Assembly: GCA_027489035.1 (NCBI GenBank) | Contig: JAIYAN010000012.1 | Coordinates: 186,001 to 250,000, forward strand | DNA from: Chitinophagaceae bacterium | GTDB taxonomy: Bacteria; Bacteroidota; Bacteroidia; Chitinophagales; Chitinophagaceae | Reading direction: 5' to 3' | DNA: 64,000 nt | Part shown: positions 1 through 64,000 of the stretch, piece by piece | Layout of the letters: each line of letters begins with the position of its first letter | Position numbering within the stretch: position 1 is the first letter of the stretch | Made by a program: the position numbers and the translations under genes | Notes under the pieces: generated by a model | Seen by the model: only the letters and a program-made list of their open reading frames with translations | Database searches by the model: none | Told to the model about the DNA's origin: nothing

Positions 1-129
1 TGAAAATTTATCTTCATTAGAAATTCCCAATAAATTTTCGGTAATGCGCATATGGGCAGTTGAAGATATGGGCAGAAATTCAGTTAGCCCTTCAACAATA
101 CCAATTATAATAGATTGAACTGTAGTCAC
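1..129 (-). CDS. uppP: Undecaprenyl-diphosphatase UppP (BacA), N-terminal part only
   Basis: Reading the minus strand from a GTG at 129 gives an open frame to the window edge whose first residues contain [15 protein letters not shown], the signature of the BacA/UppP family that recycles undecaprenyl pyrophosphate to the lipid carrier used for peptidoglycan and LPS. An in-frame TAA lies five codons upstream (144-142), so GTG is the only plausible start. It follows the DUF3098 gene on the same strand, the usual ftsX-DUF3098-uppP order in Bacteroidota. The rest of the gene lies outside the window. Confidence 0.9.
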
Positions 130-142
130 TCTTGTGTTTGTT

Positions 143-170
143 TAAAAAAAATGCGAAGCAAAAACTTCGC
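143..170 (-). terminator. Terminator-like hairpin between the DUF3098 gene and uppP
   Basis: On the minus strand GCGAAG and CTTCGC form a 6-bp stem around a six-base loop, followed by a run of eight T residues. It sits only 14 bases before the uppP GTG, so it could partly terminate the ftsX operon or attenuate uppP. A short stem of this kind may be weak. Confidence 0.5.
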
Positions 171-187
171 AAATATTTTATAAAAGA

Positions 188-463
188 TTAATTAGATTTT
201 GGTTTCTTCATGATGGCAATCACTTCAATGATAAATCCTAAAACAATTAAGATTGGAGCAACCGTGATTCTAGTAGTACTATAAACCTCTTTAGGGTCAA
301 ATACTTTAGGATCAGTACTTTTACCACCAGCCATTAAAAAAAATCCCAAACCAAGTATCAACAATCCGGCAAACATAAGCATGTAATTTTCCTTACCAAA
401 TAAAGATTGGTTTGATGAGTTATTTTTTGGAACCGAAGTTTCTGATATTTTTTCTGTTGACAT
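188..463 (-). CDS. DUF3098 family membrane protein
   Basis: A 91-residue protein with two predicted membrane spans (roughly residues 28-45 and 66-85) separated by a short loop with the conserved-looking GGKSTDPKVFDPKEVYSTTRIT segment region. The N-terminal 25 residues are polar and Ser/Asn-rich. Small proteins of the DUF3098 family are encoded directly after ftsX in Bacteroidota, as here (44-bp gap), which suggests a link to cell division or envelope processes. No biochemical function is known to me. Confidence 0.88.
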   Translation of the reverse strand: MSTEKISETSVPKNNSSNQSLFGKENYMLMFAGLLILGLGFFLMAGGKSTDPKVFDPKEVYSTTRITVAPILIVLGFIIEVIAIMKKPKSN

Positions 464-507
464 ATTTTTCGTTTAGTGGTTGCAAGATAATAAAAATTGT
501 TTTCTAC

Positions 508-1386
508 TTAATACAGGTCGTCTAATTTCATTTTTAAATACTTAATTACTGATCTGTAAGTACTTGCTAAAGAAATTAAAATCCCTAAAATGATGATGAT
601 TAAAAATAAATAGGCAAGTCCACTGTTATCGTGCAATAATTTAAAATCAGGTAAAAAACTTTCGATAAGTAAAACAGAAGCCCACACTGCAATAATTGCT
701 ATAAAAGATGATATCAATCCATTTATTACGGCACGTTGATTAATGGGCTTAGCAATAAATCCTCTGGTTGCGCCTACCATTTGCATGGTCTTTATCAGAA
801 ACCTATTGCTATACATCGCCAATCGAATGGTGTTGTCTATTGAAAACACAACCAAAATGGTTAAAATTACTGCAGCAAATAAAAATATAATCCCGCCCGT
901 TTTTACATAATTACTCACTTTGGCAACGGTTTCAGTTGGGAACTGAAATTCAGATATTACACCAGGATAGGCCGCTTGTAATTGATTGGACAATAAATTC
1001 AGACTGTCTTCCTCAACATAATTTGCTTTTACATAAAAATCTACACTTTCGGGAAGTGGATTGTTTTTTAAAAACATTTTCCAAGTAGTATCATTTTCTG
1101 TATTCCATTTTTCAATTGCCTTTTCTTTGGTAACATACTCCACTTTGTTGGTGTAGGGCAGCGTCTCAATGTACTTAACCAAACTATCGATTCTTTTTTT
1201 AGAAGCATCTCTATTCAAATAAGTATGAACTTGGATATTTTCTTTAAAATAATCACCTGTTTTGCGTAAGTTCAAAAAAAACCAACCTACAATTCCGAAC
1301 AAAAACAACACCAATGCCATGCCAATAATTGCATATCCATAAGAAGGTTTTCCTTTTTTGCTAGATGATTTTCCAAATTGTGCCAT
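508..1386 (-). CDS. ftsX: Cell division protein FtsX
   Basis: A 292-residue FtsX-type permease. It has a cytoplasmic N-terminus rich in Lys and Ser, a first membrane span around residues 18-38, an extracytoplasmic domain to about residue 160, and three further spans in the FtsX core. FtsX pairs with the ATPase FtsE to control peptidoglycan hydrolases at the septum; ftsE is not adjacent, as is common in this phylum. On the minus strand a TATTTTTG box (1428-1421) resembles the Bacteroidota -7 element and would place the transcript start shortly before the ATG. Confidence 0.93.
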   Translation of the reverse strand: MAQFGKSSSKKGKPSYGYAIIGMALVLFLFGIVGWFFLNLRKTGDYFKENIQVHTYLNRDASKKRIDSLVKYIETLPYTNKVEYVTKEKAIEKWNTENDTTWKMFLKNNPLPESVDFYVKANYVEEDSLNLLSNQLQAAYPGVISEFQFPTETVAKVSNYVKTGGIIFLFAAVILTILVVFSIDNTIRLAMYSNRFLIKTMQMVGATRGFIAKPINQRAVINGLISSFIAIIAVWASVLLIESFLPDFKLLHDNSGLAYLFLIIIILGILISLASTYRSVIKYLKMKLDDLY

Positions 1387-1420
1387 ATGTTTTCTTCAAA
1401 GTTTAATGAATAGAGCCTTA

Positions 1421-1428
1421 CAAAAATA
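1421..1428 (-). promoter_or_regulatory. -7 box candidate for the ftsX operon
   Basis: The minus strand reads TATTTTTG, matching TAnnTTTG, 35 bases before the ftsX ATG. No convincing TTTG -33 element lies 19 bases further upstream, so support is partial. Confidence 0.4.
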
Positions 1429-1619
1429 AAGGTTTTTACCTGCTTTGTTATATTTTTGTGCACTTCAAAAACTGAAACTTTGTTAAAAAAGGGAATTCGT
1501 TTTGGCTAAAAGTAATTTTGATGCAAAAATGTTGAATCAAACGCACTTAATCCAACGGTTTAAAAAAGTTTCAGCACGATACATGTTTCCCAAGGTTAAA
1601 ATAAATTAAGACGTTAAAG

Positions 1620-4358
1620 ATGGAATATAATTTTATTGAGATAGAGAAAAAATGGCAAAACAATTGGAAAGACACAAATGCTTATCAAGTATCTAATGAT
1701 TCTTCGAAACCGCCGTTTTATGTGTTGGATATGTTTCCTTATCCAAGTGGTGCAGGGTTGCATGTTGGTCATCCTTTGGGATATATTGCTAGTGATATTT
1801 ATAGCAGATTTAAGCGCCTAAAAGGTTTCAATGTTCTACATCCTATGGGTTTTGATAGTTTTGGTTTGCCAGCTGAGCAATATGCGATTGAAACCGGACA
1901 GCATCCTGCCACAACAACTCAAAAAAATATTGCCACCTTCAAAGATCAACTTGATAAAATTGGATTTTGTTACGATTGGAGCAGAGAAATTCGTACTAGC
2001 GAACCAGATTATTACCGCTGGACACAATGGATATTTTTACAATTGTTTAAAAGTTGGTTTAATCCACAATCAAAAAAAGCAGAATCCATTCAAACCTTGG
2101 TTCAACAATTTGAAACATTGGGTTCTGAAAATTTTTCGGCTGAAGAATGGAAATCGTTTTCAAAAAACAAACAACAGGATATTTTAATGCAACATCGCTT
2201 AGCATTTTCTGCTTTTGGAGAAGTGAATTGGTGCGAAGCATTAGGAACGGTATTGGCTAATGATGAAGTAGTAAATGGCGTTAGCGAACGTGGCGGACAT
2301 CCCGTTATCAAAAAGAAAATGCGTCAATGGTATTTGCGCATTACAGATTATGCAGATAGATTGTTAGAAGGGTTAAATACAGTGGATTTCAGTGATTCAA
2401 TGAAAGAAATGCAACGCAATTGGATTGGTAAAAGCGAAGGATGTGAAATGGATTTTGAAGTGGCAAACCAAATTGGAAATAATGATGCATTTAAAATAAA
2501 AGTGTACACTACAAGACCAGATACCATTTTTGGCGTAGACTTTTTGGTGTTGGCACCAGAGCATGATTTGGTAAATCAGATTACAACCGAAGCACAACGT
2601 GGAAGCATAAACGAATACCTGACTTATGTAAAAAGCAGAAGTGATAGAGAACGTATGGCAGAAGTAAAACAAATTACTGGATGTTTTACAGGTGCGTTTG
2701 CCACAAATCCGTTTAACGGAAAACAAATCCCCATTTGGATTGCAGAATATGTATTGGCAGGATATGGCACTGGAGCAATTATGGCGGTGCCTTGTGGCGA
2801 TCAACGCGATTTTCTATTTGCACAACATTTTAATATTCCTATTACCAACATCATTGGCAATCATTTTGACGGAACGCAGGCCAATCCTACAAAAGACGCC
2901 ACTTTACAAGCATCTGATTTTTTAAATGGCTTGTTGATGAAAGATGCCATTAAAGTAGCCATTGAAAAAATTGAATCGTTGGGCATTGGAAAAAGAAAAG
3001 TAAATTTCAAAATGCGTGATGCTGGATTTAGCAGACAACGCTATTGGGGCGAACCATTTCCAATTCGTTGGGAAGATGGAATGGCCATTGCTACAGAAGA
3101 GTCTCAATTGCCATTAGAATTGCCACATGTAGAAAAATATGGTCCTGGTCCGGAAGGAGAGGGACCACTTGCCAATATCGAATCTTGGAAAAATGAAAAA
3201 TTCGAAACATCTACAATGCCTGGTTATGCTGGTTCTTCTTGGTATTTTTTACGATACATGGATCCGAAAAATGCAAATACATTTTGCGATAAAAAAGTAA
3301 GTGATTATTGGGGACAAGTAAACGTTTACATTGGTGGAACTGAACATGCAGTTGGCCATTTGTTGTATAGCCGTATGTGGACAAAAGTATTGTTTGATTT
3401 GGGATATATTGGTTTCGACGAACCGTTCAAAAGATTGGTCAATCAAGGTATGATTCAAGGCAGCAGCCGATTTGTGTATCGTATTAAAGGAACTAACGAG
3501 TTTGTATCTTTTGGGTTGAAAGAAAATTACGAAACCGATGAATTGCATGTAGATGTAAATTTTGTAGATGGCATCGAATTAGATACAACTGCATTTTCCA
3601 ATTGGAAACCTGATTATGCAAATGCCAGTTTTATTTTAGAAGAGGGCAAATATTTGTGTGGTGTTGAAGTTGAAAAGATGTCGAAATCTAAATTCAATAC
3701 CGTAAACCCAGATGATTTGGTGTTGAAATATGGAGCAGATACATTTAGAATGTACGAAATGTTTTTAGGTCCAATTGAGCAAAGCAAACCTTGGGATACA
3801 AAAGGAATTGAAGGGGTTCATCGTTTTCTTAGAAAACTTTGGCGCTTGTTTAATGATGATTTAAAAGGAAAAGTTTGGAACGATGAAACGCCAACAGATG
3901 CTGAATTAAAAATCCTTCATCGCACCATCAAAAAAATTGAGGCAGACACAGAGAACTTTTCATACAACACAGCAGTAAGTGCCTTCATGGTTTGTGTAAA
4001 TGAAATGAGCGATTTGAAATGTCATAAAAAATCAATTCTAGAACAGCTATTGGTTTTGCTGATGCCTTATGCTCCGCATATTTCGGAAGAATTGTGGCAT
4101 CAACTTGGGCATACTACAAGCATTTTAGATGCAGCGTATCCAGTTTTCGAAGCATCTTATTTAGTTGAGTCTAGTAAATCATATCCGATTTCAATAAACG
4201 GAAAATTAAGAACGAATATCGAAATTTCTCTTGCAGCTGAACAGCCTGAAGTAGAACAAATCGTTTTAAATAATGAAATCGTTCAAAAATGGCTTGAAGG
4301 AAACGCGCCTAAAAAGATCATTTTTGTAAAGGGGAAAATGGTTAATGTGGTGGTGTAA
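1620..4358 (+). CDS. leuS: Leucyl-tRNA synthetase
   Basis: A 912-residue class I aminoacyl-tRNA synthetase charging tRNA-Leu. The HIGH-type motif is HVGH at 48-51, the CP1 editing-domain threonine-rich motif is TTRPDT at 297-302 with GTGAIMAVP near 383-391, and KMSKS lies at 686-690. The C-terminal half holds the anticodon-binding helical domain (MPYAPHISEELW near 820-831). An extra polar stretch between about 150 and 195 is longer than in many bacterial LeuRS and looks lineage-specific. It is monocistronic and divergent from ftsX. Confidence 0.97.
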   Translation: MEYNFIEIEKKWQNNWKDTNAYQVSNDSSKPPFYVLDMFPYPSGAGLHVGHPLGYIASDIYSRFKRLKGFNVLHPMGFDSFGLPAEQYAIETGQHPATTTQKNIATFKDQLDKIGFCYDWSREIRTSEPDYYRWTQWIFLQLFKSWFNPQSKKAESIQTLVQQFETLGSENFSAEEWKSFSKNKQQDILMQHRLAFSAFGEVNWCEALGTVLANDEVVNGVSERGGHPVIKKKMRQWYLRITDYADRLLEGLNTVDFSDSMKEMQRNWIGKSEGCEMDFEVANQIGNNDAFKIKVYTTRPDTIFGVDFLVLAPEHDLVNQITTEAQRGSINEYLTYVKSRSDRERMAEVKQITGCFTGAFATNPFNGKQIPIWIAEYVLAGYGTGAIMAVPCGDQRDFLFAQHFNIPITNIIGNHFDGTQANPTKDATLQASDFLNGLLMKDAIKVAIEKIESLGIGKRKVNFKMRDAGFSRQRYWGEPFPIRWEDGMAIATEESQLPLELPHVEKYGPGPEGEGPLANIESWKNEKFETSTMPGYAGSSWYFLRYMDPKNANTFCDKKVSDYWGQVNVYIGGTEHAVGHLLYSRMWTKVLFDLGYIGFDEPFKRLVNQGMIQGSSRFVYRIKGTNEFVSFGLKENYETDELHVDVNFVDGIELDTTAFSNWKPDYANASFILEEGKYLCGVEVEKMSKSKFNTVNPDDLVLKYGADTFRMYEMFLGPIEQSKPWDTKGIEGVHRFLRKLWRLFNDDLKGKVWNDETPTDAELKILHRTIKKIEADTENFSYNTAVSAFMVCVNEMSDLKCHKKSILEQLLVLLMPYAPHISEELWHQLGHTTSILDAAYPVFEASYLVESSKSYPISINGKLRTNIEISLAAEQPEVEQIVLNNEIVQKWLEGNAPKKIIFVKGKMVNVVV

Positions 4359-4366
4359 AGGAAATA

Positions 4367-4628
4367 GGTTTAATACGCTTCGCTGGTTAAAAAGTTTAAT
4401 GGTTTAAGGTTGGAAGTGTTTTCTGGTAATGGTATTGTTTGTTCCTTTGTGCGCTTTACATGCAATAGAAAAGGTTTAATACGCTTCGCTGGTTTAAAAG
4501 TTTAATGGTTTAAGGCTGGAAGTGTTTTCTGGCAAGGGTATTGTTTGTTCCTTTGTGCGCTTTACATGCAATAGAAAAGGTTTAATACGCTTCGCTGGTT
4601 TAAAAAGTTAATGGTTTAAGGTTGGAAG
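4367..4628. repeat. 106-bp tandem repeat, 2.5 copies
   Basis: Units begin at 4367, 4473 and 4579 with GGTTTAATACGCTTCGCTGG, giving a 106-bp period. The first two copies are complete and nearly identical; the third diverges after 4628. The opening motif GCTTCGCTGGTTTAA recurs alone at 33960-33990 and in reverse complement near 31095-31125. No reading frame is supported in it. Confidence 0.85.
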
Positions 4629-4654
4629 CATACTCCAATAACAGGCTGTTTTGG

Positions 4655-4817
4655 TTAATCAAAAACTTCGTGTCTTTGTGTCTTCGTGTCTTTGTGTCAA
4701 AAGAACTTCGTGTCTTAGTGGATCAAAAAATAATTCTCGAAGAGAATTGTTCCCAAATCAACAAAACATCAATCAACCATTAAACCCGCGCAGCAAATTA
4801 AACCATTAAACTATAAA
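4655..4817. repeat. Dispersed low-complexity spacer repeat (TTCGTGTCTTTGTGTC type and TTAAACC type)
   Basis: From about 4665 to 4722 the motif CTTCGTGTCTTTGTGTC is reiterated, and a similar stretch occurs at 34016-34035. From about 4775 to 4817 runs such as ATTAAACC repeat in the opposite sense to the 4367 family. With the tandem repeat this fills the whole 466-bp gap between leuS and the acyl-CoA dehydrogenase; no gene is seen. Confidence 0.6.
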
Positions 4818-4824
4818 CGTACCC

Positions 4825-5964
4825 CTACTTCAAAATCTCCCTACTAATCACCAACTTCTGTATTTCACTAGTGCCTTCGCCTATAGTGCATAGTTTACTA
4901 TCGCGATAAAACTTTTCTACTGGAAAATCTTTTGTGTAACCATAGCCACCATAAATTTGTACCGCATCAGTGCTGATTTCCACCGCAATTTCACTTGCAT
5001 AATATTTAGCCATTGCCGATTCTTTGGTCATTGGCAAACCTTTTATTTTTAAATCACAAGCTTGTTGGATAAGTAATTCTGCACATTCAATTTTAGTTGC
5101 CATATCAGCCAACTTAAAAGAAATGGCCTGAAAGTTTGAAATCGGCTGATCGAATTGATGACGCTCTTTAGAATATTGAAGTGCCGCTTCATAAGCACCT
5201 CTTGCGATACCCAAACTCAAAGCTGCAATTGAAATGCGTCCACCATCTAATATTTTCATCGCTTGTTTAAAACCATCTCCCACTTCACCTAAACGTTGAT
5301 CATCTGAAATCACACATTGATCAAAAATCATTTCGCAAGTTTCGCTCGCACGCATGCCCAATTTATTTTCTTTCTTTCCTGCAGAAAATCCTGGCGTACC
5401 ACGGTCAACAATAAACGCAGTTGAATTATTTTTTGCACGAGGTTCGCCTGTTCTACAAATCACCACAGCCACATCACCTGATTTTCCATGTGTGATCCAG
5501 CTTTTAGTACCATTGATGATCCAATTGTTGCCATCTTTTACGGCAGTGGTTTTCATATTGCCCGCGTCACTGCCTGTATTTGGCTCTGTTAATCCCCATG
5601 CGCCAATATGCTCGGCTGTTGCCAATTTGGGAAGGTATTTTTGTTTTTGTGCCTCGTTGCCAAATGTCATAATATGACCAGTACATAAAGAATTGTGCGC
5701 CGCAAGCGATAAACCAATAGATCCACAAACTTTTGAAATTTCTTGAATGATTACATTGTATTCGTAATAACTTAATCCCGTTCCACCATAAGCCTCTGGT
5801 ACCAATACACCCATCATCCCCAATTCGCCTAATGCTTTAAAAATATGTACAGGAAATTCTTGAGATTCATCCCATTCCATCAAATTTTGACGGATATGTT
5901 GGTTAGCAAAATCTTTTGCTGTTTGAGCTACTTGAGCAGTGATTTCTGATTGTTGAAAATGCAT
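4825..5964 (-). CDS. Acyl-CoA dehydrogenase (short/medium-chain, butyryl type)
   Basis: Flavoprotein oxidising acyl-CoA to trans-2-enoyl-CoA. I choose the ATG at 5964 (starting MHFQQSEIT), giving 379 residues, the normal family length; the frame is open 15 codons further upstream but that stretch is not family-like. Seen: the FAD-binding GAWGLTEPNTGSDA segment (family motif around residues 120-133), the EYGGYGY-type segment as VQIYGGYGY, and the C-terminal IGEGTSEIQ carrying the catalytic Glu. Most similar in type to short-chain or butyryl-CoA dehydrogenases; the chain-length preference cannot be told. Confidence 0.93.
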   Translation of the reverse strand: MHFQQSEITAQVAQTAKDFANQHIRQNLMEWDESQEFPVHIFKALGELGMMGVLVPEAYGGTGLSYYEYNVIIQEISKVCGSIGLSLAAHNSLCTGHIMTFGNEAQKQKYLPKLATAEHIGAWGLTEPNTGSDAGNMKTTAVKDGNNWIINGTKSWITHGKSGDVAVVICRTGEPRAKNNSTAFIVDRGTPGFSAGKKENKLGMRASETCEMIFDQCVISDDQRLGEVGDGFKQAMKILDGGRISIAALSLGIARGAYEAALQYSKERHQFDQPISNFQAISFKLADMATKIECAELLIQQACDLKIKGLPMTKESAMAKYYASEIAVEISTDAVQIYGGYGYTKDFPVEKFYRDSKLCTIGEGTSEIQKLVISREILK

Positions 5965-6023
5965 TTTTTGGGTTTTTATTTCATGCAATTTAGGGATTAT
6001 AAAATACAAACAATCGTTAGTAT

Positions 6024-6953
6024 TTATTGTTTTATTGTTAAGTACACCACAAACCGATTGTACGATTTTTCATCGATTTGCACTATTTTTTGAATGTCTT
6101 CTAACCGATTAAAGTTTCCATGTTGATTTCGATAATTGATGATTGCATTGGCTGATTTATATCCAATGTAAGGATGCGTTTTTAAAGCCTCAAAAGTGAC
6201 TAAATTAATGTTGATTTTTTTTATTTCACCGCCTAAAACCAATCTATTTTTACTTTTTTGCAACACAGAATCTTGCAAACCCCAAACTTCCAATAGCTGA
6301 GACATATCCAAAAAACCACCCAATTTCTCTCGATATAAAATAATTCTTTTGGCCAATGTTGGTCCAATTCCGGGCAATGATTCCCATGTGGTGGAATCGG
6401 CTTTATTAATGTCTATGAAACTCAGCGCTTGCTGATTTTTCTTAGAAAATTCCTTTTCATATTTTGATTTGACTTCCGGAATTTGCACAAACGGAATTAA
6501 TTTATTCGCTAACGATTCTGGTATGCCCCAAATCTTTTTTATGTCTTCTGGCTTTCTAAATTGCCCACCTTTTGAAATGTACTTTTGTATTGATTTTGCA
6601 GTTTTTTCTGATACACCCAATTTCATCCATTCCCGCTCGGTTATTACATTCGGATTAAAATTAAACAACTCCGTTTTTGTTTCGCTTTGTCCTTGCTGTG
6701 TTTCTACTTGATGTTGATTTTCCTCCGACCATTGTACATGCTCCCCAAATTTCTTTATGCTGTCTTTTTGAATTTCTTCAAGCGTTTTTAATTCAGATAT
6801 TAAATCAACAGTAGTTTCTTCTTTTTCAGTAAACAATCTTTCATAAATAAATGGCGTAAATATCAATAGCAAATTGATAAACACGATTACAATAATGCCA
6901 TTCTTTTCTTTTTTGCTAAAATTTAATAATTGGTGTTGTTCTTTTTTTTGCAT
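6024..6953 (-). CDS. Helix-hairpin-helix (ComEA-like) protein with N-terminal anchor
   Basis: A 309-residue protein with one membrane span near residues 18-36 followed by a charged linker. Three helix-hairpin-helix units follow: around 108-155 (GVSEKTAKSIQKYISKG), 178-225 (INKADSTTWESLPGIGPTLA) and 246-300 (INLVTFEALKTHPYIGYKSA). HhH motifs bind DNA without sequence specificity. Such multi-HhH anchored proteins are common in Bacteroidota and usually annotated ComEA-like; a role in DNA uptake is inference only. Confidence 0.85.
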   Translation of the reverse strand: MQKKEQHQLLNFSKKEKNGIIVIVFINLLLIFTPFIYERLFTEKEETTVDLISELKTLEEIQKDSIKKFGEHVQWSEENQHQVETQQGQSETKTELFNFNPNVITEREWMKLGVSEKTAKSIQKYISKGGQFRKPEDIKKIWGIPESLANKLIPFVQIPEVKSKYEKEFSKKNQQALSFIDINKADSTTWESLPGIGPTLAKRIILYREKLGGFLDMSQLLEVWGLQDSVLQKSKNRLVLGGEIKKININLVTFEALKTHPYIGYKSANAIINYRNQHGNFNRLEDIQKIVQIDEKSYNRFVVYLTIKQ

Positions 6954-7003
6954 GAGATAAAACTACAGTTCATGCGAAAAATTTTAAGGAGAAAAAAACG
7001 GAT

Positions 7004-7783
7004 TTATTTTGTTTTTATCACGAGTCCGTCGTGTGCCAATTGTATCCCATTTGGAAGCTCTTTGTTTACTGCTTCGTGCTTTCCAAGCTGATGGCTGATG
7101 TGTGTAAAGTACGCGTTGGGGACTTCTAACTCATTCACTTTCAGAATGGCTTCATTTAAGGTAAAATGAGAGACGTGCTTTTCTTTTCTTAATGCATTTA
7201 ATACCAAAATATCACTACCCATTATTTTTTGCATTTCGCTTTCGTCTATGCGGTTTGCATCTGTGATGTAGGTAAAATTTCCAAAACGAAATCCAAGCAC
7301 TGGCATCTTTAAATGCCATACATAAATTGGAATTACTGGAATATCGCCAACAACAAAAGGAGCACTATCAATGGTATGTAAATTAATTTCTGGAACACCA
7401 GGATATTTGTTTTCATCAAAAATATAACTGAACTCTCTTTTTAAGGCAAGCTGTGTTAAATCATTCGCGTACACATCCAAAGGTTGTTGACGAAAATAAT
7501 TAAATGCTTTGATGTCGTCCAATCCAGCCACATGATCTTTATGCGGATGTGTAAATAAAACCGCATCCAGTTTTTTTACTTTTGCATGTAGCATTTGCGA
7601 ACGAAAATCGGGTGTGGTGTCTATTACAATTGTAGTGTTATCACTTTCCACCAAAATGCTGCTTCTAAATCTTTTGTCTTTTAAGTCCGTAGATTCACAT
7701 ACTTCACAATCACAAGCAATCATGGGAACACCACCGCTGGTTCCGGTTCCTAAAAAAGTAATGGTTAATGGAGGACAAAACAT
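7004..7783 (-). CDS. MBL-fold metallo-hydrolase, PhnP/LipB-neighbour type phosphodiesterase
   Basis: A 259-residue metallo-beta-lactamase-fold enzyme. Metal ligands are visible in the THPHKDHVAGLDD motif, with a downstream ITDANRI Asp region and a C-terminal THISHQLGKH. An N-terminal CDCEVCES cysteine cluster resembles PhnP-type phosphodiesterases. I start at the ATG at 7783 (MFCPPLTITFLGTGTSGG). The frame stays open up to 7921, but that extra 46 residues is only translation of the CCAAAC repeat. Substrate unknown; phosphodiester hydrolysis is a family inference. Confidence 0.88.
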   Translation of the reverse strand: MFCPPLTITFLGTGTSGGVPMIACDCEVCESTDLKDKRFRSSILVESDNTTIVIDTTPDFRSQMLHAKVKKLDAVLFTHPHKDHVAGLDDIKAFNYFRQQPLDVYANDLTQLALKREFSYIFDENKYPGVPEINLHTIDSAPFVVGDIPVIPIYVWHLKMPVLGFRFGNFTYITDANRIDESEMQKIMGSDILVLNALRKEKHVSHFTLNEAILKVNELEVPNAYFTHISHQLGKHEAVNKELPNGIQLAHDGLVIKTK

Positions 7784-7829
7784 AAATGCAAAATAAGAAA
7801 TCTGTCGAGAAGTATTTCGATTATTTAAG

Positions 7830-7951
7830 ACGTTTGTTGTTTGGCGTTTGTTGTTTGGAGTTTGGCGTTTGGTGTTTGGTGTTGAATGCTCAAAATGGAA
7901 CGAAATCAAATACTGAATCAAAGCCCGTTTGGCGTTTGGTGTTTGGCGTTG
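7830..7951. repeat. GTTTGGCGTTTGGTGTTTGG interspersed repeat
   Basis: Two clusters, 7830-7883 and 7925-7951, of an imperfect 7-8-base unit TTTGGYG. The complementary form (CCAAACGCCAAACACCAAAC-like) recurs at 8078-8110, 34034-34118 and 57809-57870. It lies in the 5' leader of the metallo-hydrolase gene and keeps a reading frame open by chance. Confidence 0.7.
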
Positions 7952-8077
7952 AATGTTCTTTAAGGAACGAAATGTAATACTGAATCCAAGAAGTTAGGAG
8001 TCGTTGGAATGTAATGCTAACCAGCATCTAGTATCAAGCCAATATATTTACGCAAAGCCCGATTGGAAAGTAATTCT

Positions 8078-8110
8078 AACACCAAACGCCAAACACTAAA
8101 CGCCAAACGT
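8078..8110. repeat. CCAAACGCCAAAC interspersed repeat
   Basis: The stretch ACACCAAACGCCAAACACT and following CGCCAAACG is the reverse complement of the 7830-7951 clusters. It abuts the 3' end of the small minus-strand gene at 8112. Confidence 0.65.
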
Positions 8111-8111
8111 T

Positions 8112-8390
8112 TTATGACGCCATCTTATGCTCTTGCACCGGCATCAAGTCTAAAAATAATTTCTGACTTTCATGGGTTAAATCATCGATGTTGATATTGA
8201 GTAAGGGAAGTAAATCGATTAAAGTATTGATGCGGCCTTCGATGGCTAAAAACTTATTGAGTACAACTACTTTTTTGGCTTGAAGAATGCAATAGCCACT
8301 TTGAAAAGTTCCTTTTTCAAAACGAACGATATATCCACTTTCTTCAATGATTCTTTCTATTTTATCTAACGTGTTTTGTGTAAACTTCAT
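8112..8390 (-). CDS. Small conserved-looking hypothetical protein
   Basis: A 92-residue soluble protein, with a first helix IERIIEESG and a beta-rich core FEKGTFQSGYCILQAKKVVVLNKF ahead of a helical C-terminal half. No signal peptide or catalytic motif. It lies 77 bp downstream of porX on the same strand and is probably cotranscribed. I recall similar short proteins in other Bacteroidota but know no function. Confidence 0.7.
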   Translation of the reverse strand: MKFTQNTLDKIERIIEESGYIVRFEKGTFQSGYCILQAKKVVVLNKFLAIEGRINTLIDLLPLLNINIDDLTHESQKLFLDLMPVQEHKMAS

Positions 8391-8467
8391 AGCGTATTAC
8401 TAATATAGATGCAACTTCCTAATTTTAAATTTTATAATGAAATCTACTTTTCAACAAACGTTGATAA

Positions 8468-10033
8468 CTAATTGTTTGTTTTTGAAGTCATGCGTATTAT
8501 TGGCACAATCATCTCCTCCAAACTAATACCACCGTGCTGAAATGTATTGCGATAATAGTTTACAAAATGGTTGTAATTATTGGGATAACATAAAAATAAA
8601 TCGCCTTTTGCAAAAATATACGAGGAGTTTATGGTTGGAACGGGAAGCCCGGCTAGTTTGGGATCTCTAAATGCCAAAACATCTTTTGCTTCGTAATCCA
8701 AGTTTCTTCCATGTTTATATCTAAGATTGGATGTAGTTTGTTTATCGCCTATTACCCTTACCGGATTTTTTACACGCGTACTTCCATGATCCGTAGCCAC
8801 AATGAGATTGATGTTTTTCTCTGAAATTTTCTTTAATGCCTGATGCAGGGGACTGTGTTCAAACCAACTTGCCGTTAAACTTCTATAACTGGTTTCGTCA
8901 CCAGCAAGCTCTTTCAACACTTCCATTTCTGTTCGCGCATGACTAAGCATATCCACAAAATTATACACGATAACATTCAAATCATTTTGCATAAAATTAT
9001 GCATATTGTCTACCAATTTTTGTCCATCATGGTGATTGGTAATTTTTGTGTAAGAGAATTTAATATCGCCTTTCCCCAACTTTTTTAATTGAGCTTCAAG
9101 AAATTCTGATTCGTGTAAATTTTTTCCACCTTCTTCATCATCGTTCTTCCATTGATTATGAAATTTCTTTTCGATATCAATGGGCAACATCCCCGCAAAT
9201 ATGGCATTTCGCGCATATTGTGTGGCCGTTGGTAAAATCGAATAAAAAGTTTCATCTTCCAATATCCTAAAGCTTTCCGCAAATATGGGCTGTATGGTTT
9301 TCCATTGGTCGTAGCGTAAATTGTCAATCAAAATAAAAAATAAAGGCGTTCCTTTTTCTAAATGGGGAAGCACTTTAAATTGCATCAAATTATGACTCAT
9401 TATCGGCGATTGACTGCTTTTGGGATCAACCCATCCGGCATAATTTTTAGAAATGAATTTAAAGAATTCAAGATTGGCTTCTTGTTTTTGTGAAGCAAAT
9501 ATTTCCTGCATTTCTGGGCTATCGCTTTTTTGAATTTCCAACTCCCAATAAACCAACTTTTTATAAATTTCCATCCATGCTTGATAATCGGGATTGTTGT
9601 TTAATGCCATGAACAAATGGCTAAACTCTTGTTGATATGCCGAAGTGGTTTTTTCTGCAACCAACCTTTTGTTGTCGATCAATTTTTTTAAACTCAATAA
9701 AACCTGATTGGGATTCACTGGTTTTATCAAATAATCACTGATTTGACTACCAATGGCATCATCCATTATATTTTCTGCTTCATTTTTTGTAATCAACACC
9801 ACAGGCAAATTGCTGTTTACTTCTTTTATCTTTTGTAAAGTTTGCAAGCCTGTAATGCCTGGCATTGTTTCATCTAAAAGCACAACGTCTACAATGTTTT
9901 CTTTGATATAATCAATCGCATCAAAACCATTGGCTTTCGTTTCAACCTGATAGCCCTTGTTTTCTAAAAAAATGATTTGTGAGTTTAAAAGTTCTATCTC
10001 ATCATCTACCCAAAGAATTTTTGCTATACTCAT
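8468..10033 (-). CDS. porX: PorX-like response regulator with PglZ domain
   Basis: A 521-residue two-part protein. Residues 1-120 form a receiver domain with acidic pair D10/D11, phospho-acceptor D54 (VVLLDETMPG) and Lys in DYLIKP. The rest is a PglZ (alkaline-phosphatase superfamily) domain with metal-binding segments FILIDNLRYDQW, YNFVDMLSHAR and VATDHGSTR. This architecture is PorX, which with the kinase PorY and a sigma factor controls type IX secretion genes. No porY is nearby. The window also encodes a protein with a T9SS C-terminal signal (43986-47030). Confidence 0.92.
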   Translation of the reverse strand: MSIAKILWVDDEIELLNSQIIFLENKGYQVETKANGFDAIDYIKENIVDVVLLDETMPGITGLQTLQKIKEVNSNLPVVLITKNEAENIMDDAIGSQISDYLIKPVNPNQVLLSLKKLIDNKRLVAEKTTSAYQQEFSHLFMALNNNPDYQAWMEIYKKLVYWELEIQKSDSPEMQEIFASQKQEANLEFFKFISKNYAGWVDPKSSQSPIMSHNLMQFKVLPHLEKGTPLFFILIDNLRYDQWKTIQPIFAESFRILEDETFYSILPTATQYARNAIFAGMLPIDIEKKFHNQWKNDDEEGGKNLHESEFLEAQLKKLGKGDIKFSYTKITNHHDGQKLVDNMHNFMQNDLNVIVYNFVDMLSHARTEMEVLKELAGDETSYRSLTASWFEHSPLHQALKKISEKNINLIVATDHGSTRVKNPVRVIGDKQTTSNLRYKHGRNLDYEAKDVLAFRDPKLAGLPVPTINSSYIFAKGDLFLCYPNNYNHFVNYYRNTFQHGGISLEEMIVPIIRMTSKTNN

Positions 10034-10135
10034 GGTTTGATATTTTTATGTTTTAAACTATTATTTGAATATTTTTGAAGTTAATCTTGCTTTTCTACAA
10101 TCTACACAATTTTATTTTTTTACGGCATTGCATTG

Positions 10136-10143
10136 TAGATTTG
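10136..10143 (+). promoter_or_regulatory. -7 box candidate for the HD-lpxD-lpxC operon
   Basis: TAGATTTG matches TAnnTTTG 50 bases before the HD-domain ATG; no clear TTTG element precedes it at the usual distance. Confidence 0.35.
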
Positions 10144-10192
10144 TTTAAAATTAAAAATTTATTTAACAGATTCTTCCAATTTAAACATACCA

Positions 10193-11374
10193 ATGCGTTT
10201 ACATAAAATTATTAACGATCCTGTATATGGATTCATCACTATTGACGATGAGTTGATCATTCAAATCGTTGCCCATCCTTATTTTCAGCGACTTCGTAGA
10301 ATCAGCCAAATGGCCATGGCACAGCTTGTTTATCCTGGTGCCATACATACCCGTTTGCATCATGCGTTGGGTGCGTATCATTTGATGCGTTCTGCCATTC
10401 AAGTGCTTTTAGATAAAGGAATCGACATTAGTTTGGAAGAACAACAAGCCGCAAAAATCGCCATTTTATTACACGATATTGGACATGGGCCTTATTCTCA
10501 TGCACTCGAACATGTACTCGCTGAGCACCTACATCACGAAGAACTTTCTTTGATGATGATGAAAGATTTGAACAATCATTTCAATGGCAAACTTCAAATG
10601 GCATTGGATATTTTCACCAATGTTTATCCCAAAAAGTTTCTACATCAATTGGTTAGTGGACAACTCGATGTGGATAGAATGGATTACCTAACCCGAGATA
10701 GTTTTTTTACCGGCGTAAACGAAGGCGTAATTGCTTATGATAGAATAATAAAAATGCTTACCGTAAAAGATGGCGAGTTGATGGTGGAAGAAAAAGGTGT
10801 TTATTCCATCGAAAAATTTTTGGTAGCCCGCAGATTGATGTATTGGCAAGTTTACCTTCATAAAACGGTGGTAAGTGCCGAACAAATGCTGCAACACATT
10901 ATTAAAAGAGCCAAACACGTACATGCAAATTGTTCAGAGCCCTTAAATAGTTTCATTAATCAACCCATTGCAGAAGTATCATTAGCGCAATTTTGCAGTT
11001 TAGACGACTGTGATGTAATGATGGCGATTAAAACATGGAGCACCCATAGCGACAAAGTGCTTTCCATTTTATGCAACGGATTATTGAACCGAAACTTATT
11101 AAAAGTGAAATATTTTAATGAGCCCATTTCAGAAAATTTATTATTTGAAAAGACAGAAGCAACAAAATTGAAATTTGAGTTGTCTGAAGACGAGGCAACT
11201 TGGTTAACTTTTAACGGAGAAGCATCAAGTAGTACGTATAATTTTGAAAATGAAGGTATTCATATCCTTTTCAAAGATGGACAAGTGAAAGACATTTCAG
11301 AAGTAGATAATGCGTTGATAAGCGAAAATTTAAAAGGCAAGGTTAAGAAATATTACATTTGTTATCCAGCTTAA
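10193..11374 (+). CDS. HD-domain phosphohydrolase
   Basis: A 393-residue HD-superfamily protein of the dNTPase/SAMHD1-like type. Metal-binding residues are visible: R54-H56 in TRLHHALG, the HD pair H94-D95 in LLHDIGHGPYSH, and a downstream Asp in GQLDVDRMDYL. Proteins of this type precede lpxD in many Bacteroidota, as here with a 21-bp gap. The actual substrate is unknown; nucleotide triphosphohydrolysis is a family inference. Confidence 0.9.
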   Translation: MRLHKIINDPVYGFITIDDELIIQIVAHPYFQRLRRISQMAMAQLVYPGAIHTRLHHALGAYHLMRSAIQVLLDKGIDISLEEQQAAKIAILLHDIGHGPYSHALEHVLAEHLHHEELSLMMMKDLNNHFNGKLQMALDIFTNVYPKKFLHQLVSGQLDVDRMDYLTRDSFFTGVNEGVIAYDRIIKMLTVKDGELMVEEKGVYSIEKFLVARRLMYWQVYLHKTVVSAEQMLQHIIKRAKHVHANCSEPLNSFINQPIAEVSLAQFCSLDDCDVMMAIKTWSTHSDKVLSILCNGLLNRNLLKVKYFNEPISENLLFEKTEATKLKFELSEDEATWLTFNGEASSSTYNFENEGIHILFKDGQVKDISEVDNALISENLKGKVKKYYICYPA

Positions 11375-11395
11375 ATAAAATATTAAAAATTAATC

Positions 11396-12439
11396 ATGCA
11401 ATTTACTGCGGCTCAAATCGCTCAGATAATTAATGGAAAAGTAGAAGGTAATGCAGAAGCAAATGTGCATACTTTTGGAAAAATTGAAGAGGCAAAATCA
11501 GGCGAACTTTCTTTTTTGGCCAATCCAAAATATGAAGAGTATTTGTATACAACTGAAGCTTCTATTGTAATAATCAACGAACATCAAGAATTAAAGCAAG
11601 CAGTAAAATCTACTTTAATACGCGTTCAAGATGCTTACATGGCATTTGCTGGTTTATTAGATGCTTATCAACAAATGAAATCTGCCCAATTAATCGGCAT
11701 TCAAGAACCTTCATATATTCACACCACAGCAAAAATTGGCGAAAATACATTCATAGGCGCTTTCGCTTATTTGGGCGAAAATGTAAAAATTGGCAACGGA
11801 TCTAAAATATATCCAGGTGCTTACTTGGGAAATAATGTTACTATTGGCGAAAACACGGTTATTCATCCCGGGGTAAAAATATATCATGAGTGTGTGATTG
11901 GAAACCATGTTACCATTCATGGAGGTACTATAATTGGTGGTGATGGATTTGGTTTTGCGCCATTGCCGGACGGCACATTAAAAAAAATTCCTCAAATTGG
12001 AAATGTTTTAATAGAAGATCATGTAGAAATTGGGTCAAATTGTACCATTGATAGAGCCACAATTGGCAGTACCATTATAAAATCGGGTGCTAAATTGGAT
12101 AACTTACTTCAAATTGCACATAATGTGGAAGTGGGCAGCAATACGGTAATTGCCGCTCAGGCAGGAATAAGTGGCAGCACCAAAATTGGAAAAAATGTAA
12201 TGATTGGTGGACAAGCGGGTGTAGTTGGACATATTCATATCGCAGATGGCTCAAAAATCAATGCACAAAGTGGCGTTAGCAAATCCATGAAAGCACCCAA
12301 TACCGCTGTAACAGGTTCTCCAGCATACGATTATACCTCAGCGTTAAGAAGTCAGGCTGCGTTAAGAAATCTACCAGAAATGGAAAAGAGATTAAAAGAA
12401 TTGGAAAGAATCATTGCAGAACTCCAAATTAAACCTTAG
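11396..12439 (+). CDS. lpxD: UDP-3-O-acylglucosamine N-acyltransferase
   Basis: A 347-residue LpxD. It has an N-terminal uridine-binding domain (to about 100), then a left-handed beta-helix of hexapeptide repeats (for example IGENTFIGAFAYLGENVKIG) and a short C-terminal helix. The catalytic His is expected in IAHNVEVG (about residue 241). It adds the N-linked acyl chain in the third step of lipid A synthesis. It is followed 70 bp later by lpxC-fabZ on the same strand. Confidence 0.96.
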   Translation: MQFTAAQIAQIINGKVEGNAEANVHTFGKIEEAKSGELSFLANPKYEEYLYTTEASIVIINEHQELKQAVKSTLIRVQDAYMAFAGLLDAYQQMKSAQLIGIQEPSYIHTTAKIGENTFIGAFAYLGENVKIGNGSKIYPGAYLGNNVTIGENTVIHPGVKIYHECVIGNHVTIHGGTIIGGDGFGFAPLPDGTLKKIPQIGNVLIEDHVEIGSNCTIDRATIGSTIIKSGAKLDNLLQIAHNVEVGSNTVIAAQAGISGSTKIGKNVMIGGQAGVVGHIHIADGSKINAQSGVSKSMKAPNTAVTGSPAYDYTSALRSQAALRNLPEMEKRLKELERIIAELQIKP

Positions 12440-12482
12440 AGTCCTTTTGAGGCAATAAATATTCGGCTTAATTTTTTTAGAA

Positions 12483-12490
12483 TATCTTTG
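12483..12490 (+). promoter_or_regulatory. -7 box candidate upstream of lpxC-fabZ
   Basis: TATCTTTG fits TAnnTTTG 19 bases before the ATG. A TTCG at 12462 lies 17 bases upstream as a weak -33 match. It suggests an internal promoter within the lipid A operon. Confidence 0.4.
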
Positions 12491-12509
12491 CCCAAATCTT
12501 ACAAATACA

Positions 12510-13916
12510 ATGGATAAAAACTTTAACCCCGATAAGCAGCATACTTTAGCCGAACAAATTAGTATTTCAGGTACAGGATTGCATACCGGGATAAATGTTG
12601 ATATGACACTTAAGCCTGCTAATCCAGGTTTTGGTTTCCAATTTCAACGGGTAGATATTGCAAACTCATTGCCCATAAAAGCAGATTGCGATTTAGTAAC
12701 TGATACGTCAAGAGGTACAACCTTAGAACAAAACAATGTAAAAATATCTACTGTAGAACATATTTTAGCCGCTTTGGTTGGAATGGGCGTTGACAATTGT
12801 TTAATTGAAGTAAATGGTCCTGAAATTCCAATTATTGATGGAAGCAGCAGTCCATTTATAGATATCATTGAGAAAGCAGGGGTATTAGAACAAGATGCGG
12901 CAAAAGCTTGGTACACCATTGATACCAATATCACTTATTACGATGAGAAGAAAAGGGTTGAAATGACTGCAATGCCTGCAACCAATTATGAAATCACCAC
13001 ACTGATTGATTTTAATAGCCCAGTTTTGGGTACACAACATGCCAGTTTAAAAAACATGCATGAGTTTAAAGCTGAAATCGCACCATGCAGAACTTTTTGC
13101 TTTTTACACGAACTTGAAATGTTGTTGGATAATAATTTGGTTAAAGGTGGCGATATAAACAATGCAATTGTAATTGTAGATAAACCAATGGATGAGGCGG
13201 GTATGAGCCGATTGGCAAAAGCATTTGGCAGAGCAAAAGTTGAAGTAAAAACAGAAGGGTATTTAAACAATCTTGAACTCCGTTTTCCAAATGAACCTGC
13301 AAGACATAAATTATTAGATGTGGTGGGTGATTTGGCTTTAATTGGCTACCCAATAAAATCGCATATCATTGCCAATAGGCCCGGACATAGCAGCAACGTT
13401 GAGTTTGCAAAGAAAATAAAACAATACATCAAGAAAAATAAACACACCAAAGATGTACCTGTTTATGATCCTACAAAACCACCTGTTTATACCGTTCAAC
13501 AAATTGAAAAAACATTACCACATCGTTTTCCTTTTTTGTTGGTTGATAAAATAATTGACCTCAGTGATAATTGTATTGTTGGCTTGAAAAATGTAACCTT
13601 TAATGAACCTTTTTTCCAAGGACATTTTCCAGGAAATCCTGTAATGCCAGGAGTTTTACAAGTGGAGGCTTTGGCACAAACGGGCGGAATTTTATGTATC
13701 AACGCGATGCCTGAAGGCGAATACGATACCTATTTTATAAAAATTGACAATTGTAAGTTTAAGCAAAAAGTAATACCAGGCGATACCATGTTGCTTAAAA
13801 TGGAATTGATTGAACCTATACGCAGGGGAATTTGTGTGATGAGGGGCAGCGTTTATGTAGCCAACAAACTCTGTACAGAAGGAGAATTCACCGCACAATT
13901 GGTAAAAAGAAATTAA
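12510..13916 (+). CDS. lpxC/fabZ: LpxC-FabZ bifunctional fusion
   Basis: A 468-residue fusion typical of Bacteroidota. Residues 1 to about 310 are the zinc deacetylase LpxC, the committed step of lipid A synthesis (TVEHILAAL with a zinc His, HKLLDVVGDLALIG with further ligands). From about 325 the FabZ hotdog dehydratase follows, starting at LPHRFPFLLVD (336-346) with its active-site GHFPGNPVMPGVLQVEAL. Coupling a fatty-acid dehydratase to LpxC may balance acyl supply with LPS synthesis; that is inference. Confidence 0.97.
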   Translation: MDKNFNPDKQHTLAEQISISGTGLHTGINVDMTLKPANPGFGFQFQRVDIANSLPIKADCDLVTDTSRGTTLEQNNVKISTVEHILAALVGMGVDNCLIEVNGPEIPIIDGSSSPFIDIIEKAGVLEQDAAKAWYTIDTNITYYDEKKRVEMTAMPATNYEITTLIDFNSPVLGTQHASLKNMHEFKAEIAPCRTFCFLHELEMLLDNNLVKGGDINNAIVIVDKPMDEAGMSRLAKAFGRAKVEVKTEGYLNNLELRFPNEPARHKLLDVVGDLALIGYPIKSHIIANRPGHSSNVEFAKKIKQYIKKNKHTKDVPVYDPTKPPVYTVQQIEKTLPHRFPFLLVDKIIDLSDNCIVGLKNVTFNEPFFQGHFPGNPVMPGVLQVEALAQTGGILCINAMPEGEYDTYFIKIDNCKFKQKVIPGDTMLLKMELIEPIRRGICVMRGSVYVANKLCTEGEFTAQLVKRN

Positions 13917-13942
13917 ACATCAGTGCAATAATAATTTTATTT

Positions 13943-14740
13943 ATGATTCATCCACATACTTACATACATCCAAATGCTAAATTGGCGACCAATGTTAAAA
14001 TTGATCCATTTAGTGTAATTCATCAAAACGTTGAAATTGGCTCTGGTACTTGGATTGGCAGTAATGTTACCATTATGGAAGGCGCGCGCATAGGAAATAA
14101 TTGTCGCATTTTTCCAGGAGCAGTAATTGCTGGTATTCCACAAGATTTGAAATATGAAGGAGAGAATACCACGGTTGAAATTGGAAACAACACCACCATC
14201 AGAGAATTTGTAACCATCAATAGAGGAAGTAAAGATAAATGGACAACCAAAGTGGGGGACAATTGTTTGATTATGGCGTATAGCCACATTGCACATGATT
14301 GCGTAATAGGCAATAATTGCATCATGAGCAACAACACCCAAATGGCTGGCCACGTAACCTTAGGCGATTTTTCTATTTTGGCTGGAATGTGCGCGGTGCA
14401 TCAGTTTGTGCAAATTGGACAGCATGCTTTCGTAGCGGGTGGTTCATTGGTAAGCAAAGATGTGCCACCGTACATAAAAGCAGGAAGAACACCATTGAGT
14501 TATGCCGGTGTAAATTCAGTTGGATTAAAACGTCGTGGCTTTTCATTAGAAAGAATTAACCATATTCTTGATATCTACAGAATCATCTACAATAAAAATT
14601 TAAACACTTCTCAAGCATTGAATTTCATTGAGGAAGAATTGCTCGCAACCGACGAACGTGATGAGATTGTAACTTTTATTCGCGAAAGTGGAAGAGGAAT
14701 CATCAAGCGTTTCAGCAAAGGAAGCATGGACGACGAATAA
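13943..14740 (+). CDS. lpxA: UDP-N-acetylglucosamine acyltransferase
   Basis: A 265-residue LpxA catalysing the first lipid A acylation with hydroxyacyl-ACP. The hexapeptide beta-helix starts at once (MIHPHTYIHPNAKLATNVKI) and is followed by a C-terminal helical domain (GLKRRGFSLERINHILDIYR). The catalytic His lies in the MAYSHIAHDC region. I choose the ATG at 13943; the frame is open 37 codons further 5' but overlaps the lpxC-fabZ end and has no family resemblance. Confidence 0.96.
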   Translation: MIHPHTYIHPNAKLATNVKIDPFSVIHQNVEIGSGTWIGSNVTIMEGARIGNNCRIFPGAVIAGIPQDLKYEGENTTVEIGNNTTIREFVTINRGSKDKWTTKVGDNCLIMAYSHIAHDCVIGNNCIMSNNTQMAGHVTLGDFSILAGMCAVHQFVQIGQHAFVAGGSLVSKDVPPYIKAGRTPLSYAGVNSVGLKRRGFSLERINHILDIYRIIYNKNLNTSQALNFIEEELLATDERDEIVTFIRESGRGIIKRFSKGSMDDE

Positions 14741-14759
14741 ATAAAAATAAAATCCTTCC

Positions 14760-15374
14760 ATGCACATTACGCTCAACAATACCGGCAAACGTTTCAACCT
14801 TGAATGGATTTTTCGGCATGTTGAATTTGAATTTTCTTCAAGTAAATCTTATGCTATTGTTGGCGCAAATGGTTCAGGAAAATCTACACTTTTACAAGTA
14901 ATAGCCGGTGCCTTAATGCATAGCGAGGGCAATATTATTTACACCGATGATCAGCAAAAAATCATCCCCAATGATTTGATATTTGAACAAATATCAATAG
15001 CCGCGCCATATTTGGAGTTGATAGAAGAAATGACAGCTACCGAGTTTTTAACTTTTCATCAAACGTTTAAAACATTTATAAAACCGATACCAGAAATTTT
15101 GCAGGAGATAGGATTAGTGGAAGCAACAAATAAACAAATCCGATATTTCAGTAGTGGAATGAAACAGCGATTAAAACTTGGACAAGCATTTTTCAGCAAT
15201 ACGTCTATTTTGTTATTAGATGAACCCACTACAAATTTGGATGGGGTAGGCATACAATTATATCTTCGATTGATAAAGGATTATGCGGAAAAAAGGTTGC
15301 TGATTATTTGCAGCAATGATGAGGCGGAGTATGGTTTTTGCGATGAAAAAATTATTGTGGAGCAATACAAATGA
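14760..15374 (+). CDS. ABC transporter ATP-binding protein
   Basis: A 204-residue ATPase subunit. Walker A is GANGSGKST (about 38-46), the signature is YFSSGMKQRLKLG and Walker B is ILLLDEPTTNLD. The D-loop and a short H-loop region (ICSNDEAEYG) have no His, which is unusual. It is slightly short for the family. It follows lpxA by 19 bp, so it is the last gene of the lipid A operon. A membrane partner is not adjacent, so cargo is unknown. Confidence 0.88.
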   Translation: MHITLNNTGKRFNLEWIFRHVEFEFSSSKSYAIVGANGSGKSTLLQVIAGALMHSEGNIIYTDDQQKIIPNDLIFEQISIAAPYLELIEEMTATEFLTFHQTFKTFIKPIPEILQEIGLVEATNKQIRYFSSGMKQRLKLGQAFFSNTSILLLDEPTTNLDGVGIQLYLRLIKDYAEKRLLIICSNDEAEYGFCDEKIIVEQYK

Positions 15375-15415
15375 GTGGGATAAATTATTAAAAACGCTCG
15401 TGTTTTAGCAATTTG

Positions 15416-15452
15416 TTTTCATAACCCACGGTTTCAACCGTGGGTGGAAGAA
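15416..15452. repeat. Solitary REP-like palindrome
   Basis: CCCACGGTTTCAACCGTGGG at 15425-15444 is a perfect 9-bp-stem hairpin between the convergent ABC ATPase and alanine dehydrogenase genes. Its flanks (TTTTCATAA on the left, TGGAAGA on the right) are the reverse complement of the flanks of the second palindrome in the 60.4-62.0 kb array. It may serve as a bidirectional transcript end. Confidence 0.85.
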
Positions 15453-15457
15453 GTTGA

Positions 15458-16672
15458 TTAACTCCTCGTCGCAATCAATAAATTCAAATCCGTGTATTTC
15501 AAATCAAAACGCTCGCTCAAATAAAAATTGGTTAAGCTTCCTTTGAATAAATAAATGCCACTTCTGATATTCATTTTATGCCAAACAATATTGTCAATAC
15601 CGCCATCTTCGCCGGTTTCAAGCAATAATCCCATCAACACATTGCTAATGGCTTGTGAAGCGGTTCTGGCAAATCCACTCGGGATATTGGGTACGCAATA
15701 ATGAATTACATCATATTTTTTAAACACTGGATTTTCATGTGAGGTTACTTCACTGGTTTCAAAACATCCACCGTGATCAATACTTACATCTACAATTACA
15801 GTTCCGGCTCGCATGTGGCTTACCATTTCTTCCGATACCACAACAGGTGTTCTCCCTGTTGCACCACTCAACGCACCAATAGCTACATCACAGGTTTTCA
15901 ATTGCTTGCTTAAAATCTTTGGCTCCAATACAGAGGTCCAAATTCTAACACCGATATTATTTTGCAAACGCTTCAATCGATAAATACTGTTGTCAAAAAC
16001 TTTTACACTCGCACCCATCGCCAATGCTGTTCTAGCCGCATATTCCCCTACAATACCGGCACCAATGATGATTACTTTCGTAGGCGGAATGCCACTGATA
16101 CCACCCACCAATACACCCTTTCCATTATTGGCATTGCTTAAATATTGACCAGCAATCAACATAACCGCACTTCCTGCAATTTCACTCATGCTGCGCACGA
16201 TGGGATTGTGGCCACTGTCATCTTTTAAATTTTCAAAGCTGATGGCAGTAACTTTTTTCTCCATCATTTTCTCCAAAATATTTTTTTTCATTATCGCCAT
16301 ATGTATCGGCGAAATGATGGTGGTATTGGGTTTTAATAATTCACAATCTTCCTCACTAACTGGCGCACTTTTTACAATGATATTACAATTGAAAATTTCT
16401 TTTTTATCGTAAACAATCTTTGTACCAACTTCACTAAAATCATTATCACTATAGTTCGAACCCTTTCCCGCATTCGATTCCATCATTACTTGATGACCAT
16501 TGGCAATCAACACCCCAGCTGCTTCAGGCGTAAGTGCTATTCTATTTTCATTAAATGAAGTTTCTTTGGGCATGCCAATGTACAACGACTCACCTTTTCC
16601 TTTTATATCCAGTTTCTCTTCAAGCGTTTCATAATTAAAAGTGCTTGATACAAAAGGTTTTGTTGTTGCCAT
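15458..16672 (-). CDS. ald: Alanine dehydrogenase
   Basis: A 404-residue NAD-dependent dehydrogenase of the AlaDH/PNT family, which interconverts alanine and pyruvate plus ammonia. Seen: N-terminal GMPKETSFNENRIALTPE, the nucleotide-binding VIIIGAGIVGEYAARTALAMGA type motif, and the substrate-binding DVSIDHGGCFETS segment. I use the ATG at 16672 (MATTKPFVSS); the open frame extends 19 codons upstream but these are not conserved-looking. The substrate call over lysine/saccharopine-type relatives rests on overall resemblance. Confidence 0.88.
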   Translation of the reverse strand: MATTKPFVSSTFNYETLEEKLDIKGKGESLYIGMPKETSFNENRIALTPEAAGVLIANGHQVMMESNAGKGSNYSDNDFSEVGTKIVYDKKEIFNCNIIVKSAPVSEEDCELLKPNTTIISPIHMAIMKKNILEKMMEKKVTAISFENLKDDSGHNPIVRSMSEIAGSAVMLIAGQYLSNANNGKGVLVGGISGIPPTKVIIIGAGIVGEYAARTALAMGASVKVFDNSIYRLKRLQNNIGVRIWTSVLEPKILSKQLKTCDVAIGALSGATGRTPVVVSEEMVSHMRAGTVIVDVSIDHGGCFETSEVTSHENPVFKKYDVIHYCVPNIPSGFARTASQAISNVLMGLLLETGEDGGIDNIVWHKMNIRSGIYLFKGSLTNFYLSERFDLKYTDLNLLIATRS

Positions 16673-16749
16673 GGTAATAAAATTATGAAAAACCGAAGGT
16701 TTATATTTAAGTAAAAAATAAAAAGTCAAAAGTTAAAATTGTTGATATG

Positions 16750-16800
16750 TCTTTTTTACTTTTTACTTTTTACTTTTAAATTTTGAATTTTTACTTTTAA
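16750..16800. repeat. Low-complexity TTTTTACTTTTTACTTTT spacer
   Basis: A 6-7-base unit (TTTTTAC) is reiterated between alanine dehydrogenase and tsaE. No function seen. Confidence 0.6.
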
Positions 16801-16822
16801 ATTTTCACTTTGCTCCGTCAAA

Positions 16823-17239
16823 TTACAAAATTAATTTGAGCTTCCTATGATTAGAATCTACTGATTCGATAAAACAATGAATCAGGTTTTCTGGCCATAA
16901 AGCTTTTGCACGCTCAGGCCATTCCAAAAAACAATAATGTCCAGAATAGATGCAATCTTCAACGCCAGCGCCAATTGCCTCGTTTGCATCTTTTAATCGA
17001 TACAAATCGATATGATAAAAAGCGTTGCCATTGGGTAAATGATACTCATTTATGATTGAAAATGTTGGACTACTCAAATTATCTTTAATGCCCAATGCCA
17101 AGCATATTGCCGAAATCATGGTTGTTTTCCCTGCACCCATTTCTCCATGAAAGGCCACACAACAAGGCTTATCCATTTGCTTCATCAAACTTTCCGCAAC
17201 TTGATTTATTTCTGATAAACTAAATGTGATTTCCATCAT
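16823..17239 (-). CDS. tsaE: tRNA threonylcarbamoyladenosine biosynthesis ATPase TsaE
   Basis: A 138-residue P-loop protein needed for the t6A37 modification of ANN-decoding tRNAs, working with TsaB, TsaC and TsaD. Walker A is GEMGAGKTT (about 33-41), with LSSPTFSIINEY and the HIDLYRL segment typical of TsaE, and the C-terminal FLEWPERA. Length matches the family. It is divergent from copA. Confidence 0.94.
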   Translation of the reverse strand: MMEITFSLSEINQVAESLMKQMDKPCCVAFHGEMGAGKTTMISAICLALGIKDNLSSPTFSIINEYHLPNGNAFYHIDLYRLKDANEAIGAGVEDCIYSGHYCFLEWPERAKALWPENLIHCFIESVDSNHRKLKLIL

Positions 17240-17286
17240 GCAAATATATTTTCAGATTTTGTAACTAGTTCATTATTTTAATCTTA

Positions 17287-17294
17287 TATTTTTG
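17287..17294 (+). promoter_or_regulatory. -7 box candidate for copA
   Basis: TATTTTTG lies only 4 bases before the copA ATG, implying a leaderless or nearly leaderless transcript if it is used. The nearest upstream TTTG is at a non-canonical 25-base distance. Confidence 0.4.
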
Positions 17295-17298
17295 TAGT

Positions 17299-19416
17299 AT
17301 GAATCAAATTGATTGGCAAGTAGAAGGAATGGATTGCAGCAATTGCGCCATAAGCATACGCAAGTTTCTTGAAAAAAAAGGAATGGAAACGGTTTCTGTT
17401 AATTCGATTGATGGAAAAGTATTGTTTTATAATGCGCCCAATCTTCCATTAAGTGAACTTAAATCAGGAATCGAATCGCTAGGCTATCAAGTAGTTTCTG
17501 AAAATAAAACTACTGCTGAAACTAAACAAAAATGGCTGCATAACAACAAACAACGATTTTTATTTACGGTCCCTTTTACCGCAGTTTTGATGCTTCACAT
17601 GTTTCATCTTTGGCTGCCCGTTCATTGGTTAAATAATCCTTGGCTACAACTGAGTTTATGCTTACCTGTTTTTATTTTGGGCATGAAGTATTTTGGTAAA
17701 AGCGGTTTGAATAGCTTGCTAAATGGCGTTCCCAATATGAATTTACTTGTGGCTTTAGGTGCACTTGTTTCATTTGTATACTCTATTGTTGGCGCTTTTG
17801 TTTTACATGATAACCAGTATCTTTTTTTTGAAACAACCGCTTCAATTATCACGCTTGTTTTTTTAGGCAATTACCTCGAAGAATCTTCCATGCAGGCCAC
17901 GCAGAAGTCTTTGAAATCTTTAACAAAGGCACAAAAAATTATGGCCAATATGATTGCTTTTGATGGCGATCACCAAGAACTTATTTTTCCTATTGAAAAT
18001 ACTCAACTTAAAACAGGGGATTTAATATTAATAAAAACCGGTGAGCAAGTTCCTATAGATTGTAAAATTTTATGGGGCGATTGCGCGGTGGATGAATCCA
18101 TTATTACAGGTGAAAGTTTACCCATTTCAAAAACCAAAAAAGACTTTTTAATTGGAGGTAGTTTACTCGAAGAAGGTTCTGTAAAAGCAATAGTTACTGC
18201 CACCGGAAATGAAACTGTTTTATCAGGTATTGTAAAAATGGTTCAACAAGCACAATCCGAAAAACCACCCATGCAAAAATTGGCAGACAGGATTAGTGCC
18301 ATTTTTGTGCCAACGGTAATTTGTATCGCATTTGTCGTTTTTTTAATAAACTTTTTCTTTGTTCATGTAGCCTTAAATGATGCCATAATGCGCGCCATTG
18401 CGGTACTCGTTATTTCTTGTCCTTGTGCCATGGGACTAGCTACGCCCGCTGCCATTTCAGTTGGTTTAGGACGTGCGGCTAAAAAAGGAATCATCTATAG
18501 AAATGCATCCACATTGGAATTGTTTAAATCGATTCGACAAATTGTATTCGACAAAACAGGTACATTAACCACCGGAAAATTCGCCATCCAACAATTCGAA
18601 ACCACCATTGATGAAAAGGAATTTATGTCCATCGTTTTTTCCATGGAAAAATATTCAACCCATCCCATCGCACAATCAATTGTAAACGCTTGGAGCAAAT
18701 CAACATTAATCAGGTGGAAACAAATTGAGGAGATAAAAGGCATTGGTATTAAAGCTATAGATGAACAAAACAATGTCTACGAAATTGGTTCTAAAAAGAT
18801 ATTGCCTTCAGAAATAAATACAGACAGTCATCATATTTATCTTCTAAAAAATAAAGCAATAATCGGTTGGATTGATGTGATGGATGAAATTAGACCAGAA
18901 GCGAAAAACGTAATTGAATGGTTTAATGCACATGAAATAGAAACCATTATGCTTACAGGTGATTTATATGAAAAAGCAAATGTGGTAGCTAAAGCATTAA
19001 ACATAAAACAGGTCTATGCAGAACAATCTCCATTAGAAAAAATGCAACAAATAGAAAGGTTGAGTTTGATTACGCCAACGGCAATGGTGGGCGACGGTAT
19101 AAATGATGCGCCAGCCCTTGCGAAATCGACCATTGGTATTTCAATAGGAAATGCTTCGCAATTGGCATTGCAACAAGCGGATGTGGTTTTAATCAATCAA
19201 GGATTAAGCCATTTGCCAGAAGCCATGGGATTGGGGAAACATACGTATTTCACTATTAAACAAAATTTATTTTGGGCATTTGCTTATAATATTATTGCCA
19301 TTCCTATCGCTGCGGTTGGATTGCTAACACCTACTTTTTCTGCACTGGCCATGGGTTTTAGCGATGTAATGTTGGCCATTATTTCTTTAAATTTATTTGT
19401 GAAAAAAGTAATCTAA
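17299..19416 (+). CDS. copA: Heavy-metal (copper-type) P1B ATPase
   Basis: A 705-residue membrane pump. It has an N-terminal heavy-metal-associated domain with GMDCSNC (C13, C16), an actuator TGES loop, and the membrane CPC motif at 374-376, which indicates Cu(I)/Ag(I) transport. Phosphorylation motif DKTGT is at 418-422 and the hinge motif GDGIND at 598-603. It likely exports copper from the cytoplasm. recQ starts 15 bp later and is probably cotranscribed. Confidence 0.92.
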   Translation: MNQIDWQVEGMDCSNCAISIRKFLEKKGMETVSVNSIDGKVLFYNAPNLPLSELKSGIESLGYQVVSENKTTAETKQKWLHNNKQRFLFTVPFTAVLMLHMFHLWLPVHWLNNPWLQLSLCLPVFILGMKYFGKSGLNSLLNGVPNMNLLVALGALVSFVYSIVGAFVLHDNQYLFFETTASIITLVFLGNYLEESSMQATQKSLKSLTKAQKIMANMIAFDGDHQELIFPIENTQLKTGDLILIKTGEQVPIDCKILWGDCAVDESIITGESLPISKTKKDFLIGGSLLEEGSVKAIVTATGNETVLSGIVKMVQQAQSEKPPMQKLADRISAIFVPTVICIAFVVFLINFFFVHVALNDAIMRAIAVLVISCPCAMGLATPAAISVGLGRAAKKGIIYRNASTLELFKSIRQIVFDKTGTLTTGKFAIQQFETTIDEKEFMSIVFSMEKYSTHPIAQSIVNAWSKSTLIRWKQIEEIKGIGIKAIDEQNNVYEIGSKKILPSEINTDSHHIYLLKNKAIIGWIDVMDEIRPEAKNVIEWFNAHEIETIMLTGDLYEKANVVAKALNIKQVYAEQSPLEKMQQIERLSLITPTAMVGDGINDAPALAKSTIGISIGNASQLALQQADVVLINQGLSHLPEAMGLGKHTYFTIKQNLFWAFAYNIIAIPIAAVGLLTPTFSALAMGFSDVMLAIISLNLFVKKVI

Positions 19417-19430
19417 TTTTAAAGCATATT

Positions 19431-21353
19431 TTGAGTGAAGCATTATCCATACTAAAAAAATATTGGGGGCACGATCAGTTCAGGCCACTACAATCGGATA
19501 TTGTGGAAGCCGTTTTAGCCAATCAAGATGTGCTTGCTTTATTGCCAACGGGAGGTGGTAAATCCATTTGTTTTCAAGTGCCCGCAATGATGCTTGACGG
19601 CATTTGTTTGGTGATTAGTCCGCTGATTGCTTTGATGAAAGATCAAATTGAAAATCTAGAGCGCAAAGGCATTTCAGCGATATCCATTCATTCGGGTATG
19701 TCGTACACAGAAGTAAAAAAATGTTTGCAACAAGCGGCCTTTGGCGAGTATAAATTTTTGTATGTTTCGCCAGAGAGATTGGAAACGGATTTATTCGAAG
19801 AATATTTACCCGCCATAAAACCTTGTTTGATTGCCATTGATGAAGCGCATTGTATCTCGCAATGGGGCTATGATTTCAGACCATCATATTTAAAAATTGC
19901 CAACCTTAGAAAGCAATTACCAAAAGTTCCCATCATTGCATTAACCGCATCAGCAACTTTGGATGTGCAAAATGACATCTGCGAAAAATTAAAGTTTTCG
20001 AAAACACAAAAACGATTTCAACAATCTTTTTCGCGGCCCAATTTGAGTTATCAAGTTCGAATACCTTCTTCTAAGCCACATCATTTGGTAGAGCTATTAA
20101 AAAATAATAATCAATGCTCAATTGTATATTGTAAAAGCAGAAAGCAAACCCAAGAAGTGGCTCGATTACTTCAACAGCATCAAATCAATGCTGATTATTA
20201 TCATGCTGGATTAAGTAGCGTTGAACGTTCCGTAAAACAACAAAATTGGATTTCAAATCAATGCACCACCATCGTTTGTACCAATGCATTTGGAATGGGA
20301 ATCGATAAGCCTGATGTGCGTTTGGTGATTCATTTTGCGATTCCCGAAAGTTTGGAAAATTATTATCAAGAAGCAGGACGAGCAGGAAGAGATGGAAAAG
20401 ATGCAGATACCATTTTATTGTATTCGCCACATGAAATTCAGGATTTAGAAAAGTTAAATGATTTAAGATACCCAGACTCGAATCAGTTGAAAAAACTATA
20501 CACCGATTTGATGAATTACTTGCAAGTTCCCGCGGGTATTGGCGAAGGTCAGTCCTTTGATTTTGATATTGTAGATTTTGCTACAAACTTTAAATGGAAT
20601 GTATTACAAGCTACGTATGGGTTACAGGCTATTGCTCAAGAAGGATTATTGTATTTTAACGAGCAAAATTTTAAACCTTCAAAAATTGTTTTTACCACTT
20701 CAAAAGAAGCGTTGTATGATTTTGAACATAATAACCCAGCGTTAGAGCCGATCATTAAAGCATTGTTGAGGAGCTATGAAGGTATTTTTGATTATCCCAC
20801 AAACATTCACGAAACCCGTATTGCAAAAATTTCTTCTACACCAATTGATTTGGTTCGTTTAAAAATTCAGGCGTTGCATAAATATCAAGTGATCAATTAT
20901 CAACCTGCTGCCGAAACACCACAAGTGGTGCTCACAAAAAACAGAATGTATGTAGATGCGTTTAAATTTGATTTAGAAAATCTGCGCATTAGAAAAGAAA
21001 AGCATGCGGAAAGGGTGAATCAAATGATTCAATATACCACAAATGAAACTCAATGTAGAAGTCAGATCATTGGAGTTTATTTTAATGATCTAGACATAAA
21101 AAAATGTGGTAAATGCGATAATTGCAAAAGCGATAAAAAAACAGAATTGAATGATGTAGAATTTGAACAAATCAATTTGAAAATATTTGAGTTATTAAGT
21201 CAAGGTGAACATTCATTTCAACATATTATGAAAGCGATTGGAACAACTAATATTGAAAAAGTAAATGAAGTAATTCATTATTTAATTTCGGAAGGAATTA
21301 TTCAAGTGAATGAGATGGGATTGTTGAAAACAAAAAAAAAGGGACCAAGATAA
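19431..21353 (+). CDS. recQ: ATP-dependent DNA helicase RecQ
   Basis: A 640-residue RecQ-family 3'-5' helicase. Walker A is LPTGGGKSICFQ, the box II motif is DEAHCISQWG, motif VI lies in YYQEAGRAGRDGK, and the zinc-binding cysteines are in CRSQII...CGKCDNC. A degenerate HRDC-like C-terminus follows. The start is TTG at 19431; no ATG lies near the conserved N-terminus (LKKYWGHDQFRPLQ). It acts in recombination and replication-fork repair. Confidence 0.95.
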   Translation: MSEALSILKKYWGHDQFRPLQSDIVEAVLANQDVLALLPTGGGKSICFQVPAMMLDGICLVISPLIALMKDQIENLERKGISAISIHSGMSYTEVKKCLQQAAFGEYKFLYVSPERLETDLFEEYLPAIKPCLIAIDEAHCISQWGYDFRPSYLKIANLRKQLPKVPIIALTASATLDVQNDICEKLKFSKTQKRFQQSFSRPNLSYQVRIPSSKPHHLVELLKNNNQCSIVYCKSRKQTQEVARLLQQHQINADYYHAGLSSVERSVKQQNWISNQCTTIVCTNAFGMGIDKPDVRLVIHFAIPESLENYYQEAGRAGRDGKDADTILLYSPHEIQDLEKLNDLRYPDSNQLKKLYTDLMNYLQVPAGIGEGQSFDFDIVDFATNFKWNVLQATYGLQAIAQEGLLYFNEQNFKPSKIVFTTSKEALYDFEHNNPALEPIIKALLRSYEGIFDYPTNIHETRIAKISSTPIDLVRLKIQALHKYQVINYQPAAETPQVVLTKNRMYVDAFKFDLENLRIRKEKHAERVNQMIQYTTNETQCRSQIIGVYFNDLDIKKCGKCDNCKSDKKTELNDVEFEQINLKIFELLSQGEHSFQHIMKAIGTTNIEKVNEVIHYLISEGIIQVNEMGLLKTKKKGPR

Positions 21354-21570
21354 AAATCTAGTCCCGCTTTAAAATCCAATATCCTATGAAAAACCGAAAC
21401 GAAGATAATAATTGTTTTTTTTAATAGACAATAATTTTACGTTTTCTTTAGTTCATTTTAGTTCATTAATAAAAAGATATGATTTTACAAGAGATAGTTT
21501 ATCATTGATTTTCAACAACATGCCTTGTATGGCATACCAACAAGTTGGTATTTTTAAAAATTTGTTTTTT

Positions 21571-22533
21571 ATGCAAAAAAAATATTTTATTTCTCTTTTT
21601 GGCTTGCTTTTTTTGATCACGTTTTCAATTTCCTTTAAAGAAAAGGAGGCCGAAATCTATTCGAAAAAAAAATTAGGCGAACTGCTATTTAATGAAAAAA
21701 TAATTTCTAAAGATTCTACGGTAAGTTGCGCCAGTTGCCACAATCCAGCATTTGCATTTTCCGATACTTTGGATTTTAGCATAGGTATAAACGGCCACCT
21801 TACAAAACGGAATACACCTTCTGTTTTAAACATGAAAAATAGGCCTTATTTTTTTTGGGATGGTAGAGCTGAAACATTGGCACAACAAGCATTGATGCCC
21901 ATTCAAAATCCAGATGAAATGGGATTGTCCATTGATGAGGCCATTAAAAGATTGAATGCTTCTGCTTTTTATAAAAATTATTTTTATCAGGTTTTTAAAT
22001 CAACGCCAAATGCAAAAAATTTGAGTTTGGCATTTGAGGCGTATGAAAATACACTTGAAACGGTAGATAGTAAATTTGATGATTGGAGTAATAATCTAGG
22101 TAAATTATCTGCATCAGAAGAGCGCGGTAGAAAACTGTTTGTAGACGACAATTCCAAATGTTTTGATTGTCATTTTGGAATTGATTATACCAATGATGAT
22201 TTTAAAAACATAGGTTTATTTAATGGTAAAAATTTAAATGATAGTGGACGATATTTAATCACTAGAGATTTAGCAGATTTGGGGAAATTTAAAACTCCCG
22301 GATTGAGAAATATTGCACTCACTGCACCATACATGCACAATGGAATGTTTAAAACATTAGAAGAAGTGGTGGAATATTATAGCAATACAATTCGAATTGT
22401 ACCAGATGCTTATAATAAAGATGAATCACTTCAAAAGCCAATTAATTTTTCAGAAAGAGATAAAAAAGATTTAGTAGCCTTTTTAAAAACTTTATCAGAT
22501 AAAAAATACATGATAAAAAGAAGTAGCAATTGA
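21571..22533 (+). CDS. Di-haem cytochrome c peroxidase family protein
   Basis: A 320-residue secreted or periplasmic protein. Starting at ATG 21571 gives a signal peptide (MQKKYFISLFGLLFLITFSI). The two haem c sites are CASCH (about residue 53) and CFDCH (about residue 195), and a downstream TPGLRNIALTAPYMHNG segment is typical of CcpA/MauG-type peroxidases. It likely reduces hydrogen peroxide using electrons from a small cytochrome. The frame is open upstream to 21412 but that part lacks family features. Confidence 0.9.
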   Translation: MQKKYFISLFGLLFLITFSISFKEKEAEIYSKKKLGELLFNEKIISKDSTVSCASCHNPAFAFSDTLDFSIGINGHLTKRNTPSVLNMKNRPYFFWDGRAETLAQQALMPIQNPDEMGLSIDEAIKRLNASAFYKNYFYQVFKSTPNAKNLSLAFEAYENTLETVDSKFDDWSNNLGKLSASEERGRKLFVDDNSKCFDCHFGIDYTNDDFKNIGLFNGKNLNDSGRYLITRDLADLGKFKTPGLRNIALTAPYMHNGMFKTLEEVVEYYSNTIRIVPDAYNKDESLQKPINFSERDKKDLVAFLKTLSDKKYMIKRSSN

Positions 22534-22680
22534 ATTTAATATCATTTTAAACAATTACTAATTCAATATTTTTGTTTGTGTAATGAACTCATTCCAAAAG
22601 CTTTAACAATTTATTATTTAATAAATGGTAAAAAGTAAAGATGAAATGTTATAATTTGGAGTTAACTAAAACTATTTACC

Positions 22681-23379
22681 ATGGAAGCAGCAAAATCAAA
22701 AATCTTACTATGCGAAGATGATACAAATCTAGGCATGGTGTTAAAAAACTATTTGGAACTTAATGATTACGATGTAACGCTTGAAAGAGATGGTCGATTG
22801 GGTTTGGCCGCATTTCAAAGAGAAAAATTTGACATCTGTTTATTGGACGTGATGATGCCCAATATGGATGGATTCAAAGTTGCAGAAGAAATCAGAGACA
22901 TTAACCCTGATGTTCCTTTATTCTTTTTGAGTGCAAAAACAATGAAAGAAGACATCATCCAGGGTTATAAATTAGGTGCCGATGATTATATTACAAAGCC
23001 ATTTGATAGTGAAGTATTGCTTCACAAAATAAAGGCAATCATTAAAAGAAACGAAGAAGATCATCGCGAAGAGTTATATGCTGAGTATGACTTAGGAAAA
23101 TATCATTTCAATCCAAGATTGCGCGAATTAATCGTTAATGGAATTACACAAACCCTTTCTCCAAAAGAAAATGATTTATTAAAAATGTTGGCAGATTATA
23201 AAAATGATTTGTTGCCAAGAGAAATTGCATTAAAGAAAATTTGGGGAAGCGATACTTATTTCAATGGAAGAAGTATGGATGTGTACATCGCAAAACTTCG
23301 TAAATATTTAAAAGAAGATGAAAAGCTAGAGATTGTAAATATTCATGGAAATGGATTTAGATTGGTGGTGTCGGCTTAA
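22681..23379 (+). CDS. rprY: RprY-like OmpR-family response regulator
   Basis: A 232-residue regulator with a receiver domain (acidic pair at 12-14, phospho-acceptor D56 in CLLDVMMP, K106 in YITKPFD) and a C-terminal winged-helix DNA-binding domain (ISPKEND-like LSPKENDLLKML to NGRSMDVYIAKLRKYL). The sequence resembles RprY of Bacteroidota. No histidine kinase is adjacent, so its partner (RprX-like) must lie elsewhere. It is monocistronic and ends at a strong terminator. Confidence 0.87.
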   Translation: MEAAKSKILLCEDDTNLGMVLKNYLELNDYDVTLERDGRLGLAAFQREKFDICLLDVMMPNMDGFKVAEEIRDINPDVPLFFLSAKTMKEDIIQGYKLGADDYITKPFDSEVLLHKIKAIIKRNEEDHREELYAEYDLGKYHFNPRLRELIVNGITQTLSPKENDLLKMLADYKNDLLPREIALKKIWGSDTYFNGRSMDVYIAKLRKYLKEDEKLEIVNIHGNGFRLVVSA

Positions 23380-23406
23380 GATAATTTCAAATTTTATGTA
23401 TTAAAA

Positions 23407-23434
23407 GCGTCGGTTTTATACCGGCGTTTTTTTT
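23407..23434 (+). terminator. Intrinsic terminator after the RprY-like gene
   Basis: GCGTCGGT and ACCGGCGT form an 8-bp stem (two G-U pairs) around a TTTAT loop, followed by eight T residues, 28 bases after the stop codon. Confidence 0.88.
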
Positions 23435-23438
23435 GACA

Positions 23439-23585
23439 CGAAAGCCCCCATCCCCAACCCTTTCCCCGAAAGGTGAAGGGAGCTTTAATTGTAGGGGTTG
23501 AAAATCTTCAACTCCTACAATCGGTTCAAAAAGCCAAAAACGGAAAATACTTCCAACTTCCCCCTTTGGGGGATCGAGGGGGCTA
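23439..23585. repeat. Interspersed CCCCCTTTGGGGG-type palindromic spacer
   Basis: The gap contains CCCCCATCCCCAACCC with a matching GGTGAAGGGAGC, a GTAGGGGTTG...CAACTCCTAC inverted repeat (23492-23519), and CCCCCTTTGGGGG with GGGGGCT at its right. A related block lies at 62043-62066. These look like dispersed Bacteroidota spacer repeats. Confidence 0.6.
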
Positions 23586-24050
23586 CAAACCTCTTACCAC
23601 CTCCTCCAAAAACCTTTGATCAATTTCATCAAAACAATTAAGGTGTTCGCTATCCACATCCAAAACCCCAATAACAATGTTGTCTCTAATGATTGGCAAA
23701 ACGATTTCTGATTTCGATAAACTGCTGCAGGCAATATGACCAGGAAATTTTTCTACATCTGCTACAATAATTGTTTTCATTTCCTGCCATGCAGTTCCAC
23801 AAACGCCTCTGCCTTTTTTTATGCGGGTACATGCAATCGGACCTTGAAACGGCCCTAGAACCAATTCATCATCTTTTACCAAATAAAACCCTACCCAAAG
23901 CCAATTGAATTGCGTTTTTAAACAAGCCGAAATGTTGGCCAAATTCGCAATCAAATCTGTTTCGTTTTCAATGATACTTTTAATTTGAGGGAGCAAACTT
24001 TCGTATTGTTCCTTTTTATCTCCACTGTAAATCAATAATTCTTCAGCCAT
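23583..24050 (-). CDS. msrC: GAF-domain free methionine-(R)-sulfoxide reductase
   Basis: A 155-residue single GAF-domain protein. It carries the fRMsr cysteines: C in IACTRIKKG, C in GRGVCGTAW and C in HIACSSLSKSE, plus the LGPFQGP and IGVLDVDSE segments typical of that family. It reduces free methionine-R-sulfoxide. It is followed upstream on the same strand by recX with a 5-bp gap. Confidence 0.88.
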   Translation of the reverse strand: MAEELLIYSGDKKEQYESLLPQIKSIIENETDLIANLANISACLKTQFNWLWVGFYLVKDDELVLGPFQGPIACTRIKKGRGVCGTAWQEMKTIIVADVEKFPGHIACSSLSKSEIVLPIIRDNIVIGVLDVDSEHLNCFDEIDQRFLEEVVRGL

Positions 24051-24055
24051 AACCT

Positions 24056-24526
24056 TTATAATTTTTGTAGCAAATCATTTATCAAAGAAGTTTCGTATCC
24101 TTTCTGTATCAAATAAGATTGAATCTTTTTCTTTTTAATAAAAATATTCTTTTCAGAACGCAATGTATTTGATTTCGCAAGTAATAATTTCTCTAGCTTT
24201 TTTTGATAGTCGTCTTCGTCAATTTTACTCAATCCAATTTTGATACAATAATCACTTACCCGATTTTTCTTTAATTCATATTTAATCTTCTGCTTTCCCC
24301 AATCTTTAATGTTGAATTTTCCCCGCGAAAACGCAATGGCATATCGTTCTTCATTTAAAAAATTTTCGGTGATTAACTCAGAAACAATCGTGTCTACTTG
24401 CTCAGGATACAAACCAAAACTGTATAATTTATCCTTCACTTCCTGATGACTTCGCTCCTGATAAGCACAATAATGCTTAATTTTTTCAGTCGATTTTTCA
24501 ATGCCTATGTTTAAAACTTTGCTCAA
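24056..24526 (-). CDS. recX: Regulatory protein RecX
   Basis: A 156-residue helical protein of the RecX family, which modulates RecA filaments. The YCAYQERSHQEVKDKL segment and LITENFLNEERYAIAFSRGK match the tandem three-helix repeats, with a third repeat at the C-terminus. recA is not in the window. It is divergent from dnaN and probably cotranscribed with the GAF gene. Confidence 0.9.
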   Translation of the reverse strand: MSKVLNIGIEKSTEKIKHYCAYQERSHQEVKDKLYSFGLYPEQVDTIVSELITENFLNEERYAIAFSRGKFNIKDWGKQKIKYELKKNRVSDYCIKIGLSKIDEDDYQKKLEKLLLAKSNTLRSEKNIFIKKKKIQSYLIQKGYETSLINDLLQKL

Positions 24527-24597
24527 ATGTTGAAAATTATTTTTTAGAATGTTGAAATTAGGAACAAATTATCTTCGTATCATTACAATCATTAAAT

Positions 24598-24605
24598 TAT
24601 CTTTG
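24598..24605 (+). promoter_or_regulatory. -7 box candidate for dnaN
   Basis: TATCTTTG matches TAnnTTTG 17 bases before the dnaN ATG. TTCG at 24574 lies 20 bases upstream as a near -33 element. Confidence 0.45.
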
Positions 24606-24622
24606 ATTTCTAAAATTAGAAT

Positions 24623-25741
24623 ATGAAATTTATCGTGTCGGCTTCAACTTTATTGAAGCAATTACAACAAATCAGTGGCGTTATCAACAGCAATCCAGTA
24701 TTGCCTATACTTGAAGACTTTCTTTTTGAAATAGAAAACAACAAACTTACCGTAGTGGCGACTGACCTCGAAACAGTGATGAAAATTAGCATGCCAATTG
24801 AAACCAAAGAAGACGGAAAAGTTTGTATTCCAGCTAAATTGTTGATGGATTCACTTAAAAATATCTCAGATCAACCCTTAACATTCAGCATAGATAAGAA
24901 TTACGGAATCGAAATTACCAGCGATAATGGAAAATATAAAGTAATGGGCGAAAATCCAGAAAGCTTTCCACGCGAACCTCAAAAAGAAAACGCCAATTCA
25001 TTCGTGATTTCATCTTCAGGATTGGTTACAGCAATCAATAAAACCATTTTTGCGGTAAGTACAGATGATTTAAGACCAGCAATGACAGGGGTGTTTTTTG
25101 AATTGGATGACACAAAAGGCGTAACATTAGTAGCTACTGACGCACACCGTTTGGTGAGATATTCAAGAAAAGATGTTTCTTGCTCAGAAAAGCACACGTT
25201 TATCGTGCCTAAAAAACCATTGAATCTTTTAAAAAGTGCATTGCCACTAAATGAAGATGAATTAACGGTGTCATACAACAACAACCATTTATTTGTAACG
25301 CATGGCAATACAGAATTGATTTGTCGCTTGATTGACGCTAGATTCCCAGATTATAGGGTAGTAATTCCAACCGATAATCCATATAAATTAGTGGTAAATA
25401 AGCATGATTTCCAAAATGCATTAAGACGTGTAAGTGTATTTAGTAATAAAAGCACCAATCACATTGCGATTAGCATAAATGGAAACGAGCTTCATTTAAC
25501 CAGCCAAGACGTAGATTTTAGCAATGAAGGAAATGAAAGAATGGCTTGTCAATACGATGGCGAAAACCTACAAATTGCTTTTAATGCCAAATTTTTGATT
25601 GAAATGTTGAATGGTGCTGAAACAGAAGAAATCAATATGGAATTGAGTACATCTTCAAAAGCAGGTATAATTCGTCCAACAGAACAAAATGAAAACGAAG
25701 ATTTATTGATGTTGGTAATGCCTTTGATGCTTAATAATTAA
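24623..25741 (+). CDS. dnaN: DNA polymerase III sliding clamp, beta subunit
   Basis: A 372-residue beta clamp with the three-domain repeat: N-terminal MKFIVSASTLLKQLQQISGVI, the LVATDAHRLVRY motif in domain 2 and the C-terminal LMLVMPLMLNN, which ends in the usual clamp-type sequence. It tethers the replicase to DNA. It is not next to dnaA here. Confidence 0.97.
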   Translation: MKFIVSASTLLKQLQQISGVINSNPVLPILEDFLFEIENNKLTVVATDLETVMKISMPIETKEDGKVCIPAKLLMDSLKNISDQPLTFSIDKNYGIEITSDNGKYKVMGENPESFPREPQKENANSFVISSSGLVTAINKTIFAVSTDDLRPAMTGVFFELDDTKGVTLVATDAHRLVRYSRKDVSCSEKHTFIVPKKPLNLLKSALPLNEDELTVSYNNNHLFVTHGNTELICRLIDARFPDYRVVIPTDNPYKLVVNKHDFQNALRRVSVFSNKSTNHIAISINGNELHLTSQDVDFSNEGNERMACQYDGENLQIAFNAKFLIEMLNGAETEEINMELSTSSKAGIIRPTEQNENEDLLMLVMPLMLNN

Positions 25742-25754
25742 TAGTTTTAAATCC

Positions 25755-25988
25755 TTATTTTATTTCCTCAAAATCGATATAATCATCGCTTTTGGGTTTT
25801 GAAACATGGGGTTTCTCATTATTTGTATTTGAAGTGCGGCTGCTTTCCGCATGTTTATGCATATTTTGCTGAAACTCGTTCATTTTCTTTTTTACTTCAC
25901 GCGTAGTTCTAAATATGGGAATGACAAATTCGAAGATGAATTTGTACAATAGATAAAAAAGAAATAATTCAATCAATAATTTAAACAT
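25755..25988 (-). CDS. DUF4834 family small membrane protein
   Basis: A 77-residue protein with one N-terminal membrane span (about residues 3-26), a basic amphipathic stretch (TTREVKKKMNEFQQNMH) and an acidic C-terminal tail (DDYIDFEEIK). This is the layout of DUF4834, found in Bacteroidota. Function unknown. It converges with dnaN, with 13 bp between stop codons. Confidence 0.82.
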   Translation of the reverse strand: MFKLLIELFLFYLLYKFIFEFVIPIFRTTREVKKKMNEFQQNMHKHAESSRTSNTNNEKPHVSKPKSDDYIDFEEIK

Positions 25989-26051
25989 AGCCCAAAGTTA
26001 AAACTCAATCCAGAATAAACTAGTTAATTTTTAAAATAATTACAAATCGAG

Positions 26052-26083
26052 TTTGGCTGATAAACTATCAATGCCTATATTTG
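26052..26083 (+). promoter_or_regulatory. Promoter of rimP-nusA-infB
   Basis: TTTG at 26052-26055 and TATATTTG at 26076-26083 are separated by 20 bases, a near-canonical Bacteroidota promoter. It predicts a start near 26089, about 140 bases before the rimP ATG. Confidence 0.65.
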
Positions 26084-26088
26084 TGCTG

Positions 26089-26229
26089 TAAAATGATAAT
26101 TGAAGGGAACGGAAGCGTTCCCTTCTCCTTTTTAATCATATGAAATACCCATAAGAGAAAAGCTTATGGCCAACCGGGGATGAGTATCAAGGGTATAACA
26201 TGTGGCAAAAAGAAAACTATAATACACAC
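26089..26229 (+). promoter_or_regulatory. Structured 5' leader of rimP with early terminator-like hairpin
   Basis: The leader starts with a perfect 10-bp stem (26102-26111 with 26116-26125) closed by a GAAG loop and followed by TCCTTTTT, which is an intrinsic-terminator shape. Next, ATACCC (26145-26150) can pair with GGGTAT (26191-26196), enclosing a helix ATAAG/CTTAT (26151-26155 with 26163-26167). The alternative pairing CCATAAG/CTTATGG competes for the same bases. This suggests attenuation or translational control of the rimP-nusA-infB operon. Confidence 0.55.
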
Positions 26230-26694
26230 ATGAATACAACGTCTCATATTGATACCGTTAGCCAATTGCTACAATCGCTAATAACAGATGATATTTTTTT
26301 AGTGGAGATTAAGGTAAAGCCAATCAACAACTATAAAATCTATTTAGATGCAGATGGCGGATTGGGTATTGAAAAATGTATTAAAATAAACCGAGCTTTA
26401 TATAAACACATGGAGGAAATGGCCCTTTATCCAGAAGGCGACTTCTCTTTGGAAGTATCAAGTCCGGGTATTGACGAACCCCTAAAATTATTCCGTCAGT
26501 ACAAAAAAAATGTGGGTAGAAATGTAGAAGTTACTTTTAATGATGCCACCAAAAAAGAAGGGCAGTTATTAGAAGCAAATGAAAATGAAATAACAATCGG
26601 ATATACAGAAGGAAAAGGTAAAAAAATGGTAGAACACCAGCAAATAATTCCTTTTTCGGATATTAAACAAACAAAAGTTTTGATAAAATTTTAA
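26230..26694 (+). CDS. rimP: Ribosome maturation factor RimP
   Basis: A 154-residue RimP, needed for 30S subunit maturation. The N-terminal domain includes VEIKVKPINNYKIYLDADGGLGIEKCIKINRAL, and the SSPGIDEPLK motif is the family signature, followed by a C-terminal SH3-like domain. I prefer ATG 26230 (MNTTSHIDTV) over the in-frame ATG 26200. It is the first gene of the rimP-nusA-infB operon. Confidence 0.94.
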   Translation: MNTTSHIDTVSQLLQSLITDDIFLVEIKVKPINNYKIYLDADGGLGIEKCIKINRALYKHMEEMALYPEGDFSLEVSSPGIDEPLKLFRQYKKNVGRNVEVTFNDATKKEGQLLEANENEITIGYTEGKGKKMVEHQQIIPFSDIKQTKVLIKF

Positions 26695-26753
26695 TTAACT
26701 AAAAACCCTCTTCCGGGGAGGCCCTAAAAAAGTAGGGAAGTTCGGATTGGATT

Positions 26754-28004
26754 ATGGCAAGCATTAACTTGATTGAATCATTTCAGGAATTTAAAGAAGC
26801 AGAAGGTATAGATCGTCCTACACTTATGAAAGTGATGGAAGATGTTTTTAAAACCCTTATTAGAAAAAAATACGGTAGCGACGAAAATTTCGACGTAATC
26901 GTAAATGATCAAAAAGGAGATTTGGAAATCTTTCGTAGAAGAACAATTGTAGATGACGACGATTTGTACAACACCTTAACTGAAATTGAATATAAAAACG
27001 CAATTCTGATTGAGCCAGATTATCAGGTTGGTGAAGAGTTGTATGAAGAAGTAGATATTCAAGCTGAATTTGGTAGAAGAGCAATTTTAGCCGGAAAACA
27101 AACACTTGCAGCACGTATCAACGATTTGAAGAAAAACGTATTGATTAAAAAATACGAAGATCGTGTAGGCGATATCGTTAGTGGTGAAATTTATCAAGTT
27201 TGGAAAAAAGAAGTGTTGATTCTTGATGAAGATGGCAATGAAATGCTGCTTCCAAAAACAGAACAAATTCCAAGCGATTATTTCAAAAAAGGAGATACTG
27301 TTCGTGCTGTTGTAAAAAAAGTAGAACTTAAAAATAGTCAAGCGATCATCATTCTATCTCGTACAAGTCCAGTGTTCTTGGAAAAACTACTTGAAATCGA
27401 GGTTCCTGAAATATTTGATGGCTTAATCGTTGTTAAAAAAATCGTTAGAGATCCAGGAGAAAGAGCTAAAGTAGCCGTTGAAAGTTACGATGATAGAATT
27501 GATCCAGTTGGAGCTTGCGTTGGTATGAAAGGAAGCAGAATTCACGGTATTGTTAGAGAGTTGAAAAATGAAAACATAGATGTAATCAATTGGACAACAA
27601 ACATTCAATTGATGATTCAGCGTTCTTTAACACCAGCAAAAATTACAAGCATTGATTTGGATACAGAAAAACTACATGCAAATGTGTTTTTAAAACCAGA
27701 TCAAGTTTCTTTGGCTATCGGTAGAAGAGGCGTGAATATTAAATTGGCTTGTGAATTAACAGGTTATGAAATTGATGTATTCCGTGATAACGAAGGCGAA
27801 GAAGAAGAATACGATATCGATTTAGAAGAATTTGGTGATGAAATTGAATCATGGATCATCGACGAGTTTAAGCGTGTGGGTTGTGATACCGCTCGTTCAG
27901 TATTGGCACTTACTGCTGATGAATTAGAACGTCGTACCGATCTTGAAAAAGAAACCATCGCAGAAGTTAGAAGAATATTAACAGAAGAGTTTGAAAGAGA
28001 ATAA
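26754..28004 (+). CDS. nusA: Transcription termination/antitermination factor NusA
   Basis: A 416-residue NusA with N-terminal RNA-polymerase-binding domain, S1 domain (about 135-200, GDIVSGEIYQVWKKEVLILD), and two KH domains with DPVGACVGMKGSRIHGIVREL and AIGRRGVNIKLA. One short acidic region and a C-terminal HhH-like segment (LALTADELERRTDLEKETIAEVRRIL) follow. The 59-bp spacer from rimP contains two short hairpins (CCTC/GAGG and CCCTA/TAGGG). Confidence 0.96.
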   Translation: MASINLIESFQEFKEAEGIDRPTLMKVMEDVFKTLIRKKYGSDENFDVIVNDQKGDLEIFRRRTIVDDDDLYNTLTEIEYKNAILIEPDYQVGEELYEEVDIQAEFGRRAILAGKQTLAARINDLKKNVLIKKYEDRVGDIVSGEIYQVWKKEVLILDEDGNEMLLPKTEQIPSDYFKKGDTVRAVVKKVELKNSQAIIILSRTSPVFLEKLLEIEVPEIFDGLIVVKKIVRDPGERAKVAVESYDDRIDPVGACVGMKGSRIHGIVRELKNENIDVINWTTNIQLMIQRSLTPAKITSIDLDTEKLHANVFLKPDQVSLAIGRRGVNIKLACELTGYEIDVFRDNEGEEEEYDIDLEEFGDEIESWIIDEFKRVGCDTARSVLALTADELERRTDLEKETIAEVRRILTEEFERE

Positions 28005-28062
28005 GATTGAATTTTAAAAAAAAGCAAGCGACAATAAAAAAATGTCGTTTTAATATCAAAGA

Positions 28063-30999
28063 ATGTCAGAAGTAATTACGCCCAGATTAATGGCAGCAGC
28101 CAAGGAATTTAACATAGGTACCAATACCTTGATCGAATTTCTTGTGTCAAAAAATTTCAATGCTGATGAGCTTAAGCCATCAACGAAACTGTCTGAGGAT
28201 ATGTACCGTGTGCTACAGTCCGAATTTCAGCAAGATAAGGCAGCAAAGCAAAAAGCAGAGCAAGTAGATTTGCCAAAAGGTGCTGGTGGAGATCCAAAGA
28301 AAAAGCGCGACGAAGAAGATTTGTCGATTAAGAAAAAAGATGAAAAACCTAAGGCTGCTGCAGTTGAGGAAGTAAAACCTGAAGTGGTAGAAACGCCTGT
28401 GGTGGAAACGCCAGTAGTGGAAACACCAAAAGTTGATCATTTTGCGCCAGAAACGCCAGTAGCAGAAGTTCCTGCAGTTGAACAAGCAGTTACACAAAAA
28501 GACACAGAAATTACAAAAATTGTAGCTCCTGAAATTGGTGGGTTAAAGATTTTAGATAAGATCGATTTAAATCAAATTGATTCTTCTAGTAGGCCCAAAA
28601 AAGCAACTAAAAAAGCGGCTGAACCTGAAGCTCCAAAAAAGAAATCAAAAACTGATGAAACACCTAAATCAGTAGAAACGCCTACACCTCAAGAATCAGA
28701 AGTGGTGGTTCCAAAAGTTGAAGCAGTAGTTGATACTACACCAACTAAAGAAGAACCAACAGTTGCTGTTATTGAAAACATTCAAGCAGATAAATTAACG
28801 GGTCCTAAAATTTTAGGAAAAATTGTTTTACCAGTTAATAACGATACCCGTCCAAAGCGCGAAACAAACGAAGAGAAACAAAAGCGCAAACGCATTCCAA
28901 TTCAAAAGAAGCCAGGCGACACAAGTGCTCAACCTGGTCAACCAAACAGAGGAAATAAAGCATTACCTGATAATCGAGGAGGGCAGCCAAACAGACCGCC
29001 ATTCGGTCAACAAGGCAACAATCCACAACAAGGGGGAAATCGTTTCCAACGCCCATCAACTGGGACGGGAGGAGCACCTAAGCGTCAGGAAGATAAAATA
29101 ATTGATGCAAAAGAAATTCAAGAAAAATTAAAACAAACCCAAGCAAAACTTGCAGGCGCCGGTGGTAGAGGAAAAAGCTTAAAAGCGAAATATCGTAAAG
29201 CTAAGCGTGAAGAGATGGCCGAAAACATGGGCGATGGCGAAATCTCAAACAAATTACAAGTAACAGAATTTATATCGGTAAGCGAATTGGCTGGATTAAT
29301 GGATGTAAGCTTTGCCGACATCATCAGCAAATGTATGAACTTGGGAATCATGGTTTCCATCAATCAGCGTTTGGAAGCCGATGTAATTGAACTTGTAGCT
29401 AGTGAATTTAATTATGAAGTAGAATTTATTGGGGTTGATGATGCCGCTGAACTTGAAGTAGATGAAGAGGTGGACAATCCTGAAGATTTACAACCAAGAG
29501 CTCCAATTGTTACCATCATGGGTCACGTAGATCATGGTAAAACTTCTTTGCTCGATTATATCAGACAAACAAATGTTATCGCAGGTGAGGCCGGAGGAAT
29601 TACACAGCATATCGGTGCGTATGAAGTAACGTTACCTGATGGACGCGCCATTACTTTCTTAGATACGCCTGGTCACGAAGCCTTTACGGCTATGCGTGCC
29701 CGTGGTGCTAAGGTTACAGATATTGCGGTTATTGTAGTTGCTGCGGATGATGCCGTAATGCCACAAACCAAAGAGGCCATTTCGCATGCGCAAGCAGCCA
29801 ATGTGCCAATGATATTTGCCATAAATAAAATGGATAAAGATGGCGCTAATCCGGAGAAAATTAAAGAACAACTCGCCACAATGAATATCTTGGTAGAAAG
29901 CTGGGGCGGTAAATTTCAAAGCCAGGAAATCAGTGCAAAAAAAGGATTGAATATAGATTTGTTACTTGAAAAGATATTGTTAGAAACGGACTTGCTTGAA
30001 CTAAAAGCTAACCCTGAAAAACAATCATCAGGTACAATTATTGAAGCATCGCTTGATAAAGGTCGTGGATATGTAGCCACAATATTGGTACAAAATGGTA
30101 CTTTGAAACAAGGAGACATGATTGTTTCTGGACAATACTTCGGTAAAGTAAAAGCCATGTACAATGAACGTAACCAACGTGTAGAATCTGCACCACCATC
30201 AACACCTGTATTATTATTAGGGTTGAATGGAGCACCTCAAGCGGGTGAAACTTTTAAAGTTTTTGCGGATGAAGCAGAAGCAAGAGAAACAGCATATAAG
30301 CGCGGACAGATTTTACGTGAACAAGGTATGCGTGCTAAGAAACACATTACATTGGATGAAATTGGACGTCGTTTGGCATTGGGTAACTTTAAAGAATTGA
30401 ATGTTATTATAAAAGGTGACGTGGATGGATCGGTAGAAGCGTTGAGTGATTCACTACAAAAATTAAGTACAGAAGAAATTGTAATTAAAGTGATTCATAA
30501 AGCAGTAGGTGCGATTACAGAAAGTGACGTTACCTTGGCGAATGCGTCGGATGCCATCATCATTGGTTTCAATGTGCGTCCTTCAATGCAAGCTGCACGC
30601 TTAGCAGAAAACGAATCCATCCAAATTAAGCTTTACTCAATTATCTACAACGCCATCGAAGAAATCAGATCGGCAATGGAAGGTATGTTAGAACCAACCG
30701 TTGAAGAGAAAATTTTGGCAAACGTTGAAATCAGAGAAACATACCGTTTTGATAAAGCAACCGTTGCTGGTTGTCAAGTGTTGGATGGAAAAATTGCAAG
30801 AAACAGCAGAATCAGATTGGTTCGTGATGGTATTGTAATCTTCACCGGTGAACTTTCAAGTTTGAAACGTTTCCGTGATGATGCAAAAGAAGTTACTTCA
30901 GGTATGGAATGTGGATTGGTAATTAAAAATTATAACGATTTAAAAATTGGTGATATCGTAGAAGCATTTGAAGAAGTTGAAGTAAAACGTACGTTATAA
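28063..30999 (+). CDS. infB: Translation initiation factor IF-2
   Basis: A 978-residue IF-2 that delivers initiator tRNA. It has an N-terminal IF2_N-like segment, then a long low-complexity linker with VVETP repeats and a basic Gln/Gly/Asn-rich stretch up to about residue 390. The G domain starts with GHVDHGKT at 487-494, with DTPGHEAF and NKMDKDGA as further G motifs, and domains II-IV follow. The linker is characteristically variable. Confidence 0.97.
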
Positions 31000-31004
31000 T
31001 AGCA

Positions 31005-31130
31005 TGTAAGGTTTAAAACGCTCAAAAGGTTCAATGTGTTCAAAAGGTTCAAAAAGGCAATATCGGAAAACAGTTCCAACCATTAAACCTTTAAACATTA
31101 AACCAGCGTAGCGATTTAAACTATACCTAT
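31005..31130. repeat. Interspersed repeat of the TTAAACCAGCGTAGCGATTTAAAC type
   Basis: The spacer after infB carries reiterated AAAGGTTCAA units, then CCATTAAACCTTTAAACATTAAACC and a GCGTAGCGATTTAAAC end. This is the reverse complement of the 4367/33960 family. No gene is seen in the 237-bp gap. Confidence 0.6.
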
Positions 31131-31193
31131 CAAGTATTGGCTTCAAACTTTTGTTAAATAAAAAACATCGGATTATATCAATTGTTTCGGGTT

Positions 31194-31201
31194 TAATTTT
31201 G
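31194..31201 (+). promoter_or_regulatory. -7 box candidate for the SurA-like gene
   Basis: TAATTTTG matches TAnnTTTG 35 bases before the ATG at 31237. No good -33 element is visible. Confidence 0.35.
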
Positions 31202-31236
31202 GCATCAACAAATTCAATGTTGACTTATACAAAAAG

Positions 31237-32601
31237 ATGAAAAATAAAATTGCGTTTACACTCGTTTCATTATTAGTTATTACAAGCACATTTGCTCAAC
31301 CCAAAAAAGTGCTGGCAGATAAAATAATTGCCGTAGTTGGAAATAAAATTATCCTTAAAAGTGATGTAGATAATAGTTTGCTCGATATGCAAAGACAAGG
31401 CGTGGAACTTAGTTCTGATGCCAGATGCATGAGTTTGGAGCAAGCAATAGGTATTAAAGCCTTGGTACTTCAAGCCGAAAAAGATTCTCTTCCAGTAACA
31501 GATGAAGAAGTAGAAGCAGAAATCGACAATCAAATTCGATATTTTATAAGTCAATATGGTTCTAAAGATGAAGTAGAACGCATTGCTGGTAAATCATTGT
31601 ATCAATTAAAAGAAGATTTTAAAGAAGGATTTAGAGATAGGAAATTGGCAACAGCCATGCGAAATAAAATTGTTGGCGACATTAAAATAACACCCAACGA
31701 AGTAAAATCATATTTTGAAAAAATACCTGTAGACAGTTTGCCATATTATGAAACAGAAGTGGAAGTGGGTCAAATTTTAGTCTATCCAAAAGCAAGCAGA
31801 GATGCAGAGCAATATTGTATTGAGCAATTAACCGATTATAAAAAGCAAATAGAAAGTGGGAAGAAAGCATTTGGCACAATGGCATCTGTATATACAGAAG
31901 ATCCTGGAAGTAAGGATCGTGGTGGGATGTATGAGATAAATAGAAATCAAAAAGATTTGGATCCAATCTGGATGTCAAAAGCGTTTACATTAAAAGAAGG
32001 ACAAATTTCAGCACCATTCAAAACTAAATTTGGGTACCATATTATTCAATTGGTATCTCGAATGGGCGATGATGCAGTAGTAAGGCATATTTTAAAGATT
32101 CCACAAGTAACCCAAGTAGAATTAAAGATTGGCTTTAGTAAATTAGATAGTGTACGTGCTAAATTGATTGCAGGCACAATAGATTTTGGGGAAGCGGTTT
32201 CGAGATATAGCGATGATGAATCAAGCAAATTTACGGCAGGAATGATTCAAGGTAGAGATGGAAATTTTTTAACCATCGATCAATTGGATAAGGATTTGGT
32301 GGTAAAATTAAAAGATTTAAAAGTTGGCGAGTACTCACAACCGCTAGAATACACAGATGAGCGCGGAAAAAAAGGATTACGTGTTATTTATTTGAAATCA
32401 AAATCTGAGCCACATCGCGAGAATTTAAAAGACGATTATAACAAAATCGCACAAAGAGCAATAGAGGAGAAAAAAGAAACAGCATTAGAAAAATGGTTCG
32501 ATGTAAAAACCAAAGGGTATTATATTAAGATTGATGCAGATTATTTAAACTGTGCATCTTTAAAACATTGGATTGAAATTGCAAATGCATCAGCGAAATA
32601 G
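31237..32601 (+). CDS. SurA-like peptidylprolyl isomerase (parvulin type)
   Basis: A 454-residue exported protein with signal peptide MKNKIAFTLVSLLVITSTFAQ. An N-terminal SurA-like chaperone helical part follows (about 30-160). Two PpiC rotamase domains lie near 175-275 (VGQILVYPKAS...GGMYEINRNQKDLDPIW...FGYHIIQLVSR) and 280-385 (VRHILKIPQ). It likely helps fold outer-membrane proteins in the periplasm. It is monocistronic. Confidence 0.9.
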   Translation: MKNKIAFTLVSLLVITSTFAQPKKVLADKIIAVVGNKIILKSDVDNSLLDMQRQGVELSSDARCMSLEQAIGIKALVLQAEKDSLPVTDEEVEAEIDNQIRYFISQYGSKDEVERIAGKSLYQLKEDFKEGFRDRKLATAMRNKIVGDIKITPNEVKSYFEKIPVDSLPYYETEVEVGQILVYPKASRDAEQYCIEQLTDYKKQIESGKKAFGTMASVYTEDPGSKDRGGMYEINRNQKDLDPIWMSKAFTLKEGQISAPFKTKFGYHIIQLVSRMGDDAVVRHILKIPQVTQVELKIGFSKLDSVRAKLIAGTIDFGEAVSRYSDDESSKFTAGMIQGRDGNFLTIDQLDKDLVVKLKDLKVGEYSQPLEYTDERGKKGLRVIYLKSKSEPHRENLKDDYNKIAQRAIEEKKETALEKWFDVKTKGYYIKIDADYLNCASLKHWIEIANASAK

Positions 32602-32714
32602 CATAATGATTCTAATCACAAAATAAATAGTACGTTTAGTATAATATACAGATGAAAAGGGGATAGATGAAAATCAACACCCATCTACAAATCATTCAAT
32701 CATACCAATAAACA

Positions 32715-33908
32715 TTGATAGAAAAAAAGAAATCGTTTGGAAATGAAGAGGTGGCTATTCTGGTTGGATTAATTCAGAAAGATCAAACCGAGCAGCAGGT
32801 TATAGAGTATTTGGATGAATTGGAATTTTTAGCAGAAACCGCAGGAGCTAAATCGGTAAAACGGTTTACGCAAAAAATGGCTCACCCCGACAGCAAAACA
32901 TTTTTAGGAAAAGGAAAGCTGGAAGAAATTAAGAATTACATTTTATTAAAAGGAAACATTACTATTGTAATTTTCGATGATGAATTATCGGGTGCACAAA
33001 TCATCAATATCGAAAAAGCAATTGGCATGAAATCAATTGACCGAAGTGATTTGATTTTAGACATATTTGCGAGCAGGGCAAAAACGGCACAAGCAAAAAC
33101 GCAAGTAGAGCTAGCACAATATCAATATATTTTACCGCGATTAAAAGGGATGTGGAAGCATTTGGAGCGTCAAGGAGGTGGAGTAGGTACCAGAGGTCCG
33201 GGGGAAACGGAAATTGAAACCGATAGAAGGATTGTAAAAGACAAAATAGCATTGTTGCGCAAGCGCTTGGTTGATATCGATCGTCAATCATTTACACAAA
33301 GAAAGGAGCGCGGAGAGTTTATTCGCGTGGCTTTGGTGGGATATACCAACGTAGGCAAATCAACATTGATGAATGTGTTGAGTAAAAGTGAGGTGTTCGC
33401 CGAAAATAAATTATTTGCCACACTAGACACCACCACCCGAAAAGTAGTATTCGAACAAACGCCTTTTTTGTTGAGTGATACGGTTGGGTTTATCAGAAAA
33501 TTACCGCATCATTTGGTAGAGAGTTTCAAGAGTACATTGGATGAAGTAAGGGAAGCGGATATTTTGCTTCATGTGGTAGATATATCGCATACACAATACG
33601 AAGAGCAATTGGCGGTGGTAAATAAAACCTTGGTAGAATTAAAGTGCGCCGATAAGCCAGTGATTACCATATTCAATAAAATGGATCGCTTTGAAGCCAA
33701 TACATTTGATGAGTGGTTAGAAGATGATGTAAAGGTGGAAATATTAAGGGAATTGAAAGAGCGTTGGCAAGAAGAAACCAAGGGCAACTGTGTGTTTGTA
33801 TCTGCCACAGAAAAAAGAAATCTAGATGGATTAAGACAAACGATTTTAAATAAGGTCAGGGAAATATACCAGATTAGATACCCGTATAAGGCGGAGTATT
33901 TTTACTAG
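32715..33908 (+). CDS. hflX: Ribosome-associated GTPase HflX
   Basis: A 397-residue HflX. The N-terminal HflX domain has SKTFLGKGKLEEI and the GGVGTRGPGETEIETDRR motif. The G domain includes GYTNVGKSTLMN, DTVGFIRKLPHHLVESF and FNKMD. It splits ribosomes after stress. The start is TTG at 32715; no ATG lies near the conserved N-terminus. Confidence 0.95.
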   Translation: MIEKKKSFGNEEVAILVGLIQKDQTEQQVIEYLDELEFLAETAGAKSVKRFTQKMAHPDSKTFLGKGKLEEIKNYILLKGNITIVIFDDELSGAQIINIEKAIGMKSIDRSDLILDIFASRAKTAQAKTQVELAQYQYILPRLKGMWKHLERQGGGVGTRGPGETEIETDRRIVKDKIALLRKRLVDIDRQSFTQRKERGEFIRVALVGYTNVGKSTLMNVLSKSEVFAENKLFATLDTTTRKVVFEQTPFLLSDTVGFIRKLPHHLVESFKSTLDEVREADILLHVVDISHTQYEEQLAVVNKTLVELKCADKPVITIFNKMDRFEANTFDEWLEDDVKVEILRELKERWQEETKGNCVFVSATEKRNLDGLRQTILNKVREIYQIRYPYKAEYFY

Positions 33909-33919
33909 AGAGGTTTTTG

Positions 33920-34118
33920 AGGTTTTAGAGGTTTCTGAAGTTTAAGAGGTTAAAGAGGTTTAAATCGCTTCGCTGGTTTAATAGTTTAATGGTTTAAGGT
34001 TGAAAAACATTACATACTTCGTGACTTTGTGCGAAACCAAACAACAAACTCCAAACAAAAGATATTTGATATTGGAAAATTCCAACGCCAAACTCCAAAC
34101 AATAAACCCCAAACGTTT
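33920..34118. repeat. Composite interspersed repeats before the Rieske gene
   Basis: From left: a GAGGTTTNAGAGGTTT reiteration (33908-33962), the CGCTTCGCTGGTTTAATAG block (33965-34003), a CTTCGTGACTTTGTGCG block (34016-34033) and CCAAAC units (34034-34118). Three separately dispersed families are thus stacked side by side. Confidence 0.65.
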
Positions 34119-34121
34119 TAT

Positions 34122-34436
34122 ATGTCTTGGCATAAAATAGCAGAAACTAGCACTGATTTATTCATTGATGGAAACTCAATAGTTGAAATAGATTTGGGAG
34201 AAAAAAAGGTATGCATCATAAAATGGAAGGACGAAATAAAGGCATGTGCTGAAAAATGTCCGCATGCGGGAGCAAAAATGGTAGATGGGTATTTAGATGC
34301 CTTGGGAAACATCGTTTGTCCGTTGCATAAGTATAAGTTTAACTTAGAAAAAGGTAGAAATGTAACAGGGGAGGGGTATTTTTTAAAAACCTATTTGATA
34401 GAGCAAAGAGCTGATGGAATCTATATAAACTTGTAG
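34122..34436 (+). CDS. Rieske [2Fe-2S] domain protein
   Basis: A 104-residue single Rieske domain. The cluster ligands are CPH (about 44-46) and CPLH (about 64-67) in the CxH...CxxH pattern. It resembles small Rieske subunits of the NirD/ferredoxin type. I choose ATG 34122 (MSWHKIAETS), because the frame further upstream is translation of the CCAAAC repeat. Electron partner unknown. Confidence 0.9.
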   Translation: MSWHKIAETSTDLFIDGNSIVEIDLGEKKVCIIKWKDEIKACAEKCPHAGAKMVDGYLDALGNIVCPLHKYKFNLEKGRNVTGEGYFLKTYLIEQRADGIYINL

Positions 34437-34469
34437 GCAATAAATATTTTTATTTTTTTTAAAAAACTA

Positions 34470-34500
34470 TTTGTTCAAAAGATTAAAAGTATTACTTTTG
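34470..34500 (+). promoter_or_regulatory. Promoter of tRNA-Asn
   Basis: TTTG at 34470-34473 and TACTTTTG at 34493-34500 with a 19-base spacer exactly match the TTTG-N19-TAnnTTTG consensus, 39 bases before the mature tRNA. Confidence 0.75.
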
Positions 34501-34538
34501 CCACCCTTAATTACTTGTAAAAGTGGATTGAGGTAAAT

Positions 34539-34615
34539 TCCTCCTTAGCTCAGTTGGTTAGAGCATCTGACTGTTAATCAGAGGGTCGCCCGTTCAAGTC
34601 GGGCAGGGGGAGCCA
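34539..34615 (+). tRNA. tRNA-Asn (GTT)
   Basis: A 77-base cloverleaf with encoded CCA. The acceptor stem TCCTCCT (34539-34545) pairs with AGGGGGA (34605-34611). The D arm is GCTCAGTTGGTTAGAGC, the anticodon stem TCTGA/TCAGA carries the loop CTGTTAA with anticodon GTT at 34573-34575, and the T arm GCCCG/CGGGC holds TTCAAGT. Confidence 0.97.
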
Positions 34616-34680
34616 TAATGGACAAGCCATCAGAAATGATGGCTTTTTCTTTGTCTTTCAGTGAGTTAGGCTAGTTGCAT
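34605..34680 (+). repeat. tRNA 3' end plus terminator module, copy 1
   Basis: From the tRNA 3' acceptor strand through a hairpin and a CAGTGAGTTAGGCTAGTTGCA tail region, this stretch recurs at 35183-35258 with a handful of differences. Parts of it recur at 36304-36364 and 38695-38750. Copy 1 and copy 2 bracket the 134-residue membrane protein gene. Confidence 0.8.
34624..34653 (+). terminator. Intrinsic terminator of tRNA-Asn
   Basis: AGCCATCAGAAATGATGGCT forms an 8-bp stem with a GAAA tetraloop, extended by an A-T pair and followed by TTTTCTTTG. Confidence 0.9.
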
Positions 34681-34713
34681 CTTTTTGTTATTTTTGTCAA
34701 ATAATCACAAAAA

Positions 34714-35118
34714 ATGAAATTCAAATCAGAGTATTATTGGTTTTTGATTTTTGCCTTTTGTTTTACTGCCTTCAACCAAATCCAAGATAATATTCGTCCT
34801 AATTACGTCGGAGAAAGTGCAGTAATTATTTATCTTTTAGGAGTGGCGCCTAACTTTTTTCCTGCAATTGGAATCCCAGCATTATTTGTTCTAATTATTC
34901 CATACCTATTTAAAAATAAGAACTCGGATAATTGGTTTTTTAAAAAGAGACATTTATCCTCAAATTTAATTTCGGTCATTGGATTAGTTGGATGGGAATT
35001 TGCACAAATGTCAGGTAAGCTAAGATTTGACTGGAATGATATTTTATGGACTTTCATTGGGGCCCTATTATTTCAGGTCATTTGGATTTTATCCCCTCAA
35101 AAATACACGGAATTCTAA
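34714..35118 (+). CDS. Hypothetical integral membrane protein
   Basis: A 134-residue protein with about four predicted membrane spans (near 8-24, 37-72, 86-102 and 109-126) and few charged loop residues (KNKNSDNWFFKKRHL). A TATTTTTG -7-like box (34689-34696) precedes it. I do not recognise the family. It is bracketed by two copies of the tRNA-terminator module. Confidence 0.75.
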   Translation: MKFKSEYYWFLIFAFCFTAFNQIQDNIRPNYVGESAVIIYLLGVAPNFFPAIGIPALFVLIIPYLFKNKNSDNWFFKKRHLSSNLISVIGLVGWEFAQMSGKLRFDWNDILWTFIGALLFQVIWILSPQKYTEF

Positions 35119-35160
35119 CCCTTTAATTTCCTTATAGTGATATACTCAATCATCGTATTG

Positions 35161-35258
35161 AAGTTGCAACTTTCATCATTAAGGGGAGCCATACAAGACA
35201 AGCCATCAGAAATGATGGCTTGTTCTTTGTCTATCAGTGAGTTAGGTTAGTTGCAACT
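35161..35258 (+). repeat. Palindrome AAGTTGCAACTT and tRNA-terminator module, copy 2
   Basis: The perfect 12-bp palindrome (35161-35172) is followed by TTCATCATTAA. Then comes AGGGGAGCCATA (35182-35193), a match to the tRNA-Asn 3' end, and the same hairpin and CAGTGAGTTAGG tail as at 34605-34680. The palindrome and its right flank recur at 38702-38722. Confidence 0.8.
35198..35225 (+). terminator. Hairpin copy 2 of the tRNA-Asn terminator
   Basis: AGCCATCAGAAATGATGGCT is extended by ACA/TGT to an 11-bp stem. The T tract is interrupted (TGTTCTTTG), so it may terminate less well than copy 1 but forms a stronger stem. It could end the 134-residue gene. Confidence 0.65.
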
Positions 35259-35304
35259 CCTCTTTTTAGGATACCAAAAATTAATTGATATAGCTATAGT
35301 ATTA

Positions 35305-36021
35305 TCATAGTTTCCGTAGAATTGAATAAGGCATTATTTTAAGCAGAAATCCAATGATTCGCCAACGCTTTGTGATATATGCAACTTTTTTCTTTCTTTT
35401 TATTGCAGTAAAAATTTGCTCTGCTGCTTTTTCAACAGGTGCCACCCAAAACAATCCTTCTCCTTTAGCCATATCGGTATTTACATAGCCCGGTCGCACA
35501 TCAGTTACATTAATATTAGTTCCTGATTTGTCTGCATTTAATCTTAATCCTTCGAGATAGTTAATTTGAAAAGCTTTGGTTGCGTTATAAGAGGGGGCTT
35601 CTCCATTTCCCATCAGACCTGCAATAGAGCTGATGTTTACTAAATGTCCATAACCTTGTTTCTTAAAATATCTTATAACCCAATCCGCTACACAAGTAAA
35701 CCCTTGGATATTGGTTTTAATTACATTGTTTTCAATGGTGAAATCAAGTGATTTATTTTCATCGCCAATTCCAGCAGATATAATTATTAAATCTAAGCCA
35801 CCTAATTGATTAACGAGGTTATCGCAAATCGTTTCAATAGAAGATAACTCTTGTACATCCATTTGACAATAAAATATCTTATCGGTATTTTTTTCTTTTA
35901 ATGTTTTTAACATTTCCAATCTTCTTCCAGTAACAGCAACTGCATAACCATTTAGTATTAATATTTCAGATATCGATTTTCCAATACCACTGGTGGCACC
36001 AATAACTATTGCTTTTTTCAT
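35305..36021 (-). CDS. Short-chain dehydrogenase/reductase, paralogue 1
   Basis: A 238-residue Rossmann enzyme. The NADP-type glycine motif is GATSGIGKS (8-16), then NISSIAGL with the catalytic Ser, and YNATK with the catalytic Tyr and Lys. A basic C-terminal tail (ITKRWRIIGFLLKIMPYSIL) could be membrane-associated. A close paralogue lies at 52053-52769. Substrate unknown. Confidence 0.9.
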   Translation of the reverse strand: MKKAIVIGATSGIGKSISEILILNGYAVAVTGRRLEMLKTLKEKNTDKIFYCQMDVQELSSIETICDNLVNQLGGLDLIIISAGIGDENKSLDFTIENNVIKTNIQGFTCVADWVIRYFKKQGYGHLVNISSIAGLMGNGEAPSYNATKAFQINYLEGLRLNADKSGTNINVTDVRPGYVNTDMAKGEGLFWVAPVEKAAEQIFTAIKRKKKVAYITKRWRIIGFLLKIMPYSILRKL

Positions 36022-36153
36022 GAAGTAAAAATAAATTATGTTTTCCTAAAAATATCCTATAAAAACGACCGGTGTATCATTTTCAGCTGAATAAGCACAG
36101 TGATGTCGTATAGATGTCGTTGAAATGACGATACAATAAATGAATTCAAACAT

Positions 36154-36161
36154 TAAATTTG
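36154..36161 (+). promoter_or_regulatory. -7 box of the truncated XRE gene
   Basis: TAAATTTG lies 4 bases before the ATG at 36165, identical in placement to the one at 42912. A GTCGTTGAAATGAC near-palindrome (36115-36128) lies upstream in both copies. Confidence 0.5.
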
Positions 36162-36164
36162 CTT

Positions 36165-36305
36165 ATGAGTTTAGGTTTAAAAATTAAGGATGTTAGACTT
36201 AAGAAAGGGTTAACGCAGAGTGAGCTTGCTGATGAAACATCTATCACACTTAGAACAATTCAAAGAATTGAAAACAATGAGGTCAAACCAAGTTTTCATT
36301 CCTAG
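36165..36305 (+). pseudogene. Truncated XRE-family HTH gene
   Basis: A 46-residue frame (MSLGLKIKDVRLKKGLTQSE...) matching residues 1-46 of the intact regulator at 42923-43303 with few changes. It breaks off exactly at KPSFHS, where TCCTAG joins the tRNA-terminator hairpin. The TM-anchored C-terminus of the intact copy is missing. The helix-turn-helix itself is almost complete, so a small DNA-binding peptide might still be made. Confidence 0.8.
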
Positions 36306-36332
36306 CCATCAGAAATGATGGCTTTTTCTTTT
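36304..36332 (+). terminator. Hairpin copy 3 of the tRNA-Asn terminator
   Basis: AGCCATCAGAAATGATGGCT followed by TTTTCTTTT, at the breakpoint of the truncated XRE gene. A tail AGTTACAACTTTC (36352-36364) resembles the palindrome flank at 35162 and 38702. Confidence 0.75.
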
Positions 36333-36467
36333 GTAGTCAATCAGAAATCGTAGTTACAACTTTCTAATTAAGTAAATTTTTCTATTTAAATTTAAATTTT
36401 AAACTTAATAAGTTGATAATTATTCAAAGGACTTTTTATTAAAAGTAGATAACTAAATTAACGCCTT

Positions 36468-37412
36468 ATGCGATATTTATTAAAATTAATAGTCATTTCG
36501 ATTTTACTAAATTCTTGTAAAAAAGACGACAATCCCATTACAACTGCTGACAAACCAAGCGAACAAAAAACCATAAACCTTACTATCGACGGGAATGCAA
36601 GAAGCTTTATTGTATATCTTCCAACAGGTTACAACAATGCTGGCAAAATGCCATTGATTTTTGCCATACATGGTGGAAGTGGAACGCCAGAGGGAATGAT
36701 AAACATTGCTAATTTCAAACCTATTGCCGAAAGAGATAAAGTGGTTTTGGTTTATCCAGCTGGAATTCAAAACAACTGGAATGATGGACGACCAACAACA
36801 CCTAATCAATTAGGAATTAATGATGTTGGTTTTTTCAACCAAATGTGCGATTACATGATAAATAATTATTCGGTTGAAGGCACTAAAATTTATGCTACAG
36901 GAATTTCTAATGGCGGTTTTATGTCTTCTCGTTTGGGATGTGAATTGAGTAATCGAATTGCAGCTATTGCAGTGGATGCAGCAACAATTGAAGCAACTAC
37001 GATTTCACCAAATTGCAATCCTGGTCGACCAGTGCCAGCCATATATATTCACGGAACATCAGATCCTTTTGTTCCATTTACCGGAGGACAAATGACCGCA
37101 GGAGGTACTGCTGGAGGAACTGTTTTATCTCATTTTCAATCAATAGATAAATGGGTAACGATAAATGGCTGTAATACTACGCCAACCATTACAGATTTGC
37201 CAGACATTGCAAACGACGGAACAACTATAAAACAAAGAGTTTATTCAGGTGGCATAAATGGTAGTGAAGTGGTAAGTTATGTGGTCTTGAATGGTGGACA
37301 TACTTGGCCTCAAGGGTATCAGTATTTGAACGAAGCAATCATTGGTAAAACAAGTCAAGATATGAATGCCTGCGAAGTCATTTGGACTTTCTTTAAAAGG
37401 TTTAATAGATAA
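36468..37412 (+). CDS. Lipoprotein esterase of the PHB-depolymerase/feruloyl-esterase family
   Basis: A 314-residue alpha/beta hydrolase with a lipoprotein signal (lipobox ending LNSC, C17). Seen: oxyanion motif AIHGGSGTPEG (66-76), nucleophile elbow GISNGG with S147, a downstream GTSDPFVPF with the acid, and GGHTWPQ with the His. The family (LpqC-like) hydrolyses polyhydroxybutyrate oligomers or feruloyl esters; the real substrate is unknown. Confidence 0.88.
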   Translation: MRYLLKLIVISILLNSCKKDDNPITTADKPSEQKTINLTIDGNARSFIVYLPTGYNNAGKMPLIFAIHGGSGTPEGMINIANFKPIAERDKVVLVYPAGIQNNWNDGRPTTPNQLGINDVGFFNQMCDYMINNYSVEGTKIYATGISNGGFMSSRLGCELSNRIAAIAVDAATIEATTISPNCNPGRPVPAIYIHGTSDPFVPFTGGQMTAGGTAGGTVLSHFQSIDKWVTINGCNTTPTITDLPDIANDGTTIKQRVYSGGINGSEVVSYVVLNGGHTWPQGYQYLNEAIIGKTSQDMNACEVIWTFFKRFNR

Positions 37413-37483
37413 TAATTTTTATTTAATTCTTGTTTCAAGTACAACAACAAATTGAAAAAGAAAGTGCAAACTGATAAATTTTA

Positions 37484-37491
37484 TACTTTTG
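37484..37491 (+). promoter_or_regulatory. -7 box candidate for the small peptide, copy 1
   Basis: TACTTTTG matches TAnnTTTG 22 bases before the peptide ATG. Copy 2 has TACTTTTA at the same place. Confidence 0.4.
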
Positions 37492-37513
37492 TTTTGTAAC
37501 CTTTCTATCTTTT

Positions 37514-37624
37514 ATGAATAAGTTAGTTCATTTTTTTAATAAGTACCGAAATGAAATTATTGTCGGCATTCTTGTGTTTCTCTTTTTCATTTTCAGAGAT
37601 ATAATTAAGTCCTTCCTGACTTAA
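37514..37624 (+). CDS. Small single-span membrane peptide, copy 1
   Basis: A 36-residue frame: a basic amphipathic N-terminus (MNKLVHFFNKYRNE), a hydrophobic span IIVGILVFLFFIF, then RDIIKSFLT. It aligns without gaps to the 35-residue frame at 39260, with three substitutions before the last residue (Q/H, K/N and V/I, plus D/N at position 2) while other base changes are silent. Size and layout resemble type I toxins or small membrane regulators. No database support is available to me. Confidence 0.55.
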   Translation: MNKLVHFFNKYRNEIIVGILVFLFFIFRDIIKSFLT

Positions 37625-37664
37625 CTCTTCTGTTCTTTAGAATTGGTCTTTCAAACTATTTGGT

Positions 37665-38501
37665 TCATCTGCTATTAATGAAATTATTGAATTCAGCTTT
37701 TGCTAATGTGTTTGAAAATAGTGCCGTATGACCACCTGGTATTTCGACAAATTGACTATTCTGACAAGTTGTGCAGTTTAAAATTTCTTGCTTAAAACTT
37801 GGCCAAGAATACAATTGAATAGGTGAGTCATTTAGTCCTTGAATAAACAAAATATCAGACTTGAATCCATTAGTAAAATTCAGTAATGACCTTTCAAAAT
37901 AAGCACTTGAATTGGTGGTTGTTAAACCATAAACATTTTTTAATTTTAAGCAGGTAGTGCTAGATTGAACCTGGCCATTTTCTTCAAGCCCACACCTATA
38001 AACAAGATTAAGTGGACCTGGAGAATTGGCAATTACACCATTTGTTTGATGCATTGTATTTAAACGAGTAACTAGGTAACCTCCTTGAGAGTGTCCGGCT
38101 AAAAATATTTTTCCTACAGTAATTCCTAATTCTTGATTTGCTTTATTTTTTACCCATAACAATGCCGCTTCTGCTTGCGTAATATTGTCACCGAAAAGTA
38201 TATTCTCTTGAGGGTGTGCAACACTGACTATCATCATAGTCTTATTATCTAGGATACCTTTGAAACTATCAAGTGCTGTATTTGCAGCAGTTATTATTTC
38301 ACTGTCTGCTTGAACTGTGCCGTGAAATACTAAAAGCACATCAAGATTATTAACAGCAGGTTTGTCTATTATAACATCAACGCTTACATTATTGTATGTA
38401 ATATTCTTTGTTATTCTATATGCGGTCGGCGTTTCAACTTGATTATTCTTTTTACAAGAGAAAAGAATAAATATTAGTATCGGTATGTAAAACAATTTCA
38501 T
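37665..38501 (-). CDS. Lipoprotein alpha/beta hydrolase
   Basis: A 278-residue protein with lipobox FSC (C16) and an alpha/beta-hydrolase core: oxyanion-type VFHGT (58-62), nucleophile elbow AGHSQGG with S138, a late Asp region (GLNDSPIQLY) and PGGHTALF for the catalytic His. The Cys residues near 222-225 (CTTC) may form a disulfide. It faces the esterase at 36468 but the two are not similar enough to call paralogues. Substrate unknown. Confidence 0.85.
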   Translation of the reverse strand: MKLFYIPILIFILFSCKKNNQVETPTAYRITKNITYNNVSVDVIIDKPAVNNLDVLLVFHGTVQADSEIITAANTALDSFKGILDNKTMMIVSVAHPQENILFGDNITQAEAALLWVKNKANQELGITVGKIFLAGHSQGGYLVTRLNTMHQTNGVIANSPGPLNLVYRCGLEENGQVQSSTTCLKLKNVYGLTTTNSSAYFERSLLNFTNGFKSDILFIQGLNDSPIQLYSWPSFKQEILNCTTCQNSQFVEIPGGHTALFSNTLAKAEFNNFINSR

Positions 38502-38804
38502 AATATTCTAATTTTATCAATAGATATCAAATACAAATATTGGTTTAATTAAGTGGCGTAAACTTACCACTGAACAATTGGCGTTTTAAAATTTGTTTTA
38601 CCAAAATACAATAATTTTTTTGTGTCTTTTTGTTTTTATAACTGAACTGTAAATTTAAAAAAGGTTTTTTCTAATAATTAATGACTCAATAATAGAATTA
38701 TAGTTGCAACTTTCATCATTAAAGTTATCAAGTGCCCATCAGTGAGTTAAGCTCCTACGTCTTTTTTCAGTTTTTTTGTATTTTCATATGCACAATTAAA
38801 TAAG
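38502..38804. other. Gene-free spacer with module remnant
   Basis: The first half is AT-rich with one weak inverted repeat (AGTGG...CCACT at 38552-38571). At 38695-38750 it carries the TATAGTTGCAACTTTC palindrome flank followed by CATCAGTGAGTTAAGCT, a partial copy of the tRNA-terminator module without its hairpin. No gene is supported. Confidence 0.6.
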
Positions 38805-39218
38805 ATGGCAACAAAGAAAAGTTGGCTTGATAAATTGAATGAAAATAAAGAGCCAAAAATTAAAAGAATTGATATTGACTTTGCCGATATTCCATCAGGC
38901 AGTAATATGCTAATTGCTACGCCAAAAATCATAGATAAGTATATTCAAGAAATTGGTGTCGGAAAGCGAATAAATATAAAAACATTACGGAAAGACCTTG
39001 CTATAGCGCATAATGCTGATTACACTTGTCCTGTAACTACAGGAATATTTTTGCGAATTGTGGCAGAAGCAAATTATGAAAAGTTGCAACAAGGAAAACG
39101 TTTTGAGGAAATCACACCTTTTTGGAGAGCGATTGAACCGAATAGTGCATTAGCCAAGAAACTCACATTTGGACAAGATTTTTTAATAGAACAAATTGAA
39201 AAAGAAAGTACAAACTGA
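38805..39218 (+). CDS. MGMT-family (alkyltransferase-like) protein
   Basis: A 137-residue protein resembling the small proteins annotated as MGMT family: DKLNENKEPKI at the start, then LRKDLAIAHNADYTCPVTTGIFLRI with C75, and ITPFWRAI. The PCHR active-site motif of true O6-alkylguanine transferases is absent (TCPVTT instead), so methyl transfer is doubtful. Base composition does not stand out. Its last codons are duplicated at 37440. Confidence 0.65.
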   Translation: MATKKSWLDKLNENKEPKIKRIDIDFADIPSGSNMLIATPKIIDKYIQEIGVGKRINIKTLRKDLAIAHNADYTCPVTTGIFLRIVAEANYEKLQQGKRFEEITPFWRAIEPNSALAKKLTFGQDFLIEQIEKESTN

Positions 39219-39367
39219 AAAATTTTATACTTTTATAGTGTAACCTTTTATTATGTTTTATGGATAAGTTAGTTCAATTTTTTAAAAAGTACCGAAATGA
39301 AATCATTGTCGGCGTTCTTGTGTTTCTCTTTTTCATTTTCAGAGATATAATTAAGTCCTTCTTGTAA
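39192..39367 (+). repeat. 180-bp direct repeat, copy 2
   Basis: Matches 37440-37624. Here the complete MGMT-like gene precedes it, which suggests this copy is closer to the ancestral arrangement. Confidence 0.85.
39260..39367 (+). CDS. Small single-span membrane peptide, copy 2
   Basis: A 35-residue frame MDKLVQFFKKYRNEIIVG followed by VLVFLFFIFRDIIKSFL. A CTTCTTG/CAAGAAG hairpin (39358-39364 with 39373-39379) overlaps the stop codon and is lost in copy 1. It lies 41 bp after the MGMT-like gene. The conservation between copies supports it being a real gene. Confidence 0.6.
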   Translation: MDKLVQFFKKYRNEIIVGVLVFLFFIFRDIIKSFL

Positions 39368-39509
39368 AATTGCAAGAAGCTCAATCCTTATTTAATAATG
39401 TTTACAAACTAAATCATTAGGAAATCTCCGAAGATGGTCAAGCTTTCATCACTAAGTCGCCTTTTTTGCCCATTCATCATCTTAATTGTACTTTTAAAAA
39501 AATGATCAA

Positions 39510-39977
39510 ATGAACTTTAAAATAAAATCTTTGGAATCGAGCGAATTCTCATCGCTTTTCGATTTGGATATTTCCGCATTAGAAAAAATCGGTGCCATTA
39601 AAATGATCGTCGACGAATGTCCAGGTTTCCCTTGCAGGGTAAGTTTGGAAGACGCAGAAATAGGAGAAGAAGTTATTTTAATGCCTTATCAACATCACCA
39701 AACAAACTCTCCTTATCAAGCCAGCGGTCCAATCTTTGTCAGAAAAATTGCACAAACCGCTCAGTTAGAGATCAATCAAATTCCCAAAATGTTGAACCAT
39801 AGGTTATTGTCTTTGCGCGGTTATGATAGTAATGCCATCATGAAAGAAGCCACAGTTGTAGAAGGAAAAATCCTCAACGAAAAAATCAATGAGATTTTTG
39901 AAAACGAGGAAATACTTTATATTCACGTACATAATGCAAAGCCAGGTTGTTACAATTGTGTGGTGGAAAGGGGATAA
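39510..39977 (+). CDS. DUF1203 domain protein
   Basis: A 155-residue protein with the DUF1203 hallmarks: FPCRVSLEDAEIGEEVILMPY, SGPIFVRK, and the C-terminal YIHVHNAKPGCYNCVVERG. The clustered His and Cys suggest metal binding. Function unknown. Confidence 0.87.
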   Translation: MNFKIKSLESSEFSSLFDLDISALEKIGAIKMIVDECPGFPCRVSLEDAEIGEEVILMPYQHHQTNSPYQASGPIFVRKIAQTAQLEINQIPKMLNHRLLSLRGYDSNAIMKEATVVEGKILNEKINEIFENEEILYIHVHNAKPGCYNCVVERG

Positions 39978-40101
39978 GCTATAATCGTAATGAAAAGACC
40001 ATAAGAATTGGTATATACAAACAGTGATTGATCATTAAGACAAAATAAGTAACCGATTTTTTTGAAATACGTAAACCCTTTTCTTTTTTTATAACAGAAA
40101 A

Positions 40102-41562
40102 TCAGGATGTCGTTTTTTTTTGTTTTATCAATCTTGAAACCAAAGGCAAAAGAATGAGACCAGATAATGCTGCTATCGATCTTACGGGCCACCATTCAGG
40201 ATAATTTATTAACGCTGGAAAATCAAATAACGTTTCGCCACCCGCTGCTCTTAAAAATAGAGAAACTACAAACGCAACTATCGAACCATAAATATTGGCT
40301 TTTTTATCAAACAATGCCACAACTAACTGAGGAAAAAGTAGAACAAAAACTAAGTCGCTCGTAAAATACCATAGTTTCTGAACACTTTGAACCTTGAGTG
40401 CAATCAGCACAGCTGCGGTTCCTAAACTTAAAATGCTAATTCGAATTATTTTTCCAATATTACGTTTTGGTGAATTGGGTGCTATCAACCTCAGATACCA
40501 ATTCCACGAGAACATAGAGCCTGCTGACAATATTGAAGAACTAAAGCTGGAAGTTACAGCTCCCACAATAGCTATCAATCCCAATAGCGCCACCCAACGA
40601 GGTACTAGGTTTTGAAGGAGTAAGGGAATGGCAAGTGCGGGTTCCGACAAATTACCTTTCCAATAAACCACAGCAACAATACCTAAAATCAATGGAGGAA
40701 TAGTCATCAATATGGTTAATAGACCAGCAAGAATAGATTGATTTCTTGCGATTGAAGGTGTTTTACTTGAGAAAACACGTTGGAAATAACAATTCCATGG
40801 GATGCCACCTAATATGAGCATAATTGAAGTATCCCACCAAGATGTAATTCCTTGAAGATTCCAAAAAGAATTCACCTGAACAGGGGGCAATACATTTGCG
40901 GCTTCTCCTTTTAGACTTTTGTAATTTGTCCATGTAGTACTAAGATCATTTCCGGTAAAGTGTAATACAAATGGAATGGCGATAATCAGACCAATAGGTA
41001 TTAGTATCAGTTGAAACGCATCGGTGTAAGCAACTGCCCACAATCCACCAATCATGGTATAAAGCGTTACAATAGCTGCAGAAACAATAATTGCCGTTGT
41101 TAGGTCAATATTCAGAATTACCCCAAAAGTTGCGCCAATAGCTACCATTAGTTCCGCACTCCAAAATAGTTCTCCAAGAATTGCAGGAATTGATAATACT
41201 GCAGCCCATTTCTTACCAAAGCGTTCTTCAAATGGATCGATAAAAGTGGTGTATCCTCTTTTATGCATAACCGAAGCAAAAAAGACACCACCAAGAATTA
41301 GACTAAGTCCAAACCCAACGCCCCCTTGTAAAGCAAGGGGAATACTCGTGAATGTGCTTTCCCCGGTGCCTAAAATATATCCACCATCTACCCATGTTGC
41401 AGTCATCGTCATTGTGGCCATTATCAATGGCATTGACCTACCTGCTACCAGCATTTCCGAAGCGCTGCCTTTTTTTACTTTTTTAGAGGCATACCATCCG
41501 ATGAGAAGAAATATCACATACATGAGCATGGTAACACATACTCCAGTTAAATCCAAATTCAT
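40102..41562 (-). CDS. Sodium:solute symporter family protein
   Basis: A 486-residue membrane protein of the SSS family with about 13 predicted spans. The N-terminal MLVAGRSMPLIMATMTMTATWVDGG segment and the ITSWWDTSIMLILGGIPWNCYFQR region resemble high-affinity choline transporter-like members. The ligand is not predictable with confidence. Monocistronic. Confidence 0.87.
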   Translation of the reverse strand: MNLDLTGVCVTMLMYVIFLLIGWYASKKVKKGSASEMLVAGRSMPLIMATMTMTATWVDGGYILGTGESTFTSIPLALQGGVGFGLSLILGGVFFASVMHKRGYTTFIDPFEERFGKKWAAVLSIPAILGELFWSAELMVAIGATFGVILNIDLTTAIIVSAAIVTLYTMIGGLWAVAYTDAFQLILIPIGLIIAIPFVLHFTGNDLSTTWTNYKSLKGEAANVLPPVQVNSFWNLQGITSWWDTSIMLILGGIPWNCYFQRVFSSKTPSIARNQSILAGLLTILMTIPPLILGIVAVVYWKGNLSEPALAIPLLLQNLVPRWVALLGLIAIVGAVTSSFSSSILSAGSMFSWNWYLRLIAPNSPKRNIGKIIRISILSLGTAAVLIALKVQSVQKLWYFTSDLVFVLLFPQLVVALFDKKANIYGSIVAFVVSLFLRAAGGETLFDFPALINYPEWWPVRSIAALSGLILLPLVSRLIKQKKTTS

Positions 41563-41611
41563 CTTTTTATTTTTTAACTAATTGATGTGGAATATAAAAA
41601 GTAATTATACA

Positions 41612-41974
41612 CTATTTATTTTTATATCCCATAGATAATCCTGTGTCGCCAGTAACTTTTAGTTTAATAGCAACTTCCTCATTAGATTGGTTTTCAATTC
41701 TAATGGCAGTATTCTTATCTACATTTATTTTGATAGTAGAAGAAGGGTTTACTTTTATTTGAGAATCTCTTCCACCATTTATTGAGTATTGCCAAATGGT
41801 TATTTCATAATTAGAGGTATTAGTTATCCTAACTGAAAATTTACCGTGAACATTATTACCCAAAATGAATGCATCATTTGCTTTTATAAATGTAGAAGAC
41901 TTGAGCGACTTGAATGACAAACAGCCTGTAAGTATCAAGCACAATACAAAAACAGAAAAAATAATTTTATTCAT
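41612..41974 (-). CDS. Small putative lipoprotein
   Basis: A 120-residue protein with lipobox LILTGC (C18) and a beta-rich body (VRITNTSNYEITIWQY, IRIENQSNEEVAIKLKV), consistent with a small beta-sandwich on the membrane. Family unknown to me. Confidence 0.7.
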   Translation of the reverse strand: MNKIIFSVFVLCLILTGCLSFKSLKSSTFIKANDAFILGNNVHGKFSVRITNTSNYEITIWQYSINGGRDSQIKVNPSSTIKINVDKNTAIRIENQSNEEVAIKLKVTGDTGLSMGYKNK

Positions 41975-42109
41975 TAACGTGTGTTTGTATCATAAATGTA
42001 GTCTATAGTTTTCGAAGCATTACATGTACAAGCAATTCATCATTGAGTTATGGAATTTATCACATCACTTTTGACATATTTACTTTAATTTAGACTGAAA
42101 AGAATCCAA

Positions 42110-42685
42110 ATGAATATTTCAAAATTAGATCACCCAGCACTAATTTTAATCGACATTCAAAAAGGGTTTGATGATATTGCCTATTGGGGTGGACAGAGAA
42201 ATAATCCTAATGCAGAAAATAACGCAGAGGAACTTTTAAAAATTTGGAGAGAGAATCAACTACCCATATTTCACATCAAACACTGTTCTACCAATCCCAA
42301 TTCTTTACTTCATGCTTTGCATCCAGGAAATGAATTTAAAGAAATGGTGAAACCAATTTTAGGAGAATCCGTTATCAAAAAAAATGTAAACAGTGCTTTT
42401 ATTGGCACCAACCTAAAACAGTTACTTGATGAACAAAAAATAAATACGCTTGTCTTTGTTGGTTTAACAACAGACCATTGTGTGTCAACAACAACAAGAA
42501 TGGCAGGGAATTTTGGTTTTGAAACATACATAGTTTCAGACGCAACGGCTACATTTAATAAAACAGGTGTTGATGGTCAACATTATTCAGCAGAATTAAT
42601 TCACGAAACAGCATTGGCAAGTTTGAGTGGCGAGTTTGCAACAGTGGTTACAACAGCATTTTTGAAAACGGTATTCAATCAATAA
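42110..42685 (+). CDS. Isochorismatase-family cysteine hydrolase
   Basis: A 191-residue cysteine hydrolase. The catalytic triad is visible as D15 (LIDIQKGF), a Lys around 90-91 (VIKKNVNSAF) and C124 (TTDHCVSTT). Members hydrolyse isochorismate, nicotinamide or other amides; the substrate cannot be told. Confidence 0.9.
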   Translation: MNISKLDHPALILIDIQKGFDDIAYWGGQRNNPNAENNAEELLKIWRENQLPIFHIKHCSTNPNSLLHALHPGNEFKEMVKPILGESVIKKNVNSAFIGTNLKQLLDEQKINTLVFVGLTTDHCVSTTTRMAGNFGFETYIVSDATATFNKTGVDGQHYSAELIHETALASLSGEFATVVTTAFLKTVFNQ

Positions 42686-42911
42686 TTAAGGGTTTCACCT
42701 AGTTGCAAAATCAATCAATGATGTGTAGTAGCAGCTTTCGAGGAGAAAAAGCAGTTGTAAATAGCAATATAATATGTTAGGGTAGTGGCAACTTTTCTAT
42801 TTCCAAAAAACGTTGTAATCAAACACCTGAATATTGGTTTACCCAGTATTAAATTGATTAATGACGTAAAGATGTCGTTGAAATGACGCTATTACGAATT
42901 CATTCAAACAT

Positions 42912-42919
42912 TAAATTTG
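42912..42919 (+). promoter_or_regulatory. -7 box of the XRE regulator gene
   Basis: TAAATTTG ends 3 bases before the ATG at 42923, implying a leaderless transcript. The near-palindrome GTCGTTGAAATGAC (about 42871-42884) is shared with the 36165 copy and is a candidate operator. Confidence 0.5.
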
Positions 42920-42922
42920 CTT

Positions 42923-43303
42923 ATGAGTTTAGGGTTAAAAATTAAGGAGATTAGACTTGAAAGAGGGCTAACACAGAGTCAACTTGCTGATGAAACCGCC
43001 ATCACACTTAGAACAATTCAAAGAATTGAAAACAACGATGTTAAACCTAGTCTTCATTCATTGAAGGAGTTGAGTCGTGTTTTAGAAACAGATTTTTCTG
43101 CACTTAATTATAAATCGCAGGAAAAGCCCTATGAATTTAATGTAAACTTTAAAATAACAGATATGAATCAATTCATCAACGACCTTAAAGCCCTTGTTAA
43201 AAACCATTGGAAAGTTTTGGCAATAATTGTACTGGCCATTTGGCTTGTTACTAATTATACAGACATCAAAGCAGGTATCATGGATGGTTGGATTGGGAAA
43301 TAA
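42923..43303 (+). CDS. XRE-family regulator with C-terminal membrane span
   Basis: A 126-residue protein. Residues 1-65 form a helix-turn-helix (SQLADETAITLRTIQRIENN), a linker follows, and one membrane span lies at about 98-111 (VLAIIVLAIWLVTNY). It is probably membrane-tethered. I use ATG 42923 because the truncated relative at 36165 starts at the same place. The 80-residue membrane protein at 43337 is likely its operon partner. Confidence 0.85.
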   Translation: MSLGLKIKEIRLERGLTQSQLADETAITLRTIQRIENNDVKPSLHSLKELSRVLETDFSALNYKSQEKPYEFNVNFKITDMNQFINDLKALVKNHWKVLAIIVLAIWLVTNYTDIKAGIMDGWIGK

Positions 43304-43336
43304 AAAATGTTTTATTTTTAATTAAAAAAAATCAAC

Positions 43337-43579
43337 ATGAAATCTCCCTTCAGCAAATATCTCTACATCGGCTTTCTACTTTTAGGTTTGTATCAAGCAT
43401 TTTTTTCTAAAGACTATATCCAAGCAGCAGCTTCTCTTGGAATAGGAATGGCATTTGACCCATTCAATCCAGAACAAAAATGGAATGACCGTCCTATTTG
43501 GCAAAAAGCAGTTTTAATCATTCATCTTGCTTTGGTTGCAGCCATGTTTGGATTTGGAATTGGTATAAATGATAAATAA
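43337..43579 (+). CDS. Small membrane protein downstream of the XRE regulator
   Basis: An 80-residue protein with two or three predicted spans (about 7-24, 28-40 and 58-76) and a central NPEQKWNDRPIWQKA loop. It lies 33 bp after the XRE gene. No family recognised; XRE plus small membrane protein pairs are common in Bacteroidota. Confidence 0.75.
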   Translation: MKSPFSKYLYIGFLLLGLYQAFFSKDYIQAAASLGIGMAFDPFNPEQKWNDRPIWQKAVLIIHLALVAAMFGFGIGINDK

Positions 43580-43985
43580 ATTTCCAAGTAGTATAGTTTT
43601 TATTTGCCTGATATCAAACCATTAATTGCTTATACTTTTATCATTTATAGGAAAGAAAAAATAAATTGGTTATTCTTGTATAACGTAAACATTTTATTAT
43701 TTTTTTTCACAGATAGTTAATCATGATTCCAAATTTTGTGACCAATGTTAAGCCTATTTTCAGCTTTTTTTGTTTTAAAAATAGATACTTTATCTTCTAA
43801 TTCTCTGACATATTATTAAATCCATAGTTTTATTGGCTGAAAGTTTCATTGGGGTATTACAAATTTCCAAAATAAACAGTTGCATATTTGCTAATAAAAT
43901 CAAATTATTTATATAAGTTTACCCCCCAATAATGCACTGATAAAAGTGTTTTTCAAAGGGAGGTGCCATTAATATTTATTTTTAT
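43580..43985. other. 406-bp gene-free AT-rich spacer before the CotH operon
   Basis: No frame or RNA gene is supported. An imperfect inverted pair ATTGGGGTA (43849-43857) and TACCCCCCAAT (43920-43930) is the only structure seen, and no clear TAnnTTTG promoter was found. AGGGAGG at 43959-43965 is a possible purine-rich site, about 20 bases before the ATG. Confidence 0.5.
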
Positions 43986-46900
43986 ATGATTTTTTTTAGT
44001 TTCTTATCTAGATCAGCATATCAATTTTTTATAATTTTTTTACTTGTTTTTGGTCTGGTTTCAAATCGCGTAGAAGCCCAACTCGTAATAAATGAAGGCT
44101 CCAATAAAAATTATTCCGTCAAAGCTGATGAAGACAATGAATATAAGGATTGGATTGAGATCTACAACAATAGTGACGACAGTGTCAATCTATTGAATTA
44201 TTCACTGACTGATGATATTTCCCTTCCTTCGAAATGGACTTTCCCCAACATTAAACTAGCGCCTCATAAGTATAGAATTATCTATTGCAGCGGAAAAGAC
44301 CGAAAACCAATAAGTTCATTCAAGGAAGTAATAAACACAAGCTCTTTTAATCCCACCCCAGGCTGGAATACCCATATCTTCTCCCGACCTTTTTATTGGG
44401 ATGGCGTATCCAATCTGATGATCAATACCTGCACTTATCGTGCCAGCGGCTACACTTCAAATTCAATATTCAATCAAACCACCACAACTTATCAGTCTAC
44501 TGTTTTCGCTGCGGTGGATGACAATGAAAGCGCCTGCTCAAATTTGAATGGCACCACTTCAAACAAAAGACCCAACATGAAAATTAATGGGCAGGTGGTT
44601 GGAACAGGTACTTATAACAATTCGGGCACGGATTTCCCTGCTCCATATGGAAACTGGTATTGGTCGGCTAAAAACCAGATGATAATTCCCGCAGCCGAGT
44701 TGATTGCTGCAGGATTGACCGCAGGAAACATCACATCGCTGGGTTTCGATGTGGTCAGTACCGACCCCAATACCGTATACACCTACCTGATTATCAACAT
44801 GAAACTCGTAGTTGAAAATGAAGTGTCCAGCAGTTTTCAACAGCTTGAAAATGACCTTAATTTACATACCAATTTTACATTAAAAGGAAAAGGAGAAACC
44901 ATTTACCTTTTCAATCCAACCGGCCAACAAATAAGTAGTATGTACGTGGATTGCATAAAGATCAACAGCAGTAAAGGTTCCCCAACAGATGCTGCAGCAA
45001 GCTCAGTGTTCTTTCCATCTCCAACACCTGGCACAAGTAACAATAGAAGTACAGGATACACGAGTATATTACAACAGCCCTTGTTTTCAAAACCGGCTGG
45101 TATATTTTCAGGTGCTCAAAGTATTACTATTACTAATCCCAATACCATTACTTCTACTATACATTATACGCTAGATGGAAGCGATCCTTTATTATCTTCA
45201 CCGACCTACAACGGTGTCCCTATTAGCTTTTCTACTTCTACAGTGTTGAAAGCTGCCTGTTTTTCTGCGGAACAAATATCAAGTTTAGTCAGTACAGCTA
45301 GCTATCTAATCGGCATTTCGCATACCACACCAGTTCTTTCTGTTGTAACTGCCAACAACAACTTATATGGCAGCACCGGTATTTTCGACAACTGGCAAAA
45401 CGATTGGGAAAGGATTGCACATGCAGAATATTTCAACACCGACAAATCAATGATTTTCTCACAGCCAACCTCTATACAAATTGATGGTGGTGCAGGAGGC
45501 AGCCGTTCGCAACCCCAGCACTCCTTCCGTCTAGAACTAGACAACTCCGTTTTGGGTGGTGGTACTGTTTATTATCCTTTACTACCGGATAAGCCTAGCC
45601 GAAACAAATACAGTCGCATCTACCTAAGAAACGGAAGCAATCAGTTTCTCAGAATTCCCTACAAGGATGCCTGTGGGGTGAAAGTGCTGAGTGATGAAAC
45701 CAACAATTACTATTCTGCTTACAGGCCCGTTTCCGTTTACATCAACGGATCCTATTTTGGTTTGTATGAACTAAGAGAAAAATTCGATACAGAATATTTC
45801 AATGAAACAGACGGTGCGGATTCCTGCGATTTGCTTTCGCAAAGCTATTGGTATGGAGGTGTGTTACGTGCCATAAATGGAACCGTTGATTCATTTTATG
45901 CTGCCAGAGCTGCTTTTGAGCGAATCAATCCTACTGATAACAATTTCTGGAACAAAGCCGACCGGTATTTCGATATGAAATATTATACAGATTATATCAT
46001 TGCCGAATCGTTTATCCATAATACAGACTGGCCATACAACAACATCAAAATTTATCGTTCTGCAAAAACCAATTGGCGTTACCGTTTTTGTGTTATAGAT
46101 GTAGAATTGTCTTTGGCTCCATTTGGTTGGTCTAGTTCAAATGATGACCCTATCAGCTTTCTTTTTCAACAAGACCCAAACATTCCTTATATCAATGTAT
46201 GGCTGCGAAGTATACAAAATAGTTCCTATAAGCGTTATTTCATCAACCGTTATGCTGATATACTCAACACTTCTTATATGCCAGGAGTGCTTGCTGAAAA
46301 AGAAGACAAGATATACAAAGAGATGGAGCGCGAAATGCCCAAAGAGTACCAACGATGGGGAAACCCTAACAGCATACCCCTACAAATGAGCGCTTTCAAC
46401 ATCAGTCATCTTACACTAAAATCAGAATATACTTCCAGAGGTCAAAAAGTTAGAAATTTCATCAAGTCTGGATTTAATCTACAACGTCAAGTGGAAGTTA
46501 CACTTGATGCTTATCCGGCAGGTGCAGGAAAAGTCCGAATCTCCACCATCACACCGAATCAATTGCCATGGAAAGGAATTTATTTCAATGGTAATCCTGT
46601 TGAAATAGAAGCTGTAGCCAATCCAGGATACACCTTTTTATATTGGGAAAAGAATGACCTAATTACTCAACTAGATACTAGTAAAACCCTCGAATTTGAT
46701 ATTCCAAAAGATATTACATTCAAAGCGATTTTTGCAGAAACACCTTTTGGTTTTCCAAAAAAATTGGGAGCAGATATCCGTGCTTGGATTTATCCAAACC
46801 CCGGTAATGGGTTGGTTTCTGTATTTCTAAATGATGTAGAAGACGGCAATTACGACATGCAAATAACCAATGCGATTGGTCAATTTATCGGGTCCTACCA

Positions 46901-47030
46901 AATCAAGGTTACAGGCAGAAAAGGCATTGTAAATCCCGATTTAACAAAAGCTCCTTCAGGATTGTATTTGATTAGAATAACTCGTAACCAACAATCCTGG
47001 ATACTGAAATACTTGAAAACGGATAACTAA
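43986..47030 (+). CDS. Large CotH-family protein with lamin-tail domain and T9SS signal
   Basis: A 1014-residue exported protein. After a signal peptide (to about 31) a lamin-tail domain starts (QLVINEGSNKNYSVKADEDN). At about 118-285 it is interrupted by a module (PFYWDGVSNLMINTCTYR), then resumes (HTNFTLKGKGETIYLFNP). A CHB_HEX_C-like segment (IHYTLDGSDPLL) and the CotH domain (about 470-800; YFGLYELREKFD, VIDVELSLAPFGW) follow. The C-terminus (IYPNPGNGLVSVFL) is a type A T9SS sorting domain. Secreted or surface bound. First gene of a six-gene operon. Confidence 0.88.
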   Translation: MIFFSFLSRSAYQFFIIFLLVFGLVSNRVEAQLVINEGSNKNYSVKADEDNEYKDWIEIYNNSDDSVNLLNYSLTDDISLPSKWTFPNIKLAPHKYRIIYCSGKDRKPISSFKEVINTSSFNPTPGWNTHIFSRPFYWDGVSNLMINTCTYRASGYTSNSIFNQTTTTYQSTVFAAVDDNESACSNLNGTTSNKRPNMKINGQVVGTGTYNNSGTDFPAPYGNWYWSAKNQMIIPAAELIAAGLTAGNITSLGFDVVSTDPNTVYTYLIINMKLVVENEVSSSFQQLENDLNLHTNFTLKGKGETIYLFNPTGQQISSMYVDCIKINSSKGSPTDAAASSVFFPSPTPGTSNNRSTGYTSILQQPLFSKPAGIFSGAQSITITNPNTITSTIHYTLDGSDPLLSSPTYNGVPISFSTSTVLKAACFSAEQISSLVSTASYLIGISHTTPVLSVVTANNNLYGSTGIFDNWQNDWERIAHAEYFNTDKSMIFSQPTSIQIDGGAGGSRSQPQHSFRLELDNSVLGGGTVYYPLLPDKPSRNKYSRIYLRNGSNQFLRIPYKDACGVKVLSDETNNYYSAYRPVSVYINGSYFGLYELREKFDTEYFNETDGADSCDLLSQSYWYGGVLRAINGTVDSFYAARAAFERINPTDNNFWNKADRYFDMKYYTDYIIAESFIHNTDWPYNNIKIYRSAKTNWRYRFCVIDVELSLAPFGWSSSNDDPISFLFQQDPNIPYINVWLRSIQNSSYKRYFINRYADILNTSYMPGVLAEKEDKIYKEMEREMPKEYQRWGNPNSIPLQMSAFNISHLTLKSEYTSRGQKVRNFIKSGFNLQRQVEVTLDAYPAGAGKVRISTITPNQLPWKGIYFNGNPVEIEAVANPGYTFLYWEKNDLITQLDTSKTLEFDIPKDITFKAIFAETPFGFPKKLGADIRAWIYPNPGNGLVSVFLNDVEDGNYDMQITNAIGQFIGSYQIKVTGRKGIVNPDLTKAPSGLYLIRITRNQQSWILKYLKTDN

Positions 47031-47038
47031 CAGCAACC

Positions 47039-48433
47039 ATGGAAATGAAAAAACATCTAGTCAACATATGCTTCGTTTGTTTATTAACGTTAGTGCTGTT
47101 TTCATGCAGAAAGGATCCAGCAAATTCTGATGCAAATCCGTTCGTTTATAATCCCGACTGGACAGAAGCTTCCCATGGAAAAGCAGCGCCAAATTATCAA
47201 ACGGTTTTTCCCCAGAATAAAGTAAATCGATTAGATATTGAAATAGGTTCTGCAGAATGGAACAATATTAACCTCAATATGGAAACGATTTGTGGCATCC
47301 CTTTCGGTGCCATGGTCAATGGAGAAGGTCCCTCCACTTTTCCTGATGCCGAATATGTTTCCTCCACAGTAACTTTCAATGGTAAAAAATGGAAAAATGT
47401 CGGGTTTCGTTTAAAAGGAAATAAAGGTTTGTTTTATGCTTGGAATAATGGCATTTCTAAACTTCCTTTTCGATTAAATTTCGATAAGTTCGAAGATGAG
47501 TTCCCCGGTATCATCAACCAACATTTTTATGGATTCGAAGAGCTCAGTTTTTCTCCAGGACTGAACGACCCTTCATTGATTAGAGAGAAATTGGCAGGAG
47601 ATATTTTTAGAAATGCCGGAGTGCCTGCAGCACAAACTTCCTTTTGTCGTGTATTTGTTGATATTGGCAACGGGCCCAAATACTGGGGTCTGTACTGCAT
47701 GCTCGAACTTCCAGAAGACAATATGATTCAAGTACAATTGGGAGAATCAAATGGGAACATGTATAAACCAACTTCAAGGTTGAATTTTTTTGATATTAAT
47801 GATTTTGAAAAGAAAAATAATAATCTGGTAAACGATTATTCAGACATTAGTCAATTTATTCAATTGCTCAACAGTCCACTTCGCATCTCCAACAACACGC
47901 AATGGAAGGCTGATTTGGAAAAATTATTAAACATTGATGCATTTCTTCAGTGGCTGGCCGTTAATAATGCCATCGTAAATAAAAACAGTTACGGAAACAA
48001 TGATGAAAATTATTATCTCTATAATCATTCAATCACTGGTTTCAATTGGATTCCTTGGGACAATGATGAAACATTAAATGGCAATCCTGGTATTGTTGGC
48101 GTTCCGGGAGGTGGTCAGGATGGCCTATCGTTGAGCATGAATGAAGTAACAGCGAATTGGCCGTTGATCAGGTACCTCATGGATAATAGCAGTTATAATC
48201 AGACCTACAAAAACAAACTCCGGATTTTTTTGAACTTGCAAATGGAGACGGGAGATTTAGACCGAAAAATAGATGCATATTATAGTCTTATCACGCCTTA
48301 TGTAGTAGGAATTGATGGTGAACAGCCGGGTTATACGTATTTGAACAACACTGGGGAATTTGTGATAGAGAAGAACAATTTACATGAGCACATTCAAAAC
48401 AGAATCAATGTAATCAATCAATTTTTACCTTGA
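47039..48433 (+). CDS. CotH-family lipoprotein 1
   Basis: A 464-residue lipoprotein (lipobox LVLFSC). The CotH domain shows NVGFRLKGNKGLF, FDKFEDEFPG, LNDPSLIREKLAGDIFRNAG, YWGLYCMLELPEDNM and the metal-type IPWDNDETLNG. CotH proteins are atypical secreted kinases that phosphorylate spore-coat proteins in Bacillus. The ATG 47039 is 8 bp after the upstream stop. The gene is a close paralogue of the next one. Confidence 0.87.
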   Translation: MEMKKHLVNICFVCLLTLVLFSCRKDPANSDANPFVYNPDWTEASHGKAAPNYQTVFPQNKVNRLDIEIGSAEWNNINLNMETICGIPFGAMVNGEGPSTFPDAEYVSSTVTFNGKKWKNVGFRLKGNKGLFYAWNNGISKLPFRLNFDKFEDEFPGIINQHFYGFEELSFSPGLNDPSLIREKLAGDIFRNAGVPAAQTSFCRVFVDIGNGPKYWGLYCMLELPEDNMIQVQLGESNGNMYKPTSRLNFFDINDFEKKNNNLVNDYSDISQFIQLLNSPLRISNNTQWKADLEKLLNIDAFLQWLAVNNAIVNKNSYGNNDENYYLYNHSITGFNWIPWDNDETLNGNPGIVGVPGGGQDGLSLSMNEVTANWPLIRYLMDNSSYNQTYKNKLRIFLNLQMETGDLDRKIDAYYSLITPYVVGIDGEQPGYTYLNNTGEFVIEKNNLHEHIQNRINVINQFLP

Positions 48434-48496
48434 TTCTAAATGTGCATCGAAGGATTTTCTTCTGCATTACATCTAACTTCTAAAATTATAATACAC

Positions 48497-49921
48497 ATGA
48501 CTAAAAAATGGCCATTTCTAATTTCAACATCAATACTATTAATTACAATAGCCTTCAGTTCTTCGTGCAGAAAAAATCCTGTGTTGCCTGCAGAAGTCAT
48601 TACACCACAGGAATACAACCCAGATTGGACAGTAGCCACGCATGGCAATGTGGCTCCAGATTATACCACAGTGTTTCCACAAAACACGGTCAATAGGCTC
48701 GAAATTAATCTGGGTGCCGACAAATGGGCTGCCATTCGGAGCAATATGGTCGCTTTGTTCGGTTACGATTTTGGTTCTGGAACACAACCTGGTCCTCCCG
48801 GAAGTTTTCCCTCTCAAGAAACCAATTATGTGGATGGTACAATTACTTTCAATGGAAAAATATGGAAAAATGTAGGGCTAAGGTTAAAAGGGAATTCAAC
48901 CTTGTCGACGGCTTGGCGTTCGGGAATTTATAAACTTCCATTTCGGTTAAATTTTGATAAGTTCGAAGATCAATATCCCGGTATCAAGAATCAGCATTTT
49001 TATGGTTTTGAAGAAATGTCATTCTCTCCAGGTATTAAAGATCCTTCCCTTATTCGTGAAAAAATAACTGCCGATATTTTTAGAATGGGTGGAATTCCTG
49101 CACCAAAAACAGCTTTTTATGCAGTTTATGTTGACATTGGAACTGGCTTGAAATACTGGGGTGTTTATTGTGGCATCGAACTTCCCGATGACAACATGGT
49201 GAAAAATCAGCTGGGTTCTGAAAGTGGTAATATGTATAAGCCGGAATCAAAATTCAGCAGTTTTATACAAACAGAATTTGAAAAGAAAAACAACGAGACA
49301 GCTGCGGATTATACTGATGTGCAGAATTTTGTTCAACAACTCAACAGTAGCAACAGAACTACCAATCCTGCTCAATGGCGTGAAGATTTGGAAAGTACTT
49401 TTAATGTTGATCACTTTTTAAAATGGTTGGCTATCAATAACACTATTGTCAACTGGGATACTTATGGATTAATGGCCCACAACTATTATTTATACAATGA
49501 TTCGGTAAAAAAGTTAACCTGGATACCATGGGATAACAATGAGGCTTTGACTAGAAGTCCTGGTATAACAGGTACAACTAGTGGCGGAACTATGCCTGGA
49601 GGCAGCACCGCTTTATCATTAAGTATGAATGAGATCAACAGTGGATGGCCGCTGATTCGTTATATGGCCGACGATGCAGTTTATTTTCAACAATATAAAA
49701 ATCATTTGAGAGATTTTAAAAATAATGCTTTCAATGTAACTCAGCTGCAATCTATGATAGATACGTATTATGATTTGATCACTCCATTCGCTATCGGAGC
49801 CAACGGAGAGCAAACAGGATACACGCATTTGAGCAGTGCTGCCGCATTTACTAATGAAAGATCTACATTAAAAACTCATGTGCAAAGCAGATGGACACTT
49901 GTAAATAGTTTTGTACCTTAA
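48497..49921 (+). CDS. CotH-family lipoprotein 2
   Basis: A 474-residue lipoprotein starting at MTKKWPFLIS with a lipobox FSSSC. It is collinear with the preceding protein: NVGLRLKGNSTLS, FDKFEDQYPG, IKDPSLIREKITADIFRMGG, YWGVYCGIELPDDNM. The second Asp of the metal-type motif is replaced (IPWDNNEAL). The start choice follows the lipoprotein signal; an upstream ATG at 48440 lacks one. Confidence 0.86.
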   Translation: MTKKWPFLISTSILLITIAFSSSCRKNPVLPAEVITPQEYNPDWTVATHGNVAPDYTTVFPQNTVNRLEINLGADKWAAIRSNMVALFGYDFGSGTQPGPPGSFPSQETNYVDGTITFNGKIWKNVGLRLKGNSTLSTAWRSGIYKLPFRLNFDKFEDQYPGIKNQHFYGFEEMSFSPGIKDPSLIREKITADIFRMGGIPAPKTAFYAVYVDIGTGLKYWGVYCGIELPDDNMVKNQLGSESGNMYKPESKFSSFIQTEFEKKNNETAADYTDVQNFVQQLNSSNRTTNPAQWREDLESTFNVDHFLKWLAINNTIVNWDTYGLMAHNYYLYNDSVKKLTWIPWDNNEALTRSPGITGTTSGGTMPGGSTALSLSMNEINSGWPLIRYMADDAVYFQQYKNHLRDFKNNAFNVTQLQSMIDTYYDLITPFAIGANGEQTGYTHLSSAAAFTNERSTLKTHVQSRWTLVNSFVP

Positions 49922-49930
49922 TAAAAAAAT

Positions 49931-50680
49931 TTGGAACTGCTTGACCAATTTAATTCTGTTTCTATTGACGCGCTCAATCAGAAAAACCTGTTGTCGAATC
50001 GGCAAGATAGAAAATTTGTTATATCGTCCGAAGCTTTGTCAGAGATCCTGAACGCTTGTTTGGCTGAATATGATGTGCTTGAAATAGCGGGCATAAGAAA
50101 TTTCAAATACACAACTAACTACTTTGATACCCTTGGTCTTCACATGTACCATGAGCATCAGCGAGGTAAACAAAATAGGTGCAAAATAAGAACTAGGTTT
50201 TATGTTGACAGCCAGATTGGTTTTGTTGAGGTAAAAGTAAAAAATAATAAAGACCGAACCATCAAACACCGAGTGAAGGGGATGGAACTGGCAGGCGGAA
50301 AATCGGTCATTGAAAGCAATACCCGATATTCGATCGACGAACTAGAGCAGGTATTTGAATTGCAATACAAAAGAATCACACTATTGCATAAAAACAAATT
50401 GGAAAAAGTGACATTAGACACTGAATTGACGTATGCGAAAGGTTCACATCGATTCGATATTGAGCAACTTATTTTCGCAGAAGTGAAAACGAATGATGCG
50501 CATGATATTACTTTTTGCCAGATTATGAAATCAATGGGTATTAGAAATGGCTCACTTAGTAAATACTGTTTGGGCGTCATAAGTTTTTATCCAAACATCA
50601 AACAAAACAGCTTTAAACTATCTTTAAAAAAAATATTTAAAATACACGCAGATGCAACTAATGAACATACTGGGATTTAA
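49931..50680 (+). CDS. VTC-domain (polyphosphate polymerase-like) protein
   Basis: A 249-residue protein with the VTC tunnel-fold signature: RQDRKFVIS at 24-32, KIRTRFYV, VEVKVKNNKDRTIKHR, LDTELTYAKG and FAEVKTN near the C-terminus, providing the basic and acidic residues of the nucleotide/polyphosphate tunnel. Eukaryotic Vtc4 makes polyphosphate from ATP. The start is TTG 49931, 9 bp after the CotH gene. The 3' end overlaps the DUF4956 gene by 29 bp. Confidence 0.88.
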   Translation: MELLDQFNSVSIDALNQKNLLSNRQDRKFVISSEALSEILNACLAEYDVLEIAGIRNFKYTTNYFDTLGLHMYHEHQRGKQNRCKIRTRFYVDSQIGFVEVKVKNNKDRTIKHRVKGMELAGGKSVIESNTRYSIDELEQVFELQYKRITLLHKNKLEKVTLDTELTYAKGSHRFDIEQLIFAEVKTNDAHDITFCQIMKSMGIRNGSLSKYCLGVISFYPNIKQNSFKLSLKKIFKIHADATNEHTGI

Positions 50681-51245
50681 TGTGATTAACAGCGAATTAT
50701 TAAGCCGTTATGTGCTGAATCTACTGTTAGCCGTTTTCCTTATCAGAGGAATTTATTACACCAATTACAAAAGAAGCGATCTTTTTCTGACTTTCTTTTC
50801 ATTTAACAACATTATATTCTTCGTTTCTTTCATGTTGAACAAGGTGGAATTAAGCACTGGAGCGGCTTTTGGACTGTTTGCCGTATTTTCAATTTTGAGA
50901 TATCGAACCGAGGGCATTTCTGCTAAAGACATGACCTATCTGTTTTTGAACATTGCTATTGGATTGCTCACTGCTGTTAGCACTGGCAATATTTTGGATA
51001 TTTCTATTATTGGTATAATGATCTTGTTCATCACCTTCATTTTAGAAAGCAACTTCTTCTTAAAAAAAGAAAGTGCTAAAGTGATACATTACGACGATAT
51101 CAAACTTATACATGAAAACCAGAAAGATTTATTGCTGGAAGATTTGAAAAAAAGAACAGGTTTGGAAGTGAAAAGATTCATCATAAATGAAATTGATTTT
51201 CTAAAAGACTGTTGTACCATTACCATTTATTACTTTGAAAAATGA
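50652..51245 (+). CDS. DUF4956 membrane protein
   Basis: A 197-residue protein with four predicted spans (about 15-32, 45-62, 66-83 and 95-130) and a cytoplasmic C-terminal domain of about 60 residues (IHYDDIKLIHENQKDLLLEDLKKRTG). The GAAFGLFAVFSILRYRTEGI segment is the conserved DUF4956 core. It commonly accompanies VTC-domain genes. Function unknown. Confidence 0.88.
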   Translation: MQLMNILGFNVINSELLSRYVLNLLLAVFLIRGIYYTNYKRSDLFLTFFSFNNIIFFVSFMLNKVELSTGAAFGLFAVFSILRYRTEGISAKDMTYLFLNIAIGLLTAVSTGNILDISIIGIMILFITFILESNFFLKKESAKVIHYDDIKLIHENQKDLLLEDLKKRTGLEVKRFIINEIDFLKDCCTITIYYFEK

Positions 51246-51943
51246 AAAAAATAATTATCTCCATTTGTTTATTAATAAGCAGTTTCCAACAAACATTTTC
51301 GCAGGCAACCAAAGCAGATCCGAAAGATGCGGAAGGATGGTACAGTGCTTCGCTAAAGCTTGATCTTCCAAGAAAATGGGAAAGCAATCTCACCTACGAA
51401 TCTCGGTTCTACAACAACCTCAAAACCTATTATGGTACTTATATTTCTTTGTCTGGAACTAAAGAAGTAAGTAAAGTTGTTAAAATGAGCGGGGAGTACA
51501 GAATTGCATTTCTTAATAAAGGCATAACGCACCGATATACATTGGGAATGGAAGGCGCTTGGAAAATAAAAAAGAAATTGGAATTAAGTGGTCGTTTTCA
51601 ATTGCAAAATCGGATACAAGATTCTTATGACCCATTGGAAGCAAATGATAAAACCTTGTTTTGGAGATTCAAGGCACAAGCAAAATATCCGCTAAATAAG
51701 AAATTTGATGTTTATGCATCAGTTGAACCTATCATGGAATTTGGAGGCAATAATTTTGTTGATAATTGGAGAAATATTATCGGTATAAAATATAAAATCT
51801 ACAAGAGAACCAAACTGGATTTGTCTTATTTATATAGACCGGATTATGGTAAAAAGACCTATAATAGGTATTACAATATTTTGAATCTAAATATAACGTA
51901 TAATTTAAAAATCAAAGATAAAAATAAGAAGAATAAGAAATAA
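51242..51943 (+). CDS. DUF2490 outer-membrane-type protein
   Basis: A 233-residue protein with a signal peptide (MKKIIISICLLISSFQQTFSQ) and alternating beta strands rich in aromatics (LTYESRFYNN, LSGRFQLQNR, LDLSYLYRP), as in DUF2490 predicted barrels. It overlaps the DUF4956 gene by 4 bp (ATGA). The Lys/Asn-rich tail is unusual for a barrel end. Confidence 0.85.
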   Translation: MKKIIISICLLISSFQQTFSQATKADPKDAEGWYSASLKLDLPRKWESNLTYESRFYNNLKTYYGTYISLSGTKEVSKVVKMSGEYRIAFLNKGITHRYTLGMEGAWKIKKKLELSGRFQLQNRIQDSYDPLEANDKTLFWRFKAQAKYPLNKKFDVYASVEPIMEFGGNNFVDNWRNIIGIKYKIYKRTKLDLSYLYRPDYGKKTYNRYYNILNLNITYNLKIKDKNKKNKK

Positions 51944-52052
51944 CTTATCTCAACATCGAAATACTTGTGTATTAAATTGTCATTTTTTTGATTGATTATT
52001 CTTGCATCTCTAAATTGTCTAAGCCACAATATCAATAAAACGAATCTATTAA

Positions 52053-52769
52053 TCACATTTTCCTAAGCATTGAATACGGCATTAACTTTAACAAAAAACC
52101 AATGAAGCGCCAACGTTTTGTGATGTAAACAACTTTTCGTTTTCTTTTTATTGCAGTAAAAATTTGTTGTGCTGCTTTTTCAATAGGCGCCACCCAAAAT
52201 AAACCTTCACCTTTTGCCATATCGGTATCAACAAAACCAGGACGCACATCTGTTACATGAATATCGACGTTTGATTTGTAGGCATTTAATCTCAAGCCTT
52301 CGAGGTAGTTGATTTGAAAAGCTTTTGTTGCGTTATAAGATGGCGCTTCCCCATTTCCAATCAATCCTGCAATGGAACTAATATTCACCAAATGTCCATG
52401 CCCTTGTTTTTTAAAATAATTCATTGCCCAATCAGCAACACAAGTAAAGCCTTGAACATTGGTTTTGATGACATTGTTTTCAATAGAGAAATCAAGCGAT
52501 TTATTTTCATCGCCAATGCCAGCAGAAATAATGAACAGGTCCAATCCTCCCAATTGATCAACAAGGTTATTACAAATCGATTCAACAGTAGAAACATCTT
52601 GCACATCCATTTGACAAAAACTTATCTTATTTGGATTTTTTTCTTTTAATGATTGCAACATATCCACTCTTCTTCCAGTAACCCCAACCGCATAATCATT
52701 TTGTATTAAAATGTCAGTGATGGATTTTCCAATGCCACTGGTGGCGCCAATAACGATTGCTTTTTTCAT
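52053..52769 (-). CDS. Short-chain dehydrogenase/reductase, paralogue 2
   Basis: A 238-residue SDR collinear with the protein at 35305-36021 over its full length (GATSGIGKS, NISSIAGL, YNATK), including the basic tail. Most differences are conservative. The upstream flanks also match for about 30 bases. The two are a recent duplication. Confidence 0.9.
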   Translation of the reverse strand: MKKAIVIGATSGIGKSITDILIQNDYAVGVTGRRVDMLQSLKEKNPNKISFCQMDVQDVSTVESICNNLVDQLGGLDLFIISAGIGDENKSLDFSIENNVIKTNVQGFTCVADWAMNYFKKQGHGHLVNISSIAGLIGNGEAPSYNATKAFQINYLEGLRLNAYKSNVDIHVTDVRPGFVDTDMAKGEGLFWVAPIEKAAQQIFTAIKRKRKVVYITKRWRFIGFLLKLMPYSMLRKM

Positions 52770-52930
52770 AAAGTAAAAATAAGTTTTTATCTAGATAGAA
52801 ATATTTTAGTAGTGCGTATACTAACGCGTTAATCCGTTACATTTTTTGATATCACTCAACCATTACCAAACCGATCATTTTGAAATGATTGAATTATTTA
52901 GGATGTTTGTTGTATAAAAAAATATAGTCA

Positions 52931-53953
52931 GTGCAAGAAGCAATTACAAATGTAGAAAACTGGATAAAAGAAAATAATCAAGCCGGAATCAAAATAGATG
53001 CTGTTTTTTTATCTCATCTGGAAAAAGGAATAGAACTTAAAAAATCCAACTGGATTCCGGAGACCATTCAGAATACTTATTTAAAAGAATTTGAGATTCC
53101 ACAGATTGTATTGTTTGATTTACTCACCAATAAATTTCCGCTCGTTACAACCTGCCAGCAAATCGCAGAAAAAGCTTTTTTAAAAGCAGCATCTGGCAAA
53201 AGGGAGATATGTATTTTAGATATAGGAATCGGCAGAGGTTTTCAAATGATGCGTTTGCTCGATACACTTCAAAATATTGACAGCATTGAAAAAGTAAATT
53301 TGATTGGTGTTGAAATTTCAACTGATGCATTTAATTTTACGTTGTCGCAATTAAATGAACGTAAGAATAACTACAAGTTTGAGCTTAATTTTCATTTGAT
53401 AAATTCCCCAGTGGAGTTAATCACTTATGATATCATTAAAGCTCAAATTCCTGCTCATTGTGATTTTTTGATGGTTAATGCATCGCTCACGTTACATCAT
53501 ATACAACATAAAGAAAGTCGACTTAATTTATTCAGCATCATTAAACAGTTGAATCCCCAACTGATGATTTTAATAGAGCCGGATGCAGATACCATGAATG
53601 AAGATTATGGGCAAAGACTTTTAAATGCGGCTAAACATTTCTCGGCATTGTATAATTATGTAAATACCCTTGATGGCATGAATGAAGCAGAAGCCAATCA
53701 TCTAAAATCATTTTTTGCCAACGATTTTTTTGATCCTATTGTATTGCCAGATAGCCATAGATTTGAGCGCCTTCAAACTTCACCACAATGGATTGATTTG
53801 ATGTCATCGGTAGGATTAAAACCAATGCATTTGGATCCCAATGAATACAGCGTTTACATTCCTAATATTGATTGTGCAATAATGAAAGAAGGTTATTTTA
53901 ATCTTTCATATTCTGGAACACCGCTGATATCTGTAATAGCCATTGAAAATTAG
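52931..53953 (+). CDS. Bacterial GRAS-domain protein
   Basis: A 340-residue protein in the GRAS family, a Rossmann methyltransferase-like group best known as plant transcription regulators. The VHIID-like block is ICILDIGIGRGFQMM (93-107), after a leucine-rich CQQIAEKAFLKAASGK. A second match is LNPQLMILIEPDADT with LLNAAKHFSALYNY. PFYRE-like and SAW-like ends follow (DSHRFERLQTSPQWIDLM). The start is GTG 52931. A small-molecule methyltransferase role is plausible but unproven. Confidence 0.8.
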   Translation: MQEAITNVENWIKENNQAGIKIDAVFLSHLEKGIELKKSNWIPETIQNTYLKEFEIPQIVLFDLLTNKFPLVTTCQQIAEKAFLKAASGKREICILDIGIGRGFQMMRLLDTLQNIDSIEKVNLIGVEISTDAFNFTLSQLNERKNNYKFELNFHLINSPVELITYDIIKAQIPAHCDFLMVNASLTLHHIQHKESRLNLFSIIKQLNPQLMILIEPDADTMNEDYGQRLLNAAKHFSALYNYVNTLDGMNEAEANHLKSFFANDFFDPIVLPDSHRFERLQTSPQWIDLMSSVGLKPMHLDPNEYSVYIPNIDCAIMKEGYFNLSYSGTPLISVIAIEN

Positions 53954-54040
53954 TAGAATATTTTTTAATTACCTCACTCATCTTCTATCAATACATTTAA
54001 AAAATAATACTGAAGGCGCATCTCTAATTTTAAATTAGTT

Positions 54041-54048
54041 TATTTTTG
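54041..54048 (+). promoter_or_regulatory. -7 box candidate for the beta-propeller lipoprotein
   Basis: TATTTTTG matches TAnnTTTG 24 bases before the ATG at 54073; no TTTG element precedes it at 19 bases. Confidence 0.35.
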
Positions 54049-54072
54049 ACGAATAACATTTACTTAAAAAAT

Positions 54073-55173
54073 ATGAAAAGAGTTTTATTAATTTCCATTT
54101 GTTTTTCACTTCTAATCACCACATTTATTTCTTGCAGAAAAGATGAATGTGATGATGATTCAAATGAAGATAAATTTCTGTATGTATTAACAAATAATGT
54201 GGATTCCAATGCAGTGTTGACGTATAGAAGAAGTAATACAGATGGCTCTTTGACGTATCTCTCCAAGACATATACAGGTGGGAAAGGAACTGGTTTGCCA
54301 TTGATGAGTCAAGGGCCAATTTCCATAAGTAATAATAAAAAGTGGGTTCTTGCAGTTAATGCGGGAAACAACACCATAAGTGCTTTTAAGATCACTGATA
54401 AAGGGTTAAAACTTACATCTACCATTTCCTCAAATGGCAATAAGCCCGTAAGCGTAACTTGTTTCAATAATCTTGTTTATGTTGTAAATGCCAATGATAA
54501 TGGAAACGTTTCGGGCTATAATTTATCTGATAACGGAATCCTCGCAGAAATTCAAAATGCCGTTGCAACATTGGATACAACCGCCACTAATCCTGCTCAG
54601 ATTTCATTTTTACCAGATGGTAAAATGTTGGCTATAACACTTAAAACAACCAATAAAATCATCGCCTATAATTTGAATGACAACGGAACGCTCGGTGAAA
54701 AGTTTTCTTTAGCAAGTAACTCGCCAAGACCTTATGGTTTTGCTATTGGTCAACAAGGAAATATCTATGTAAGTGAAGCAGTACAAAGTGCAATGAGTGT
54801 ATATAATATTACACCGACAGGTATTACTGCTGTTGCAGGTCCCTTGCTTACCAATCAGACTTCTGCTTGTTGGGCTGCCACTACACCCAATGGTAAGTAT
54901 ATCTATATCGTAAATGCCAACAGCAATAGCATAACAGGCTACACCATTAATTCATTAACTTCTTATACAATAATGCAACCTAATGGCATTACCGCTATGA
55001 CTGGAATAAAACCACTTGACATCGCCATATCAGAATATTCTATGTTTGCCTATGTACTCAATTATGATGATCAAAGTATCCGTGTATTTAATGTTACACC
55101 TACAGGCGGATTAGAAAAAACAGAAGATAAATTCAATCTTCCTGCAGGATCTGTAGGTATTGCAGTAAAATAG
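54073..55173 (+). CDS. Beta-propeller lipoprotein (lactonase/YncE-like fold)
   Basis: A 366-residue lipoprotein (MKRVLLISICFSLLI, lipobox FISC). The body is built of about seven repeats with recurring YVVNANDNGNVSGYNLSDNG and AYNLNDNGTLGE-like units, as in seven-bladed lactonase/YncE propellers. The start follows the signal; a TTG further upstream is not needed. No catalytic residues can be assigned. Confidence 0.84.
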   Translation: MKRVLLISICFSLLITTFISCRKDECDDDSNEDKFLYVLTNNVDSNAVLTYRRSNTDGSLTYLSKTYTGGKGTGLPLMSQGPISISNNKKWVLAVNAGNNTISAFKITDKGLKLTSTISSNGNKPVSVTCFNNLVYVVNANDNGNVSGYNLSDNGILAEIQNAVATLDTTATNPAQISFLPDGKMLAITLKTTNKIIAYNLNDNGTLGEKFSLASNSPRPYGFAIGQQGNIYVSEAVQSAMSVYNITPTGITAVAGPLLTNQTSACWAATTPNGKYIYIVNANSNSITGYTINSLTSYTIMQPNGITAMTGIKPLDIAISEYSMFAYVLNYDDQSIRVFNVTPTGGLEKTEDKFNLPAGSVGIAVK

Positions 55174-55223
55174 TTGGATGAATTTTATTTTGAGATAATT
55201 GGATAAATAGATTTTCTTCTTTT

Positions 55224-55754
55224 ATGATTTATCAAATCTACATCAGTATTAAAAAATTAAAAACCATTTTTTTAATTTTCTTTTTCAGTTGTATTTATTC
55301 CAACATAAATGCGCAGGAAATTTTTGCGGATAAATGTGTAGGAAAATGGGAAGGAATCATGCATATTTATGCAATAGGTCAACTAAGAGATAGCGTGTCT
55401 GTTCAATTACTTGTACAAAAATCAACGATACCCAATACTTGGATTTGGAAAACAAGTTACCTTTCTAAAACCAACCCTATGGAAAAAGATTACAAATTGG
55501 TTTTAAAAGATACGGCCACTCAAACCTATATCACTGATGAAGGAGACGGCATTGAGTTGAGGGATTACTGTTTTAACAACAAGCTATATTCTGTGTTTGA
55601 AACGCATGAGGTGTTGTTAACGTCAAGCTACGAACTACAGGGCGATCAATTGATTTTTGAAGTGACTTCTGGAAAGAAAATTGATGAGAATAAAGAGGTG
55701 AATAATTATAGTGTGATTAATGTACAAAGGGTTGTTTTCAAAAAAGTGAAATAG
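55224..55754 (+). CDS. Hypothetical secreted protein
   Basis: A 176-residue protein with an N-terminal hydrophobic signal (about 12-30, ending INAQEIF) and a beta-rich body (CVGKWEGIMHIYAIG, VSVQLLVQKS). The lipocalin-like GKWEG start suggests a calycin-type fold, but this is weak. No family assigned. Confidence 0.72.
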   Translation: MIYQIYISIKKLKTIFLIFFFSCIYSNINAQEIFADKCVGKWEGIMHIYAIGQLRDSVSVQLLVQKSTIPNTWIWKTSYLSKTNPMEKDYKLVLKDTATQTYITDEGDGIELRDYCFNNKLYSVFETHEVLLTSSYELQGDQLIFEVTSGKKIDENKEVNNYSVINVQRVVFKKVK

Positions 55755-55806
55755 GATTATTAAGCAATGAAAAATGGCAATTAGGGATTTTAAGATTAAA
55801 CCTAAT

Positions 55807-56715
55807 CTATCCAAATAATTTAATGCATGCTGCAATGGTGAACAAATTAATCAACATTGCAATTACAGCGCTAGTTAAAAGCAACGGAAATCCATACAAT
55901 GTAATGGTGTCATGCGATCCGATGATAAGTTGACTTCCCCATCCAATTAATGCGCCCCCAATTAAACAATTAAAAACTGTTTTTAATTTCAATGGAATCG
56001 GTTTATACGATTTGGTTAAAAAACTTGTTAAGATTACAGCAATGAAAAAAATCAAAAATAGAATCAGATTTTCTGTTTTATTGTTGAAATTATTTTGCGA
56101 AATATCACTAATCATATTTGTGTAAGACCAAGGTTTTTTTAATAGCAATAATGATACAAAGCAAATGGAAATAATGGTAGTAGGAGCGCCAATAATTTTT
56201 TGTTGAAATTTTAAATTTTTATTCCGTGGCGTAAAATAAATAAACAGAAAAATTATGGCTACAACAGAAATAATAAAAAATAAAATTGGATAAAGTGTAA
56301 TTGGTGAAACATCATTGATTTGTTGAGGGCCATCAATGGGTAAATGATAAAAAATAAAAACAGAAATCAACATGCCAATAGGCATAAACAAATAATTCAA
56401 ATTCCCAACGCCAATTTTTGAAATTGTTCCAACTGCGCAGGCTCTATTGATATAAGCGCCAAGACCTAACAATATACCGCCAACAAAAGTCATCCATGAA
56501 AGCGCAAATGATTTTATAATAACATTAAAACCAATGGTTAATTGCAAGGAAGTAATAAGCAGTATAACCCAAAACCAGGAATTAATTATTTCCAAAAACT
56601 TTGAAGGATTTTTATGTTTAATCAATTGCTCCGTAGAAGCAACCATACAAGTGTTTCCAAGTTTTATGTAAACACCCATTATTCCAACCAATAAAGCAGC
56701 AAGTAAAACAAACAT
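55807..56715 (-). CDS. YeeE/YedE (sulfur transport) family membrane protein
   Basis: A 302-residue polytopic protein with two homologous halves. Conserved Gly-rich motifs with Cys: KLGNTCMVAS (near 17-26) and GGILLGLGAYINRACAVG (79-96), with a less conserved second half GGALIGWGSQLIIG. YeeE/YedE proteins move thiosulfate or related sulfur species. No sulfurtransferase gene is adjacent. Confidence 0.82.
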   Translation of the reverse strand: MFVLLAALLVGIMGVYIKLGNTCMVASTEQLIKHKNPSKFLEIINSWFWVILLITSLQLTIGFNVIIKSFALSWMTFVGGILLGLGAYINRACAVGTISKIGVGNLNYLFMPIGMLISVFIFYHLPIDGPQQINDVSPITLYPILFFIISVVAIIFLFIYFTPRNKNLKFQQKIIGAPTTIISICFVSLLLLKKPWSYTNMISDISQNNFNNKTENLILFLIFFIAVILTSFLTKSYKPIPLKLKTVFNCLIGGALIGWGSQLIIGSHDTITLYGFPLLLTSAVIAMLINLFTIAACIKLFG

Positions 56716-56859
56716 TAATTTTAGTTTAAAACGATCTATTTTAAAAGATTAAAAATCAACTTAAAAAAACATTCAAATTGTTAAATTAAAACTTTAAAAC
56801 CATAATTGTAATTATCATTTTGATATCTGTTTACACGTATATAATTCAATTGTATAATT

Positions 56860-57285
56860 TTATTTCCCTGAAAAATTTACCATCCACTCAATTCCGTATT
56901 TATCTCTTAGCATGCCAAAATAAGTACCCGAGTGAGTTTCACTAAATGGTACTTCTGCATTCCCGCCAACAGCAAGCGCATTAAATAATTTTTCAGCTTC
57001 TTCTTTGCTGTCCGCATTGATGGAAATTTTACTTCTGTTTTCAAGCTCATTCACTTTGCCAAACATTTCCGGCACATCACTACCCATTAAAACACTGCTA
57101 GCACCAATGGGCAAAGCAATATGCATGATGTTGTTGGCCTCTTTTTCTGAAAAAAAAATTTCAGCATTGGGAAGGTCTTTAAATCTAGTGATGTTGGTGA
57201 ATTCGCCTCCAAAAATAGATTTGTAAAAGGTAAACGCTTCTTCAGTATTTCCATTGAAGTGTATGAAAGGATTGATTGATGCCAT
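56860..57285 (-). CDS. VOC-family PhnB-like protein
   Basis: A 141-residue glyoxalase-fold protein: INPFIHFNGNTEEAFTFYKSIFGG, MGSDVPEM, and the C-terminal FGMLRDKYGIEWMVNF. This is the PhnB-like family, often annotated as 3-demethylubiquinone methyltransferase-like. Function unknown. Confidence 0.88.
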   Translation of the reverse strand: MASINPFIHFNGNTEEAFTFYKSIFGGEFTNITRFKDLPNAEIFFSEKEANNIMHIALPIGASSVLMGSDVPEMFGKVNELENRSKISINADSKEEAEKLFNALAVGGNAEVPFSETHSGTYFGMLRDKYGIEWMVNFSGK

Positions 57286-57356
57286 AGTATATGATTGATT
57301 TTATTAGAAGGTTAATTTATCAATAAATAAATAGTATAGTTGTTGGATGACTTTAA

Positions 57357-57767
57357 TTAACAAGTTTCGACATGCTTTTTAAAATTATCTAAAATCATCT
57401 GCCATCCAGCTTGTTGTAACTCAATTGGATTTTCTGTTTCAGGCTCAAATGTTTCGGTTAATAAAACACCATGCTCAATTTCTTCAAAAGTTATTGTCCA
57501 TTTTCTGCCATCACCTATAACGATGTCAATGCTTTTTTCAACAATAATTTCTTTAAATGTGCCCCAAAAATCAAACTGCATTGAATTGTCTTTAGCAGCC
57601 ATGGTATAATGAAATTCGCCACCGATTGTTAGATTTATTTGTGCATCTGGACAATGCCAATCATCGCTCGCGAAATTCCATTTTGTAACATGTTCAGCTT
57701 TTGTCCAACAATCCCACACTTTATGGATTGGCGCTTTGATGGTTGAAGAAATGGTAATGGGGTTCAT
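57357..57767 (-). CDS. SRPBCC/AHSA1-like protein
   Basis: A 136-residue START-like domain. ISSTIKAPIHKVWDCWTKAEHVTKWNF and GGEFHYTM match the AHSA1 (polyketide cyclase-like) group, and the C-terminal GWQMILDNFKKHVET is typical. I choose ATG 57767; the frame is open to 57824 but that part is not family-like. Ligand unknown. Confidence 0.87.
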   Translation of the reverse strand: MNPITISSTIKAPIHKVWDCWTKAEHVTKWNFASDDWHCPDAQINLTIGGEFHYTMAAKDNSMQFDFWGTFKEIIVEKSIDIVIGDGRKWTITFEEIEHGVLLTETFEPETENPIELQQAGWQMILDNFKKHVETC

Positions 57768-57808
57768 TTTTTTTGCAGTAAATTTAGTGTTTAATTTTTT
57801 ATCGTGAA

Positions 57809-57870
57809 AAACATCAAACGCCAAACATCAAACGCCAAACACCAAACACCAAACACCAAACACCAAACAT
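57809..57870. repeat. CCAAACACCAAACG interspersed repeat
   Basis: Nine to ten tandem units of ACCAAAC/GCCAAAC with small variations, sharing sequence with 7830-8110 and 34034-34118. It sits between divergent genes. Confidence 0.8.
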
Positions 57871-57875
57871 TTTTT

Positions 57876-57918
57876 CCTCTCCTCCAAAAGATTGAGGTGT
57901 GCCCTTTTAATTTTATAT
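57876..57918 (+). promoter_or_regulatory. Shared leader element upstream of the 57948 gene
   Basis: CCTCCAAAAGATTGAGG can fold as a 4-bp hairpin and is followed by TGCCCTTTTAATTTTA. The 62067-62109 stretch has the same order: CCCCTCAAATAGTTGGAGG then TCCCTTTTAGTTTTA. Each lies 12-50 bases before a gene. Significance unknown. Confidence 0.4.
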
Positions 57919-57947
57919 AACCAAAACCAAATAAAACCTAAAACCCA

Positions 57948-58448
57948 ATGAGTATCAACATTACCAGAGAAGAAATTCTACAAACCAAATTGAATATCTA
58001 TAATTCATATAAACTTAAAAACGCTGCTGTATTAGTGCAAAAATTTGAGGAAGCAGCAGGGTATAGAGAAGAAGAGAGAACTAATATGGAAAAGCTTCTA
58101 GAATTAAAAAATGAAATCATACAGCAGTTGAAAAATTTCAAACCATCTTCAGAAAATATAGATGATTATGTTTTTCTACAAGGATTACTTTTAGAGTTTC
58201 ATTCTATATCGTTTTACGACGAATGCTTTGGAGTAAAAAATATGGAAATAATAGAATCTCATATAAAGCAATATTGGAACCTTCGTGATCAAATGCAACT
58301 GGATCTGAAGGATTTTTTAAATGAATCTTATGTTTATTTGAGAGAACAAATGCATCAATTTGTAAGAGAGGGAGACAAAGAAAAAGGCAAAATGATTTTA
58401 AATAAATTAACAGCCATTAGCGACCTCATTGCAAAACATAGAAGATAG
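57948..58448 (+). CDS. Hypothetical helical protein
   Basis: A 166-residue soluble protein that is nearly all helix-forming and rich in Glu, Lys and Leu (YREEERTNMEKLLELKNEIIQQL), with a likely coiled-coil stretch. No signal peptide or motif. It starts a run of same-strand genes. Unrecognised. Confidence 0.75.
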   Translation: MSINITREEILQTKLNIYNSYKLKNAAVLVQKFEEAAGYREEERTNMEKLLELKNEIIQQLKNFKPSSENIDDYVFLQGLLLEFHSISFYDECFGVKNMEIIESHIKQYWNLRDQMQLDLKDFLNESYVYLREQMHQFVREGDKEKGKMILNKLTAISDLIAKHRR

Positions 58449-58470
58449 ATTTAACCACAAAATATAAATT

Positions 58471-58911
58471 ATGAAAAAAATCGTTTACGTTGACATGGAT
58501 AATGTTCTTGTTGATTTCAAATCTGGAATAGATAAATTATCGCCGACTGAATTAGCTGAATTCGATGGCCGATTTGATGAGGTGCCTAATATATTTTCAA
58601 AAATGAAGCCCATGCATAATGCGATAGAATCTTACATCAAACTATGTTCTAAATTTGACACCTATATTCTTTCCACCTCACCTTGGGAAAACCCTACAGC
58701 ATTGAATGATAAACTCGATTGGGTGAAAAAGTATTTGGGACAATATGCCTACAAAAGATTGATTCTCTCGCATAATAAACACCTCAATCATGGCGATTAT
58801 TTGATTGATGACAGAGAAAAAAACGGCGCAGATAAATTTACTGGTGAGCTAATTTTATTTGGTGGAGAAAAGTTTCCCCATTGGGATGCGGTTATTGAAT
58901 ATTTGTTTTAA
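58471..58911 (+). CDS. 5'(3')-deoxyribonucleotidase-type HAD phosphatase
   Basis: A 146-residue HAD protein. Motif I is VDMDNVLVDF (7-16) with the nucleophile and acid Asps, then an STSPW motif II Ser/Thr, and LIDDREKNGA as motif IV. This fits the NT5C-like deoxyribonucleotidases that remove phosphate from dNMPs. It is 22 bp after the preceding gene. Confidence 0.87.
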   Translation: MKKIVYVDMDNVLVDFKSGIDKLSPTELAEFDGRFDEVPNIFSKMKPMHNAIESYIKLCSKFDTYILSTSPWENPTALNDKLDWVKKYLGQYAYKRLILSHNKHLNHGDYLIDDREKNGADKFTGELILFGGEKFPHWDAVIEYLF

Positions 58912-58946
58912 AATCCAATGAATTTAATTTTCAAACAATTTTTATT

Positions 58947-59591
58947 TTGGATAACAAATACATTTTAATAAAAGAAATAGCTGAGGATTTCGTTTTTCAA
59001 ACATACAATAATGAAATCCCTGATGGTTATTGTTTTTCATTATGTTATCCACTATCAATATTGTTTTCATTAATGGAAATCGAACATGAAATAACAATTG
59101 GAAAGTCACGAAAAAACAATATTGAAGTATCTCATTTCTGGATAACTTTTGATAATGATGGAATTATTTTAGATCCTGCAATTAAGCAATTTAATCAAAA
59201 TGAATCAAGTGTTTATTTAGGAGATATTCAAAAAAATGAAACAACCAATAGGTATATAAAAATTGAAAATAAGGGGGATGAAATTTTTCCAAACATTTAT
59301 GAATTGTGGGCTAATCTTCTTTATCAGCATAAACACAGAATACCTTTGCCCATTGAGCTTGAAAAAAAGCTAATTACTTTAAACGTTGCAGCTTCACAAG
59401 TTTTGTTTTATTACATTAATAAACTTGGACTTGAAGAGATGCTTTTAAAATCCAAATATGGGTTGTCTTATTTTAAGCCTATAAGCTTTGTTTGTAATCA
59501 GCATAATTTAGTAGACGAAATCCTGATATGCTTAAATCAACCATCTTTAAAATACAAGGATGAAATTATTGAACTCGGCATAATTCCATAA
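58947..59591 (+). CDS. Hypothetical protein with a Cys-His-Asp pattern
   Basis: A 214-residue protein that starts at TTG 58947. The order of C29 or C33 (GYCFSLCYPLS), H63 (VSHFWITF) and D76 (GIILDPAIKQF) recalls the catalytic triad of papain-fold or transglutaminase-like enzymes, but there is no wider family match I can name. It ends one base before the Sir2 ATG, so the two are cotranscribed and probably work together. Confidence 0.65.
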   Translation: MDNKYILIKEIAEDFVFQTYNNEIPDGYCFSLCYPLSILFSLMEIEHEITIGKSRKNNIEVSHFWITFDNDGIILDPAIKQFNQNESSVYLGDIQKNETTNRYIKIENKGDEIFPNIYELWANLLYQHKHRIPLPIELEKKLITLNVAASQVLFYYINKLGLEEMLLKSKYGLSYFKPISFVCNQHNLVDEILICLNQPSLKYKDEIIELGIIP

Positions 59592-59592
59592 T

Positions 59593-60390
59593 ATGAAGTA
59601 TCAGATAAATGCAATCAATTTGATTAAAGAAGCAGATGCGGTTGCCATTTTTGCTGGTGCAGGAATGAGCGTTGATTCTGGACTTAATCCATTTAGAGGA
59701 GATGATGGCTTATGGACTAAGTCAATGATCTTAGAAGGGAAAGCCTATAACTATTTGGATTTGATGTCGCATCATGCTTTTATTGATACCCCTAAAATAG
59801 CATGGGAATTCATGTTGAATTTGAGAGAAAAATATCATCAAACAAGTCCACATGAGGGGTATTACAAACTATTGGAACTATTAAAAGACAAAGAACATTT
59901 TATAGTTACTTCAAACATAGATGAACATTTTATAAAGACTGGTTTTGATGAAAACCGAATTTTTGAATGCCATGGCTCCATTAATTACATGCAATGCTTA
60001 GATATTCTTGAACGTGAAGTTTGGTTAACTCCAGACATTCACCCAATGAAACTAATACCTAATAATCTTCCAATATGCCCAAATTGCGGGAGTGTGTGCA
60101 GGCCCAATGTATTGTTATTTGGTGATTGGTTCTGGATACCGATTCGTTCCACACATCAACAAATTCGATATAACAATTGGTGTAAAGAAATTAAAGAAAA
60201 GCATAAAAGCATAATTGCGATTGAAATAGGTGCAGGTAAAACAATACGTACCATTAGAAATACTGCCGAAACTTTCGCGTCAACCAATTATCCATTAATC
60301 AGGGTAAATCCATTTGATTTTGACATAAAAAAGCCGAACCATATTTCAATTCAAATGAATGCAAAGGAGTTTTTTATGTCATTAAAGTAG
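59593..60390 (+). CDS. Sir2-family NAD-dependent enzyme
   Basis: A 265-residue Sir2 protein. NAD-binding GAGMSVDSGLNPFRG (22-36), TSNIDEHF (106-113) instead of the usual TQNID, and catalytic HGS (H127). The zinc ribbon keeps CPNC at 162-165 but its first pair is degraded (C135 alone, C169 nearby). Sir2 proteins deacylate proteins or hydrolyse NAD in some defence systems. The partner gene overlaps the translation-coupled start. Confidence 0.87.
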   Translation: MKYQINAINLIKEADAVAIFAGAGMSVDSGLNPFRGDDGLWTKSMILEGKAYNYLDLMSHHAFIDTPKIAWEFMLNLREKYHQTSPHEGYYKLLELLKDKEHFIVTSNIDEHFIKTGFDENRIFECHGSINYMQCLDILEREVWLTPDIHPMKLIPNNLPICPNCGSVCRPNVLLFGDWFWIPIRSTHQQIRYNNWCKEIKEKHKSIIAIEIGAGKTIRTIRNTAETFASTNYPLIRVNPFDFDIKKPNHISIQMNAKEFFMSLK

Positions 60391-60461
60391 ATTATGTAAT
60401 GAGTTGAGTTATGGTATTTGCTTTACTATGCAAATGAGTGTCCTACATTTTTATTTATAGA

Positions 60462-60804
60462 CCACGGTTTCAACCATGGGCTATTGTAGCCCATCTTCCA
60501 CCCACCGTTGAAACGGTGGGTTATGAAAAATTTTCAAAAAGAACGGCATTTAGAAAAGTGGATTATTGACCCAATTATTATTATGTTAATGAGCGTCCTA
60601 CATTTTTATTATTAACCCACGGTTTCAACCGTGGGTTAATGTGGTAAATTCCCCAAATGCCTATCATCCACCCACCGTTGAAACGGTGGGCTAAGAAAAA
60701 TTTTCAAAAAGAACAGCATTTAGAAATGTGCCTTTATTTCCTCATTATAATTATGCAAATGAGTGACCTATATTTTTATTTATAGACCACGGTTTCAACC
60801 GTGG
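60462..60804. repeat. REP/BIME-like palindrome array, left block
   Basis: Palindrome A (CCACGGTTTCAACCGTGG) occurs at 60462, 60616 and 60787. Palindrome B (CCACCGTTGAAACGGTGG) occurs at 60502 and 60672. A and B pair head to tail in units of about 154-171 bp separated by a conserved filler (AAAATTTTCAAAAAGAA, CATTTAGAAATGTGCC, ATGAGTGTCCTACATTTT). The third A copy has no B and abuts the transposase leader. The 600-bp gap before the transposase holds nothing else. Confidence 0.9.
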
Positions 60805-60990
60805 GATAATATGGTAAATTCCCCAAAAATATTCATCTTCCCCATTTATAATGGCCATAAATATTTTATTTCAAAAAACAAATGCTGTTTTAATCGTGTG
60901 AAAACAACATTATAATTTAGTTAAAAAACATCCTAAACATGCTATTAGCAACATGGAAATACTTTGTCCCCAAACTAATTTTACAATATT

Positions 60991-61392
60991 ATGCCACATT
61001 CATATTATAGCGTTTGGATTCATGCTGTTTTCGCAACAAAAGATCGTAAACCTCTAATTAAACCAGAAATTGAAAATCATTTATACGGCTGTCTTTATCG
61101 AGAATTTAGCACAATGGATTGCAGCTTAAAAATTGTCAATGGTCTTTCCGATCATGTACATTGTTTATTTACATTATCACCACAAAAATCGTTATCAGAG
61201 GTGATAAAACATATAAAAGGACTTTCTTCACATTTCATCAATCAACAATTTGCAACAAATGAAAAATTTACTTGGCAAAAAGGTTATGCAGCATTTTCAG
61301 TAAGCGATTCCAGGATTGAAGTTGTTTGCAAATATATCAGAGAGCAAAAATTGAAATCAAAAAGCTTAGAAGAAGAGGGATTTAAATTGTGA
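60991..61392 (+). CDS. IS200/IS605-type (Y1, REP-associated) transposase
   Basis: A 133-residue single-domain HUH transposase. The HUH motif is DHVHCLF (H55, H57), and the catalytic Tyr is Y115 in CKYIREQK. There is no TnpB. It lies inside the palindrome array. Single-domain Y1 enzymes of this kind (RAYT-like) cut single-stranded DNA at REP hairpins. It appears intact. Confidence 0.9.
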   Translation: MPHSYYSVWIHAVFATKDRKPLIKPEIENHLYGCLYREFSTMDCSLKIVNGLSDHVHCLFTLSPQKSLSEVIKHIKGLSSHFINQQFATNEKFTWQKGYAAFSVSDSRIEVVCKYIREQKLKSKSLEEEGFKL

Positions 61393-61495
61393 CTATCTTC
61401 TATGAAAAATTCTGTATGAGAACGGCATTTAGAAATGTGCCTTATTGTCCCCATTATTATTATGCAAATGAGTGTCCTACATTTTTATTTATAGA

Positions 61496-62008
61496 CCACG
61501 GTTTCAACCGTGGGCTAATGTAGACCATCTTCCACCCACCGTTGAAACGGTTGGCTATGAAAAATTTTCAAAAAGAACAGCATTTAGAAATGTGCCTTAT
61601 TTCCCCATTATTATTATACTAATGATTGTCCTATATTTTTAATTATAGACCACGGTTTCAATCGTGGGATAATGTATTAAATTCCCCCAAATGCCCATCT
61701 TCCACCCACCGTTGAAACGGTTGGTTATGAAAAATTTTGTAAACGAAAGGCATTTAGAAATGTGCCTTATTTCCCCATTATAACTATGCTAATGAGTGTC
61801 CTATATTTTCATTATTAGCCCACGGTTTCAACCGTGGGATAATGTATTAAATTTCCTAAAATGCCCATCTTCCACCCACCGTTGAAACGGTGGGCTATGA
61901 AAATTTTGTAAAAGAACGGAATTTAGAAATGTGCCTTATTTTCCCCATTATAACTATGCAAATTAGTGTTCTACATTTTTATTTATAGACCACGGTTTCA
62001 ACCGTGGG
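61496..62008. repeat. REP/BIME-like palindrome array, right block
   Basis: Palindrome A occurs at 61496, 61650, 61819 and 61990, and palindrome B at 61535, 61705 and 61875. Spacing of A copies is 154, 169 and 171 bp. The B copies at 61535 and 61705 have one changed stem base (GGTTGG). The last A is not followed by B but by the CCCCCTTGGGGG-type spacer. The gap from 61393 to 62121 is wholly repeat. Confidence 0.9.
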
Positions 62009-62036
62009 CTAATGAATTAAATTCCCCAAAAAATAT

Positions 62037-62109
62037 CATTCTTCCCCCTTGGGGGACTGAAGGGGCTCTCACCCCTCAAATAGTTGGAGGTCATCCCTTT
62101 TAGTTTTAC
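62037..62109. repeat. CCCCCTTGGGGG palindromic spacer and leader element
   Basis: TTCCCCCTTGGGGGACTGAAGGGGC (62042-62066) resembles the right end of 23439-23585. The adjoining ACCCCTCAAATAGTTGGAGGT and TCCCTTTTAGTTTTA (62070-62109) match the leader element at 57876-57918. Confidence 0.55.
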
Positions 62110-62121
62110 TAAAAAAACAAC

Positions 62122-62946
62122 ATGACCACAAACACACTTACCGAAAAGCTTAAAAAAATATTTATAGAAGAAGCTTACGGAAAGCCCGCTACAGATAATT
62201 ATGAGTTGGGTATTCAACACTGCATTCGCGCAACGGTTATTTACGATCCCATGCATCGATTACGCAGTGTATATCAATGCGGAGAAGACGGTTGGCTTAG
62301 GCCAGAAGAACTTGCATTTGAACATGGATCACTCAAAGTAGACGATGCACCGCACTGGGATGTAAAAGTTGATGGTACTCAAATCATGCACTGTTGGGGT
62401 CCCATGAATTTTGATTTCTATAACATCGTAGAGATAACTCAAGATGAAAGCAATCTGCTCAAGGAAGAGAAAATTAAAATAGATTTCGACAAAACACAAA
62501 GGGGGAAAGCATTACCCATACTAAAAGAAAAGCTGGTTCAGAAAATGCCTTCATTAAATTATTTATTCACTGGCGATTTAGAAATCAATCATGGTATTCA
62601 CCTCAAAGAAATAAAACGAGGCATGCACATGGATATGCCACACAAACCCCGATACGGAAATACTGGTTGGGTGGCCAATCAGGTGTTGGGTTGGGGTGCC
62701 AATATTGGTTGGGACATTACACTCGATGGAAAGTTTGTTTGCTGCAGGGTGCATTATGATGACTATATCAATTTTGAAGTTGAATTTTTAGATCAAGCAG
62801 AAATTGAAACCTACAAAGCAAAATATCAACAAACCGATAAAGCATTAATCAATCGATTGGCTACATTAACCGAAATGTTTGAAAGAAAATTGATTGATGA
62901 AACGGAGTATCAACAAAAGAAAACGCAAATATTAAATGAGCTTTAA
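62122..62946 (+). CDS. Hypothetical protein with SHOCT-like C-terminus
   Basis: A 274-residue soluble protein. The C-terminal segment LTEMFERKLIDETEYQQKKTQILNEL looks like a short SHOCT-type oligomerisation motif. The remainder (CIRATVIYDPMHRLRSVYQCGEDGW, TGWVANQVLGWGANIGWD) is Trp-rich and unrecognised. It precedes the 62983 gene by 36 bp. Confidence 0.72.
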   Translation: MTTNTLTEKLKKIFIEEAYGKPATDNYELGIQHCIRATVIYDPMHRLRSVYQCGEDGWLRPEELAFEHGSLKVDDAPHWDVKVDGTQIMHCWGPMNFDFYNIVEITQDESNLLKEEKIKIDFDKTQRGKALPILKEKLVQKMPSLNYLFTGDLEINHGIHLKEIKRGMHMDMPHKPRYGNTGWVANQVLGWGANIGWDITLDGKFVCCRVHYDDYINFEVEFLDQAEIETYKAKYQQTDKALINRLATLTEMFERKLIDETEYQQKKTQILNEL

Positions 62947-62982
62947 ACATAATAAATAATATATTTACTAAACAACCCACAC

Positions 62983-63420
62983 ATGAACAATCAATCTCCA
63001 ATGCCATCCATAAAGGAAATCATCTTTCAAGTATTTGGTGTATCCTTACCCATTAGAGGCGGCATGGGCAATAGTATGGAAAACGCAGTTATCATAGAAC
63101 GCAGCTTGCCTTTTAATGATTATGTGTCTATTGAGCACGAAGTGTTGAATTTTATCGCAAAAGGAAGGGATTTACATTCTTGGCAAAAGGTAGGACAACA
63201 ATTGTTGTTTGAAAATGGAAAAACCTACGACAAGCTTTTGGTAACTGTTGTGATCAATCAAAATGGAAAACTTGTACAACAAACCGAAAACCATTATTTT
63301 GACATCACCGAATGTTTTGGTCCCGAAAAAGAAACGCAATCTGATGAAGATAAAAAGTTGGCAGACATGAAATTGTTTTTGGAAAAACTAAATGAGGCGA
63401 TTGAGGGGAAGGGGGAGTGA
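62983..63420 (+). CDS. Hypothetical protein
   Basis: A 145-residue soluble protein (FGVSLPIRGGMGNSMENAVIIERS, YDKLLVTVVINQNGK) with an acidic Lys-rich tail. No motif. It probably forms an operon with the preceding gene. Unrecognised. Confidence 0.72.
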   Translation: MNNQSPMPSIKEIIFQVFGVSLPIRGGMGNSMENAVIIERSLPFNDYVSIEHEVLNFIAKGRDLHSWQKVGQQLLFENGKTYDKLLVTVVINQNGKLVQQTENHYFDITECFGPEKETQSDEDKKLADMKLFLEKLNEAIEGKGE

Positions 63421-63608
63421 GGATCAAAAAATGGCTTAAAATGAGATGTTGTGGGTATTGCTTAATTAACTTTCACAACACTTTGAGTATTAAAAAATTA
63501 CTATAGTTAATAATATAATGCCAACTTAAGACTAACAACAAATCGACAGAATTGTAGGATGAAAATGTCAACATTTCGAAAAAAAGACTAATTTATTTTC
63601 TTCTCAAT
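63421..63608. other. Gene-free spacer before the XRE gene
   Basis: AT-rich, with no reading frame, repeat or strong hairpin that I can support. It ends at the promoter of the XRE gene. Confidence 0.6.
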
Positions 63609-63656
63609 TTTGCTTGATTGGAATATTTTTTTAATTTTGCCAAATATTGTCAAATT
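63609..63656 (+). promoter_or_regulatory. Promoter and candidate operator of the right-edge XRE gene
   Basis: TTTG (63609-63612), a 19-base spacer and TAATTTTG (63632-63639) match the Bacteroidota consensus. Overlapping and following it, TTGCCAAATA and TTGTCAAATT form a direct repeat with an 11-base period (63637-63656), a plausible autoregulatory operator. Confidence 0.7.
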
Positions 63657-63663
63657 TAAAATT

Positions 63664-64000
63664 ATGAGTTCAATAGGGGTATTTCTAAAAGAAAAAAGAG
63701 AAAATCTCGAAATGCAATTGCAGGATGTACACACGAAAACTAATATAGGCTTATCAATATTAAGTAGAATTGAAAATGGAAAACGATTACCTACCAAACC
63801 TCAATTATTGAAATTAGCTCAGCTTTACAATTGTGACGAAAATAAGGTTCTTGTCCATTGGTTAAGCGACAAGGTGGTTTCTGAAATAAAATACGAAGAC
63901 TTTGGGCTAGAGGCATTACAAGTTGCAGAAGAAAAAGTTCTTTATGGAAAATCGATTTCATTATTTCCTGATTTAAAAAATGAAAACTATATAAACCTTG
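63664..64000 (+). CDS. XRE-family HTH regulator, truncated by the window edge
   Basis: An open frame from ATG 63664 to the end (112 residues so far). The HTH is at residues 17-48 (LQDVHTKTNIGLSILSRIENGKR), and the LLKLAQLYNCDENKVLVHWLSDKVVSEI region that follows is typical of XRE regulators encoded beside type II restriction-modification genes. The continuation is outside the window, so an R-M locus is only a guess. Confidence 0.8.
   Translation, partial: MSSIGVFLKEKRENLEMQLQDVHTKTNIGLSILSRIENGKRLPTKPQLLKLAQLYNCDENKVLVHWLSDKVVSEIKYEDFGLEALQVAEEKVLYGKSISLFPDLKNENYINL

Follow-up and report, generated by a model that had tools for sequence, protein, structure and literature searches.

We found that genes for a VTC-domain protein and a DUF4956 membrane protein are arranged side by side across Bacteroidota far beyond chance. 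In the window analyzed here, a 64,000-nucleotide stretch of a Chitinophagaceae bacterium genome (GCA_027489035.1, contig JAIYAN010000012.1), this pair belongs to a six-gene set (43986-51943, all on the + strand) together with three CotH genes and a DUF2490 gene. Tentatively, we read the set as a module with which diderm Bacteroidota would synthesize and export a phosphate polymer, for use by surface kinases or in the matrix, with a chemistry that we infer. The three-gene core CotH-VTC-DUF4956 is already in print beside Pel, a biofilm sugar, as CotH-PPP(VTC)-DUF4956-DUF4832 accessory genes in Gram-positives (PMC7112168; SIR_1591-1594 in PMC12345266), while the widespread module is otherwise almost unstudied. 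A 2025 paper found no CotH-VTC-DUF4956 synteny elsewhere than beside Pel; our data bear on that statement, as this synteny is common outside Pel loci. PelG was not found in the window's own genome and was above cut-off in none of the 29 VTC-containing genomes of our sample, with sub-threshold matches in two (G055 and G135). Judged by PelG only, an association with Pel in the 148 genomes sampled was unsupported.

The initial annotation described six genes of these families running in one direction, which the open reading frames and Pfam matches of the window proteins confirmed, each match lying above its cut-off (CotH, 65.0, 183.8, and 204.5 bits against 23.8; VTC, PF09359, 89.7 against 23; DUF4956, 167.8 against 30.6; DUF2490, 66.8 against 29.8). 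At the listed starts, the genes are spaced by gaps of 8, 6, and 9 bp, then by overlaps of 29 bp (VTC/DUF4956) and 4 bp (DUF4956/DUF2490). Both overlaps are as first described, and the 63-bp gap also claimed there corresponds to a later CotH3 ATG at 48497, a start that gives a more compact lipoprotein-like signal than the listed one. No Rfam match was found in 43400-52200, upstream intergenic region included, and counts of promoter- and terminator-like sites in 43500-52200 were not above the shuffled-sequence expectation.

Features of the six-gene set (nucleotide positions in the window; amino acid positions for CotH1 domains)
Feature	Position	Strand	Description	Basis
Upstream intergenic region	43580..43985	.	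406 bp, AT-rich; probable promoter region
CotH1	43986..47030	+	1014 aa, secreted	ORF + Pfam
CotH1 LTD (lamin-tail)	33-112 aa	+		Pfam/domain scan
CotH1 CHB_HEX/Fn3_assoc	370-440 aa	+		Pfam/domain scan
CotH1 CotH domain	505-819 aa	+		Pfam/domain scan
CotH1 InlB-like repeat	863-918 aa	+		Pfam/domain scan
CotH1 T9SS C-terminal sorting domain	935-1006 aa	+		Pfam/domain scan
CotH2	47039..48433	+	464 aa, lipoprotein-like signal	ORF + Pfam
CotH3	48440..49921	+	493 aa (474 from ATG 48497), lipoprotein-like	ORF + Pfam
VTC-domain protein (triphosphate-tunnel, Vtc4-like)	49931..50680	+	249 aa, TTG start in ORF list	Pfam
DUF4956	50652..51245	+	Five predicted long helices + C-terminal alpha/beta domain	Pfam
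DUF2490	51242..51943	+	N-terminal signal-like helix + predicted outer-membrane beta-barrel	Pfam

We examined co-occurrence of these families in Bacteroidota, the phylum of the window, using 148 genomes. VTC was present in 29 of these, all of which carry both DUF4956 and CotH, so the possibility raised initially that the families do not occur together elsewhere fails (hypergeometric 1e-19 for DUF4956 and 2e-14 for CotH, values that do not correct for phylogeny). DUF4956 lies within 10 kb on the same contig for 32/33 VTC matches, and in 30/33 it is on the 3' side, 125-265 bp from the match. Across a sample of 93 DUF4956 loci, VTC is immediately 5' in 88, and the two genes overlap in 68 of those 88, which suggests that VTC and DUF4956 are coupled. 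DUF2490 is present in 67/93 loci (immediately 3' of DUF4956 in 62). CotH lies within 8 kb in 41/93, one of these without Pfam support (the "CotH" label of L075, from a local profile, was rejected on this ground). The adjacency of VTC and DUF4956 is kept across phyla, with gene order reversed in Alphaproteobacteria and two Actinomycetota loci. No DUF2490 was found near the pair at nine loci from other phyla (five alphaproteobacterial loci, from diderms, along with Deinococcus and Actinomycetota), and no CotH was found within 6 kb at the five alphaproteobacterial loci. Phosphate-related genes accompany the module elsewhere: a phosphate transporter with a phytase-family esterase, and a HAD acid phosphatase with PhnCDE. 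The module is present in the named isolates Runella zeae, Emticicia, Larkinella, and Flectobacillus.

The VTC protein is, by sequence, a clear relative of Vtc4: its profile (A5) matched Vtc4 at E 4.1e-16 (3g3q), the best four matches being Vtc4 chains and the fifth Vtc2. In the alignment, the counterparts of the basic Vtc4 tunnel residues K200, R264, and R266 are K28, R87, and R89 if chain 8i6v_E is numbered as a full-length protein. Among the VTCs covering these positions, K28 is conserved in 82/84, R87 in 85/85, and R89 in 84/86. E184 is kept in 86/88 VTCs, and the printed Vtc4 alignments stop before E426. The R264A/R266A/E426N substitution is reported to impair Vtc4 (PMC9911596). The 249-aa window protein has no signal, and VTC was its only Pfam match at E 0.1, with neither an SPX domain nor a Vtc-type transmembrane domain. 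In PDB, the VTC profile also matched response regulators weakly (E 0.06), which we treated as noise. We also rejected VTC as a replacement for PPK1 because PPK1 is present in 27/29 VTC genomes.

DUF4956 has five predicted membrane helices and a predicted C-terminal alpha/beta domain. Its fold search against PDB gave no significant match; the resemblances were mostly to small alpha/beta domains (Z up to 6.2), and neither the Vtc1/DUF202 nor the MgtC fold was among the structural matches listed, although DUF4956 could still have either. At E 0.1, Pfam listed no MgtC match for the window's DUF4956, and one of three divergent DUF4956 relatives scanned had a weak one (E 0.026; 15.3 bits, below the cut-off of 31.4). 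We found that VTC-less DUF4956 genes are followed by an adaptor-sized gene in 10/10 loci of one family, and the 3/3 such genes tested with Pfam were HlyD-like, two over the curated cut-off and one (L198) below it. One further locus holds CotH, DUF4956, and an adaptor-like gene in a single run. At L078, the adaptor assignment draws on two matches: a lipoyl domain scored above the Pfam cut-off, whereas an RND adaptor match (E 2e-15) stayed below threshold. These matches hint that the genes beside VTC-less DUF4956 may be adaptors. The gene after the adaptor-like gene (approximately 412 aa) is TolC-sized. One of its four members tested (L200) weakly matched outer-membrane efflux proteins (NCBIfam E 8e-4, far below cut-off), L193 and L078 had no such match in Pfam or NCBIfam, and L198, scanned with Pfam only, had a sub-threshold DUF4363 match. 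A metallophosphatase is encoded two genes downstream of one VTC-less DUF4956.

DUF2490 is confidently predicted to be an outer-membrane barrel. Its structure model (pLDDT 91.6) has 11 strands of 12-16 residues, with single-residue bridges at positions 22 and 25; the barrels of KdgM/NanC porins are 12-stranded. NanC was the top Foldseek match (2.9e-6), and KdgM aligned with Z 16.8 and an rmsd of 2.2 over 158 residues, tied with the NalP autotransporter (Z 16.9). Seven conserved basic residues fall on the inferred lumen face. A basic lumen is common to DUF2490s generally, since in 20 DUF2490s outside the module the lumen is at least as positive (median 8 vs 7). An arginine ladder specific to the module was therefore rejected: R55, R98, R118, R142, and R177 are conserved in those 20 as well. 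R87 and K144 of DUF2490 are not shared outside the module (R/K in 0/20 and 4/20), where R69, R124, and R140 are carried instead. Conversely, three glutamates are conserved in the outside proteins and mostly missing from module members (E51, 7/42 vs 16/20; E96, 1/42 vs 19/20; E122, 2/42 vs 20/20).

The D228-equivalent position of the CotH proteins is our own assignment, made by way of D251 and a spacing of 23 residues in the alignment to 5jd9. CotH1 keeps both Asp positions (motifs HNTDWP and CVID), as does CotH3 (D340 for D228 and D365 for D251). CotH2 is a probable pseudokinase because its D228-equivalent, presumably catalytic Asp is replaced (VNKNSYG). CotH1 and CotH3 are likely active kinases with CotH2 as a pseudokinase partner. 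In B. subtilis, CotH with the D228Q substitution is inactive, and CotH phosphorylates repeat proteins rich in Ser, Lys, and Arg whose genes lie next to its own (PMC7821199). A T9SS tail was found in 29/42 near-full-length CotHs scanned. Two further small secreted genes occur in 35/93 and 34/93 loci, about a third having one or both, and the window lacks both. One encodes a secreted lysine-rich repeat protein with 17.5% K; its net charge is positive in 35/35 cases, and in 34/35 the gene sits directly 5' of VTC.

We propose that the cytoplasmic VTC domain would polymerize phosphate from ATP and pass the chain to DUF4956, a putative inner-membrane channel. The polymer would then cross the periplasm and leave through the basic lumen of the predicted DUF2490 barrel, for which it is the presumed cargo. 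Outside, it might, speculatively, act on behalf of CotH either as a matrix partner or as a phosphate source for kinases where ATP is scarce. Support for the phosphate-polymer reading comes from linkage, the Vtc4-type residues, the phosphate-gene context, and the barrel with the HlyD-like adaptors. An envelope-spanning pathway had been suggested initially, and the compartments fit it (VTC without signal, membrane DUF4956, predicted barrel, secreted CotHs). Its description as complete fared less well: CotH2 lacks the presumed catalytic Asp, approximately a third of operons carry extra secreted genes, and deletion of SIR_1593 (polyphosphate-polymerase domain) in Streptococcus intermedius had no reported effect on aggregation or Pel (PMC12345266). 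Completeness and surface phospho-transfer are points that we infer. Counted against export are this deletion result, the family-wide basic lumen, the NalP tie with KdgM, the 0/9 other-phylum loci with DUF2490, CotH near only 41/93 loci, the lack of a significant PDB match for DUF4956, and the weak MgtC match of one divergent member. It is improbable that this is the first prokaryotic machine dedicated to making polyphosphate and moving it through both membranes, from VTC via DUF4956 to an arginine-lined DUF2490, the extracellular polymer being used on the surface by CotH kinases or their lysine-rich secreted partners. If true, bacteria would have a defined way to deliver polyphosphate to the cell exterior, and the phosphate supply of secreted kinases where ATP is scarce would be explained. 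The module gives DUF4956 and DUF2490 a concrete, testable role.

DUF4956 might instead be an MgtC/ACT-like inner-membrane regulator of ATP or phosphate status; VTC would be the partner that binds nucleotide or polyphosphate, and the two would tune surface CotH activity and matrix production with no polymer exported. Consistent with this, the S. intermedius authors give the DUF4956-equivalent gene an MgtC transmembrane domain and an ACT domain, and report altered Pel and aggregation upon deletion of the DUF4956-type and CotH genes, with none reported for the VTC-type gene (PMC12345266); the alpha/beta domain and the weak MgtC match of the divergent relative point the same way. We nevertheless consider regulation rather unlikely given the barrel gene in 67/93 loci, the HlyD-like adaptors beside VTC-less DUF4956, and catalytic-type VTC residues kept almost without exception. 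A modification system without a capsule, in which a short phosphate compound or polyphosphate solely feeds extracytoplasmic CotH kinases that phosphorylate lysine-rich or other surface proteins, would account for CotH in every VTC genome, for the lysine-rich gene 5' of VTC, and for the B. subtilis precedent. However, the window lacks the lysine-rich gene and the alphaproteobacterial loci lack a nearby CotH, and we regard this as unlikely. That the genes are independent and merely co-transcribed, with separate envelope roles, we judge very improbable: of the 60 genomes with CotH, 31 lack VTC, and DUF2490 and DUF4956 are each also found alone elsewhere, but VTC/DUF4956 adjacency holds across phyla even with reversed order.

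The export module we favor resembles several known systems. It shares contiguous CotH, VTC-type, and DUF4956 genes with the Gram-positive Pel cassette, while the window adds the DUF2490 barrel, multiple CotHs, and T9SS or lipoprotein-like anchoring, and a scan of ten window proteins found no DUF4832. Common to it and the eukaryotic VTC complex (Vtc1/Vtc3/Vtc4) is a TTM/VTC domain with K200, R264, and R266 equivalents; coupling of synthesis to membrane translocation is established there and only proposed here, where the protein lacks SPX and Vtc-type transmembrane domains and would use DUF4956 as membrane partner, with an extra outer-membrane barrel. The Bacillus CotB/CotG/CotH spore-coat phosphorylation module has the same kinase family and, as in many related operons here, a basic repeat protein nearby (a likeness by composition), whereas the bacteroidotal operon has VTC, DUF4956, and DUF2490. 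The KdgM/NanC acidic-oligosaccharide porins, among the nearest solved structures, are likewise small outer-membrane barrels with a basic inferred lumen; with approximately 8-13% identity to DUF2490, the likeness is structural only, and autotransporter barrels score equally. Finally, in C. perfringens NELoc-2 (CP4_0460-0468; PMC2879425), genes for two membrane proteins of 226 and 222 aa come after VTC-domain genes, with CotH nearby. The two membrane proteins are annotated there as tubulin/FtsZ, and our guess is that they are DUF4956; a chitin-synthase-like glycosyltransferase is encoded near this locus.

Our data indicate that the six genes are a real, conserved envelope-spanning gene module. 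All six ORFs lie on the + strand, and each of the six families was matched above its cut-off by a Pfam scan; the T9SS sorting tail of CotH1 was also matched (NCBIfam). With the starts as listed, the genes are separated by gaps of 8, 6 and 9 bp or overlap by 29 and 4 bp. The initial annotation gave the same overlaps and a spacing of 8-63 bp; the overlaps hold, and the 63 bp comes from a later CotH3 ATG (48497), which is our preferred start, as the lipoprotein-like signal is then compact. The operon is bordered on the left by a 406-bp AT-rich region and on the right by a convergent gene resembling a short-chain dehydrogenase (named by eye). A similar gene, again named by eye, follows VTC-less DUF4956 operons on the same strand, a recurrence that may be coincidence.

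We surveyed 148 genomes of the window's phylum, assigned to Bacteroidota on the basis of the nearest named relative and the T9SS tail; they were taken as one even draw and searched family by family, and we found DUF4956 in 45, VTC in 29, CotH in 60 and DUF2490 in 55 at E 0.001 (51 over the cut-off). The co-occurrence that the initial annotation proposed to check was borne out: DUF4956 and CotH were both present in all 29 VTC genomes. DUF2490 was present in 17 of the 29 (p 0.008 at genome level, with co-occurrence probabilities taking no account of phylogeny). DUF4956 lay within 10 kb of 32 of the 33 VTC matches and directly on the 3' side of 30. We also compared 93 DUF4956 loci, comprising the window, 12 loci from the draw and the best 80 of at least 561 confirmed relatives from a named-genome scan with a DUF4956 alignment, a selection that makes the set lean toward close relatives. 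Within 8 kb of DUF4956 were VTC (88/93), DUF2490 (67/93) and CotH (41/93). VTC was immediately 5' of DUF4956 in 88 loci, with a median overlap of 20 bp and overlapping genes in 68 (first-start ORFs, which may overstate overlap), and DUF2490 was immediately 3' in 62. The five loci counted as VTC-less are three at contig edges (L112, L147, L156), one with a weak VTC fragment of 36 bits (L153) and L075, where no VTC was found in 20 kb; the CotH label of L075, one of the 41, was not supported by Pfam. The nearest relative, L084 from a Chitinophagaceae MAG (DUF4956 77% identical), follows the window's gene order with two CotHs, VTC, DUF4956 and DUF2490. DUF4956, DUF2490 and CotH genes also occur in MAGs labelled Bifidobacterium breve (L156) and Sphingomonadales (L139), which look like misbinned Bacteroidota contigs.

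Features of the operon and of the loci compared with it
Feature	Locus	Position	Strand	Further loci
Six-gene operon	window	43986-51943	+	
CotH2 without catalytic Asp	window	47039-48433	+	
CotH2 without catalytic Asp	L084	7893-9284		
Short-chain-dehydrogenase-like gene	window	52053-52769	-	
Short-chain-dehydrogenase-like gene	L193	5922-6650		
VTC-less DUF4956 run of one family	L193	3008-5925		L193-L202
Lys-rich repeat protein	L104	7132-7635		34 others
~137-aa lipoprotein-like family	L111	3524-3937		33 others

Beyond the phylum, the window VTC matched 16 records in a plasmid collection; ten of these were inspected and nine profile-scanned (Alphaproteobacteria 5, Deinococcus 2, Actinomycetota 2). 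VTC adjoined DUF4956 in all nine, and the tenth, short record also holds the pair. Among the nine, CotH was found in one (Deinococcus taeanensis) and DUF2490 in none. The order of the pair is reversed in six Alphaproteobacteria and both Actinomycetota; all six alphaproteobacterial records carry a phytase-family esterase gene downstream, accompanied in one by an inorganic phosphate transporter. The pair, with no DUF2490 next to it, also occurs at loci labelled Methanoperedens, Methanospirillum, Calditrichaeota and Anaerolineae.

We tentatively favor synthesis and export of a phosphate polymer as the likeliest single reading. The data themselves show the gene linkage, the family assignments, the residue conservation and a predicted barrel; the polymer, its transport and any kinase use of it are what we infer. 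Among 88 VTCs, K28, R83, K85, R87, R89, E100, K102, K112, R148, E158, D163, E184, K186 and K211 are near-invariant. A broader VTC profile built from 16 sequences matched Vtc4 chains as its top four in the PDB (best 4.1e-16), followed by Vtc2, two further Vtc4 chains and Vtc3. K28, R87 and R89 align with K200, R264 and R266, counting along the full-length Vtc4 chain; an impaired Vtc4 carries R264A/R266A/E426N, and Vtc polyphosphate synthesis and translocation are coupled (PMC9911596). Since PPK1 is present in 27 of the 29 VTC genomes, the window's own among them, and no PPK2 turned up in the window's genome, VTC is predicted to be an additional activity beside PPK1.

In the AlphaFold2 model of DUF4956 (13 sequences; pLDDT 80.2, pTM 0.59), five long helices are followed by an alpha/beta domain at the C terminus. 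R83, R85, T86 and Y96 are kept in 90 to 93 of the 93 proteins, and no significant match was found in the PDB. Sixteen genomes have VTC-less DUF4956, of which 14 were inspected (G038 and G100 left out). In one family of 10 genomes a divergent DUF4956 is followed by a ~330-aa HlyD/RND-adaptor-like gene (HlyD-like in 3/3 scanned, over the curated cut-off in 2) and a secreted-looking, TolC-sized ~412-aa gene. This run is possibly an unusual tripartite exporter with DUF4956 as its inner-membrane part. Elsewhere, G012 carries, in a single run, a T9SS-tailed CotH (marginally above the cut-off at 24.9 bits), DUF4956 and an adaptor-like gene; in G049 the second gene past DUF4956 encodes a metallophosphatase; and gene maps show DUF4956 alone in G017 and G025. 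The adaptor-like neighbors, which belong to divergent members, favor an export role for the family. DUF2490 was modelled as a confident barrel (AlphaFold2, 42 sequences; pLDDT 91.6, pTM 0.83), with NanC as best Foldseek match (E 2.9e-6) and a VIA-align tie between NalP (Z 16.9), KdgM (16.8) and NanC (16.4). KdgM is a 12-stranded channel specific for acidic sugars (PMC4849052). Strand parity and hydropathy place R55, R87, R98, R118, R142, K144 and R177 toward the lumen. The inferred lumen of 20 DUF2490s from outside the module is equally or more positive, with five of these seven positions in common; therefore, lumen charge is a family trait and no proof of phosphate cargo.

Two alternatives to polymer export come close behind, namely that the module is regulatory or that it is a phosphodonor line for CotH. 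We scanned 42 near-full-length module CotHs from 50 labelled ORFs, excluding seven fragments and L075. All 42 have the CotH domain, 29 a T9SS tail (E 0.01) and seven, window CotH2 and CotH3 included, a lipobox by a crude test. Across 55 sequences, five of them gapped at each site, the D228-equivalent is Asp in 45/50 and the D251-equivalent in 50/50. The D228-equivalent is Asn in window CotH2 and Gly in its L084 counterpart, and D228Q inactivates CotH (PMC7821199); going by these residues, CotH2 is possibly a conserved pseudokinase beside active-looking CotHs. A CotH-VTC-DUF4956 cassette was described beside Pel (PMC7112168), and deletion of the DUF4956-type or CotH gene cut aggregation by more than half in artificial sputum medium, with Pel up in the former and down in the latter; no effect of the VTC-type deletion is reported, and according to the authors a search for synteny of the three genes away from Pel was unsuccessful (PMC12345266). 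In our draw PelG was over the cut-off in 2/148 genomes, neither of which has VTC. BT3498-99, a DUF4956 and DUF2490 pair, is in a B. thetaiotaomicron iron stimulon table (-7.6, p 0.175; PMC10434189). Neither the Bacteroidota module nor what it does was found described in the literature covered, which was mostly open-access and excluded bioRxiv preprints.

Related operons carry two small genes that are absent from the window. A ~137-aa protein, mostly encoded just upstream of VTC, is found in 34/93 loci (36 proteins, 29 with a lipobox-like motif); two scanned members matched no Pfam family above cut-off, and the family weakly matches prealbumin-like and carboxypeptidase-regulatory domains. A ~167-aa secreted-looking repeat protein (17.5% Lys) occurs in 35/93 loci, directly 5' of VTC in 34, with a net charge of +2 to +17 in all 35, signal peptide included; the three members scanned gave no Pfam match over the cut-off. 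CotH phosphorylates repeat proteins rich in Ser/Lys/Arg (PMC7821199), and this protein is a candidate CotH substrate or polyanion binder.
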